From NCBI GenBank assembly GCA_019449455.1, contig JAGRPO010000071.1, positions 1 through 50,873 on the forward strand: 50,873 nucleotides of DNA, written 5' to 3'. The notes beneath the pieces were generated by a model. That model did not search any database. It saw nothing but the letters and a program-made list of their open reading frames with translations, and was not told the DNA's origin. A program made the position numbers and the translations under genes. Below are positions 1 through 50,873 of this stretch, piece after piece (the stretch's first letter is position 1; every line of letters starts with the position of its first letter). Source of the stretch: Betaproteobacteria bacterium. Lineage in GTDB: Bacteria > Pseudomonadota > Gammaproteobacteria > Burkholderiales > Usitatibacteraceae.

Positions 1-4
1 CCGG

Positions 5-1375
5 TCAGTCGATGCCGAGCCGGTCGAGCCGGTAGCGAAGGCTGCGGAAGGTGATGCCCAGCAGCTTCGCCGCCGCGGTCTTGTTGAAGCGCGTGGCCTC
101 GAGCGCCTTCTGGATGGCCTCGCGCTCCACCTGGTCCAGGAAATCGTGCAGCGGCAGCCCGCGCGTGCCGAGCGCGCCGTCGAGCGCGGCGTTCTTCTCC
201 CGGGGCGCGATCTGCGTGAGGTAGAGGTCGCTGTCGCGGATGGTGTTGTCGGTGCACAGGGCGAGCGAGCGCTCGAGGATGTTCTCCAGCTCGCGCACGT
301 TGCCCGGGAAATCGTAGCGCCGGAGCGCGAGCAGCGCCTCGTCCGAGATCGTGGGCGGCGCCACGCCGTTCTGGCGCGCCAGCCGCTCGACCACCTGCGA
401 GACCATGAGGGGGATGTCCTCGGGGATCTCGCGCAGGCTCGGCATCTTCATCTCGATCACGTTGAGGCGGTAGAAGAGGTCCTGCCGGAACTCCCCCGCC
501 TCCACCTGCTCGGCGAGCGAGCGGTGCGTGGCCGAGATGATGCGCATGTCCGTCGCCTCCTCCACCGTGTCGCCCAGGCGCCGGTACTTCTTCTCCTGGA
601 TCACGCGCAGCAGCTTCACCTGCATCGCGAGCGGCAGGTCGCCCACCTCGTCGAGGAAGAGGGTGCCCTTCTGCGCGGCGTCGAGGTACCCGGTGCGGTC
701 GGCGTCCGCGCCGGTGAAGGCGCCCTTGCGGTACCCGAAGAACTCGCTCTCCATCAGGTTCTCGGGAATCGCGCCGCAGTTCACCGCGACGAAGGGCGCG
801 TCCGCCCGCGACGATCCGGCGTGGATCATGCGCGCGGCGACCTCCTTGCCGCTGCCCGACTCCCCGGTGATGTAGACGGGCGCCTGCGAGCGGGCCAGCC
901 GCCCGATCATCTCGCGCGCCCGCTGGATGGGCGCCGATTCCCCGATCAGGCGCGGCACGTCGGAATGCGCGGCCTCGCCGGCGGCCGCGCGGCGCGCCTG
1001 CGGCTGCTTCGGGAGGTTGAGGGCGCTCATCACCAGCGGGCGCAGCTGGTCGAGCTTGATCGGCTTGGCGAGGTAGTCGAAGGCGCCGGCCTTGAGCGCG
1101 GCCACCGCGTTCTCCGTCGAGCCATAGGCCGTGATCACGGCCACGGGCGTGTTGCCGTAGTGCTCGGCGATGTGGCGCAGCACGTCGAGGCCCTCGCCAT
1201 CGGGCAGGCGCATGTCGGTGAGCGCGAGGTCGTAGGGCCGCCGCTCGAGCGCCTGCTTCGCTTCGGCAACGCTCGCCGCGCTGTCGGCGTCGATGCCCAT
1301 GCGCGACAGCGTCACCACCAGCAGCTCGCGGATGTCTGCCTCGTCGTCGACGACCAGGACGGCCTTTGCGTTCAT
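5..1375 (-). CDS. pilR: Sigma-54-dependent response regulator, PilR type
   Basis: 456 residues. The N-terminal receiver domain has the acidic pair D10-D11 and the phospho-acceptor D54. It is followed by an AAA+ sigma-54 interaction domain with Walker A GESGSGKE and the sigma-54 contact loop GAFTGA. The C-terminus is a Fis-type helix-turn-helix ending RSLRYRLDRLGID. The family activates sigma-54 RNA polymerase, classically at pilA for type IV pilus production. The ATG overlaps the pilS stop by four bases (ATGA), so the two are translationally coupled and PilS is the obvious partner. The frame stays open far upstream through pilS, but that is GC-rich read-through; the REC domain begins at this ATG. 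No pilin gene is in the window, so the target is not seen. Confidence 0.95.
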   Translation of the reverse strand: MNAKAVLVVDDEADIRELLVVTLSRMGIDADSAASVAEAKQALERRPYDLALTDMRLPDGEGLDVLRHIAEHYGNTPVAVITAYGSTENAVAALKAGAFDYLAKPIKLDQLRPLVMSALNLPKQPQARRAAAGEAAHSDVPRLIGESAPIQRAREMIGRLARSQAPVYITGESGSGKEVAARMIHAGSSRADAPFVAVNCGAIPENLMESEFFGYRKGAFTGADADRTGYLDAAQKGTLFLDEVGDLPLAMQVKLLRVIQEKKYRRLGDTVEEATDMRIISATHRSLAEQVEAGEFRQDLFYRLNVIEMKMPSLREIPEDIPLMVSQVVERLARQNGVAPPTISDEALLALRRYDFPGNVRELENILERSLALCTDNTIRDSDLYLTQIAPREKNAALDGALGTRGLPLHDFLDQVEREAIQKALEATRFNKTAAAKLLGITFRSLRYRLDRLGID

Positions 1376-3009
1376 CTGATGCCTTTCAGGGTGATGCGGA
1401 AGCGGCAGCCGGGGCCGCCGTCGCAGTATTCGATGTGCGCTCCGTTGCCCTCGCAGAGCTCGCGCGCGATGTACAGGCCGAGGCCGGTGCCCTGGGCCTC
1501 GGTGGTGAAGAAGGGCTCGAAGAGGTGGGGTTGCAGCTCGGCGGCCACGCCCGGCCCGTCGTCGGTCACCTCCAGCGCCAGCATGCCCGGCGTATCGGCG
1601 GGCGCCAGCACCACGCGCACCGAGCCCGGATTCCTGAAGCCGTGCCGCCACGCATTGCGCAGGAGGTTCCACAGGACCTGGTGGAGGTGCTGGCGGTCGA
1701 AGTCCATGCGAAGCGTCGTGCGCACGTCCACCTGCACGCCCTCTGCCGGCACGCCCTCGTTGGCGCAGAAGTCGGCGGCGAACTGCTCGAGGAACGGGCG
1801 GGCCTCGATGGCCTCGGGCTGGGCGCGGTCCCGCCGGTTGAGGTAGAGCACTTCCTGCACGATGCGGTCGAGGCGGTGGACGTTGTCGCGGATGATCGTC
1901 ACGAGGCGGTCGTCGCCCGCCTGCGCGTGCTCCGTCTCGGCCAGGAGCTCCGCGGCGTGGTTGATCGAGGACAGGGGGTTGCGGATCTCGTGCGCGATGG
2001 AGGCCGTGAGGCGGCCCAGCGCGACGAGCTTCATCTGCTGGGCGCGCGCGCGCATGCGGCTCACGTCCTCGACGAACACCACGGTGGGCGGAGGGTTGCC
2101 GGTCCCGATGGCCACGAAGTGGGCGCCGAGCTCGGAGTTCGAGCGCGCCGTGCGGAACGGCATGTAGGTGGCCTCGGGCCCGCGCCGCCACGACTCCAGC
2201 ATGCGGGCGATCTCCGGGGAGTACTCCGACAGGAGCGGCCTGCGCCCCGCCGGCAGCGGCCCCAGGAGCTGGACCGCGCGGGGATTGTGCTGGCGGATCG
2301 TGCCCTCGGGGTCCACGACCAGGAACGCGTCCTGCATGTCGCGGATCACGAGCTCGTTGATCTGCGACATGTTGGCGAGGTCGATCGTGCGTTGCTGGGC
2401 GATGGTCTCGCTGGTGCGCGCATAGCGGGCGAGCGTCCAGCCCAGGCCCGCGGTCGCGAAGAGCGCCATGCTGGTGAGGGCGGACTGCAGGAAATCGCTC
2501 GCGGGCGCGTCGAACCGCCACATCTGGAATGCCTGCTCGACCAGGACGGCGAGGGCCGCGACGGCCGCGTGGAAGAACACGAGGCGCCCGCGCGTGATCA
2601 GGCCCGCCGCGGCGAGCGAGATGAGGAGCGACACGCCGAATCCCGAGCGGATTCCGCCGCTCGTGTGCATGATCACGCCGATGGCGAGGACGTCCACGAA
2701 GACCGCGGCCGTGACCTGCAGCGACAGCCGGGGCTCGCGCAGCAGCGCCGGCACCATCAGCAGCACGGCGGACACCGCGTAGGCCACGAGCGCGGTCACC
2801 GCGAGCCGGGGCTGCAGGGCGCCGAGTTGGAACAGCGAGTTCAGGAAGAGGTAGACGCCCGACAGCCCGGCCGCGAGCATGACGCGGTAGGCCGAGAAGA
2901 TGACCAGCGTGCGCCAGGCGGTTTCGTCGCCGGCGGAGGCCATGGGGGCACGCTCGCCGGGACGCAGGCGGTCGGCGAGGGCCCCGGGGGCGAACGCGGC
3001 CGGCGTCAT
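1372..3009 (-). CDS. pilS: Two-component sensor histidine kinase, PilS type
   Basis: 545 residues. An N-terminal block of about six membrane helices (roughly residues 30-190) is followed by a PAS-like region and a HisKA domain with phospho-acceptor H340 in IAHEIRNPLSS. The ATP-binding domain has the G boxes DDGPGV and GTGLGLYIARELCE. This is the PilS layout: a polytopic inner-membrane sensor that phosphorylates PilR. I chose the ATG at 3009 because it overlaps the stop of the upstream small gene as ATGA; a longer frame to 3096 would run into that gene. An internal ATG at 2942 is an alternative. It forms an operon with the small PP0621-like gene upstream and pilR downstream. Confidence 0.93.
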   Translation of the reverse strand: MTPAAFAPGALADRLRPGERAPMASAGDETAWRTLVIFSAYRVMLAAGLSGVYLFLNSLFQLGALQPRLAVTALVAYAVSAVLLMVPALLREPRLSLQVTAAVFVDVLAIGVIMHTSGGIRSGFGVSLLISLAAAGLITRGRLVFFHAAVAALAVLVEQAFQMWRFDAPASDFLQSALTSMALFATAGLGWTLARYARTSETIAQQRTIDLANMSQINELVIRDMQDAFLVVDPEGTIRQHNPRAVQLLGPLPAGRRPLLSEYSPEIARMLESWRRGPEATYMPFRTARSNSELGAHFVAIGTGNPPPTVVFVEDVSRMRARAQQMKLVALGRLTASIAHEIRNPLSSINHAAELLAETEHAQAGDDRLVTIIRDNVHRLDRIVQEVLYLNRRDRAQPEAIEARPFLEQFAADFCANEGVPAEGVQVDVRTTLRMDFDRQHLHQVLWNLLRNAWRHGFRNPGSVRVVLAPADTPGMLALEVTDDGPGVAAELQPHLFEPFFTTEAQGTGLGLYIARELCEGNGAHIEYCDGGPGCRFRITLKGIR

Positions 3010-3230
3010 GTCGCGTGCTTGCAGGTCGAGGGATCGCGGCAGGTGAACTTGCCGCCTTCCTCCACCGCCTCGCTGCGGGGCATGTTCACGCCGCACCGCG
3101 AGCAGGCGACCATGTCCTCGACGTCCTTCGGCTCCGACGGGTTCGCGTCCGGCACCTGCGACTTGAAGAAGCCGCGGAAAAGAATCCAGATCGCGAAGCC
3201 GATTGCCAGCAGTAGGATGATTCGGGCCAA
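3006..3230 (-). CDS. PP0621-like small membrane protein with zinc ribbon
   Basis: 74 residues: one N-terminal membrane helix (residues 3-20), a short acidic linker, then two cysteine pairs, CSRC and CRDPSTC, that look like a small zinc ribbon facing the cytoplasm. Proteins of this kind (PP0621 family) are commonly found just upstream of pilS in beta- and gammaproteobacteria. Here it overlaps pilS by four bases. The function is not known; the position suggests a role with the PilS-PilR pair, which is inference. Confidence 0.85.
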   Translation of the reverse strand: MARIILLLAIGFAIWILFRGFFKSQVPDANPSEPKDVEDMVACSRCGVNMPRSEAVEEGGKFTCRDPSTCKHAT

Positions 3231-3319
3231 GACGGGTTTCCGAGGGGTTTTCCCTGCTCCGATTCTAGCTCAGCCGGGGGGCACGAACCCGCGGCCGGAT
3301 GCACATCCCGCCCGCTCCC

Positions 3320-4936
3320 CTACGACAGGGGCACCTCGACCTCGAAAAGGACTCCCCTGCCCTCGGGAAGGTTCACCGCGCGCACGGTGCCGCCGTGGAA
3401 CACGGCGACCAGGCGCACGATCGCGAGTCCCAGGCCCAGGTGCCCGCCGCGGCCCTGCCCTTCGTCGCGTCCCGAGACCATGGCGTCGAAGAGGCGCGGC
3501 AGCATGGCGGCGGGAATGGGCGGTCCCTCGTTCGCCACGCCGAGGCGGGCGCGGTGGCCGTCGGACGAGAGCGCGACCCGGATGGCGCTGCCGGCGGGCG
3601 CGAAGTCGAGCGCGTTCTCGACCAGCTTGTCGAGGAGCTGGGCCCACGCATCGGGAACGCCGGTCATCGCGACGGCCTGCGTCGGCGCTTCCAGGTCGAA
3701 GGCGCGGCCCGGGTAGGCGCTGCGATAGCCCTCGACGCAGCCGCGCACCACGGCGGCAAGGTCGAAGGGCTCGCGTTCGGCGCTCTCGAGCATCTTTTCC
3801 AGCCGCGTGCCCTCCGACAGGCGCGAGATGAGGCGGGAGAGGCGGTCGACGCCCTCCCCGGCACGGTCGAGGTAGACGCGCGCCGCGCCCTCGGGCGACT
3901 GGCTCCTCAGGTTGTCGAGCGAGGAGCGCACCACGGCCACCGGCGTGCGAAGCTCGTGCGACAGTTGCCCGGCCATCTGCTCGAGGTAGGTGTTGTAGTC
4001 GCGAAGCCGGCCGAGGACCGCGGCGATCGTGCGTTCGAGGTCGCCGATCTCGTCCTTCGCCCCCGTCAGGGTGATGTCGCCGCGGATCCGACCCTGCGCG
4101 TCGATGGCCGCCTCGGCCTCGGCGTGCAACCGCCGGATGCGCGTGGCGAGCCGCGTGGCGAAATAGAGCAGGATGGCGAACGCGGCCACGCATACCGCCA
4201 GCGTCAACGCGATCAGGTTCTCGAGCGCCGATTGGCGAAGGAGCAGGATGGAGGCCGTGGTCTCCTCCACCACCACCGCGCCCACGATGTCGTCGCCCAC
4301 GAACACGGGTTGCGCGGCCGAGAGTATGGCCACCTCCCGGTCGCGGGTCCCGCGCCAGTAGGTGGACGACACGCCGATGAGCGCGCGGTCGATCTGCGCG
4401 CGCACCGGCGTGGACTCGTCGCCGGCCGGGACCTCGGGCGAGGAGACGACGAGCGACACGACCGGCTTGAGCCACGAGGTGATCGTCGTGCGCGGCGCGG
4501 CCGATCGCGCGGGCGGCGGCTCGCGAAGCGACCCGGAGAGCCCGCGCACGCGCGATCGCGTGTCCACGACCCAGGAGCGCGAGGCGCGCCGGCCCATGAT
4601 GTCGAGGAAGCGCTCGATCTCCTCCGAGGGCGCGTAGGCCGATCCGAGGCTCGCGGCGGCCACCGGGTCCGCGGCGGCGAAGAGCCCGACGATGCGGCGG
4701 CGCTCCTCGTCCTCGGGATCGCCCGGCGCGGCGCCTCCCGGGGGGAAGAGCGCGGGACGGTCGGAGAGCGCCGAGGCCACCGCGCGCGCGGTGGCGGCGA
4801 TGTCCTGCTCCTGGGCGATGCGCAGGAACGCCTCCATCCGGCTGATGAATTGCACCGCGAGCGCCGGGATGGCGAGCAGCACCAGCGAGGCAAGAAGCAG
4901 CCGGAAGCGGATGCCGTGGACGAAGGCCGCTCGCAT
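3320..4936 (-). CDS. Sensor histidine kinase of the proteobacterial dedicated sortase system (PdsS type)
   Basis: 538 residues. An N-terminal membrane helix (about residues 10-30) is followed by a periplasmic sensor region of about 220 residues, a second membrane helix near residues 235-260, a HAMP-like linker, HisKA with H327 in LSHELRTPVAVV, and an ATP-binding domain with a GHLGLGLAIVR box. The N-terminal region (AVQFISRMEAFLR, then ALSDRP) resembles kinases dedicated to proteobacterial sortase loci, and the gene is third in an operon led by the matching response regulator. From memory the family model is nearer 700 residues, so the sensor part here appears short. The ATG at 4936 follows the upstream stop by eight bases. 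Confidence 0.85.
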   Translation of the reverse strand: MRAAFVHGIRFRLLLASLVLLAIPALAVQFISRMEAFLRIAQEQDIAATARAVASALSDRPALFPPGGAAPGDPEDEERRRIVGLFAAADPVAAASLGSAYAPSEEIERFLDIMGRRASRSWVVDTRSRVRGLSGSLREPPPARSAAPRTTITSWLKPVVSLVVSSPEVPAGDESTPVRAQIDRALIGVSSTYWRGTRDREVAILSAAQPVFVGDDIVGAVVVEETTASILLLRQSALENLIALTLAVCVAAFAILLYFATRLATRIRRLHAEAEAAIDAQGRIRGDITLTGAKDEIGDLERTIAAVLGRLRDYNTYLEQMAGQLSHELRTPVAVVRSSLDNLRSQSPEGAARVYLDRAGEGVDRLSRLISRLSEGTRLEKMLESAEREPFDLAAVVRGCVEGYRSAYPGRAFDLEAPTQAVAMTGVPDAWAQLLDKLVENALDFAPAGSAIRVALSSDGHRARLGVANEGPPIPAAMLPRLFDAMVSGRDEGQGRGGHLGLGLAIVRLVAVFHGGTVRAVNLPEGRGVLFEVEVPLS

Positions 4937-4944
4937 GGCCGCGC

Positions 4945-5862
4945 TCAGTCGAGGGCGATGGACAGGCCGAGGGAGCCGAAGCGGTGCGGCGAATGCTGGC
5001 CCTCGAACTCGCGCGAATCCCGCGCGAGGCCCAGGGTGACCGCGCCCCAAGTCTCCGACCAGGCGATCCCGGCCGCGACCCGGCTGACCCGCCGCTCGAA
5101 GCCGGCTTCCGGATTCGGGTCGTCCGCGCGGCGCTCGAGCAGTCGATTGCGGGCGACGGCGCGCACGCTTGCCCCCGCGAACAGCGAGAGGCCGCCCGCC
5201 TTGCGCGGCAAGGGCGGCGTGGCGGCGAAGCGAAGCAGCGGGTTGGCCGCCTCCGCCGGGCCGTCCGTGCGCCACTCGATGCCCGCGTGGCCGAAGGCCG
5301 TGAGCGTTCCCGCGACCCCCCCGCCGTGGATCACCAGCGCTCCCGGGATCGCGGCCGGCCCGATGCGATGCGACCACGCGGCCGCGAGCTGGATATCGGC
5401 GCGGTTGGGCACCTGCCGCGACCAGTCCGTCTCCGGCGCGGGCGCCACGCGGTGGATGACGTCCTGCGCCTGCTCGCCCCACGCCGCGGGGCCGGAGACG
5501 CCGGCGTCGAATCCCAGCGTGGCGAGCGTGTCCGGCGCGATGTCGTGGCGCGCGAGGGATAGCTGCAGGCGCCCCGCGTTGGGTCGGTCGGGGAGCGTCG
5601 GGTCCTGGCGGCCGTCGCCCGTGTACACCTCGTGGACGATGCCCACGTCGAAGCGCTGCTCCCGCGTGGAGGGTGCGCGCAGGAACGTTGCGAGGGGCGA
5701 GGCGGCATCGAGCGGCGCCGAGCGGTAGATGCGCACGCCGCTCGTGTACCAGCGGTCCGAATGGAAGACGTCGTTGTCCACCTGGGCGTGCCACAGGACC
5801 GGGGGGGCGGCGAGGGCGGCCTGCGCGGCCGCCGCGGCGAGCGCGAGGAGCGCGCCCCTCAC
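4945..5862 (-). CDS. LpxR-family (DUF2219) outer-membrane protein, probable lipid A 3'-O-deacylase
   Basis: 305 residues with a signal peptide (ALLALAAAAAQAALA) and a predicted beta-barrel rich in aromatic and alternating residues. Family marks: VDNDVFHSDRWYTSGVRIY near the mature N-terminus (the Asn-Asp pair is in the LpxR active site) and GPAAWGEQAQDVIHRV in the middle, which carries the conserved His. The C-terminus ends in hydrophobic SLGLSIALD, as barrels do. LpxR removes the 3'-acyloxyacyl group of lipid A at the outer surface. The start is a GTG that overlaps the upstream regulator stop (GTGA); no ATG fits the signal peptide. Its place inside the sortase regulatory operon is unusual. 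Activity is inferred, and the family also holds uncharacterised members. Confidence 0.85.
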   Translation of the reverse strand: MRGALLALAAAAAQAALAAPPVLWHAQVDNDVFHSDRWYTSGVRIYRSAPLDAASPLATFLRAPSTREQRFDVGIVHEVYTGDGRQDPTLPDRPNAGRLQLSLARHDIAPDTLATLGFDAGVSGPAAWGEQAQDVIHRVAPAPETDWSRQVPNRADIQLAAAWSHRIGPAAIPGALVIHGGGVAGTLTAFGHAGIEWRTDGPAEAANPLLRFAATPPLPRKAGGLSLFAGASVRAVARNRLLERRADDPNPEAGFERRVSRVAAGIAWSETWGAVTLGLARDSREFEGQHSPHRFGSLGLSIALD

Positions 5863-6554
5863 GCCTTTTCCGTCCAGCGGTAACCCATGCCGTACACCGT
5901 CTCGATCGCGTCGAAGGCGGGGTCGACGGCGAGGAACTTCTTGCGGATGCGCTTCACGTGCGAGGTGATGGTGCCGTCGTCGACCACCATCTCGGCGTCG
6001 CGCATGAGCGTGTCGCGGTCCTTCACGTGGCCGGGGTGGCGGGCGAGGGAGCGCACCATCCAGAACTCCGTGACGGTGAGGTCGACGGGACTGCCCCGCC
6101 ACAGCGCCGACATGCGCGCGGCGTCGAGCTCGAGGGGCCCGCGCACCACCCGCTCGTCGTCCCGCGCCGGCTCCTTGGCCGCCTCCACGCGCCGGAAGAG
6201 CGCCGCGATGCGGGCGAGGAGGTGCGGCAGGCTCGCGTCCTTGGTGAGGTAGTCGTCGGCGCCCAGGCGCAGGCCCGAGACGATGTCGAAATCGGAATCG
6301 CGCGCGGAGAGAAAGATGATGGGAAGCGTGGACGACATCGCGCGCAGGTCGCGGCACAGCGCGAAGCCGCCGTCGATTTCCGCGCCCAGGCCGATGTCGA
6401 CGATGGCGAGATCCGGCAGCCTCGTGGCGAGCGAGCGCATCGCCTGCGGGCGGTCCGCGAACGCCTGCACCTCGTAGCCGGCGCGCGCCAGGGCGTCGGC
6501 GTAGTTCTGGCGGATGGTGGCGTCGTCCTCGACGAGCGCAATGCGGCGCGGCAT
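5859..6554 (-). CDS. Response regulator of the proteobacterial dedicated sortase system (PdsR type)
   Basis: 231 residues, OmpR-like. The receiver domain has D10-D11 and phospho-acceptor D53 in IVDIGLGAEIDGG; the winged-helix DNA-binding domain contains SHVKRIRKKF and ETVYGMGYRW. It heads a three-gene minus-strand operon (regulator, LpxR-type protein, sensor kinase), each junction overlapping or nearly so. It diverges from the sortase substrate and sortase genes, so it is the natural regulator of both sides. Upstream lie a perfect TATAAT six bases before the ATG and a 26-bp palindrome, suggesting self-regulation from a leaderless transcript. Confidence 0.9.
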   Translation of the reverse strand: MPRRIALVEDDATIRQNYADALARAGYEVQAFADRPQAMRSLATRLPDLAIVDIGLGAEIDGGFALCRDLRAMSSTLPIIFLSARDSDFDIVSGLRLGADDYLTKDASLPHLLARIAALFRRVEAAKEPARDDERVVRGPLELDAARMSALWRGSPVDLTVTEFWMVRSLARHPGHVKDRDTLMRDAEMVVDDGTITSHVKRIRKKFLAVDPAFDAIETVYGMGYRWTEKA

Positions 6555-6560
6555 CCCCGG

Positions 6561-6566
6561 ATTATA
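6561..6566 (-). promoter_or_regulatory. -10 element of the sortase regulator gene, probable leaderless start
   Basis: A perfect TATAAT on the minus strand is followed by six bases (CCGGGG) and then the ATG of the response regulator. With normal spacing, transcription would begin at or within a base or two of the ATG, so there is no room for a ribosome binding site. No good -35 is seen because a palindrome occupies that region. Confidence 0.6.
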
Positions 6567-6592
6567 GGGGACGGTTCCTGGGAACCGTCCCC
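6567..6592. repeat. 26-bp perfect palindrome in the divergent sortase promoter region
   Basis: Two 12-base arms, GGGGACGGTTCC and GGAACCGTCCCC, are separated by TG. The palindrome abuts the -10 of the regulator gene and covers the spacer and -35 position. It could be an operator, for example for the response regulator itself. It could also be a mobile REP/MITE-like palindrome, since similar GGGGACGGTTCC palindromes occur as dispersed repeats in other genomes (recalled, not searched). I saw no second copy in this window. Confidence 0.8.
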
Positions 6593-6718
6593 AAATCCTG
6601 CCGTCATCTTTTTGCCCGAATTGGTCGCCGCCCTTCCCGCTTTCCCCAAGGTTGGCGCCCCGGCGCCCGCGCGTAATGGCCCTGCCGAATGGGTCGGCGC
6701 GAAAAAAGGGGAAGAAAA

Positions 6719-8893
6719 ATGTCGAGCAAGGCGGGCGGATACCGGGGCGGAGTCGATGCGGCGCTGGCCGATTTCATCGGGTTGCTGGGCAAGGCGATCG
6801 TCTCGGGCATCGCGGTGAGCGTCGTCCTCGCCCTGGCCGCCCTGGGACTGGCGACGACCGCCAACGCGCAGGCAAAGCCCAATGACGCGAAGACGGGCAC
6901 CCTGCTCTTGCGCACCGGCACGGACGGCGCCTTCGCGCCGGCGCCCAAGGTCGAGACCGACGTCACGATCCACGTGACCGGCATCGTCGCCCGCACGCGC
7001 GTGTCGCAGACCTTCCACAACCCCGGCACGGACTTCGTCGAAGGCGTGTACGTCTTCCCGCTTCCCGAGAACGCCGCGGTCGACCACCTCTGGCTTCGCA
7101 TCGGGGAGCGGGTGATCGAAGGGCAGGTGAAGGAGAAGGAAGAGGCCCGCCGCGTCTACGCCCAGGCCAGGAGCGAGGGGAAGAAGGCCGCGCTGGTCGA
7201 GCAGCAGCGCCCCATCCTGTTCACCAACGCCGTGGCGAACATCGGCCCCGGCGAGTACGTGCGCGTGCTGATCGAGTACCAGCAGACCCTCTCCCTCGAC
7301 AACGGCGAGTACCGCCTGCGCTTCCCGCTCGCCATCACGCCGCGCTACGAGCCTGCCGGCGCCGCGCTCCCGGACGAGCCCAAGACCGACGAGCCCCTGA
7401 AGGTGGCCGCCTCCGGCGCCACGCCCACGGGCGCCGCGGTCGACCCCGTCCTGCACCCCGACTACGCGCCGGCCGGCTGCGGCGGCGTGAACCCGGTGGC
7501 CATCGGGGTCGTCGTCGACTTCGGCGTGCCGCTCGGCAAGGTGGCGAGTTCCTACCACGAAGCCTGGATCGAGAAGGAATCGGGCACGCGCACCGTCGTC
7601 TACCTGCAGAAGGAACAGGAGGAGGCCGACCGCGACTTCGAGCTGGTGTGGGCCCCCCAGGGCGGCGCCGTGCCGCAGGCGACCGTCTTCACCGAATCGA
7701 GGAACGGCACCGACTACACGCTCCTCATGGTGGTGCCCCCGCAGCCCACGGCCGCGGAAAAGGCCGCGATCGCCCCGATGCCGCGCGAAACCGTCTTCAT
7801 CATCGACACCTCCGGCTCGATGCAGGGCATCTCGATCCAGCAGGCGAAGGAAGCCCTCCTCACGGGCCTCGCCACGCTCGCGCCGCGCGACCGGTTCAAC
7901 GTCGTGGAATTCAACTCCGTCACGCGACCGATGTGGCCCGACGCGCTGCCCGCGACGGCCGACAACGTGCAGCACGCCCGTGCCTGGGTCGCGAAGCTTC
8001 GCGCCGACGGCGGCACCGAGATGGCGGGCGCGCTCACCTTCGCGCTCAACGGTCGCGACACCCCCGGCTACCTCCGCCAGGCGATCTTCATGACGGACGG
8101 CTCGGTGGGCAACGAGGACCAGCTCTTCAAGCTCATCGCGCAGCGCCTGGGCTCCACCCGGCTCTTCACCGTGGGCATCGGCTCCGCGCCCAACAGCCAC
8201 TTCATGACCAAGGCGGCGCAGTTCGGCCGCGGCACCTTCACCTACATCGGCGACCTGCGCGAGGTGCAGGAAAAGATGGCCGCGCTCTTCGCGAAGATCG
8301 AGTCGCCGGTGCTGAAGGACGTCTCCATCCGCTGGCCCGACGGCACGCCCGTGGAGACATTCCCGGCGCGCGTCCCCGACCTCTACCTCGGCGAGCCGAT
8401 CGTCGTCGCGGCCGCCCACACCGCGCTCAAGGGGACGATCGTCGTCTCCGGCATGCGCGGAAACGAACCCTGGAGCGTGGCGCTCACGCCGTCGCCGAGT
8501 GGCGAGCAAACCGGCGTGGGCGCCCTCTGGGCCAGGGCCAAGATCGCGACCCTGATGGACGAGCTGCGCATGGGCGCGGACGAAGCGCTCATCCGCCCGG
8601 CCGTGGTGAAGGTGGCGCTCGAGCATCACCTGGTCTCGCGCTTCACCAGCCTGGTCGCCGTGGATGTCACGCCCACCGCGCCCGGCGGCGAGAAGCGCAC
8701 CGCGCTCGTGAAGGCGTCGCAGCCGCGATCGTCCGCCCCCGGCGTCATTCCCCAGACCGACACCGAATCCACCCTGCAGATCCTGCTCGGGCTCCTTGCG
8801 CTGGCAGCCGCCGGGATGGTCGCCCTCCTCGGGCGACTCATCCCGGCAGGAGGGGCGAAGCCCGCCGCCGCGCACGCGGAGGGCTCGCGATGA
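6719..8893 (+). CDS. Sortase-anchored VIT/von Willebrand factor A surface protein (marine proteobacterial sortase target type)
   Basis: 724 residues. An N-terminal membrane/signal segment (residues 25-50, ending TTANA) is followed by a VIT domain (about 60-190) and a von Willebrand factor A domain whose metal site is DTSGS at 363-367. The C-terminal sorting signal is IPQTDTES at 677-684, then a hydrophobic helix (about 688-708), an Arg, and a short tail. This matches the single substrate of the proteobacterial dedicated sortase system, with an LPxTG-like motif that starts with Ile. The ATG at 6719 is preceded by GGGGAA; an in-frame ATG ten codons earlier lacks a ribosome site. The stop overlaps the sortase ATG (ATGA), so enzyme and substrate are coupled. 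The VIT/vWA pair suggests a binding protein at the cell surface or periplasm; the ligand is unknown. Confidence 0.9.
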   Translation: MSSKAGGYRGGVDAALADFIGLLGKAIVSGIAVSVVLALAALGLATTANAQAKPNDAKTGTLLLRTGTDGAFAPAPKVETDVTIHVTGIVARTRVSQTFHNPGTDFVEGVYVFPLPENAAVDHLWLRIGERVIEGQVKEKEEARRVYAQARSEGKKAALVEQQRPILFTNAVANIGPGEYVRVLIEYQQTLSLDNGEYRLRFPLAITPRYEPAGAALPDEPKTDEPLKVAASGATPTGAAVDPVLHPDYAPAGCGGVNPVAIGVVVDFGVPLGKVASSYHEAWIEKESGTRTVVYLQKEQEEADRDFELVWAPQGGAVPQATVFTESRNGTDYTLLMVVPPQPTAAEKAAIAPMPRETVFIIDTSGSMQGISIQQAKEALLTGLATLAPRDRFNVVEFNSVTRPMWPDALPATADNVQHARAWVAKLRADGGTEMAGALTFALNGRDTPGYLRQAIFMTDGSVGNEDQLFKLIAQRLGSTRLFTVGIGSAPNSHFMTKAAQFGRGTFTYIGDLREVQEKMAALFAKIESPVLKDVSIRWPDGTPVETFPARVPDLYLGEPIVVAAAHTALKGTIVVSGMRGNEPWSVALTPSPSGEQTGVGALWARAKIATLMDELRMGADEALIRPAVVKVALEHHLVSRFTSLVAVDVTPTAPGGEKRTALVKASQPRSSAPGVIPQTDTESTLQILLGLLALAAAGMVALLGRLIPAGGAKPAAAHAEGSR

Positions 8894-9549
8894 GCACCTT
8901 CTTCGTGAACGGCCCGTCGAGCTTCGCGGTGCGCGGCCGGTCGTACGGGCCGCCGTCGCCCGAGCCCGCGCGCGAGCGGCGGCCACGGCGGTGGCCGGTC
9001 ACTTCGGCGATCCTGCTGCTCGTGGCGCTCGCCGCGTGGCAACTGGCCGGCGCCGCGTGGATCCACGCCAAGGCGGCGCTCGCGCAGCATCTCATCGCCT
9101 CGGCGTGGGAAGGCACGAAGTCCGGCGGCCCCGCGCGGCCCTGGCCGTGGGCCGACACGCATCCCGTGGCGCGCCTCACCGTGCCCTCGCGCGGGATCGA
9201 CCTCTACGTCCTCGCCGGAACCAGCGGGCGCTCGCTCGCCTTCGGGCCGGGCCACGTCGACGGCACGGCGCTGCCGGGATCGGCGGGCAACAGCGTCATC
9301 GTGGCGCACCGCGATACGCATTTCGCCTTCCTGCGCGACCTCCGCGAAGACGAGGAGATCGACGTCGAGGATGCGCGCGGGCGGCGCACGCGCTATCGCG
9401 TGCGCGAGGTCGCGGTCGTCGACAAGCACGACACGCGGCTCCTCGACCCGGCGGATTCGCCCCAGCTCACGCTCATCACCTGCTGGCCCTTCGACGCGGT
9501 ACAGCCGGGAACGTCGCAACGCTACGTGGTGATCGCGGACCGCGCCTGA
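8890..9549 (+). CDS. Class GN (Gram-negative) sortase
   Basis: 219 residues. A short proline- and arginine-rich cytoplasmic tail (1-36), one membrane helix (about 37-56) and then the sortase barrel. The catalytic set is visible: H140 in VIVAHRDTH, C198 in LTLITCWPF and R211 in TSQRYVV. Sortases cleave the sorting motif and move the protein to an amine acceptor; the acceptor in Gram-negative cells is not established. The ATG overlaps the stop of the adjacent surface protein, its likely only substrate. The tail before the helix is longer than I expect for this class. Confidence 0.93.
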   Translation: MSTFFVNGPSSFAVRGRSYGPPSPEPARERRPRRWPVTSAILLLVALAAWQLAGAAWIHAKAALAQHLIASAWEGTKSGGPARPWPWADTHPVARLTVPSRGIDLYVLAGTSGRSLAFGPGHVDGTALPGSAGNSVIVAHRDTHFAFLRDLREDEEIDVEDARGRRTRYRVREVAVVDKHDTRLLDPADSPQLTLITCWPFDAVQPGTSQRYVVIADRA

Positions 9550-9602
9550 CACGCCGGCGTCATCCGGCCTTCGCGGGCGCCCACCGCGCGGCCGCGGGAC
9601 GC

Positions 9603-9608
9603 TAGACT
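9603..9608 (+). promoter_or_regulatory. -10-like TAGACT six bases before the nucleotidase ATG
   Basis: TAGACT is followed by CCCGCC and the ATG at 9615. No -35 match is seen. The spacing suggests a leaderless transcript, as at several other first genes in this window. Confidence 0.4.
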
Positions 9609-9614
9609 CCCGCC

Positions 9615-11294
9615 ATGCGCTTCTTCCCATCGCGCGCCGTCGCCGCGCTCGCTCCCGCTCTCCTCGCCGGCGCCTGCGCGCTCGTTGCGCCGCCGGCGCC
9701 GCCGATCGAGCTGCGCCTCGTCGCGTTCAACGACTTCCACGGCCATCTCGAATCGCCCGCCTTCGGCTGGGTCGTCCCCGATGCGGCGGCCGCCGGCGGG
9801 CGGGCGCGCATCGGCGCGGGCGGGGTCGCGCACCTCGCCACGGCCATTCGCGAGCTGCGCGCGGCGAAACCGCATTCGGCCGTCGTGGCTGCCGGCGACC
9901 TGGTGAGCGCGAGCCCGCTCGTCTCCGCCCTCTTCCTCGACGAACCGTCCATCACGGCGCTGGGCGAGGCGGGGCTGGAGTTCTCGTCGGTGGGCAACCA
10001 CGAATTCGACCGCGGTCGCGACGAGCTCCGGCGGCTCGCGGCCGGCGGCTGCCACCCCAGGGAAGGTTGCCTCTCCGGCCCGTACGCGGGGGCACGCTTC
10101 GGCTACCTCGCGGCCAACGTGATCGACACCGCGACCGGCCGGCCCTTCTTCCCCGCCTATGCGATCAGGCGCTACGAGGGCGTGCCCGTCGCCTTCGTGG
10201 GCGCCGTGCTCGAGTCGACGCCGACGATCGTCGACCGCCGCGGCATCCGCGGCCTGGAGTTCCGCGACGAGGCCGACACCGTGAATGCGCTGGTGCCGGA
10301 ACTGAAGCGCCAGGGGGTGGAAGCCATCGTGCTCCTCGTCCATGAAGGGGGCGTGTCCACGGGAGGCTTCGACGACCCGTCATGCCCCGGCTTCGAGGGC
10401 GCCATCGTCGACATCGTGAGGCGGCTGGACTCCGCCGTAGACGTCGTGGTGAGCGGGCACACGCACCAGGCCTACCGCTGCCGCGTGGACGGGCGCCTGG
10501 TCACCAGCGCCGGCTCGTACGGGCGGCTGGTGACCGCCATCGATCTCGCGATCGACCGCGCCACGGGGGACGTGGTGCGCTCCGATGCGCGCAACGTCGT
10601 CGTCGAGACGAGCCGTTTCGCGGCGGACCCCGCGATCGCCGCGCACGTGTCTCGATTCGCGCGCCTCGCGGCCGGGCGCGCGGGCCGGGCCGTGGGCACC
10701 GTGCAAGGGGAGTTCACGCCGGTCGCCAACGCGGCGGGCGAGTCCAATCTCGGCGACCTCGTCGCGCAGGCGCAGCTCGCCGCGATGCGCGAGGCCGCGG
10801 GAGCGCAGGTCGCGCTCATGAACCCCGGTGGCCTCCGCGCGCCGCTCTCCTCCCGCCGGGCGGATGGCATCGTCACCTACGGCGACCTCTTCTCGGTACA
10901 GCCGTTCGGCAACACGCTCGTCGCCGTGACGCTCACCGGCGCGCAGTTGCTTCGCGTGCTGGAACAGCAGTTCCGCGCGCCCCCGGACCGCACGCGCATC
11001 CTGCAGGCCGCGGGGATCGGCTACGCGTGGGACGGATCGCGCCCGATCGGCAGCCGCGTGGTCCCCGGCAGCGTGACCATCGAAGGCAGGCCCCTCGACG
11101 TCGGCACGGCGTATCGGGTGGCGGTGAACAGCTTCCTGTTCGGCGGCGGCGACGGGTTCACCGTGTTCGCCGAGGGACGCGACGCCGCGGGCGGCCCTGG
11201 CGACCTCGACGCGCTGGAAAGATTCATGGCGGCCGCGCTTCGCGTTGCCGGTCCTCCCGAGGGGCGCATCCGGCGAATCGACCCCACGCAATGA
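9615..11294 (+). CDS. Lipoprotein 5'-nucleotidase / metallophosphatase (UshA-like)
   Basis: 559 residues. The signal peptide ends in a lipobox, LLAGAC, with lipidated C21. The N-terminal calcineurin-like phosphoesterase domain shows FNDFHGHLE, SVGNHEFD and VSGHTHQAY, the metal-binding motifs. The C-terminal 5'-nucleotidase domain includes MNPGGLRAPL and a GGGDGF segment. The family hydrolyses nucleotides such as 5'-AMP or UDP-sugars in the periplasm. The gene lies 65 bases after the sortase and appears to have its own promoter, so it is probably not part of that locus. Exact substrate unknown. Confidence 0.9.
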   Translation: MRFFPSRAVAALAPALLAGACALVAPPAPPIELRLVAFNDFHGHLESPAFGWVVPDAAAAGGRARIGAGGVAHLATAIRELRAAKPHSAVVAAGDLVSASPLVSALFLDEPSITALGEAGLEFSSVGNHEFDRGRDELRRLAAGGCHPREGCLSGPYAGARFGYLAANVIDTATGRPFFPAYAIRRYEGVPVAFVGAVLESTPTIVDRRGIRGLEFRDEADTVNALVPELKRQGVEAIVLLVHEGGVSTGGFDDPSCPGFEGAIVDIVRRLDSAVDVVVSGHTHQAYRCRVDGRLVTSAGSYGRLVTAIDLAIDRATGDVVRSDARNVVVETSRFAADPAIAAHVSRFARLAAGRAGRAVGTVQGEFTPVANAAGESNLGDLVAQAQLAAMREAAGAQVALMNPGGLRAPLSSRRADGIVTYGDLFSVQPFGNTLVAVTLTGAQLLRVLEQQFRAPPDRTRILQAAGIGYAWDGSRPIGSRVVPGSVTIEGRPLDVGTAYRVAVNSFLFGGGDGFTVFAEGRDAAGGPGDLDALERFMAAALRVAGPPEGRIRRIDPTQ

Positions 11295-11389
11295 AGGGCC
11301 ATCGCGAATCGTCGCCGGCGCCCGACGCATCGCGGCGCCGATCGGCGCGGGCCATCACGAATTGCAACGCGGCTGCCATCTGCGGGGCG

Positions 11390-11395
11390 TAAAAT
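11390..11395 (+). promoter_or_regulatory. -10-like TAAAAT eight bases before the hemerythrin ATG
   Basis: TAAAAT ends eight bases before the ATG at 11404, in otherwise GC-rich DNA. The nearest TTGCAA (11362-11367) is too far upstream to be a normal -35. Leaderless transcription is likely. Confidence 0.4.
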
Positions 11396-11403
11396 TGCGC
11401 CCC

Positions 11404-11943
11404 ATGAACCTATTCGACACTCCCGCCGGATTCGACGATCCCATCGCCATGTGGATGGGCTGCCACCGACGCATCGAGAAGCAGCTGAAGACCCTTTCCC
11501 GCCTTCCCGCGCACCTCGCGGACAAGGGCGTCGACGCGGACGCGACCAACGCCGCGCAGGCGATCCTTCGCTACTTCGAGAAGTCCGGGCCGCACCACCA
11601 CGAGGACGAGGACCGCGACCTCTTTCCCCTCATCGAGAAGCGCATCACGGACGCGGGCGAGCTCGCCCGGTTTCGCGAGCTGCGCGCGCGCCTCGAGGCC
11701 GACCACCGCCGGATGGAGACGATCTGGCCCAGGCTGAGGAAGCCGCTGCAGGGCATCGCCGACGGCTTCCCGAAGCCCCTGGACGCGGGCGACGTGGAAG
11801 CGTTCCGCTCGATCTACGAGACGCACATTCCCGCGGAAGACGGCGCGATTCCCGATCTCGCGAGGCGCTACGTGACGCCAGCCGACCTGGAAGGACTGGG
11901 ACGGTCGATGGCCGCGCGGCGCGGCGTGGAGTTTCCGGCCTGA
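11404..11943 (+). CDS. Hemerythrin HHE domain protein
   Basis: 179 residues, all helical. The di-iron ligands of the hemerythrin fold can be placed: H in CHRRIEKQL, H-HHEDE in the second helix, H in ADHRRMETIW and H-x3-E in YETHIPAED. Bacterial proteins of this kind bind oxygen or nitric oxide, or serve in iron and redox stress. The ATG at 11404 starts right at the domain; a longer frame upstream overlaps the nucleotidase and is not supported. The gene converges on the nitronate monooxygenase gene with four bases between stops. The NnrS gene nearby makes a nitrogen-oxide role plausible, but that is inference. Confidence 0.88.
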   Translation: MNLFDTPAGFDDPIAMWMGCHRRIEKQLKTLSRLPAHLADKGVDADATNAAQAILRYFEKSGPHHHEDEDRDLFPLIEKRITDAGELARFRELRARLEADHRRMETIWPRLRKPLQGIADGFPKPLDAGDVEAFRSIYETHIPAEDGAIPDLARRYVTPADLEGLGRSMAARRGVEFPA

Positions 11944-11947
11944 AGCT

Positions 11948-13156
11948 TCAGGCGGGCTGCGGCTCGGGCTTCGAGAGCAGGTAGGCGAGCAGCTCGCGCA
12001 CCGGCCGGATGCGGTCGCCGAACGGCAGCCGCCCGGCGCCGCGGAAGAAGAGGCCCCGCTCGATATTGCCTTCGAGCGCCGCGGCCAGGTGCAGGTCGAT
12101 GCAGAACTGGCCGAACTTCGCGATGCCGTCGCGCAGCCCGCAGGCCTGCAGGCAGTCGAACGCGAGCGTGCACTGCGTGCGCGGCTTGCGGCGGCGCTCC
12201 ATGACCGGGAGCTTCTCGAGGTACTTCGCAAGCCAGGGCGTGCGCACGGCGCGCGCGGGAAGCCCCGCCACGCTCACGAACTCCACGATGTCCTCGGGCT
12301 TCGCCTCGGCGAGCACCTTCTTGAAGTTGGGGTGCGCGTCGCCTTCCTGCGTCACCGCGAAGGGCGTCCCGATCTGCACGGCGGCCGCGCCCAGGCCGAT
12401 CAGCTCGCGCACGCGCTGCGGCGTGCTGATGCCGCCGGCCACGATGAGGGGGATCTTCTCGCAGGCGAGGCCCAGCTCGCGGAACAGGTTGAACGCGCCT
12501 TCGAGAACGACCTCGAAATCGAAGCGCTTGTCGTGCAGGTCCTCGACCTTGGAGGCGCCGAGGTGGCCGCCGGCGTGTCCCGGATGCTCGATCACGATCG
12601 CGTCCGGCAGCCGGTTCTTGCGCATCCATTTCTTGACCACGACGCCGATGCCGCGCGCGTCGGAGAGGATCGGGACGAGCGCCACGTCGGGGTATTCCGA
12701 GGCGAGATCCGGCAGGTCCAGCGGCAGGCCCGCGCCCACGACGATGGCATGCGCGCCGCTCTCGCAGGACTGGCGCACGTAGGACGCGTACTCGGTGACG
12801 GCGCGCATCACGTTCACCGCCACGATGCCGTTGCCTTCGGAGAGGTCCAGCGCCGCCTTCACCTCGCGGTCGAGCGCCACGAGATTGGCGTTGTCTATCG
12901 AGTCCTTGTCGCGCGACTTGCCCGTGGCCTCCATGAGGTCGGGGTGGTGGCGGCGCAGGTCCACGCTGGAGAGCGTGCCCACGGCGCACTCGCGCGCGAC
13001 GGTGCCGGCCAGCCGGTGGGCCGAGACGCCCACGCCCATGCCGCCCTGGACGATGGGCAGGGCCGTGCGGCCGCGGATGTGCAGCATCGGAAGATCGGTG
13101 GTGAGGCAATGCATCGCGCGATCATCCTCCGGTGGCAGTCGAGCGGATTGAGGCAT
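11948..13156 (-). CDS. Nitronate monooxygenase family flavoprotein
   Basis: 402 residues, a FMN-binding TIM barrel. Marks are PIVQGGMGVGVS near the N-terminus, IVVGAGLPLDLP, the active-site-like EHPGHAGGHLG, and IVAGGISTPQRV with GAAAVQIGTPF for phosphate binding. The family oxidises alkyl nitronates with oxygen; related enzymes act in other pathways, so the substrate is not certain. The ATG at 13156 has AGGA seven bases upstream; an ATG at 13114 is also possible. It follows NnrS by 20 bases in one operon. Confidence 0.87.
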   Translation of the reverse strand: MPQSARLPPEDDRAMHCLTTDLPMLHIRGRTALPIVQGGMGVGVSAHRLAGTVARECAVGTLSSVDLRRHHPDLMEATGKSRDKDSIDNANLVALDREVKAALDLSEGNGIVAVNVMRAVTEYASYVRQSCESGAHAIVVGAGLPLDLPDLASEYPDVALVPILSDARGIGVVVKKWMRKNRLPDAIVIEHPGHAGGHLGASKVEDLHDKRFDFEVVLEGAFNLFRELGLACEKIPLIVAGGISTPQRVRELIGLGAAAVQIGTPFAVTQEGDAHPNFKKVLAEAKPEDIVEFVSVAGLPARAVRTPWLAKYLEKLPVMERRRKPRTQCTLAFDCLQACGLRDGIAKFGQFCIDLHLAAALEGNIERGLFFRGAGRLPFGDRIRPVRELLAYLLSKPEPQPA

Positions 13157-13176
13157 GTCAAATCCTTCCAGGCAGG

Positions 13177-14436
13177 TCAGCCATCGCGGCCGTCGGCGCG
13201 CGGGGCGAGGTAGAGAGGCACGAAGCGGGCGGCCCAGCCGCCCACGATGGCGATCCACGCGAGCGCCGAGATGCCCAGCAACGCCGGGCGGACGGACCCG
13301 GCCAGGGGCGCGAAATCCGCCACGGCCCGCGTCACACCCACGCCGATGATCGCGAGGAAACCATACCACGTGACCGGATCGGCCTCGAGCGCGCGGCCCG
13401 AATGGCCGAGCGAGACGCGCGAGACCATGCCCAGCGTCATCGCGGCCATGTAGCCCACCGCGAGCAGGTGCAGGGGGCCGCGCCCGAAAAGGCCGGGATG
13501 GCCGGCAGCCGTGGCGATGCTCGCGACGGCCGAGAAGGCGAGCGCGGCGGCGAGCATCGAGAGCGCGACGTGCTGCATCGCAAGCAGGCGCGCGCGGAAG
13601 CTCCGCGCGAGCCCCCACTTCCACGCGAGCCACCCCACCCACGCCGCCATGGGCGCATCGGCCACCCAGGTCCAGCCCTCGAGGCCCGCGCTCTCGAGGA
13701 GGAAATGCGCCGCGCAGGCCGCGCCGAGGAACGGCAGCGAGAACGACGGCCGGTACATGGCGTACCCCGACAGCACGCGGCTGGAAAAGAACGGGATCAT
13801 GCGGTGGTTCACCACCAGGAAGACCGGCAGCAGGAAGATCCACAACCCCGCGTTGCGCGCGGCCGCGATGCACGCCGCGTGTTCCAGGGCGATGGCGGCG
13901 AGGAACACGCCCGAGGCAGCGGCGCCCACGAACAGGAGTGCCACGATGGAAACCGCCTGCGTGTCGCGCTTGCCGCCGGAGAACGCGATCCGGGCGAGCG
14001 CGAGCGTGGCCGCGATCCATCCCGCCAGGTGCAGGACGCCGCCGGCCAGGACGAGGTGGCGGGAGGTCGCGAGGCCCGCGTAGAAGAGGACGAGCCCCGC
14101 GATCATCGGCAGGGAGCCCGCGAGCCATTCGGCGCGCCTGACGGGCACGCCCGTCCAGTTCGCGATCGCCGTCATGCCGAACCCGAACACGAACCACGGG
14201 AAGAGCCCGTAGATCATGAGCCACGCGTGGCCCCACGCGGGCGGCACGGTCCACGCGGGCGTGGCCCACAGGCCGAGGCTGCGGCCGCCGATGTCCCAGC
14301 CCATGAAGAGCATCGCCGCGACGAGCTGCAGGGCGCCGGGCAGGAAGAACACGCGGTGCGGCGCGCAAGTCCACACGGTCCAGGGGGAACGGCGCGCGAC
14401 AGGGCCCGACCCGCCCTTGGAGATGGGGATCGTCAT
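13177..14436 (-). CDS. nnrS: NnrS family haem/copper membrane protein
   Basis: 419 residues with about twelve membrane helices. Family-like features are the N-terminal CAPHRVFFLPGALQ, AWGHAWLMIYG, and a C-terminal HLLAVGYMAAMTLGMVSRVSLGHSGR, rich in the His residues proposed to hold metal. NnrS is associated with denitrification and with relief of nitrosative stress through loss of iron to NO. It is first in an operon with the nitronate monooxygenase. TAGACT lies six bases before the ATG, so the transcript may be leaderless. No nitrite or NO reductase gene is in the window. Confidence 0.92.
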   Translation of the reverse strand: MTIPISKGGSGPVARRSPWTVWTCAPHRVFFLPGALQLVAAMLFMGWDIGGRSLGLWATPAWTVPPAWGHAWLMIYGLFPWFVFGFGMTAIANWTGVPVRRAEWLAGSLPMIAGLVLFYAGLATSRHLVLAGGVLHLAGWIAATLALARIAFSGGKRDTQAVSIVALLFVGAAASGVFLAAIALEHAACIAAARNAGLWIFLLPVFLVVNHRMIPFFSSRVLSGYAMYRPSFSLPFLGAACAAHFLLESAGLEGWTWVADAPMAAWVGWLAWKWGLARSFRARLLAMQHVALSMLAAALAFSAVASIATAAGHPGLFGRGPLHLLAVGYMAAMTLGMVSRVSLGHSGRALEADPVTWYGFLAIIGVGVTRAVADFAPLAGSVRPALLGISALAWIAIVGGWAARFVPLYLAPRADGRDG

Positions 14437-14442
14437 TGCGCC

Positions 14443-14448
14443 AGTCTA
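14443..14448 (-). promoter_or_regulatory. -10-like TAGACT six bases before the nnrS ATG
   Basis: Read on the minus strand, TAGACT is followed by GGCGCA and the ATG. The same hexamer and spacing occur before the nucleotidase gene at 9603. No -35 match; a leaderless start is likely. Confidence 0.4.
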
Positions 14449-14484
14449 TCCCGGGCGGGGATGGCGCCGGCTTGAACGGGTTCA

Positions 14485-14506
14485 AGAAAAGCCCGCTGAA
14501 GCGGGC
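14485..14506 (-). terminator. Rho-independent terminator after tRNA-Pro
   Basis: On the minus strand GCCCGC-TTCA-GCGGGC is followed by TTTTC. It sits ten bases past the tRNA CCA end and separates the tRNA from nnrS. Confidence 0.75.
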
Positions 14507-14515
14507 GAGAGGGAA

Positions 14516-14592
14516 TGGTCGGGGTGAGAGGATTCGAACCTCCGGCCTCTACGTCCCGAACGTAGCGCTCTACCAGGCTAAGCTACACCCCG
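14516..14592 (-). tRNA. tRNA-Pro (anticodon CGG)
   Basis: 77 bases including an encoded CCA. The acceptor arms CGGGGTG and CACCCCG pair fully. The anticodon stem CTACG/CGTAG holds the loop TTCGGGA, giving anticodon CGG (reads CCG proline codons). The T arm contains GGTTCGAATCC and the D arm AGCTTAGCCTGGTAGAGC. Confidence 0.97.
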
Positions 14593-14601
14593 AGGCCGAA
14601 A

Positions 14602-14619
14602 CGGGCGCTGTCGCGCCCG
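14602..14619 (-). terminator. Weak hairpin between ispB and tRNA-Pro
   Basis: CGGGCGC-GACA-GCGCCCG on the minus strand is followed by only TTTC. It could be a weak terminator for ispB, or a processing hairpin if the tRNA is read from the ispB transcript. No clear tRNA promoter is seen. Confidence 0.35.
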
Positions 14620-14635
14620 TCGGATTTCCAGCGGA

Positions 14636-15625
14636 CTAGAACTTCCTTTCCACTGAAAAGTGGGTCAATTGTAGCAGACTGTCCTTGCACGCGGAACCCG
14701 GCAGCGCCTCCAGCCGCGAGGTGGCGATGGCGGCCTCCTTCCGGGCGCAATCGCGCGCGTAGTCGAGGGCGCCGGTGCGGTTGATGGCCGCGACCACCGC
14801 CTCGAGATCGGCCTTGCCCCCCTCCTCGATGGCCCGCCGGACGAGCGCCCGCTCGTGGTCGTTGCCGACCTTCATCGCGCGGATCAGGGGCAGCGTGGGC
14901 TTGCCCTCGGCGAGGTCGTCGCCCAGGTTCTTGCCCGTCTCGGCGAGGTCGCCCGAGTAGTCGAGGACGTCGTCGATGACCTGGAACGCGGTTCCCAGGT
15001 GCATGCCGAACTCCGCCAGCGCCCGCTCGAGCGCCGGCGAGGCGCCGCCGAGTATCGCGCCCACCTGCGTGGCGGCCTCGAAGAGCTTGGCCGTCTTGTA
15101 GCGGATCACGCGCAGGTAGGTTTCCTCGTCGGTGTCCGGGTCCCTCACGTTGAGGAGCTGCAGCACCTCCCCTTCGGCGATGACGTTGGTCGCGTTCGAG
15201 ATCACCTGCATCACCCGGAGGTTGCCCTCCGCGACCATCATCTGGAAGGCGCGCGAGTGGAGGAAATCGCCCACCAGGACGGCGGCGGCATTGCCGAACT
15301 CCGCGTTGGCGGTGCGCAGGCCGCGCCGCAGGCTCGACTCGTCGACCACGTCGTCGTGCAGCAGGGTCGCGGTGTGGATGAACTCGATGACCGCGGCCAG
15401 CTCGTGGCGCGACGCCCCGTTGGCGCCCGTGGCGTTGGCGGCCAGCAGCAGCAGCGCCGGGCGAAGGCGCTTGCCGCCGGCGGCGATGATGTAGTCGGCG
15501 ATCGTCCGGACGAGGACCACCTCCGAATCGAGCCGGCGGCGGATGACGTCGTCCACGGCTTTCAGGTCGGCGGCGATCGGGTCCCGGATCGACTCCAGGG
15601 TCACGGGGACGTAGGGCTTGTTCAC
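14636..15625 (-). CDS. ispB: Octaprenyl diphosphate synthase (polyprenyl synthetase)
   Basis: 329 residues, normal for the family. It shows the first aspartate-rich motif HDDVVDE, preceded by EFIHTATLL, GKRLRP for isopentenyl diphosphate binding, and the second motif DDVLDYSGD. It extends farnesyl diphosphate to the side chain of ubiquinone. The start is a GTG at 15625; another GTG at 15604 aligns with the start of the E. coli protein, and neither has a strong ribosome site. It diverges from rplU, a common arrangement. Confidence 0.94.
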   Translation of the reverse strand: MNKPYVPVTLESIRDPIAADLKAVDDVIRRRLDSEVVLVRTIADYIIAAGGKRLRPALLLLAANATGANGASRHELAAVIEFIHTATLLHDDVVDESSLRRGLRTANAEFGNAAAVLVGDFLHSRAFQMMVAEGNLRVMQVISNATNVIAEGEVLQLLNVRDPDTDEETYLRVIRYKTAKLFEAATQVGAILGGASPALERALAEFGMHLGTAFQVIDDVLDYSGDLAETGKNLGDDLAEGKPTLPLIRAMKVGNDHERALVRRAIEEGGKADLEAVVAAINRTGALDYARDCARKEAAIATSRLEALPGSACKDSLLQLTHFSVERKF

Positions 15626-15671
15626 GGCGGATTCGGGGTGGCGGGGCCCGGCCGGGCCCGCAGACAAGTCT

Positions 15672-15700
15672 TTGACGTTGCTTGGGATTTCGCGTATTAT
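15672..15700 (+). promoter_or_regulatory. Sigma-70 promoter of rplU-rpmA
   Basis: TTGACG (15672-15677), a 17-base spacer and TATTAT (15695-15700). It is one of the clearest promoters in the window, about 55 bases before the rplU ATG. Confidence 0.8.
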
Positions 15701-15756
15701 AGCGGGTTCGCGGTGCAAAAGGCCGTGAATTATCAAACTAAAACGGGAGTTCCAAT

Positions 15757-16068
15757 ATGTATGCGGTCATCAAGACCGGCGGCAAGCAATATCGGGTTGC
15801 CCCGGGCGAGAACATCAAGATCGAATCGTTGGAGGCCGACGTCGGCGCCACGATCGTGCTCGACCAGGTGCTGATGGTGGCGGATGGCGAGGCCGTGAAA
15901 CTCGGCACGCCGACCGTCAGCGGCGCGAAGGTCTCCGCCACCGTGGTCTCCCACGGCCGGGGTCCCAAGATCCGCATCTTCAAGATGCGCCGCCGCAAGC
16001 ACTACCAGAAGACGCAGGGCCACCGGCAGAACTACACGGAAATCCGTGTGGACGCCATCAACCAGTAA
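15757..16068 (+). CDS. rplU: 50S ribosomal protein L21
   Basis: 103 residues, full length. It begins [14 protein letters not shown] and contains the C-terminal [14 protein letters not shown], both typical of L21, which binds 23S rRNA in the large subunit. GGGAG precedes the ATG. It heads the rplU-rpmA pair, 12 bases from rpmA. Confidence 0.98.
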
Positions 16069-16080
16069 CGGATAGCGATC

Positions 16081-16344
16081 ATGGCACACAAGAAAGCAGG
16101 CGGCTCTTCCCGCAACGGCCGCGACTCCGAATCGAAGCGCCTGGGCCTGAAGGCTTTCGGCGGCGAACTCGTGAGCGCGGGCTCGATCCTCGTGCGCCAG
16201 CGCGGCACGAAGTTCCATCCCGGCCAGCACGTCGGCATCGGCAAGGACCACACCCTCTTCGCGATGGTGCCCGGCAAGGTGAAGTACGCCCAGCACGGAC
16301 CCAAGCAGAAGAACACCGTGAGCATCGAGCCGGCGCAAGCCTAG
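16081..16344 (+). CDS. rpmA: 50S ribosomal protein L27
   Basis: 87 residues. It begins [20 protein letters not shown], with the flexible N-terminal arm that reaches the peptidyl transferase centre, and contains [14 protein letters not shown]. It ends just before a strong terminator. Confidence 0.98.
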
Positions 16345-16366
16345 GCGGCTCCTTTCTCCCGGAAAG

Positions 16367-16393
16367 AGCCCCGTCTTCGCACGGGGCTTTTTT
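16367..16393 (+). terminator. Rho-independent terminator of rplU-rpmA
   Basis: AGCCCCGT-CTTCGC-ACGGGGCT followed by six T. This isolates the two ribosomal genes from the LysE-obgE-proB group downstream. Confidence 0.92.
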
Positions 16394-16446
16394 GTTTCCG
16401 GGGGCCGTTCCCCCGAATTCCAGACGGCGTCCCGCACCCACGAGCA

Positions 16447-19200
<2,754 letters not shown>

Positions 19201-19305
19201 GATGGCCGAATTGCGGTGGAGGCCAACCTGCCGCCCCTGGCGGGTTGAACGACCGGAGGGAGCGGGCCGGAGCCACAATCCCGTCGTCCCGTAGCCCCGC
19301 CCGGC

Positions 19306-19311
19306 TATACT
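19306..19311 (+). promoter_or_regulatory. -10 element TATACT of the Yip1 gene
   Basis: TATACT lies 31 bases before the GTG start, in a 142-base gap after proB. The -35 is weak. The sequence TATACTGGTCC resembles TATAGTGGTCC before the dodecin gene at 42506. Confidence 0.45.
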
Positions 19312-19342
19312 GGTCCCACAACAACAGCCTTGGGAGGCAACC

Positions 19343-19924
19343 GTGAACCTCGTCGAACGCGCGAAGAACCTGATCCTCACCCCCGCCGCGGAGTGGGACA
19401 AGATCTCCTCCGAGACGCACACCGTGCAGGGTCTCTACACCGGCTGGATCATGATCCTCGCCGCGATTCCCGCGATCGCATCCTTCATCGGTTTCTCGCT
19501 CGTCGGCGTGGGCGCGTTCGGCCTGTCGTACCGCGTGCCCGTCGTGAACGGCATCGCGCACGCGATCGCCTCCTACCTGTTGGCGCTCGGCACCGTCTAC
19601 GTCTTCGCCCTGATCATCGACGGCCTCTCGCCCAAGTTCGGCGGCGAGAAGAACTTCATGCAGGCGTTCAAGGTGGCGGCGTTCGCGCCGGTGGCCTCGT
19701 GGCTCGCGGGCGTCTTCGCCATCCTGCCGGCGCTCGCGATCCTCTCGCTCCTCGGCCTGTACAGCCTGTACCTGCTCTACGTGGGCCTGCCGCGCCTCAT
19801 GAAGACGCCCGCGGACAAGGCGATGCCCTACACCGTCGTGGTGATCATCGTGGGCATCGTGATCTCGCTGGTCGTCGGCGCGCTCACCGGCATCATGCTG
19901 CCGGGGCGCGCGGGCGGGTTCTGA
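19343..19924 (+). CDS. Yip1 family membrane protein
   Basis: 193 residues with about five membrane helices and the opening NLVERAKNLILTPAAEWDKI, typical of bacterial Yip1-domain proteins. The role of these proteins is not known. The start is GTG with a strong GGGAGG five bases upstream (19332-19337). It converges on rppH. Confidence 0.88.
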   Translation: MNLVERAKNLILTPAAEWDKISSETHTVQGLYTGWIMILAAIPAIASFIGFSLVGVGAFGLSYRVPVVNGIAHAIASYLLALGTVYVFALIIDGLSPKFGGEKNFMQAFKVAAFAPVASWLAGVFAILPALAILSLLGLYSLYLLYVGLPRLMKTPADKAMPYTVVVIIVGIVISLVVGALTGIMLPGRAGGF

Positions 19925-19937
19925 CCGCCGGGCGCGT

Positions 19938-20492
19938 TCAGTCCGACAGGCCGGCCGCCGGGCGCGGGCGAGGCTTGCGCCGGCGCCCGTAGGGCGAGAT
20001 GCCGACGTGTCGGCGCTCGTCGACTTCGAGGAAGTAGGCGAGCTGCTCGAGCGCCATGCGGTAGACGTCGCGCTTGAAGTCGATCACGGTCTCGAGGGGC
20101 ACCCAGTAGTCGTGCCAGCGCCACGCGTCGAACTCGGGGTGGCCGCTCGCGCGCAGCGACACGTCCGTATCCCGCCCGACCAGGCGCAGCAGGAACCAGA
20201 TCTGCTTCTGGCCCTTGTAGGTGCCGCGCCATTCGCGCTTCACCCAGTGGCTCGGCACGTGGTAATGCAGCCAGTCCCTCGTGCGACCGAGGATCTCGAC
20301 GTGCACGGGCTTCAATCCCGTTTCCTCCTCGAGCTCGCGATACATCGCTTGCTCGGGGGACTCCCCCAGCTTGATGCCGCCCTGGGGGAACTGCCAGGCG
20401 TGCTCCTTGATCCGCTTGCCCCAGAAGACCTGGTTCTTGTGGTTGACGAGCACGATGGCGACGTTCGGGCGGAATCCGTCCCGATCGATCAT
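19938..20492 (-). CDS. rppH: RNA pyrophosphohydrolase (Nudix)
   Basis: 184 residues. It begins [15 protein letters not shown], and the Nudix box runs from [12 protein letters not shown] to [15 protein letters not shown] and the [10 protein letters not shown] segment also match RppH, which removes pyrophosphate from mRNA 5' ends and so starts decay. I chose the ATG at 20492 because the family begins with MID; the frame opens at an ATG four codons earlier. The C-terminal tail is Arg/Pro rich. Confidence 0.94.
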
Positions 20493-20653
20493 GGCAGTCA
20501 CCATCCAATTCGTTGAGTTGGCGCCATTTTTTCACAGTTTGCGAGTGCCCGCCAGCACCGGGAGCGCCCTGCGCCGGTGTAGAATGTGGTCTCGCAAGCC
20601 AATGATTTGATTCCGAAAACACCTGTTTCGACCCTGCCCGACCCGGAGAGTTC

Positions 20654-22369
20654 ATGCGCGCCAGCCAGTTCTTCCTCGCCACCCTCAAGGAAGCCCCCCA
20701 GGAAGCGGAGCTTCCCAGCCACAAGCTCATGCTGCGCGCGGGGCTCATCCGAAAGCTCGGCAGCGGGCTCTATTCGTGGCTTCCCACGGGGATGCGCGTG
20801 CTGCACAAGGTGGAGCGGATCGTGCGCGAGGAGATGGACCGCGCCGGCGCCCTGGAGGTGATCATGCCGCCGGTGCAGCCCGCGGAGCTGTGGCAGGAGA
20901 CGGGCCGCTGGGAGCTCTACGGCCCGATGATGCTGCGCATCAAGGACCGCGCCGAGCGCGAGTTCTGCTACGCCCCGACGGCCGAGGAGGTGATCACCGA
21001 CATCGCCCGCAAGGAGCTGAAGAGCTACCGCCAGCTCCCGGTGAACTTCTACCAGATCCAGACGAAGTTCCGCGACGAGATCCGCCCGCGCTTCGGCGTG
21101 CTGCGCGCGCGCGAGTTCTCGATGAAGGACGCCTACTCGTTCGACGCGGACGAAGCCGGCATGCTCGCCTCCTACCGGAAGATGTACGACGCCTACACGC
21201 GCATCTTCACGCGCCTGGGGCTCACGTTCCGTCCCGTCTCGGCCGACACGGGCGAGATCGGCGGCGTGGCCTCGCACGAGTTCCAGGTGCTGGCCGACTC
21301 CGGCGAGGACCAGATCGCCTACTCCGACGGCTCGGATTTCGCGGCCAACATCGAGCAGGCCGAGGCGCTGGCGCCCGCCGCGCCGCGCGCCGCGCCCGCG
21401 TCGCCGATGAAGAAGGATCCCACCCCCGGCACCTCCACCTGCGAGGGCGTGGCGAAGCTCTGGGGCGAGCCGCTCGCGCGCACCGTGAAGGCGATCCTGC
21501 TCTACGCCAACCACCGCGTGCACATGGTGCTCATCCGGGGAGACCACACGCTGAACGAGGTGAAGACCGGCAAGGTGCACGGCCTCAAGGGATGGCGCTG
21601 GGCGAGCGACGAGGAGATCCTCGCCGCGGCCGGCGGTCCCGCGGGCTACCTCGGCCCGATCGGCCTGGACCGCGCGAAGATCACCGTCATCGCCGACCGC
21701 ACCGTAGCGGCGATGTCCGACTTCATCTGCGGCGCCAACGAGCGCGACTTCCACCTGCGCGGCGCCAACTGGGGCCGCGACTGTCCCGAGCCCGACCTCG
21801 TCGCCGACGTGCGCAACGTCGTGCCCGGCGATCCTTCCCCCGACGGCAAGGGCACGCTCGCCATCGTGCGCGGCATCGAGGTCGGCCACGTGTTCGCCCT
21901 CGGGCGCCGCTATTCCGAGGCCATGGGCGCGACCTTCACGGCGGAGGACGGCACGGCCAAGCCCTTCGAGATGGGCTGCTACGGCATCGGCGTCACGCGC
22001 ATCGTCGGCGCGGCCATCGAGCAGAACCACGACGAGAAGGGGATCATCTGGCCCGACCCCATGGCCCCGTTCACCGTGGCGGTGATCCCGCTGGGCATGC
22101 AGAAGAGCGACGCGGTCATGCAGGCGGCCGAGTCGCTCTACGCGGAACTGGCGGCGGCCGGCGTGGAAGTGCTGCTCGACGACCGCGGCGAGCGTCCCGG
22201 CGTCATGCTCGCCGACCAGGAGCTCATCGGCATCCCGCACCGCGTGGTGATCGGCGAGCGCGGGCTCAAGGAGGGCGTGGTGGAGTACCAGCACCGGCGC
22301 GATGCCGAGGCGACCAAGGTGCCGCTCGCCGCCGCGGCCGCCCACGTGCGTGGCCGTCTCGCGACCTGA
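20654..22369 (+). CDS. proS: Prolyl-tRNA synthetase
   Basis: 571 residues, the bacterial type with an editing domain inserted between class II motifs 2 and 3. It opens [15 protein letters not shown]; motif 2 contains [19 protein letters not shown], and motif 3 lies near [15 protein letters not shown]-terminal anticodon-binding domain follows. It charges tRNA-Pro and clears mischarged Ala. It diverges from rppH. Confidence 0.97.
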
Positions 22370-22955
22370 GCGGCGGCTGGCCGCCGTCGCCTTCGCGATG
22401 GCGGCGATGGCCGCCACCCCATCGGCGCACGCCGGCGCGCAGAAGCAGGAACCGCTGTCGGCCGCCATCCGCGCCACCCTCGCCAAGGCCGTGACCGACC
22501 GCGACCTCGTTCGCCGCGACGACCCGGACACTCGCGCGTGGGTGCTCGCGATGCGCGAGCGAGTGCACGCGCGCGTGCGCGACGAGCGCCTCGCGCGCGA
22601 GCTCCTCGAGATGGTCCGCTACGAGGCGATGCGCGCGGGGCTGGACCCGAAGCTGGTCCTCGCCGTGATCGACGTGGAAAGCGGGTTCCGGAAATACGCC
22701 GTGTCCGGCGCCGGGGCGCGCGGCTACATGCAGGTGATGCCCTTCTGGGTGCGCGAGATCGGGATGCCGGGGCAGAACCTCTTCCACGAGCGCACCAACC
22801 TGCGCTACGGCTGCGTGATCCTGCGCCACTACCTGCGCATCGAGGACGGCGACCTCTACCGCGCCCTCGGCCGCTACAACGGCAGCCTCGGCCGTCCCGG
22901 CTACCCGGAGCGCGTGCTGCGGGCCCTGCGCGAGCGCTGGTCCCCCGGCGCCTAG
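22350..22955 (+). CDS. Lytic transglycosylase, SLT domain
   Basis: 201 residues from the GTG at 22350. A signal peptide ends near TPSAHAG, followed by the SLT domain with [14 protein letters not shown] (catalytic Glu), [12 protein letters not shown] and ALGRYNGS. The family cuts peptidoglycan between MurNAc and GlcNAc. The start lies within the last codons of proS, so it is probably translated from the same mRNA; a later ATG at 22399 would leave a very short signal. The stop overlaps the convergent TlpA-like gene in a shared CTAG. Confidence 0.88.
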
Positions 22956-23449
22956 CCCTTCGGCTTCGCCGCCGGGGAGATCGCGTCCTCCAGCGACTTC
23001 CTCGTGACGGTGCCGGTCCGCTCCCAGGCGCGCCCTCCGGCCGGGTCGAAGATGACGGTGGTGGGCAGCCCCTTCACCTTGCCGAACTGCTTCTCGGTGT
23101 CGTCGCCTTCCAGCACCAGCGGGTACGCGTGCCCGATCTTCTTCGCGAACTGCTTCGTCCGGGCCTCGTCCTCGCTGTCGAGCGCGATGCCCAGCACTAC
23201 CGCGCGCTGCGGCGAGTTGGCGCGCTGGAATTCGGCGATCTCGGGAATCTCCTTGATGCACGGCGTGCACCACGTCGCCCAGAAATTCACGACCACCCAC
23301 TTGCCCCGATAGTCGGAGAGGCGGTGGCGCTTGCCGTCGGTGTCGGTCACGTCGAAGGCGCGCGCCACCGGGGCCGCGAACGCGACCGCCACGGCGAGGG
23401 CGGCGACCCGAAATACGGATGTAACAGCGGAATTCGTTCTCAAGAACAT
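22952..23449 (-). CDS. TlpA-like periplasmic thioredoxin
   Basis: 165 residues. A signal peptide (about 1-31, ending VARA) precedes a thioredoxin fold with the redox site ATWCTPC and the cis-Pro loop KGLPTTVIFD. Proteins of this kind reduce periplasmic disulfides, for example in cytochrome maturation. No cytochrome genes are nearby, so the partner is unknown. Confidence 0.92.
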   Translation of the reverse strand: MFLRTNSAVTSVFRVAALAVAVAFAAPVARAFDVTDTDGKRHRLSDYRGKWVVVNFWATWCTPCIKEIPEIAEFQRANSPQRAVVLGIALDSEDEARTKQFAKKIGHAYPLVLEGDDTEKQFGKVKGLPTTVIFDPAGGRAWERTGTVTRKSLEDAISPAAKPKG

Positions 23450-23544
23450 GACGGTGGACTATCCTGATTCTGGCTGCGTGGCGGAGTCCGTCCCGACCCG
23501 AGCCGGCCAGGCATTCCCCTTCAAAATCAAAGATTAACATAACG

Positions 23545-25125
23545 GTGGCCCTCGACCTTCGCATACCGACCGAGCGCGTGGCCCCGCCCCGCGACCTCGA
23601 GTTGCGCCCGAAGCAGGCCAGGGCCTGGGCCGAGTCGCTGCCGCTCAGCCAGAGCGCCGACGCGGGCCGGAGGATCCTCGCCAACCTCTGCGCGATCAAC
23701 CGCGCGAAGGTGGATTTCGACGACCGGCTGCAGCTCCTCGAGGCGTACCGCCCCACCGCGCACGTGGTGTTCGACGAGCTCGACGCGATCTATGGCAAGT
23801 CGCCGCTGCCGCTGCCGGCCAAGGCGCGCGAAGCGCTTGCCCTGGCGCGCGATCTCGCGACGGAGTTCGCCTACGGCTACAAGGCCCTCATCCTGGAGAA
23901 GGCCGGCAAGCGCCTCGCCTTCGGCGCGAAGAAGCAGATGCCGCTGCTGGTCCATCGCGCCATGGGGTCCCTCGTGCAGCTTTTGCACGCGAGCTACCGC
24001 TCCTACACCCCGATTCCGGCCGGCGCGTGGCGCGAGATCCACGTCCTGTACCTGCACGCGGAGAAGGAAGGCCTCGCCGCCGAGGCGGCGGAGCCCGAAA
24101 GCAGGGAGAGCGTCGCCGACCTCTACTCGGAAACGCTCCTCGTCGCCCTCACCGACCCCTACCGCCTCGTTCCCGGGGACCTCCACCGGATCCTGCAGGT
24201 GACGAGCGGCCAGCGCGGCGCCTGCACGCTCGGACAGGCGCGACCGCCGTCGCGGCCCGGCGGGCACTTCCTCGTGCCGTGCGACCAGGACAAGCCGCCC
24301 AAGCCGCTGCTTTCGGCGAACGACGACACGGGCGGGCCCAACTGGCGGCTCCTCGACGCCAACCCCGTCGTCGAGCGCCTTCGCGCGCGCCGCCAGGCCG
24401 TGGAAACGGGCAACGTCTCGGCCACGACGAGCAAGGCGATGAGCCCGGACATGCTCGTCCTCCTGGGCAAGCTCCTGACCCTGTGGGGAGACCCGCCCAG
24501 GCGGGCATCCCGCCGCGACCCGATGGACACGAGCGTGGCGATCTGCGCGGGCATGCGCGCCGTCACGCACTTCATCGCGATCGTGCCGAAGCTGGCCCTG
24601 GAGCGGGAGCGGGAGGCGATCGAGAAGGGCATCACGGTGCCTCTCGTGCACGTGCCCGACGACGAGGTCTCGAAGGGCATGAACGTGAACGAGTGGGAGG
24701 TGGTGAACCAGAGCGCGGGCGGCCTCAAGGTGCGCCGCGCCGGCGCCTTCACCCAGGCCATCACGGTGGGCGAGGTGCTCGGCATCAAGTTCATGGGCCG
24801 GCCGCACTGGACCATCGGCGTGGTGCGCTGGCTCACGATGTTCGACGAGGCCGGGATGGAGTTCGGCATCCAGTTCATCGCGCCGGAAGCCCGGTGCGTG
24901 GCCGTGCAGCCCACGATCAGCGCCGCGGGCCAGGCGAGGCTGGGACTCGTCCTTTCGGACGACGAGGCGTTCGAGGACGCCGACACGCTGCTCACGGCGC
25001 CCTCGACCTACAGCGACCTGCGCGAGTACGAGATCGAGGACGAAGGCTTCGTCACCCGCGTTCGCGCCACCAGCCTCATCGAGCGCACGGGCCGCTTCGA
25101 GCTCTTCCACTACGCGCCGTCCTGA
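23545..25125 (+). CDS. Protein of unknown function with PilZ-like C-terminal part
   Basis: 526 residues, soluble, no signal peptide. I do not recognise a confident family. The first 330 residues are mostly helical, with DLYSETLLVALTDPYRL in the middle. The C-terminal 120 residues are beta-rich; GVVRWLTMFDEAGMEFGIQF resembles the second half of PilZ domains (W/R-x-G-x-EF pattern), but the RxxxR half of the c-di-GMP site is not clear. The start is GTG at 23545 with a weak ribosome site. Neighbours are unrelated. A c-di-GMP-linked role is a guess only. Confidence 0.7.
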   Translation: MALDLRIPTERVAPPRDLELRPKQARAWAESLPLSQSADAGRRILANLCAINRAKVDFDDRLQLLEAYRPTAHVVFDELDAIYGKSPLPLPAKAREALALARDLATEFAYGYKALILEKAGKRLAFGAKKQMPLLVHRAMGSLVQLLHASYRSYTPIPAGAWREIHVLYLHAEKEGLAAEAAEPESRESVADLYSETLLVALTDPYRLVPGDLHRILQVTSGQRGACTLGQARPPSRPGGHFLVPCDQDKPPKPLLSANDDTGGPNWRLLDANPVVERLRARRQAVETGNVSATTSKAMSPDMLVLLGKLLTLWGDPPRRASRRDPMDTSVAICAGMRAVTHFIAIVPKLALEREREAIEKGITVPLVHVPDDEVSKGMNVNEWEVVNQSAGGLKVRRAGAFTQAITVGEVLGIKFMGRPHWTIGVVRWLTMFDEAGMEFGIQFIAPEARCVAVQPTISAAGQARLGLVLSDDEAFEDADTLLTAPSTYSDLREYEIEDEGFVTRVRATSLIERTGRFELFHYAPS

Positions 25126-26187
25126 TCAGCCCGGCGGTCGGCCCCCCGGCCCGGCGATCACCCAGCCCTTGCCCGAACGGCGCACCGCGCCGGCCTCCTC
25201 GAGGCCGAGCAGGAGTTTCTCGATCCGGTCGTCGGGCAGGTCGCCCGCGTTGCACAGCGTCTCGAAGGGCACCGGCGCGCCGCCGGCCTCGGCCAGCGCG
25301 CGGCCGACCTCGAATGCCGCCCGCGCACGAGCCTGCGCCGTCTCCTCGAAGCGCCACCGGCGGTTGCGCCACGCGGCGAGCGACGCGGTGAACTCCGCCC
25401 CGAACAGCACCACCAGCCAGGAGAGGTAGAGCCAGAGCAGGAAGATCGGGATCGAGGCGAACGCCCCATAGACGAGGCGGTAGGTCGGCACCGCGCGGAT
25501 GTAGGCCGCGAAGACCGACTTCATCACCTCGAACACCACCGCCGCGAGGATGCCGCCGGCCAGCGCGTGCCGCGACGGCACGTGGCGGTTCGGAATGATG
25601 CGGTAGACGAGAAAGAAGGCGAGCGCGCTCACCGACACCGGCACGATCCGCAGCGCGAGCGTCTCCACCTCCGTGGGCATGGAGAGCCGGTCGAGCGAGG
25701 CCGCGACGAGCCACGACGTGGCCCACACGGACACTCCCATCAGCAGCGGGCCGAGCACCAGGAGCGCGGTGTAGCCCGCGGCCGACAGCCAGAGGGGCCG
25801 GTGCCGGTCGACCCGCCAGATGAGGTTGAGCGAGCGGTCCACCGTGAAGAGCATCGCGATCGCCATGGCGAAGAGCGCCACCAGCGAGACCGACGTGAGC
25901 CGCCCGGCCGCCTCCGCGAACTGGGTCATGTAGACGGTGATGATCTTCCCGGCGATCTCCGGCACGAGGTTGAGCAGCAGGAAGATCTTGATCTGCACCA
26001 TGACGCCCTCGAAGAAGGGCAGCGCCGAGAGCACCGCCGCCACGACGGTGAACAGCGGCACGAGCGCGAGGAGCGTGGTGAAGGTGAGGCTGCCGGCGAT
26101 CTGCGGGCAGCGGTCCTCGCGCCATCGGCGAAAGACGAACGCGATGAACCCGGCGGGGTCGCGGAGGAAGGCGGGGAGCGTCTTCAA
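25126..26187 (-). CDS. YihY/BrkB family inner-membrane protein
   Basis: 353 residues with six membrane helices (about 40-270). It shows the family mark AGSLTFTTLLALVPLF and, later, PIFLLWLYLSWLVVLFGAEF. The C-terminal 80 residues form a small winged-helix-like cytoplasmic region. The family was once called RNase BN by mistake; its role is unknown. The start is TTG at 26187, nine bases after TATGAT; no ATG is available near the domain start. It converges on the unknown gene with no spacing between stops. Confidence 0.9.
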   Translation of the reverse strand: MKTLPAFLRDPAGFIAFVFRRWREDRCPQIAGSLTFTTLLALVPLFTVVAAVLSALPFFEGVMVQIKIFLLLNLVPEIAGKIITVYMTQFAEAAGRLTSVSLVALFAMAIAMLFTVDRSLNLIWRVDRHRPLWLSAAGYTALLVLGPLLMGVSVWATSWLVAASLDRLSMPTEVETLALRIVPVSVSALAFFLVYRIIPNRHVPSRHALAGGILAAVVFEVMKSVFAAYIRAVPTYRLVYGAFASIPIFLLWLYLSWLVVLFGAEFTASLAAWRNRRWRFEETAQARARAAFEVGRALAEAGGAPVPFETLCNAGDLPDDRIEKLLLGLEEAGAVRRSGKGWVIAGPGGRPPG

Positions 26188-26195
26188 GCGGCGGG

Positions 26196-26202
26196 TATCA
26201 TA
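26196..26202. promoter_or_regulatory. Shared symmetric -10 between yihY-like and wrbA genes
   Basis: TATCATA reads TATCAT on the plus strand (toward wrbA) and TATGAT on the minus strand (toward the YihY gene), inside a 35-base gap. GCGGGT and ACCCGC flank it as inverted arms. It may be a bidirectional promoter. Confidence 0.45.
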
Positions 26203-26222
26203 ACACCCGCGAAAGGGGCCCC

Positions 26223-26816
26223 ATGACCGACGTCCTCGTGCTTTTCTACAGCAGCAACGGAAGCGTGCGCGCCCTCGCCGAGTGCGTGGCGCGCGGAGTC
26301 GAGACGGTGGAAGGCATGCGCGCGCGCGTGCGCACCGTGCCGCGCGTCTCGCCCGTGACCGAGGTGGCCGCGCCAGCGGTCCCGCCGTCCGGCCCGCCCT
26401 ACGTGGAAGCGCGCGATCTCGAGGAATGCGCGGGGCTCGCGCTCGGCTCGCCCACGCGCTTCGGCAACATGGCCGCGCCGGTCAAGCACTTCCTCGACAC
26501 CCTCGGCGGCGAGTGGTCGCGCGGCACGCTGGCCGGCAAGCCCGCGGCCGTCTTCACCTCCACCTCGACGATGCACGGCGGGCAGGAGTCCACGCTCCTC
26601 ACGATGATGGTGCCGCTGCTGCACCACGGCATGGTCCTCGTGGGCATCCCCTACACCGAGCCCGACCTCACCACCACGAAGGGCGGCGGCACGCCCTACG
26701 GCGCCTCGCACGTGGCCGGCCCGCTGGGCGACCTGCCGGTGAGCGACGAGGAGAAGCGCCTCGCGCTCGCCCTCGGAAAGCGCCTCGCCGCCGTCGCGAG
26801 GAAGCTCGCGGCGTGA
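26223..26816 (+). CDS. wrbA: NAD(P)H:quinone oxidoreductase, WrbA type
   Basis: 197 residues, flavodoxin-like. FYSSNGSVRALAE binds the FMN phosphate, GSPTRFGNMAAP and TSTSTMHGGQESTLL are conserved WrbA segments, and GGTPYGASHV lies near the C-terminus. WrbA reduces quinones by two electrons and protects against oxidative stress. Its stop overlaps the DUF2069 gene (GTGA), a recurrent pair in betaproteobacteria. Confidence 0.94.
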   Translation: MTDVLVLFYSSNGSVRALAECVARGVETVEGMRARVRTVPRVSPVTEVAAPAVPPSGPPYVEARDLEECAGLALGSPTRFGNMAAPVKHFLDTLGGEWSRGTLAGKPAAVFTSTSTMHGGQESTLLTMMVPLLHHGMVLVGIPYTEPDLTTTKGGGTPYGASHVAGPLGDLPVSDEEKRLALALGKRLAAVARKLAA

Positions 26817-27151
26817 GAGGGCGCGCGGCCTGGCTCGCGGCCTGCGCGGCGTGGATCGGCCTCGTCCTCCTCGGCCTCGCGTGGGAGCTGCGCCTGGCGC
26901 CGCTGCGGCCCGGCGGATCGTGGCTCGTGCTCAAGGTCGTGCCGCTGCTCTTCCCGCTCATGGGCCTGCTGGGCGGACGGCGCTACACCTTCAAGTGGAG
27001 CTCGCTCCTCGTGTGGGCGTACATGGCCGAAGGCGCGGTGCGCGCGTTCTCCGACCCCGGCCCCTCCGCGCGCCTGGCGATCCTCGAGATCGCGCTCGCC
27101 TCGGCGTTCTTCGCCGCGGCCGTCGCCTACCTGCGCGCGACGCGCGCGTGA
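26813..27151 (+). CDS. DUF2069 small membrane protein
   Basis: 112 residues with four membrane helices, GLLGGRRYTFKWSSLLVWAY in the middle, and AYMAEGAVRAFSDPG; both match DUF2069. Function unknown. It starts with a GTG overlapping the wrbA stop, so it is translationally coupled to wrbA. Confidence 0.85.
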   Translation: MRGRAAWLAACAAWIGLVLLGLAWELRLAPLRPGGSWLVLKVVPLLFPLMGLLGGRRYTFKWSSLLVWAYMAEGAVRAFSDPGPSARLAILEIALASAFFAAAVAYLRATRA

Positions 27152-27163
27152 TCCGCGGCGCCC

Positions 27164-27610
27164 CTACGCCACGAACCGCGCCCTGTCCGCCATCGTCGCC
27201 AGGAACACCTCCCGCAGGAAGGCGAGCAGGCAAAGCGTGAGGGCGCCGATGGCCATCACGAAGAGCACGGCCACCGGCCGGGACAGGTCGAGCGCCACGA
27301 ATGCGCCCAGGAACGCCGTGCCGATGAGCACGCACACCAGCAACGCCGAGAGCACGGCGGATGCCATCGCCCACAGGACCAGCTTGATGCGCTCGGCCAG
27401 CACCGCGAGCTCGCGGTCCATGGACTCGCGCGTCTCGCCTTCGAAAGCGCGGAGCAGGTCCTCGAGCTTGCGGCGGCGATCCACCGCGCGGCCCAGCCGG
27501 CCCATGAGCGCGTTGATGAGCGTGCCGATGGCGGTGAGCAGGAATACCGGCGCGACCGCGAGCTGGATCGCGCGGGTGATGTCGAAGACGTGGGAGTCGA
27601 GGACGGGCAT
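27164..27610 (-). CDS. DUF2721 membrane protein
   Basis: 148 residues with three membrane helices and a charged cytoplasmic helix between the first two (LGRAVDRRRKLEDLL). AVAPVFLLTAIGTLINALMGRLGR matches DUF2721. Function unknown. It converges on DUF2069 with twelve bases between, and has a clear promoter that overlaps the end of the dedA gene. Confidence 0.85.
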   Translation of the reverse strand: MPVLDSHVFDITRAIQLAVAPVFLLTAIGTLINALMGRLGRAVDRRRKLEDLLRAFEGETRESMDRELAVLAERIKLVLWAMASAVLSALLVCVLIGTAFLGAFVALDLSRPVAVLFVMAIGALTLCLLAFLREVFLATMADRARFVA

Positions 27611-27616
27611 GGCCTC

Positions 27617-27646
27617 AATCTAGGCGCGGCCGCACGCGGGCGTCAA
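27617..27646 (-). promoter_or_regulatory. Promoter of the DUF2721 gene, probable leaderless start
   Basis: On the minus strand: TTGACG (27646-27641), an 18-base spacer, TAGATT (27622-27617), then six bases (GAGGCC) and the ATG. This is the best-supported leaderless promoter in the window because both hexamers are present. It overlaps the last codons of the upstream dedA gene. Confidence 0.65.
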
Positions 27647-28287
27647 GGCCGCGCCGCGCCGCGCGCCTTCCACGCGGCCACCGCGATCGGCACGAGGCTC
27701 AGGACGACGATTCCCACGATGATGAGCGAGAGGTTTTCGCGCACCCAGGGAAGATTGCCGAAGAAGAAGCCGGCGTAGGCGAGGGAGGCGACCCAGAGGA
27801 CCGCGCCGCCGATGTTGTAGGCGGTGAAGCGCGCCGAGCCCATCTGCGCGAGCCCCGCCACGAACGGGACGTAGGTCCGGATGATCGGCAGGAAGCGCGA
27901 GATCACCACCGCGGCGCCGCCGTAGCGCTCGTAGAAGGCGTGGGTGCGGTCGAGGTGCTCGCGCTTCACCCAGCGCGAGCCGCCCGAGTCGAAGAAGCGC
28001 CGGCCGAGCCAGCGCCCGATGGCGTAGTTGGTGGTGTTGCCCAGGACGGCCGCCGCCGTGAGGGTCGCCACGAGCACGTGCACGTCCATCCCGCCGAGCG
28101 CGGCCAGCGCCCCGGCCACGAAGAGGAGGGAATCGCCGGGCAGGAAGGGGGTGACCACGAGGCCCGTCTCCGCGAAGATCACCGCGAAGAGGATCGCGTA
28201 GACCCACGCGCCGTAGTCGTGGACGAGGGCCCCCAGGTGGACGTCCAGGCGAAGGACGATGTCCAGCAGCCCCGCCAGCAGCTCCAC
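27643..28287 (-). CDS. DedA family membrane protein
   Basis: 214 residues. It contains the DedA features FAETGLVVTPFLPGDSLLF, GNTTNYAIGRWLG and ISRFLPIIRTYVPFVAG with the conserved Arg-x3-Pro and re-entrant segments. The family acts in lipid carrier recycling (undecaprenyl phosphate or phospholipid) and in membrane homeostasis. It follows secF by four bases and probably ends the tgt-yajC-secDF transcript. Confidence 0.93.
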   Translation of the reverse strand: MELLAGLLDIVLRLDVHLGALVHDYGAWVYAILFAVIFAETGLVVTPFLPGDSLLFVAGALAALGGMDVHVLVATLTAAAVLGNTTNYAIGRWLGRRFFDSGGSRWVKREHLDRTHAFYERYGGAAVVISRFLPIIRTYVPFVAGLAQMGSARFTAYNIGGAVLWVASLAYAGFFFGNLPWVRENLSLIIVGIVVLSLVPIAVAAWKARGAARP

Positions 28288-28291
28288 GGCG

Positions 28292-29245
28292 TCAGGGCAG
28301 CGCGTGCTCGACGGCCTTCTTCTCCGGCTTCACGAAGTCCTCGCGCGAGGCGCCGAGGTACTTGGCGAGCGGTGCGGCGACCAGGACCGAGGAGTAGATG
28401 CCGAAGCAGATGCCGATCGTGAGCGCGAGCGCGAAGAAGTACAGGCTCGCGCCGCCGAAGAAGAGGATCGACAGCACCATCATCTGCGTGGAGCCGTGCG
28501 TGATGATCGTGCGCGAGATCGTGCCGGTGATGGAGGCGTCCATGATCTCGTCGACGGAGGCGCGGCGCATCTTGCGGAAGTTCTCGCGCACCCGGTCGAA
28601 GACCACGACGGACTCGTTCACCGAGTAGCCCAGGATCGCGAGCACGGCTGCCAGCACGGGGAGCGAGAATTCCCACTGGAAGGCCGCGAACACGCCGAGG
28701 ATGATCACCACGTCGTGCAGGTTCGCGATGATGGTCGCCACCGCGAAGCGCCACTCGAAGCGGAAGGCGAGGTAGACCATGATGCCCAGGCACACCACGA
28801 GCAGCGCCAGCGCCCCGTCGGTGGCGAGCTCCTTGCCTACCTGCCCGCCCACGAACTCGGTGCGCACGATCTTCGCGGAGGCGTCCACGGTGCGCAGCAC
28901 CGCCATCGCCGCCACGCTCTGCTTCTGCATCTCCTCGTTCTGGATCTTGGGGTCCGGGTTCGCCTTGAGGGGAAGGCGGATGAGCACGTCCTGCGACGAG
29001 CCGAACTTCAGCACGTTGATGTCCTTGAATCCGGCCGCGCCCAGGGCTTCGCGGATCTTGTCGGGCTGGGCCGGCTTGTCGTGCGTGACCTCCATCACGG
29101 TGCCGCCGGTGAACTCGATGGAGAAGTGCAGGCCCCTCACGGCGAGGAAGCCCACCGCCAGCACGAACGTGATGAGCGAGATCACGTTGAACACCAGCGC
29201 GTGGCGCATGAAGGGGATCGTGCGCCGGATCTTGAAGAATTCCAT
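28292..29245 (-). CDS. secF: Protein translocase subunit SecF
   Basis: 317 residues with six membrane helices and a first periplasmic domain. It begins FFKIRRTIPFMRHAL and has FSIEFTGGTVMEV and DRVRENFRKMRRAS, both SecF marks. With SecD it uses the proton gradient to help pull proteins out of the SecYEG channel. 35 bases separate it from secD. Confidence 0.96.
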   Translation of the reverse strand: MEFFKIRRTIPFMRHALVFNVISLITFVLAVGFLAVRGLHFSIEFTGGTVMEVTHDKPAQPDKIREALGAAGFKDINVLKFGSSQDVLIRLPLKANPDPKIQNEEMQKQSVAAMAVLRTVDASAKIVRTEFVGGQVGKELATDGALALLVVCLGIMVYLAFRFEWRFAVATIIANLHDVVIILGVFAAFQWEFSLPVLAAVLAILGYSVNESVVVFDRVRENFRKMRRASVDEIMDASITGTISRTIITHGSTQMMVLSILFFGGASLYFFALALTIGICFGIYSSVLVAAPLAKYLGASREDFVKPEKKAVEHALP

Positions 29246-29280
29246 GGTGTGTTCCCGGTTCTGGGCGCTTCAGCCGGCCG

Positions 29281-31149
29281 TCAGGCCGTCGCGTCCTTCT
29301 TGTGCCACTCGGTGTTGCCGATGTACACCTTCGCGACCTTCTTCCGGCCGCCGTAGATGAGGTTCACGATGCCGCGGGAGACCATCACCGCGCTGAAGAT
29401 CGAGGTGAGGATGCCCAGGCAGTGCACCACCGCGAAGCCGCGCACCGGGCCGGAACCGAACGCGAGGAGCGCCAGGCCCGCGATGAGGGTGGTGATGTTG
29501 GAGTCGAAGATCGTGTCGAAGGCGCGCTCGTAGCCGACCTGGATGGCCATCTGCGGGCTCATGCCGGCGCGAAGCTCCTCGCGGATGCGCTCGTTGATGA
29601 GCACGTTGGCGTCGATCGCCATGCCCAGGGCGAGCGCGATGGCGGCGATGCCGGGGAGCGTGAGGGTCGCCTGCAGCATCGACAGCAGCGCCACGAGGAA
29701 GAGCAGGTTCGACGCCAGCGCCCCCACGGAGATCACGCCGAAGAGCGAGTAGTAGATGATCATGAAGATGGCGATCGCCACGAAGCCGTAGACCACGGAC
29801 TTGAAGCCCTTGGCGATGTTCTCCGCGCCGAGCGAGGGGCCGACCGTGCGCTCCTCGATGATGTCCATCGGGGCGGCCAGCGCGCCCGCGCGCAGCAGGA
29901 GCGCGAGGTTCCTGGCCTCCTGCACGTCGCCGATGCCGGAGATCTGGAAGCGGTTGCCGAACTCCTCCTGGATCACGGGCCAGGTGAGCACGACGGTGGA
30001 ATTGCGCTCCACCAGCATCATCCCCATGCGCTTCTTGAGGTTCTCGCGCGTGGTCTGGCGCATGATGCGCCCGCCGCTGTCGTCGAGCGCCATGGAGACG
30101 ACGGGGCCGCCGTCGCGCTGGTCGAAGCCGGGCTGCGCGTCCTTGATGCGGTCGCCCGTGATGACGAGCGTCTTCTTCACCAGGACGGTGTTGCCCTCGG
30201 AATCGAGGTACTTGTCGGTGCCGAAGGGCGCGGGCTGGTCCTTGTAGGCGGCGAAGGCGTTCTGCCCCGGCCCGGCGGAGTGCTCCTCCGAGACCATGCG
30301 CACTTCCAGGGTGGCCGTGCGGCCGAGGATCTCCTTGGCGCGGCCCGGGTCCTGCACGCCCGCGAGCTGCACCACGATGCGATCGCCCCCCTGCTGCTGG
30401 ATGATGGGCTCGGCCACGCCGAGCTCGTTCACCCGGTTGCGAAGCGTCTGGATGTTCTGCTGCAGCGCCAGCTCCTGCTCCTTCTTCACGATCTCGGGCT
30501 TGATCGTGGCGACGATCGCCGCTTCCTCGCCGGCGACCTGCTCGCGCAGCGCGAGGTCGGGCATTTCCTTCTCGATGAGCTTCTGGGCCGCGACCCGCTG
30601 GTCGCTCTCGCGGAACCGCACCACCACGCGGTCGCCCTCGCGCGCGAGCCCGGAGTAGTAGATCTTCTTGTCGCGCAGGAGGCTGCGGACGTCGCTCACG
30701 TAGCGCTCGACCGACTTGTTGGCGGCCGCCTTCATGTCCACCTGCAGCAGGAAGTGGACGCCCCCGCGCAGGTCGAGGCCGAGGTACATGGGCTTGGCGC
30801 CCAGCGCCTGCAGCCACTTGGGCGTGGCCGACTGGAGGTTCAGCGCCACGACGTAGCCCGCGGGCACCTTGGACTGGATCACGTCGCGCGCCTTGATCTG
30901 CGTGTCGGTGTCGGCGAAGCGGAAGGTCGCGTGCCCCTCCGCGACCTCGACGCCGGCGATCGCGATGCCGGCGCCCTTGACGGCCGCCTCCAGCTCGGAC
31001 TGGAGCGCGGGCTCCACCTTCACCGAGGCGCGCGCGCCCGAGACCTGCACGACCGGCACCTCGACGAAGAGGTTCGGCGAGGCGTAGACGAGGCTCACCA
31101 CCAGCGCGATCGCGATGATGACGTACTTCCAGACCGGGTACTTGTTCAT
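29281..31149 (-). CDS. secD: Protein translocase subunit SecD
   Basis: 622 residues. It opens MNKYPVWKYVIIAIALV, has the large periplasmic domain (GLDLRGGVHFLLQVD near the start) and a C-terminal block of membrane helices with GMAIDANVLINERIREE and YERAFDTIFDSNITTLI. It is the partner of SecF in protein export. It follows yajC by 22 bases. Confidence 0.97.
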   Translation of the reverse strand: MNKYPVWKYVIIAIALVVSLVYASPNLFVEVPVVQVSGARASVKVEPALQSELEAAVKGAGIAIAGVEVAEGHATFRFADTDTQIKARDVIQSKVPAGYVVALNLQSATPKWLQALGAKPMYLGLDLRGGVHFLLQVDMKAAANKSVERYVSDVRSLLRDKKIYYSGLAREGDRVVVRFRESDQRVAAQKLIEKEMPDLALREQVAGEEAAIVATIKPEIVKKEQELALQQNIQTLRNRVNELGVAEPIIQQQGGDRIVVQLAGVQDPGRAKEILGRTATLEVRMVSEEHSAGPGQNAFAAYKDQPAPFGTDKYLDSEGNTVLVKKTLVITGDRIKDAQPGFDQRDGGPVVSMALDDSGGRIMRQTTRENLKKRMGMMLVERNSTVVLTWPVIQEEFGNRFQISGIGDVQEARNLALLLRAGALAAPMDIIEERTVGPSLGAENIAKGFKSVVYGFVAIAIFMIIYYSLFGVISVGALASNLLFLVALLSMLQATLTLPGIAAIALALGMAIDANVLINERIREELRAGMSPQMAIQVGYERAFDTIFDSNITTLIAGLALLAFGSGPVRGFAVVHCLGILTSIFSAVMVSRGIVNLIYGGRKKVAKVYIGNTEWHKKDATA

Positions 31150-31171
31150 GCGATCGGAGCCTGGGCGGGGA

Positions 31172-31486
31172 CTACTTGATGGTGCCCTTGGGCAGGAGCG
31201 TGTTGACCGCCTGCTTCTGGACCTGGATGACGACGCCCTCGGCGACCTCGAGGCTCGCGTAGTTGTCGTCGATCTTGGTGATCTTGCCGACGATGCCCAC
31301 GGCGACCACCTCGTCGCCCTTCTGCAGCCCCTCGAGCATCGTCTTGTGCTCCTTGGCCTTCTTCATCTGCGGACGGATCATGAGGAAGTACAGGATCACG
31401 AACATCAGGATGATGGGCAGCAGGCCCATCAGCGTGTCGCCCTGTCCTGCCGGGGCGGCGGCTTGGGCGTAAGCGGTACCAATCAT
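31172..31486 (-). CDS. yajC: Preprotein translocase subunit YajC
   Basis: 104 residues: one membrane helix (about 18-38, LMGLLPIILMFVILYFLMIR) and a small cytoplasmic domain with RPQMKKAKEHKTMLEGLQKGD and VVAVGIVGKI. It joins SecDF at the Sec channel. A -10-like TAGAAT lies in the 130-base gap upstream, along with a 7-bp inverted repeat in the leader. Confidence 0.95.
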   Translation of the reverse strand: MIGTAYAQAAAPAGQGDTLMGLLPIILMFVILYFLMIRPQMKKAKEHKTMLEGLQKGDEVVAVGIVGKITKIDDNYASLEVAEGVVIQVQKQAVNTLLPKGTIK

Positions 31487-31516
31487 GGGGGGTCTCCGGG
31501 CGGAATGTCTTGACTT

Positions 31517-31545
31517 GGCAAGGGGTTAAGCCTGATTGCCTTGCC
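31517..31545 (-). other. Inverted repeat in the yajC leader
   Basis: GGCAAGG and CCTTGCC arms with a 15-base loop lie between the -10-like TAGAAT (31559-31564, minus strand) and the yajC ATG. No T-tract follows, so it is not an ordinary terminator. It may be a leader hairpin; SecDF is regulated by leaders in other bacteria, but this is not shown here. Confidence 0.35.
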
Positions 31546-31558
31546 GGAAAAACACGCG

Positions 31559-31564
31559 ATTCTA
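31559..31564 (-). promoter_or_regulatory. -10-like TAGAAT upstream of yajC-secDF
   Basis: TAGAAT on the minus strand, about 70 bases before the yajC ATG and after the tgt stop. The -35 is poor. It would give yajC-secD-secF-dedA a promoter separate from tgt. Confidence 0.4.
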
Positions 31565-31616
31565 GCACGCGGGAGCCCCGGCATTCGAGCCGACATGGGG
31601 GCGAAGCCCCGGGGGA

Positions 31617-33385
<1,769 letters not shown>

Positions 33386-33405
33386 CGGGATTGCTCCTTC
33401 GAATG

Positions 33406-33437
33406 AAAAGGGCCGGCGGGTGGACGCCCGCCGGCCC
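33406..33437 (-). terminator. Rho-independent terminator of hppA
   Basis: On the minus strand GGGCCGGCGGG-CGTCCA-CCCGCCGGCCC (11-bp perfect stem) followed by TTTTC. It ends the adk-pfp-hppA transcript. Confidence 0.9.
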
Positions 33438-33456
33438 GTAGTCTACTGCGAGCCGA

Positions 33457-35529
<2,073 letters not shown>

Positions 35530-35586
35530 CTCACTTCTCCCTATGGCTTCAGTTGGGTTCGACTCGGAAAAACGGGGGAGCCGCGC

Positions 35587-36846
35587 TCACGGCGCGCGAG
35601 CGGTCTTCGTCTTCTTGCGCACGGCGGGGTTCTTCAGCCGCACGTACTTCGGCAGGCCCTTCTCGAACGGCGGGAACGCCTCGCCCGTGATGAGCGGCTC
35701 GAGGTAGCGGCGGCACTTCGCGGTGATGTGGAAGCCGTCGGGGGTGATGAAGTCGCGCGGCAGCTTCTTCTCGACGTTGGCCACGTCCTCCAGCTTCGCC
35801 ACGCCGATCTTCCACCGGTAGGGGCGGCTCGACGCGCGCACGATCGTGGGCATGACGCCGGACTTCCCGGCGACGGCGAGCTCGACCGCGGCCTTGCCGA
35901 CCGCATAGGACTGCTCGAGGTCCGTCTTCGAGGCGATGTGGCGGGCCGACCTCTGCAGGTAGTCGGCGACCGCCCAGTGGTACTTGTAGCCGAGCTTCGA
36001 CTTCACGAGGTTCGCGATCATGGGCGCGACCCCGCCCAGCTGGGCGTGCCCGAACGCGTCCTTGAGGCCCGACTCCGACAGGAAGTTGCCGTCCTTGTCC
36101 TGCAGCCCCTCGGAGACCCCGATGGCGCAGTAGCCGAAGCGCTTCACGCTTTCGTCCACCTTCGCGAGGAATGCCGCCTCGTCGAAGGCGATCTCGGGGA
36201 AGAGGAGCACGTGCGGCGCCTGGCCCGCCTTCTCCTGCGCGAGGCCCACGGCGGCCGTGATCCAGCCGGCGTGGCGCCCCATGACCTCGAGGACGAAGAC
36301 CTTCGTGGAGGTCGCCGCCATCGACTCCACGTCGAGGCCCGCCTCTCGCATGCTGGTGGCCACGTACTTGGCCACCGAGCCGAAGCCGGGGCAGTTGTCG
36401 GTGATGGGCAGGTCGTTGTCGATCGTCTTGGGCACGTGCACGGCCACGAGCGGATAGCCCATCTCGGTGGCGATGCGCGAGACCTTGAGGCAGGTGTCGG
36501 CCGAGTCGTTGCCGCCGTTGTAGAAGAAATAGCCGATGTCGTGCGCCTTGAAGACCGCGATCAGGCGCTCGTACTCGTGGCCGCCCTTCTCCACGCCCTT
36601 GAGCTTGTAGCGGCAAGAGCCGAAGGCGCCGCCCGGCGTGTGCATGAGGGCGCGGATCGCGGCGGGCGATTCGCGGCTCGTGTCGATGAGGTCCTCGGTG
36701 AGGGCGCCGATGATGCCGTTCCTGCCGGCGTAGACCTTGCCGATCTTCGACTTGTGCTTGCGCGCGGTCTCGATGACGCCCGCCGCGCTCGCGTTGATCA
36801 CCGCGGTGACGCCGCCGGACTGCGCGTAGAAGGCGTTGCGCGCCAT
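35587..36846 (-). CDS. pfp: Pyrophosphate-dependent 6-phosphofructokinase
   Basis: 419 residues. GGNDSADT and PKTIDNDLP mark it as the PPi type: in the ATP type a Gly stands where the Lys of PKTIDND is. MGRHAGWI and GVSEGL follow. It interconverts fructose 6-phosphate and fructose 1,6-bisphosphate using pyrophosphate instead of ATP, reversibly. It sits six bases after adk and 57 bases before hppA on the same strand, so pyrophosphate use and making are grouped. Confidence 0.95.
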   Translation of the reverse strand: MARNAFYAQSGGVTAVINASAAGVIETARKHKSKIGKVYAGRNGIIGALTEDLIDTSRESPAAIRALMHTPGGAFGSCRYKLKGVEKGGHEYERLIAVFKAHDIGYFFYNGGNDSADTCLKVSRIATEMGYPLVAVHVPKTIDNDLPITDNCPGFGSVAKYVATSMREAGLDVESMAATSTKVFVLEVMGRHAGWITAAVGLAQEKAGQAPHVLLFPEIAFDEAAFLAKVDESVKRFGYCAIGVSEGLQDKDGNFLSESGLKDAFGHAQLGGVAPMIANLVKSKLGYKYHWAVADYLQRSARHIASKTDLEQSYAVGKAAVELAVAGKSGVMPTIVRASSRPYRWKIGVAKLEDVANVEKKLPRDFITPDGFHITAKCRRYLEPLITGEAFPPFEKGLPKYVRLKNPAVRKKTKTARAP

Positions 36847-36852
36847 GGCGGC

Positions 36853-37577
<725 letters not shown>

Positions 37578-37604
37578 ACCCGGGGAAACCCGCACGGGGG
37601 GGTA

Positions 37605-38381
37605 TCAGGCCGGCGACCGGCCCAGGATCTTCCGCACGCGCGCCAGGTCGTCCGGGGTATCCACGCCCGGCTCGACGGGCTCGCTCCAGAAGGCGACCGC
37701 GATCCGGTGGCCGTGGCCGAGGGCGCGCAGCTGCTCGAGCGCCTCGAAGCGTTCGGCCGGCGTCTGCGACAGGCCCGAGAACTTGCGCAGGAAGGCCACG
37801 CGATAGGCGTAGATGCCGATGTGGCGAAGCGCCGGGAAGCCCGGCGGGAGCTTCGCCCTGGTCTCGGCGAAGGCATCCCGCGCGTAGGGGATGGGGGCGC
37901 GCGAGAAGTAGGTCGCGTACCCGTCGGTGTCGTGCACGACCTTCACGACGTTGGGGTCGAAGAAGGCCTTTGCCGTCGTGATCGGGTGCACGGCCGTGGC
38001 GATGTCCGCCTTCGGGCGCAGCGCGAGCTCCCGGGCCACCGCGCGGATGAGGAGCGGGTCGATGAGGGGCTCGTCGCCCTGCACGTTCACCACGATCTCG
38101 CCGTCGTCGAGCCCGAGGAGGTCGACGGCCTCCGCGAGGCGGTCGGTGCCCGTGGGGTGCGCGCTCGAGGTGGTGCAGACGCGCCACTGGAGCGCGGCCA
38201 TGGCGTCGGCGATGTCGGCGTGGTCGGTGGCGATCACGACGTCCTCGGCGCCGCTCTCCGCGGCGCGCTCGGCGACCCAGGCCACCATGGGCTTGCCGGC
38301 GATGTCGGCCAGCATCTTGCCCGGCAGGCGCGTCGAGCGCAGCCGCGCGGGGATGATGACCTTGAAGGCGAGGGTCTTCAC
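37605..38381 (-). CDS. kdsB: 3-deoxy-manno-octulosonate cytidylyltransferase
   Basis: 258 residues. It opens with IIPARLRSTRLPGKMLADI and has ATDH, VNVQGDEPLID and RFEALEQLRAL, all family marks. It makes CMP-Kdo for lipopolysaccharide inner core. It is last in exbB-exbD-lpxK-Trm112-kdsB, a standard lipopolysaccharide-linked order. Confidence 0.97.
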   Translation of the reverse strand: MKTLAFKVIIPARLRSTRLPGKMLADIAGKPMVAWVAERAAESGAEDVVIATDHADIADAMAALQWRVCTTSSAHPTGTDRLAEAVDLLGLDDGEIVVNVQGDEPLIDPLLIRAVARELALRPKADIATAVHPITTAKAFFDPNVVKVVHDTDGYATYFSRAPIPYARDAFAETRAKLPPGFPALRHIGIYAYRVAFLRKFSGLSQTPAERFEALEQLRALGHGHRIAVAFWSEPVEPGVDTPDDLARVRKILGRSPA

Positions 38382-38397
38382 GTGCGGGGCGCGGCCC

Positions 38398-38577
38398 TCA
38401 CGCTTCCTCCTCCGGGCCGAGCTTCCTCGCCTCCTCCTCGAGCATCACCGGGATGTCGTCCCGGACGGGAAAGGCGAGGCGGTCGGCGCGGCAGATGAGT
38501 TCGTGGGGCTCCCGGCGGTGGACGAGGGGGCCCTTGCAGATGGGGCAGACGAGGATCTCGACGAGCTTGGGGTCCAT
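38398..38577 (-). CDS. Trm112-family small zinc-ribbon protein (YcaR-like)
   Basis: 59 residues. It reads [20 protein letters not shown], then [20 protein letters not shown]: a Trm112 zinc ribbon in which the usual four Cys are partly kept (CPIC and one later Cys). The gene sits between lpxK and kdsB, its usual place. The start codon overlaps the lpxK stop by one base (TGATG). Function unknown; the relatives activate methyltransferases. Confidence 0.92.
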
Positions 38578-39605
38578 CAGGGTCGTTTCCGTTCAGCGAG
38601 GCGTTCGAGAAGGAAAGCGTCGAATTCCGGCGGCAACGCCGCCTCGACGCGAAGGAACCACATGCGCGCATCCGCGAATGCCGCGCATTTTACGGCATCC
38701 TTCTCCGTCATGACGACGAGCTCCGCGCCCGGCAGGCGAAGCTCGGCCGGCTGGAAGTGGTGGTGGTCGGGAAACGGGTGGCGATCGGCCGCCACGCCCA
38801 GCCGCAGGAGATGGGCGAAGAAGCGGGCCGGGTTGCCGATGCCCGCCACTGCCGCCACGCGCCTGCCGCGCACGGCGAGCGCGAATTCCCCGGGGCTCAG
38901 GTCCTCGCCGGAGAAGGAGACGAAGCGCTCGCCGGCCAGGCGCATCGCGAACTGGCGCGGCGCGGGAACGCGGTCGTCGTTGCCGCCGTTCACGACCGCC
39001 GCGTCGACTTCCCTGAGGCGGGACACGGGCTCGCGAAGCGGCCCCGAGGGCAGCGGCAGGCCGTTGCCGAATCCGCGCTCGCCGTCCACGACCGCGATCT
39101 CCACGTCCCTCGCGAGCGCGTAGTGCTGCAGGCCGTCGTCGCTCACCAGCACGTCCACTTCCGGGTGCGCGGCGAGGAGCGCCCGGGCGGCCGCGGGGCG
39201 GTCCGGCGACAGGTAGACGGGAACGCCGGTCCGCCGCGCGATGAGCACGGGCTCGTCGCCGAAGTACTCGGGCGTGGCCACGCCGGGCAGCACGCGGACC
39301 ACGCCGCGCGGATCGGCGTCGGTGGGCGGCACGCGCCCGTAGCCGCGCGAGATGACGCCGGGCCTTCGCCCCGAGCGCGCGAGCGCCTCGACGACCGCGA
39401 TGACGAGCGGGGTCTTGCCCGTGCCGCCGGCGGTGATGTTGCCGATGACGACGACGGGGACGGGCGAGCGCCACGACGGCAGGATTCGCGCGCGGTAGAG
39501 CGCGCGGCGCAGCGCCGAGACGGCCCGGAACGCGACGGCCAGGGGCAGGAAGACGAGCGCCCCGCCGCCCAGTCGCTGCCACTCGCGTTCCAGCCAGGCG
39601 CGCAT
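38577..39605 (-). CDS. lpxK: Tetraacyldisaccharide 4'-kinase
   Basis: 342 residues. One N-terminal membrane-associated helix, then the P-loop [17 protein letters not shown], and [12 protein letters not shown] with the metal-binding Asp residues. It adds the 4'-phosphate of lipid A at the inner face of the inner membrane. The next gene's ATG shares its last base. 28 bases separate it from exbD. Confidence 0.96.
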
Positions 39606-39633
39606 TTCGGGATCCGCGCGGGAGTGCCCGCCC

Positions 39634-40047
39634 CTACTTCCGGGACTGGGTGGTGAACGAGATGTGGTTGTAGCCCGCGATCCGCGCCGCTTCCATCACG
39701 TTCACCACGGACTGGTGCGTGGCGGCGGCGTCGGCGCTGATGGACACGACCGGCTCCTTGGCGCCCTTGGCGGCTTCCTGCAGCCGGGCCGCGAGCCCCG
39801 CCGCGTTGTCGAAGGCGACGGTCGTGCCGTTGATCGCGTACCGGCCGTTGGCGTCCACCGCCACGGCGAGCACCTGCGGGCGGTCGGGCGACTTCTCCGC
39901 CGACGACTCGGGCAGGTTGATCTGCAGCTCCGCGAAGCGGCTGTAGGTCGTGGTGAGGAAGAGGAAGATCAGGACGACGATGAGGATGTCGATCAGCGGG
40001 ATCAGGTTGATCTCCGGCTCCTCGCGCGCGCGGCCGCGGAAGTTCAT
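39634..40047 (-). CDS. exbD: ExbD/TolR family proton-channel protein
   Basis: 137 residues. One membrane helix with the essential Asp in LIDILIVVLIFLF, and a periplasmic domain. It works with an ExbB/TolQ channel to turn proton flow into mechanical work at the outer membrane. The ATG overlaps the exbB stop (ATGA). Whether it serves TonB or the Tol system, or lipid A transport as its place beside lpxK hints, cannot be told from sequence. Confidence 0.9.
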   Translation of the reverse strand: MNFRGRAREEPEINLIPLIDILIVVLIFLFLTTTYSRFAELQINLPESSAEKSPDRPQVLAVAVDANGRYAINGTTVAFDNAAGLAARLQEAAKGAKEPVVSISADAAATHQSVVNVMEAARIAGYNHISFTTQSRK

Positions 40048-40652
40048 GCGCGCCGTTCGCCCCGCAGGATCTCGACCAGCTTGATCGCCTGGCTCTCCAT
40101 CTCCACCACCAGCACGTCCACCCGGTTGCGGAAGTGGCGGTAGAAGATCACCGCCGGGATGGCCACGCCGATGCCGAAGAGCGTGTTGTAGAGCGCGACC
40201 GAGATCCCGTGCGCGAGCTGCGCGGGGTTGCCCCCGGCCGGGGTCTGGGAGCCGAAGATCTCGATCATGCCGACGATGGTGCCGAAGAGACCGAGCAGCG
40301 TGGAGACCGTGGCGATGGTGCCCAGGGTGTTGAGGAAGCGCTCGAGCTCGAGCGCCACCGCGCGCCCCGAATCCTCGACCGCGTCCTTGATCACCTCGCG
40401 CGGGCTCTTCTCGTTGGCGAGCGCCGCGGCGAAGATGCGGCCGATGAGCGGGCCGGTCTGGAGGCGGTTGAGCAGGTCCTGCGTCACGCCCTTCGACTGG
40501 TATTCGCGGATCGTGGCGGCGAGCAGGTCGCGCGGCGCCACCAGCGGCGTGCGCAGCGACCAGAACCGCTCGATGATGATCGCCAGTGCCGCGACGGAGG
40601 TGAAGATGATGAACCAGATCGGCCAGCCGGCCGCTTCGATGATCGACAGCAC
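40044..40652 (-). CDS. exbB: MotA/TolQ/ExbB family proton channel protein
   Basis: 202 residues from the GTG at 40652, which has GAGGAAA eight bases upstream. Three membrane helices; TVSTLLGLFGTIVGMIEIF and ALYNTLFGIGVAIPAVIFY are the conserved channel helices. It is the partner of the ExbD-type gene that follows. A frame open 31 codons further upstream looks non-coding. Confidence 0.9.
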   Translation of the reverse strand: MLSIIEAAGWPIWFIIFTSVAALAIIIERFWSLRTPLVAPRDLLAATIREYQSKGVTQDLLNRLQTGPLIGRIFAAALANEKSPREVIKDAVEDSGRAVALELERFLNTLGTIATVSTLLGLFGTIVGMIEIFGSQTPAGGNPAQLAHGISVALYNTLFGIGVAIPAVIFYRHFRNRVDVLVVEMESQAIKLVEILRGERRA

Positions 40653-40894
40653 GCGTGGATTTCCTCGGCGAAAAATCGCAGCGCATTTTCGCCTGCCCAC
40701 CCGCGTTCCACAAGCCCTAGTGCCGAATGCGCCCGGCGGCCACAAGGCCGATGAGAAACCGCTTTAAGTGCGTTTTCATCCGGCGGTGCGGAATCGAGCA
40801 TTGGCGCGGCATTGCGGCCCGAAATCGCCGGAAAGCGGCGTCGATTCTTGCGCGACAATCGATCCTGCTCGGTGCAAGGACGGGGTGTGGCGAA

Positions 40895-40917
40895 TCATCC
40901 ACAGAGCCTGTGGATAA
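40895..40917. promoter_or_regulatory. Inverted pair of DnaA-box-like sequences
   Basis: TCATCCACA (one mismatch to the TTATCCACA consensus) at 40895-40903 faces TGTGGATAA (exact, minus strand) at 40909-40917. Together they make a perfect inverted repeat ATCCACAG-AGC-CTGTGGAT. A relaxed box, TGTGGCGAA, lies just before at 40887, and TGTGGG follows at 40921. DnaA binding is inferred. Confidence 0.5.
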
Positions 40918-41139
40918 CCCTGTGGGCCTTTCGCGGGCGACCTCGGCAAGTCGTGTTCCGGTAAGGCTTTTTTTTCGTCCGCTCATTTTTTGAGCGCCCA
41001 CTGATAGCCGCAGTTAATCAAAGACTTATGGTTTTTTTCCCCTGTCAAGGGGAACAGAATGCCGCGCGGCGTGTTTCGGCCATCCTTCACTTCCATGACG
41101 GTGGATAGAGGCCCCTTCGCGGCGCCCCCCGAAACCGTC

Positions 41140-41145
41140 TAGGAT
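41140..41145 (+). promoter_or_regulatory. -10-like TAGGAT eight bases before the xseA ATG
   Basis: TAGGAT, then GCGGCCCC and the ATG at 41154. No -35 match. It fits the leaderless pattern seen elsewhere in the window. Confidence 0.35.
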
Positions 41146-41153
41146 GCGGCCCC

Positions 41154-42482
41154 ATGGCGTCCCTTCCAGCCTCCGCTCCCCTCACCGTCACCGAGCTGAA
41201 CCGCCGCTCGCGCCAGCTCCTCGAGAACCAGTTCGGCCTCGTCTGGGTGGTCGGCGAGATCTCGCGGGCGACGCTGGCCGCCTCCGGCCACTGGTACTTC
41301 GTCCTCAAGGACGAGGGAGCCGCGATCGACTGCGCGATGTTCAAGGGACGGGCGCAGTACCTGGATTTCCGGCCCGAGAACGGCCTGAAGGTGGAGGTGC
41401 GGGCCCGCGTCACCGTCTACGAGCCGCGCGGCGCCTACCAGCTGGCCGTCGAGCAGATGCGCCACGCGGGCCTGGGCGCGCTCTTCGAGGCCTTCGAGAA
41501 GCTGAAGGCCCGGCTCGGCGCCGAAGGCCTCTTCGACGAGGCGCGCAAGAAGCCGCTGCCCGCGCACGCGCGCGCGATCGGCATCGTGACCTCCCCCGCC
41601 GCCGCCGCGCTTCGCGACATCCTCGCCACGCTCGCGAAGCGCGCCCCGATGGTCCCGGTGATCCTGTACCCGACCCCCGTGCAGGGCGAGGGCGCCTCCG
41701 CCCAGGTGGCGCGCGCGATCGAGACGGCCAACGCGCGGCGCGAGTGCGACGTGCTCATCGTCGCGCGCGGCGGCGGCAGCCTCGAGGACCTGTGGGCGTT
41801 CAACGAGGAGGTGGTCGCGCGCGCGATCGCCGCCTCCTCGATCCCCGTGGTGAGCGGCGTGGGCCATGAGACCGATTTCACCATCGCCGACTTCGTGGCC
41901 GACCTGCGCGCGGCCACCCCCACCGCCGCGGCGGCGGCGGCGAGCCCCGACCGCGAGGCGCTCCTGCTGCAGCTCGAGCGCGCCCGCGCGCGCCTGGCGC
42001 GCGCCGCGAGGCGCGTCGTCGACGACGCGACGCAACGCCTGGACCTGGCGGCGAGGCGCCTGCTCACGCCCGCCGAACGCCTGGCGCGCGGCCGCGAGCG
42101 CGTGGCCGCCCTCGCCCGACGCCTCGCGCTGCAGGCGAGGCAGGCCGTCGACCTGCGCGAAGCGCGGCTTCGCGGCCTCGCGCCCCGGCTTCGCGCCGCC
42201 TCCCCCGACGTGGAGCACGTCCTGCGCGACCTCGCGCGCCTCGCGCGCCGCCTGGCCGCCGCCGCCGCGCGCGCGCAGCGCGACCGCCGTTCGCGCCTGG
42301 CGGCCGTCACCGCGTCGCTGTCGCACCTCGACCCCTCGCAGGTGCTCTCGCGCGGCTACGCGATCGCGCGCGCGGCGGACGGATCGGTGGTGCGCTCGGG
42401 CGCCTCGCTTTCGCGCGGCGACGCGCTCGACCTCACTTTCGCCGAGGGCGGCGCCGCCGTGACGGTGGACGCGCCGCGCTGA
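41154..42482 (+). CDS. xseA: Exodeoxyribonuclease VII large subunit
   Basis: 442 residues. An N-terminal OB-fold (LTVTELNRRSRQLLE, GEISRATLAASGHWYFVLKD), then the catalytic domain with GIVTSPAAAALRDIL, ARGGGSLEDLWAFNEE and VSGVGHETDFTIADFVAD, and a long Arg/Ala-rich coiled coil (about 270-390). It cuts single-stranded DNA with XseB, which is not in the window. The ATG has no ribosome site but follows a -10 by eight bases. Confidence 0.96.
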   Translation: MASLPASAPLTVTELNRRSRQLLENQFGLVWVVGEISRATLAASGHWYFVLKDEGAAIDCAMFKGRAQYLDFRPENGLKVEVRARVTVYEPRGAYQLAVEQMRHAGLGALFEAFEKLKARLGAEGLFDEARKKPLPAHARAIGIVTSPAAAALRDILATLAKRAPMVPVILYPTPVQGEGASAQVARAIETANARRECDVLIVARGGGSLEDLWAFNEEVVARAIAASSIPVVSGVGHETDFTIADFVADLRAATPTAAAAAASPDREALLLQLERARARLARAARRVVDDATQRLDLAARRLLTPAERLARGRERVAALARRLALQARQAVDLREARLRGLAPRLRAASPDVEHVLRDLARLARRLAAAAARAQRDRRSRLAAVTASLSHLDPSQVLSRGYAIARAADGSVVRSGASLSRGDALDLTFAEGGAAVTVDAPR

Positions 42483-42505
42483 TTCCTCGCCGCGGGCGCC
42501 CGGGG

Positions 42506-42511
42506 TATAGT
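42506..42511 (+). promoter_or_regulatory. -10 element TATAGT of the dodecin gene
   Basis: TATAGT lies 34 bases before the ATG; no good -35. The sequence TATAGTGGTCC matches TATACTGGTCC before the Yip1 gene (19306) in all but one base. Confidence 0.4.
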
Positions 42512-42545
42512 GGTCCGGCCACACCAACCCCAGGAGGAAGAAAGC

Positions 42546-42800
42546 ATGGCCAAGAAAGCGAAGAAGACAGCGAAGAAAGCGCGGGCCTCCACGCCTGCCG
42601 TCTACAAGATCATCGAGATCGTCGGCACGAGCCACACCTCGTGGGCCGAAGCCGGCGCCAACGCTGTCAGGTCCGCCGCCAAGAGCCTTCGCGACCTGCG
42701 CGTCGCCGAAGTCGAGCGTCTCGACGTGAAGATCGAGAGCGGCAAGCTCGTCTATCGCGCGAAGATGAAGGTGAGCTTCAAGTACCACGGCGACGACTGA
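42546..42800 (+). CDS. Dodecin family protein with lysine/alanine-rich N-terminal tail
   Basis: 84 residues. Residues 1-16 are AKKAKKTAKKARAST-like, basic and low-complexity; the rest (VYKIIEIVGTSHTSWAEA, then VERLDVKIESGKLVYRAKMKVSFKY) is a full dodecin, a small flavin- or CoA-binding shell protein. The tail is unusual: common dodecins are about 68 residues without it. AGGAGG precedes the ATG by eight bases. It stands alone between xseA and the convergent miaA. Confidence 0.9.
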   Translation: MAKKAKKTAKKARASTPAVYKIIEIVGTSHTSWAEAGANAVRSAAKSLRDLRVAEVERLDVKIESGKLVYRAKMKVSFKYHGDD

Positions 42801-42833
42801 GTCGCCCGGTTTCCGGTCCCTCCACCGGGCACG

Positions 42834-43769
42834 TCAAACCAGAAATCGATCCACGCGCCCCGCCACCTCGGCCACGAGGTCGGGGCGCAGGCAGTCCAGC
42901 CGCTCCACCTCCCGCATCGCCCGCAGCCACGTGAGCTGGCGCTTGGCCAGCTGCCGCGTGGCGGCAATCCCGCGCGCCTCGAGCGTCGATGCCGGCGCGG
43001 TTCCTTCCAGCGTTTCCCACGCCTGCCGGTAGCCCACCGCCCGCATCGACGGCAACGCGCCGTGGAGCGCGAACCGCGCGCGCAGCGACTCGACCTCCTC
43101 GACCAGGCCCGCCGCGAGCATGGCGCGAAACCGCGCTTCGATCCGCCGGTGCAGCACCGCGCGGTCCGCGGGTTCCAGCGCAATCGTGAGCGCGGCGAAG
43201 GGCGGCGGCGCGCGTGCCTCGTCCGCGATGAGCGCGGAAAGCGGCCTGCCCGCGATGCGCTGCACCTCGAGCGCGCGCTGGATGCGCTGGGCGTCGTTGG
43301 GGTCGAGCCTCGCCGCGCTTTCCGGGTCCACGCGCGCAAGCTGCGCGTGCAGCGCGGGCCAGCCCCGCGCCCGCGCCGCATCGTCGAGCTCGGCGCGGAT
43401 GGACGGGTCGGCGGCCGGCAGCTCGGCCAGCCCGCGCATCAGCGCGCGCTCGTAGAGCATCGTGCCGCCGGCGAAGAGCGGCACGCGTCCCCTCTCCGCG
43501 ATCTCGCCGGCGACGCGCAGGGCATCGGCGCGGAAGCGCCCGGCCGAATACGCCTCGGTGGGGTCGACGACGTCGATGAGATGGTGCGGCACGGCGGCCC
43601 GCGTGGCGGCATCCGGCTTGGCCGTGCCGATGTCCATGCCGCGGTAGACGAGCGCCGAGTCGACGCTCACGATCTCCACCGGGAAGCGCGCCGCCAGCTC
43701 CAGCGACACCGCGGTCTTGCCGCTCGCCGTGGGCCCCAGCAGGAAGACGGCGCGCGGTTTCCCCGGCAT
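42834..43769 (-). CDS. miaA: tRNA dimethylallyltransferase
   Basis: 311 residues. P-loop [25 protein letters not shown], and [14 protein letters not shown] are all MiaA marks. It adds the isopentenyl group to A37 of tRNAs that read UNN codons. It follows mutL by eleven bases; mutL-miaA is a widespread pair. Confidence 0.96.
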
Positions 43770-43780
43770 CGGAGGGCGCG

Positions 43781-45520
43781 CTAGCGGCCGCGCAGGAACA
43801 GGCGGTCGAGCTCCGCCATGGGGAACTGCACCCAGGTCGGGCGGCCGTGGTTGCAGCTGCCCGCGCGCTCGGTCTCCTCCATCTCGCGCAGCAGCGCGTT
43901 CATCTCGGGAACGGTGAGGCTGCGGTTGGCGCGCACGGCGGCGTGGCAGGCCATGGTGGAAAGGAGCTCGTTGCGCCGCTCGACCAGGACGCGGCTCGCG
44001 CCGAACTCGCGCATCCCGGCCAGCACCGAGCGCAGCATCGCTTGCGCGTCGAGATCGGCGAGAAGCGCCGGCACCGACCGCACGACGAGGTCCCGCGGGC
44101 CCGCGACGCCCACCTCGAACCCCAGGCTCTCGAGGGCGCCGGCGGAGCGCTCGGCTTCCTCGACCTCCTCCGCCGTCGCCGGCATGGCGATGGGCACGAG
44201 GAGCGGCTGCGCCGGAAGCCGCGCGGCATCCAGCGCGCCCTTGAGCTTCTCGTAGACGATGCGCTCGTGCGCCGCGTGCATGTCCACGAGCACCAGGCCG
44301 GCCGCGTTCTGCGCGAGAACGTAGACGCCGTGCAGTTGCGCGAGCGCGTAGCCCAGCATCGGCGGCGCGCCGGGCTCGTCCTGCGCTCGCGCCGCCTCCG
44401 GCCCGCGCTCGTTCGCCAGCGTGGCCGCGAAGAACGCCTCGTAGCGGGAGGCCGGCTGCGCGACGGCGAGCGACGGCTGCGCGAAGGCGAACGGCGCCGC
44501 GGCGGGCGGGGGCGCGTTTCGCGCGGCGCCCGCCAGGGGCGCGGCCAGCGCGCGCGACAGCGCGTGGAAGACGAACTGGTGGATGGCCCGCGAGTCGCGG
44601 AAGCGCACCTCGGACTTGGCCGGGTGCACGTTCACGTCCACCAGCCGCGGATCGGCGTCGACGAAGAGCACGTAGGCCGGATGGCGATCGTGGTGCAGCA
44701 CGTCCGCGTAGGCTTCGCGGATGGCGTGCGAGACGACCTTGTCGCGCACGAAGCGGCCGTTCACGAAGAGGTACTGGGCGTCGCGCGAGGCGCGCGTGAA
44801 TCCGGGGGCCGCCACGAGGCCGGAGATGCGCACCGAGGCGCCGCTCGCCTCGACCTCCACCGCCGACTGCGCGAAATCCTCGCCCACGACGCCGCTCGCC
44901 CGCTCCCGCGGCGAGGCGGGCACGAGGTGGGCCACGCGCCGGCCGTTGTGCGCGAGCGAGAACGCCACCGCGGGCCGCGAGAGCGCCACGCGCGAAAAGG
45001 CCTCCTCGCAGCGCGCGAACTCGGTCGCCTCGCTCTTCAGGAACTTCCGCCTGGCCGGCGTGTTGTAGTAGAGCTCCTCGACCTCGATCGTGGTGCCGGC
45101 GGCGAGCGCCGCGGGCTCGACGGGCGAGAGCGCGCCCCCGTCGCACGCGATGCGCCAGGCATGGCGCTCGCCCGCGCGCCGGCTGGTGAGGGCGAGGCGC
45201 GAGACCGCGCCGATCGAGGCGAGCGCCTCGCCGCGGAAGCCGAGCGTGGCGGCCCGCTCGAGGTCCTCGAGGGTCGCGATCTTGCTGGTGGCGAAGCGGG
45301 CGAGCGCCAGCGGCAGGTCGTCGGCCTCGATGCCGGCGCCGTCGTCGGCCACGCGGATCCTGCGCATGCCGCCCTCGGCCAGGTCCACCGAGACCGACAG
45401 GGCGCCGGCGTCGAGGCTGTTCTCGACGAGCTCCTTGAGCGCGGAAGCCGGGCGCTCGACCACCTCGCCGGCGGCGATCTGGTTCACGAGCAGTTCGGGA
45501 AGCGCGCGGATGTGGCCCAT
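43781..45520 (-). CDS. mutL: DNA mismatch repair protein MutL
   Basis: 579 residues. The ATPase domain has [30 protein letters not shown] and [10 protein letters not shown]. The C-terminal domain has [12 protein letters not shown] (D413, H415, E419, E424), matching the DxHAxxE-x4-E endonuclease motif, and CNHGRPTW near the end. It therefore likely nicks DNA itself, as in species without MutH. The ATG at 45520 starts at the conserved HIRALPELL; a frame opening 44 codons earlier is unlikely. Confidence 0.96.
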
Positions 45521-45650
45521 CGTGGAGTCGCGGTCCGGGCCCGGCCCGCGGCAAGAGGGAAAAACAGCCATGTAATCAATGCGAATGTTACACTCAACCG
45601 GAGACTTATAGCGCGCCCAAAGCCCCAATCCGAAAGCGCGCTGGAGCGGC

Positions 45651-48101
45651 ATGCGCGCATACGAGACTCCTGCAACGTCCCTGGCGGCCCCCGCCCCGGG
45701 CAGCGTCTCCCTCGACGAGGTGCGAGAGGAGCAGGTGCGCCTGCTCTTCCGCTTCTCGCTCGCGGGCTACCTCGCCACGCTCCTCGTCGTCTTCATCCTC
45801 GGGGCGGTCCTCTGGAAGGAGCTCGCGCGCCCGGTCCTCTTCGCGTGGTTCGTCGCCATCTCCCTCGTCACGATCGGCCGCTACGCGCTCTACAAGATCT
45901 TCATCAACCGCGACCCGCCGCTCTCCGAGCTGCGGCGCTGGGAACGGCGCTTCCTCGTGGGCTCCTTTCTCACGTCGCTGTGCTGGGCGGTGATCGCGAC
46001 CGCGCTGCTGCCGGACTCGGCGCACCTCGCGCAGCGCATGACGGTGGTGATGCTGGTGACGCTGCTCCTCACCGGCGCGGTCGGCTACTACGCGCCGCAC
46101 CCCTACGCCTTCAAGATCACCGCCCTCGTGGGGCTGGTCCCCTTCTCGCTGACGCTGGGCTTTTCGGGCGATCGCGTCCAGATGTTCCTGTCCGGGGCGA
46201 TCCTGCTGCTCGCCGGCGTCCTGCCCTACGTGCACGAGAAGCTCAACCGCGCGCTGGTCGACTCGCTCGCCGTGCGCCAGGACAGGGCGGCGCTCACCAC
46301 GGAGCTGGAAGCCGAGCGGGCCCGGCTGCAGCTGGCCAACGACGCGCTCGCCGAGGAGATGGTGGAGCGCCTGAAAGCGCAGCAGGCCGAGCTCATCGCG
46401 GCGCAGAAGCTGCGCATGCACGTCGAGCGAACCCCGCTCGCGGTGATCGAATGGGACCGCGACCACCGCGTGACGGCGTGGAACCCCGCGGCCGAGGCGA
46501 TCTTCGGCTTCGCGGCGGGCGAGGCGATGGGCCGCCGCGCCGCGGAGTTCATCCTGCCGCCCGGCGAGGCCGCGTCGGCGGAGACGATGTGGAACGAGCT
46601 CGCCGACACGCGCGACGGCACCAAGGTGAGCCTCGAGAACGTCACCCGCAACGGGCTCAAGATCCAGTGCGAGTGGTACAACACCCCGCTGGTGGATCCG
46701 GGCGGGCGGATCGTGGGCTTCGCCTCCCTGGTGCAGGACGTGACCGAGCGGCTCAACACCGAGCGCACGATCCACTACATGGCGCACCACGACGCGCTCA
46801 CGGGGCTGCCGAACCGGCGCCTCATGCAGGACAGGCTGAACCAGGCGATCATGCAGGCCCGGCGCAAGCAGCGACACGTGGCCGTCCTCTTCCTCGACCT
46901 CGACCGGTTCAAGCTGCTCAACGACACGCTCGGCCACGACATGGGCGACTACATCCTGAAGGACGTGGCGCGGCGCCTGGGCGCCTGCGTGCGCGAGATC
47001 GACACCGTCTCCCGGGAAGGCGGCGACGAGTTCGTCGTGATCCTGCCGGACCTCGAGCGCCCCGAGAACGCGCGGATCGTGGCCGACAAGATCCTGCGCG
47101 AGTTCGCCAGGCCCGTCGAGATCGGCGGGCAGGAGATCCACATCACGACCTCGATCGGGATCGCCCACTACCCGAACGACGCCACCGACCTGAACCACCT
47201 GCTCAAGCACGCCGACAGCGCCATGTACCAGGCGAAGGACTCGGGCCGCAACACCGTGCGCTTCTACACGAGCGACCTGAACTACCTGCTGTCGCGCCGC
47301 CTCGAGATGGAGGGGCGGCTGCGCAAGGGCATCGAGCACGAGGAGTTCTTCCTGCGCTACCAGCCGCAGGTCGACGTCGCCACCGGCCGCGTCGCGGGCA
47401 TGGAGTCGCTCATGCGCTGGAACGACCCGGTGAAGGGCGAGATCCTCCCGAAGGACTTCATCTCGGTGGCCGAGGAGCTGGGCCTCATCGTCCAGCTGGG
47501 CGAGTGGGCGTTCCGCACCACCTGCCACCAGCTCAAGGCGTGGGAGGACGAGGGCATCCGGGACGTGACCGTGTCGGTGAACCTGTCGGCGCGGCAGTTC
47601 ATGTCGCGCAAGCTCGTGCCGTCGCTCCTGGCGATCGTGCGCGAGTCAGGCGTCGACCCGCGGCGCCTGGAGGTCGAGATCACCGAGACCATGGTGATGA
47701 GGAACCTCGAGCAGTCGATCGAGGTCCTCGCGCAGCTTCGCTCGGTCGGCGTCGGCGTGGCGATCGACGATTTCGGCGTCGGCTACTCCTCGCTCGGGCA
47801 GCTGAAGCGCCTGCCGGCGACGAGCCTGAAGATCGACAGCTCCTTCATCGCCAACGTGCCCGAGGACGTCTCGAGCGGCACCATCGCCGAGGCGATCATC
47901 GCCATGGGCAAGAGCCTCAAGCTGCGCGTCGTGGCCGAGGGCGTGGAGACGCGGGCGCAGCTCGACTTCCTGCGCGCCCACCGCTGCGACGCCTTCCAGG
48001 GATTCCTCTTCTCCGAGCCGCTCGTGGCGCTCGAGGCGTCCGCGATGCTGCGCGCGCAGGCGGGCGGCGCGGGCGCGCGATCGGCCGCCGCCGCGGAGTG
48101 A
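45651..48101 (+). CDS. Membrane-bound PAS-GGDEF-EAL cyclic-di-GMP protein
   Basis: 816 residues. Six membrane helices (about 25-200), a coiled coil (about 205-250), a PAS domain (about 255-375), GGDEF intact at 457-461 with an inhibitory RxxD site (REID) five residues before it, and an EAL domain in which the signature reads ESL (585-587). The other EAL marks remain: VSVNLSARQF, EITETM, DDFGVGYSSL, KIDSSFI, VAEGVET and QGFLFSEP. It may both make and break c-di-GMP. GGAG precedes the ATG. Confidence 0.94.
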   Translation: MRAYETPATSLAAPAPGSVSLDEVREEQVRLLFRFSLAGYLATLLVVFILGAVLWKELARPVLFAWFVAISLVTIGRYALYKIFINRDPPLSELRRWERRFLVGSFLTSLCWAVIATALLPDSAHLAQRMTVVMLVTLLLTGAVGYYAPHPYAFKITALVGLVPFSLTLGFSGDRVQMFLSGAILLLAGVLPYVHEKLNRALVDSLAVRQDRAALTTELEAERARLQLANDALAEEMVERLKAQQAELIAAQKLRMHVERTPLAVIEWDRDHRVTAWNPAAEAIFGFAAGEAMGRRAAEFILPPGEAASAETMWNELADTRDGTKVSLENVTRNGLKIQCEWYNTPLVDPGGRIVGFASLVQDVTERLNTERTIHYMAHHDALTGLPNRRLMQDRLNQAIMQARRKQRHVAVLFLDLDRFKLLNDTLGHDMGDYILKDVARRLGACVREIDTVSREGGDEFVVILPDLERPENARIVADKILREFARPVEIGGQEIHITTSIGIAHYPNDATDLNHLLKHADSAMYQAKDSGRNTVRFYTSDLNYLLSRRLEMEGRLRKGIEHEEFFLRYQPQVDVATGRVAGMESLMRWNDPVKGEILPKDFISVAEELGLIVQLGEWAFRTTCHQLKAWEDEGIRDVTVSVNLSARQFMSRKLVPSLLAIVRESGVDPRRLEVEITETMVMRNLEQSIEVLAQLRSVGVGVAIDDFGVGYSSLGQLKRLPATSLKIDSSFIANVPEDVSSGTIAEAIIAMGKSLKLRVVAEGVETRAQLDFLRAHRCDAFQGFLFSEPLVALEASAMLRAQAGGAGARSAAAAE

Positions 48102-48105
48102 GTCC

Positions 48106-49416
48106 TCAGGGATTCTGCGCGAGGCGCGCGCGGGCGAGCGGCGGGTTCTGCGCGAGGTAGCGGCGGATGCCCTGCAGGACGGCGTTGGCCATCTTCTCCT
48201 GGTAGGCCGAGTCCTTGAGGCGCTTCTCCTCCTGCGGGTTGGAGATGAACGCGGTCTCCACCAGGATCGAGGGAATGTCCGGCGCCTTCAGCACCGCGAA
48301 GCCGGCCTGCTCCACCGCGATCTTGTGCAGCTGGTTGATGTCGCCCAGCTCGCCGAGCACCGCCTTGCCGAGCTTGAGGGAATCGTTGATCGCCGCCGTC
48401 TGCGACAGGTCGAGCAGCGTCCTCGCGAGCACCGGGTCCGTCACGCCCAGGTTCACGCCGCCGATGAGGTCCGACTCGTTCTCGCGCTTGGCGAGCCAGC
48501 GCGCCGCGGCCGAGGTGGCGCCGCGCTCCGAAAGCGCGAACACCGAGGAGCCGCGCGCGTGCGGCTGGACGAAGGCGTCGGCGTGCACGGAGACGAAGAG
48601 GTCGGCCTGCACGCGCCGCGCCTTCTGGACGCGCTGCGCGAGCCCGATGAAGTAGTCCCCGTCGCGCGTGAGCACGGCGCGCATTCCGGGCTCGAGGTCG
48701 ATCCGCTCCTTGAGGCGACGGGCGATGGCGAGCGTCACGTCCTTCTCGAGCGTGCCGCGCCGGCCGCGCGCTCCCGGGTCCTCGCCGCCGTGCCCGGCGT
48801 CGATCACGATCGTGACCATGCGCGTCGCCGGCGGCCGCGCCTTCGCCTTCACCGCGGCCTTCGGCGCCTCGGCACGGCCGGGCGCGAGCTTCACCACCGG
48901 CAGCTCGGGCGCCGCCGGGGCCGCGGCCCCGGGCCCGCCGCCCGCGGGGGGCACGGGAGGCGACTCGAGCACCGGCGCCTTCGCGATCTCGCCGATCGGG
49001 TCCGGCCCGGGCTGCACGAGCGCGAGCAGCGGGTCGCGCGCCTTCTCCGGGTACATGTCCAGCACCAGCCGGTGGCGATACCCGCCCGCGGGCGCCAGCG
49101 GGAAGACGTAGGGCTTCACCGCGCTCTTCAGGTCGAACACGACGCGAACGACGTTCGGGCGGTTCCTCGCCACGCGCACCTGCCTGATGTAGGGGTCGTC
49201 CTCGCGCACCTTGCCGACGATGCTGCGCAGCTCCTCGTCGAGGTCCACGCCTTCGATGTCGAGGACGAAGCGCTCGGGATCCTGGACCGAGAAGAACTCG
49301 TGGCGGACGGGCTTCGCGGTCTCGAAGGTGACCCGCGTGTATTCCTCGGCCGGCCAGACGCGCGAGGCGAGCACGGGCTGCGTCGCCCACGCTGCCGGCG
49401 CGGCGATCGCGGCCAT
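48106..49416 (-). CDS. AMIN-domain N-acetylmuramoyl-L-alanine amidase (AmiC-like)
   Basis: At least 436 residues. An N-terminal AMIN domain (RVWPAEEYTRVTFE onward), a Pro/Ala/Gly-rich linker, then an Amidase_3 domain with VIDAGHGGEDPGARG, FVSVHADAF and SILVETAFISN (zinc His and catalytic Glu). It cuts stem peptides off peptidoglycan during cell separation. The start is uncertain: the ATG at 49416 leaves only eleven residues before the likely cleavage site, while a fuller signal peptide reads back into tsaE, where only ATT or CTG codons fit well. More distant ATGs at 49566 and 49623 would add an Arg-rich stretch. Confidence 0.9.
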   Translation of the reverse strand: MAAIAAPAAWATQPVLASRVWPAEEYTRVTFETAKPVRHEFFSVQDPERFVLDIEGVDLDEELRSIVGKVREDDPYIRQVRVARNRPNVVRVVFDLKSAVKPYVFPLAPAGGYRHRLVLDMYPEKARDPLLALVQPGPDPIGEIAKAPVLESPPVPPAGGGPGAAAPAAPELPVVKLAPGRAEAPKAAVKAKARPPATRMVTIVIDAGHGGEDPGARGRRGTLEKDVTLAIARRLKERIDLEPGMRAVLTRDGDYFIGLAQRVQKARRVQADLFVSVHADAFVQPHARGSSVFALSERGATSAAARWLAKRENESDLIGGVNLGVTDPVLARTLLDLSQTAAINDSLKLGKAVLGELGDINQLHKIAVEQAGFAVLKAPDIPSILVETAFISNPQEEKRLKDSAYQEKMANAVLQGIRRYLAQNPPLARARLAQNP

Positions 49417-49424
49417 GGCGACGA

Positions 49425-49883
49425 TCAGCCCGGCGGCAAGGCGGCGAGCAATTTCTCGCCCGCGGGCGAGGACGCGGTGAGCGTCGCGGTGCGTCCCGGC
49501 TCCACGATCTCGAGCGCGATTTCCAGGTCCGCCGGCGGCAGTTGCCCCCTGGCCCGCTCCGGCCATTCGATCAGGCACACGTTGCGCCCGTTGAAGATGT
49601 CCCGGAAACCCGCGTCGATCCATTCCGATGGGTCGTGGAACCGATAAAAATCAAAGTGATACAAGCTTAACCTAGAAACTTCATAAACTTCAACCAGCGT
49701 GTAGGTCGGGCTTTTCACGCGGCCGGCATGCCCCAGCGCCCTGAGCAGCCCGCGCACGAGGGTCGTCTTGCCCGCGCCCAGCTCGCCGCGAAGGGCCACG
49801 ACCAGCCCCGGCGCCAGGTGCGGCGCGAGAGCGGCGCCCAGGGCGAGGGTGGCATCTTCGTCGGGGAGGGGGCGTGTGGGCAC
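49425..49883 (-). CDS. tsaE: tRNA threonylcarbamoyladenosine ATPase TsaE
   Basis: 152 residues from the GTG at 49883. Walker A GELGAGKTTLVRGLLRALG, SPTYTLVEVY, YHFDFYRF and LIEWPERA are all present. It works with TsaB and TsaD to form t6A37 in tRNA. An ATG at 49934 is also possible but would overlap the divergent queG start. It precedes the amidase, a common pair. Confidence 0.95.
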   Translation of the reverse strand: MPTRPLPDEDATLALGAALAPHLAPGLVVALRGELGAGKTTLVRGLLRALGHAGRVKSPTYTLVEVYEVSRLSLYHFDFYRFHDPSEWIDAGFRDIFNGRNVCLIEWPERARGQLPPADLEIALEIVEPGRTATLTASSPAGEKLLAALPPG

Positions 49884-49906
49884 GGGGTCGGAGGGGCGCT
49901 TCGGGC

Positions 49907-49912
49907 TACCAT
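49907..49912 (+). promoter_or_regulatory. -10-like TACCAT seven bases before the queG ATG
   Basis: TACCAT, then seven bases and the ATG at 49920. It fits the TAnnnT leaderless pattern but is the weakest case. Confidence 0.3.
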
Positions 49913-49919
49913 CTGCGCG

Positions 49920-50873
49920 ATGGATACGGGCCATTCTCCCGCCGCGCTGTCCGAGCGCGTCAAGCGCTGGGGCCGCGAGGCCGGCTTCGACGCCGTCGCG
50001 GTGTCGGGCGTCGATCTCGCCGAGGAGGAAGCGCGGCTCCTCGAGTGGCTCGGCCGCGGGTGGCACGGCGCGATGGATTATATGGCACGCCACGGCACGC
50101 GCCGCTCCCGGCCGGCGGAACTCGTGCCGGGCACCGCGAGCGTCATAAGCGTGCGCCTCGACTATTGGCCCGGCGGCGCCCGCGACGCGCACGCCGTCCT
50201 CGCCGAACCCTCCACGGCCTACGTGTCGCGCTACGCGCTGGGCCGCGACTACCACAAGGTGCTGCGCGCGCGGCTGCAGGCGCTCGCCGAGCGCATGGTC
50301 GCCGAGCTCGGTCCCTTCACCTACCGCGTGTTCACCGACAGCGCGCCGGTGATGGAGGTGGCCCTCGCCGCGCGCGCGGGGCTGGGGTGGCACGGCAAGC
50401 ACACCCTGCTCCTCGCGCGGGACGCCGGCTCGTACTACTTTCTCGGCGAGCTCTTCGTGGGCCTCGACCTCGCGAAGGACGCGCCGGCGACCGGCCACTG
50501 CGGCACCTGCGAGCGCTGCCTCGACGCGTGCCCGACGCGGGCGATCGTGGCGCCCTACCAGCTCGACGCGCGCCGCTGCATCTCCTACCTCACCATCGAG
50601 AACCCCGGCCCGATCCCCGAGGAATTTCGCGCGGCGATGGGCAACCGCATCTACGGCTGCGACGACTGCCAGCTCGCCTGCCCGTGGAACAAGTACGCGC
50701 GCAAGGCCGAGGTCCCCGACTTCGCGGCGCGAAACGGCCTCGACGCCGCCGCCCTCGTCGACCTCTTCGCCTGGACGCGCGACGAATTCGACTCCCGCCT
50801 CGAAGGCTCCGCCATCCGCCGCATCGGCCACGCCCGCTGGCTGCGCAACATCGCCGTGGCCCTGGGCAACGCC
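49920..50873 (+). CDS. queG: Epoxyqueuosine reductase, 5' part (cut by window end)
   Basis: 318 codons are visible, with no stop before the window ends; the family is about 350-380 residues. It has the two ferredoxin-like clusters CGTCERCLDACP and CDDCQLACPWN, together with RIYGCDD and RCISYLTIE. It reduces epoxyqueuosine to queuosine in tRNA using cobalamin. It diverges from tsaE with about 36 bases between starts. Confidence 0.95.
   Translation, partial: MDTGHSPAALSERVKRWGREAGFDAVAVSGVDLAEEEARLLEWLGRGWHGAMDYMARHGTRRSRPAELVPGTASVISVRLDYWPGGARDAHAVLAEPSTAYVSRYALGRDYHKVLRARLQALAERMVAELGPFTYRVFTDSAPVMEVALAARAGLGWHGKHTLLLARDAGSYYFLGELFVGLDLAKDAPATGHCGTCERCLDACPTRAIVAPYQLDARRCISYLTIENPGPIPEEFRAAMGNRIYGCDDCQLACPWNKYARKAEVPDFAARNGLDAAALVDLFAWTRDEFDSRLEGSAIRRIGHARWLRNIAVALGNA

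What the first reader, a model, noticed from the sequence alone, without database searches (positions are those of the whole stretch)
3320..9549. Dedicated sortase locus in a Gram-negative genome, with an LpxR-type gene built into its regulatory operon
Seen: class GN sortase with H140, C198 and R211; one VIT/vWA substrate with a C-terminal sorting signal, coupled to it by ATGA; a divergent OmpR-type regulator and PdsS-type kinase. Between regulator and kinase, with overlapping or near-overlapping junctions, is an LpxR-family outer-membrane protein. Known: the proteobacterial dedicated sortase system pairs one sortase with one target and a two-component system; an OmpA-family partner is often present but not here. 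Inferred: the system may couple anchoring of the surface protein to a change of lipid A or of the outer membrane, so the LpxR-type protein may be part of the acceptor or secretion route.
Basis: partly seen in the sequence, partly recalled or inferred. Interest (0 to 1): 0.75.

Follow-up and report, generated by a model that had tools for sequence, protein, structure and literature searches.

The report
Lipid-A enzyme inside sortase regulator operon
In one family of betaproteobacteria, a gene for an outer-membrane protein of the kind that trims the lipid anchor of the cell coat sits inside the control operon of a rare surface-protein anchoring system, but relatives that have lost one or the other suggest that neither needs the other.

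Summary
The window holds a class GN sortase with its VIT/vWA target and, divergently, a response regulator, an LpxR-family gene and a histidine kinase, with tight junctions. The middle gene is a real LpxR homologue: it passes the Pfam cut-off, its model is a 12-strand barrel best matching the LpxR crystal structure, and the catalytic His aligns.

Coupling to anchoring is not supported. LpxR lies between regulator and kinase in 0 of 21 fetched sortase loci outside the host family that have an adjacent regulator-kinase pair. It forms one clade confined to two sister genera, gained about once and lost at least twice, once leaving an in-frame scar (G007). Single-contig genomes G012 and G014 keep the sortase without any LpxR; drafts G016 and G018 keep regulator-LpxR-kinase without a sortase.

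Best reading: a lineage-specific lipid A 3'-O-deacylase captured as an extra output of a CreBC-like two-component system, not part of the sortase route. Unexpectedly, the regulator is found without a sortase in 16 of 28 family genomes. There, loci examined face VIT-type proteins, some with CreD, or shrunken targets whose sorting motif is altered or lost.

The parts
3320..4936 (-). Sensor histidine kinase (PdsS-like, short form)
   Evidence: TIGR03785 matched over profile positions 230-703/703, 515.7 bits, below the cut-off 612.2; HisKA and HATPase_c
4945..5862 (-). LpxR-family outer-membrane protein; GTG start overlaps the regulator stop
   Evidence: PF09982 E 1.4e-41; model with 12 strands, best PDB hit 3fid LpxR E 8.1e-14; conserved N30 D31 T40 H137
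5859..6554 (-). OmpR-type response regulator (PdsR)
   Evidence: TIGR03787, 381.7 bits over the cut-off 335.7
6555..6718 (.). Divergent promoter region between regulator and target
   Evidence: Sequences of 13 loci (window and 12 related) shown; TATAAT hexamer of the regulator strand at 6566-6561, seen by eye
6568..6591 (.). Perfect palindrome GGGACGGTTCC-NN-GGAACCGTCCC, a dispersed genomic repeat
   Evidence: 1 copy in the window, 0.00 expected; 56 places in the genome at up to 2 mismatches
6719..8893 (+). Sortase target: signal segment, VIT domain, vWA domain, C-terminal sorting signal
   Evidence: TIGR03788, 735.5 bits; VIT and VWA domains
8747..8842 (+). C-terminal sorting signal: IPQTD motif plus hydrophobic segment (LPQTD in the six congeners)
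8890..9549 (+). Class GN sortase with H140, C198, R211
   Evidence: TIGR03784, 209.5 bits; residues

Best explanation
The LpxR-type gene encodes an outer-membrane lipid A 3'-O-deacylase of a separate subfamily. It was captured once, in the common ancestor of two sister genera, between the regulator and kinase genes of a CreBC-like envelope two-component system (the TIGR03787/TIGR03785 pair). Cotranscribed and translationally coupled with that pair, it is made whenever the system raises its own expression, so lipid A trimming becomes an extra output of the envelope sensor. The sortase and its VIT/vWA target, transcribed divergently, are a second and independent output of the same regulator. Shown: gene identity, predicted fold, conserved catalytic residues, conserved operon order, single-clade origin, and losses of either part without the other. 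Inferred: enzymatic activity, cotranscription, autoregulation, and control of the target by this regulator.
For: PF09982 match and PDB/Foldseek hits to 3fid. N, D, T/S and H conserved in 9 of 9 members; among 32 canonical LpxR rows N, D and T/S in 30 (the other 2 are gaps) and H in 32. Same order regulator-LpxR-kinase in 9 genomes of two genera with tight junctions. One clade, 100/100 support, in a 41-row tree that includes canonical LpxR of three congeners. On the regulator+kinase tree, LpxR presence needs 3 changes and sortase presence 4. dN/dS of 0.31-0.51 in five pairs indicates purifying selection. Of 61 order-level LpxR loci outside the family, none has LpxR between a regulator and a kinase, so the arrangement is not a general LpxR habit.
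Against: LpxR has the highest pN of the compared genes in all five pairs and the highest dN/dS in four of five (0.313 against 0.315 for the target in G000-G002), so its constraint may be weak. All six members of the host genus end in D or P where the three g4 members and the four canonical ones aligned end in F; from recalled knowledge the terminal aromatic helps outer-membrane insertion. The residue nearest the E128 position is not conserved (E, K or H), though canonical LpxR varies there too. 3 of 61 order-level LpxR loci outside the family do have a regulator-like gene within about 2 kb, one of them also a kinase (L251), so chance or repeated neighbourhood with two-component genes is possible. 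No expression or lipid data. The LpxR-without-sortase cases are draft genomes (80% and 87% complete).
Confidence: 0.6

Rival explanations
1. One reading: the LpxR-type protein is a working part of the sortase system, remodelling lipid A so that the target can be anchored or displayed, or preparing the acceptor.
For: Same locus and tight linkage in 7 of 10 sortase-bearing genomes of the family (in G020 the sortase is on another contig). A sortase that attaches cargo to LPS exists elsewhere: PorU and A-LPS in Porphyromonas gingivalis (passages of PMC12704123).
Against: 0 of 21 fetched sortase loci outside the family with an adjacent regulator-kinase pair have room for a gene between the two. Single-contig genomes G012 and G014 have sortase and target but no LpxR anywhere. 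G007 lost LpxR through an in-frame deletion and keeps sortase, target and kinase. G016 and G018 keep LpxR with no sortase found and most of the target gone.
Confidence: 0.1
2. The LpxR-type protein is an accessory sensor: its state in the outer membrane feeds the kinase, which explains its place between regulator and kinase and the short kinase.
For: The kinase lacks the first 229 profile positions of TIGR03785; position inside the operon; terminal aromatic lost in the host genus.
Against: Kinases are about equally short in family members of g2 and g3 without LpxR beside them and in those that lost it. The sensor region is as conserved between G001 and G007, after the G007 loss, as the kinase core (97.6% against 96.3%).
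Confidence: 0.12
3. Passenger: the gene landed in the operon and is kept for its own function, expressed but with no regulatory meaning.
For: Rapid evolution; loss in G007, which carries a canonical LpxR elsewhere, and in the ancestor of G010, G012 and G014.
Against: Kept with near-overlapping junctions across two genera; it is the only LpxR found in G000, G002, G006, G016, G018 and G020.
Confidence: 0.15

Closest known systems
Proteobacterial dedicated sortase system (TIGR03784, TIGR03787, TIGR03788 and partly TIGR03785)
   Same: One sortase, one VIT/vWA target with an LPxT-like C-terminal signal, divergent regulator and kinase
   Different: LpxR gene between regulator and kinase; short kinase below the family cut-off; no PdsO over cut-off in the genome
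LpxR lipid A 3'-O-deacylase (PF09982; structure 3fid)
   Same: Predicted fold, catalytic His and the N-D and T/S motifs
   Different: Separate clade on a stem of 1.49 changes per column (midpoint root); gene fixed inside a two-component operon; no terminal F in the host genus
CreBC two-component system with CreD
   Same: CreB is the third-best and CreC the second-best NCBIfam model of regulator and kinase; CreD (PF06123) lies in the divergent neighbourhood in five g2 genomes and in G009 (6 of 6 proteins tested). CreBC and CreD of other bacteria: search listing only (PMC5402928, PMC4689548)
   Different: Regulator scores far below the CreB cut-off (150.9 against 273) and above the TIGR03787 cut-off
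Porphyromonas gingivalis PorU/A-LPS attachment
   Same: A sortase that uses LPS as acceptor, in a bacterium that also has LpxR (passages of PMC12704123)
   Different: A type IX secretion component; homology was not tested here, and the passages seen claim no linkage of LpxR to the sortase genes

Membership tests
LpxR (PF09982) | Profile over the gathering score | tested here: met
   143 bits against 26
LpxR (PF09982) | 12-strand barrel with the LpxR fold | tested here: met
   Predicted model: 12 strands, mean pLDDT 75.8; best PDB hit 3fid, TM 0.70, E 8.1e-14
LpxR (PF09982) | Catalytic His (H122 of 3fid) | tested here: met
   H137 aligns with H122 in the profile alignment to 3fid; 9 of 9 members
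LpxR (PF09982) | N9, D10 and T34 of the active site (named in passages of PMC6260217) | tested here: met
   Conserved motif positions N30, D31, T40 in 9 of 9 (one S for T); the first 45 residues of 3fid are not in the alignments, so the numbering match is inferred
LpxR (PF09982) | E128 | tested here: inconclusive
   E, K or H at the nearest column, also variable in canonical LpxR
LpxR (PF09982) | 3'-O-deacylase activity | not testable with these tools
   needs lipid A mass spectrometry
Class GN sortase (TIGR03784) | Equivalog cut-off and His-Cys-Arg | tested here: met
   209.5 against 158.25; H140, C198, R211
Sortase target (TIGR03788) | Equivalog cut-off and C-terminal sorting signal | tested here: met
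   735.5 against 551.65; IPQTD plus hydrophobic segment; a PxTx motif occurs in the last 70 residues of 52 of 56 targets
Response regulator (TIGR03787) | Equivalog cut-off | tested here: met
   381.7 against 335.7
Histidine kinase (TIGR03785) | Equivalog cut-off over the full profile | tested here: not met
   515.7 against 612.2; first 229 profile positions missing
PdsO (TIGR03789) | OmpA-family partner in the genome | tested here: not met
   best of 7 hits 75 bits against 152.2
CreB (NF008296) | Equivalog cut-off | tested here: not met
   150.9 against 273

The most novel reading that the evidence does not exclude
The regulator-kinase pair named after the sortase is really an envelope switch of CreBC type with exchangeable outputs. 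Its constant partner is a VIT-type protein or a remnant of one in the divergent slot. In different lineages this protein is sortase-anchored, or lacks a sortase and in several loci sits with CreD, or has shrunk to a two-helix mini-protein; the LpxR gene is one more plug-in output. The sortase is an optional accessory and not the purpose of the system.
Probability: 0.35. Interest if true: 0.62.

Novelty: new variant of a known kind. Interest (0 to 1): 0.45.

Why it matters
The function and acceptor of Gram-negative dedicated sortases are, as far as I know, not established. This family supplies natural gene losses in all four combinations of sortase and LpxR (the two combinations without LpxR include single-contig genomes), so hypotheses that tie the sortase to lipid A can be tested by comparison. 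Change or loss of the LPQTD motif in the three genomes that lack the sortase but keep a shortened target fits that motif as the recognition site, with the caution that the motif also varies among sortase-bearing targets. The persistence of the regulator beside VIT-type proteins without any sortase suggests what the regulator-kinase pair is for and warns that the TIGR03787 name does not imply a sortase.

Tried and rejected
Coupling of LpxR to anchoring was tested by co-occurrence and rejected as a general rule. Origin of the operon copy from the canonical LpxR of congeners was rejected: the canonical copies of G003, G004 and G007 fall in another part of the tree. An explanation of the short kinase by LpxR was rejected, since family members without LpxR beside them have it too. 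The palindrome in the regulator promoter was considered as a regulator box and rejected, since it is a dispersed repeat and other arm sequences stand at the same site in relatives. A viral-contig scan with the LpxR protein found no relative (3 pattern matches, none confirmed). Literature: one search listed 20 of 50 LpxR papers, one search found 3 papers with the dedicated-sortase terms, one search found 2 papers with both LpxR and sortase, one search found 1 unrelated paper, and one search listed 8 of 27 CreBC/CreD papers; none describes this arrangement in the listings, abstract starts or passages I saw.

That rested on the 28 best-scoring loci. I fetched 33 more, weaker stretches; 3 of these have a regulator-like gene within about 2 kb (L228, L250, L251) and L251 also a kinase.

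Limits: G037 (a 56.6-bit sortase hit, below cut-off) was not fetched, so 60 of the 61 sortase-hit genomes other than the window's own were examined. Several fetched contigs end inside or near the locus (for example L064, L067, L070, L073, L102). The sortase of G020 lies on another contig than its regulator-LpxR-kinase; that contig begins inside the target gene. The scan used two peptide patterns of the subfamily, so distant LpxR genes inside such operons could be missed. The dN/dS stretches are profile envelopes and begin about ten codons before the LpxR start, inside the regulator overlap. The 'quick' tree of regulator plus kinase has SH-aLRT support only.

Full report
WHAT IS THERE. The five genes of the finding are real and in the stated order. 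On the + strand lie the VIT/vWA sortase target (6719-8893) and the class GN sortase (8890-9549), joined by ATGA. On the - strand lie the response regulator (5859-6554), the LpxR-type gene (4945-5862) and the histidine kinase (3320-4936). Sortase, target and regulator exceed the NCBIfam equivalog cut-offs; the kinase does not (515.7 against 612.2 bits) and lacks the first 229 profile positions. Sortase residues H140, C198 and R211 are numbered correctly. The LpxR GTG overlaps the regulator stop, and the kinase ATG lies 8 bases after the LpxR stop. PdsO is absent over cut-off in the genome.

THE MIDDLE GENE IS AN LpxR. PF09982 matches with E 1.4e-41. A model from nine related sequences has 12 strands (mean pLDDT 75.8), and its best PDB hit is 3fid, LpxR of Salmonella, E 8.1e-14 and TM 0.70. 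H137 aligns with H122 of 3fid, the catalytic base according to passages of PMC6260217. The N-D and T/S motif positions are conserved in 9 of 9 members (one S), and W147 and Q150 in 9 of 9. The column nearest E128 varies in both this group and canonical LpxR. In the host genus the protein ends in D or P, while the three g4 members and the four canonical ones aligned end in F.

HOW COMMON THE ARRANGEMENT IS. Sortase searches covered relatives (13 of 100 genomes, E at most 0.001), the order (20 of 399, E at most 1e-25) and the phylum (37 of 398, E at most 1e-25). I fetched 60 loci besides the window and searched them with profiles grown from the window proteins. LpxR was found in 6 of these 61 loci, all in the host genus. 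The same profile detects LpxR in 59 of 61 order-level LpxR loci outside the family (28 of 28, 31 of 33), so missing a distant LpxR in many loci is unlikely. Of the 51 sortase loci outside the host family, 21 have a strong regulator and kinase next to each other, with at most about 230 bases between the profile envelopes and so no room for a gene of this size. A family-wide LpxR search (28 genomes) then showed three further regulator-LpxR-kinase operons in the sister genus g4: G016, G018 and G020. A pattern scan of 84,980 species genomes with this subfamily found 8 loci, whose contigs match in length those of the eight genomes already seen. So the arrangement is confined, as far as these searches reach, to one betaproteobacterial family; the record titles say Burkholderiales, Betaproteobacteria, Pseudomonadota or, once, Lysobacter. 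As background, 3 of 61 order-level LpxR loci outside the family have a regulator-like gene within about 2 kb, one of them with a kinase (L251), and none has LpxR between the two.

DISSOCIATION OF THE TWO PARTS. In the host genus 6 of 7 sortase genomes have the LpxR gene. The seventh, G007, keeps only its first 4 and last 14 codons in frame, with regulator, kinase, target and sortase present. In genus g4, G012 and G014 (single-contig genomes) have sortase and target but no LpxR anywhere. G020 has LpxR, regulator, kinase, the start of the target, and a partial sortase on another contig. G016 and G018 have LpxR but no sortase, and only a shortened target. G010 (single contig) has neither LpxR nor sortase. 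On a tree of regulator plus kinase (35 rows) LpxR needs 3 changes and sortase 4; G007 is sister to LpxR-bearing G001, and G010, G012 and G014 form one clade. The LpxR subfamily is one clade with 100/100 support and is not derived from the canonical copies of congeners. dN/dS of the LpxR gene is 0.31-0.51 in five pairs, against 0.08-0.16 for the regulator and 0.06-0.29 for the kinase in the same pairs; in one pair the target is level with it (0.315 against 0.313). The kinase sensor region did not diverge faster after the G007 loss (97.6% identity to G001 against 96.3% for the kinase core). In the order-level draws, 0 of 15 sortase genomes outside the family are in the list of 60 LpxR-positive genomes (both drew 399 genomes with the same settings, and I did not compare the draws genome by genome). 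About two would be expected by chance, so this is weak evidence.

WHAT THE REGULATOR PAIR DOES WITHOUT A SORTASE. The regulator passes its cut-off in 26 of 28 family genomes, and 10 of these have a sortase hit, which leaves 16, most of them drafts. In genus g2 the divergent slot of eight loci holds a protein whose profile matches the N-terminal segment and VIT domain of the sortase targets (hhalign probability 97.8%, E 1.1e-12; 5 of 8 members hit the Pfam VIT model at E up to 1, best 0.00033, below any firm call on their own). In several loci CreD follows (PF06123 met in 6 of 6 proteins tested, from L186, L184, L175, L180, L178 and L185). In other g2 loci no CreD was seen within 2.5 kb (for example L174 and L177). 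In G010, G016 and G018 the slot holds a short open frame that keeps the target's signal segment, a middle piece and the C-terminal hydrophobic segment, while the VIT and vWA domains are gone. The sorting motif reads PQDGES in G010 and PDTVDT in G018, and none is recognisable in G016. As a control, a PxTx motif is found in the last 70 residues of 52 of 56 targets beside a sortase, but the stricter [LIVP]PxTx in the last 85 residues of only 40 of 56, so the motif varies in working loci too. Passages of PMC3237569 report that vault-type proteins carry different sorting signals in different bacteria, each with its own sorting enzyme, which fits a modular view.

MECHANISM. Most likely (0.6): an outer-membrane lipid A 3'-O-deacylase became an output of a CreBC-like envelope two-component system through capture into its operon. 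The sortase and target are a separate output. Activity, autoregulation and control of the divergent gene are inferred.

NOVELTY. The parts are known kinds; their combination is a lineage-limited variant that I did not find in print in the held library (listings, abstract starts and some passages seen). The natural gene losses make the question testable, and the sortase-less regulator loci are the more surprising result.

Noticed in passing
L131:5454-5831 (-), L133 about 9174-9563 (+), L176 about 8194-8592 (+): Three sortase-less genomes carry a short open frame opposite the regulator that keeps the sortase target's signal segment, a middle piece with VGALWA or VDALWA and the C-terminal hydrophobic segment, without VIT and vWA domains and with the LPQTD motif altered or lost. 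The same three pieces are kept in all three, by one event or in parallel.
   Followed up: partly
L177:6104-7243, L184:5857-6996, L186:6389-7333 and others of genus g2: The TIGR03787 regulator over cut-off faces a VIT-type protein, in several loci with CreD, in genomes where no sortase was found. The NCBI equivalog name may overreach.
   Followed up: partly
window 6568-6591: A perfect palindrome just behind the regulator's TATAAT hexamer is a dispersed repeat (56 places in the genome). By eye, 7 of 13 loci (window included) have GGGGAC...GTCCCC palindromes at this site, with differing arms.
   Followed up: partly
window 6595-6718 and 12 related loci: By eye, two blocks upstream of the target (around CATnTTnTTGCC and GCGCGnAATGG) recur in the divergent region, also where the target is shortened. 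They are candidates for the regulator or promoter site; no statistic was computed.
   Followed up: no
L251 and L250 (order-level LpxR loci of one other family, genomes G161 and G122): A regulator-like gene lies within about 2 kb of a canonical-type LpxR hit, in L251 with a kinase before it: a possible separate case of LpxR near a two-component system.
   Followed up: no
window 9615-11294 and 11404-11943: A 5'-nucleotidase-family gene follows the sortase, then a hemerythrin-domain gene. In G007 (L061) a hemerythrin-like gene follows the sortase directly.
   Followed up: no
window 5-3096 (-): A PilS-like kinase (6TM_PilS domain) and, by sequence, an NtrC-type regulator lie downstream of the sortase-system kinase. 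A similar pair is at the same place in loci of both genera.
   Followed up: no
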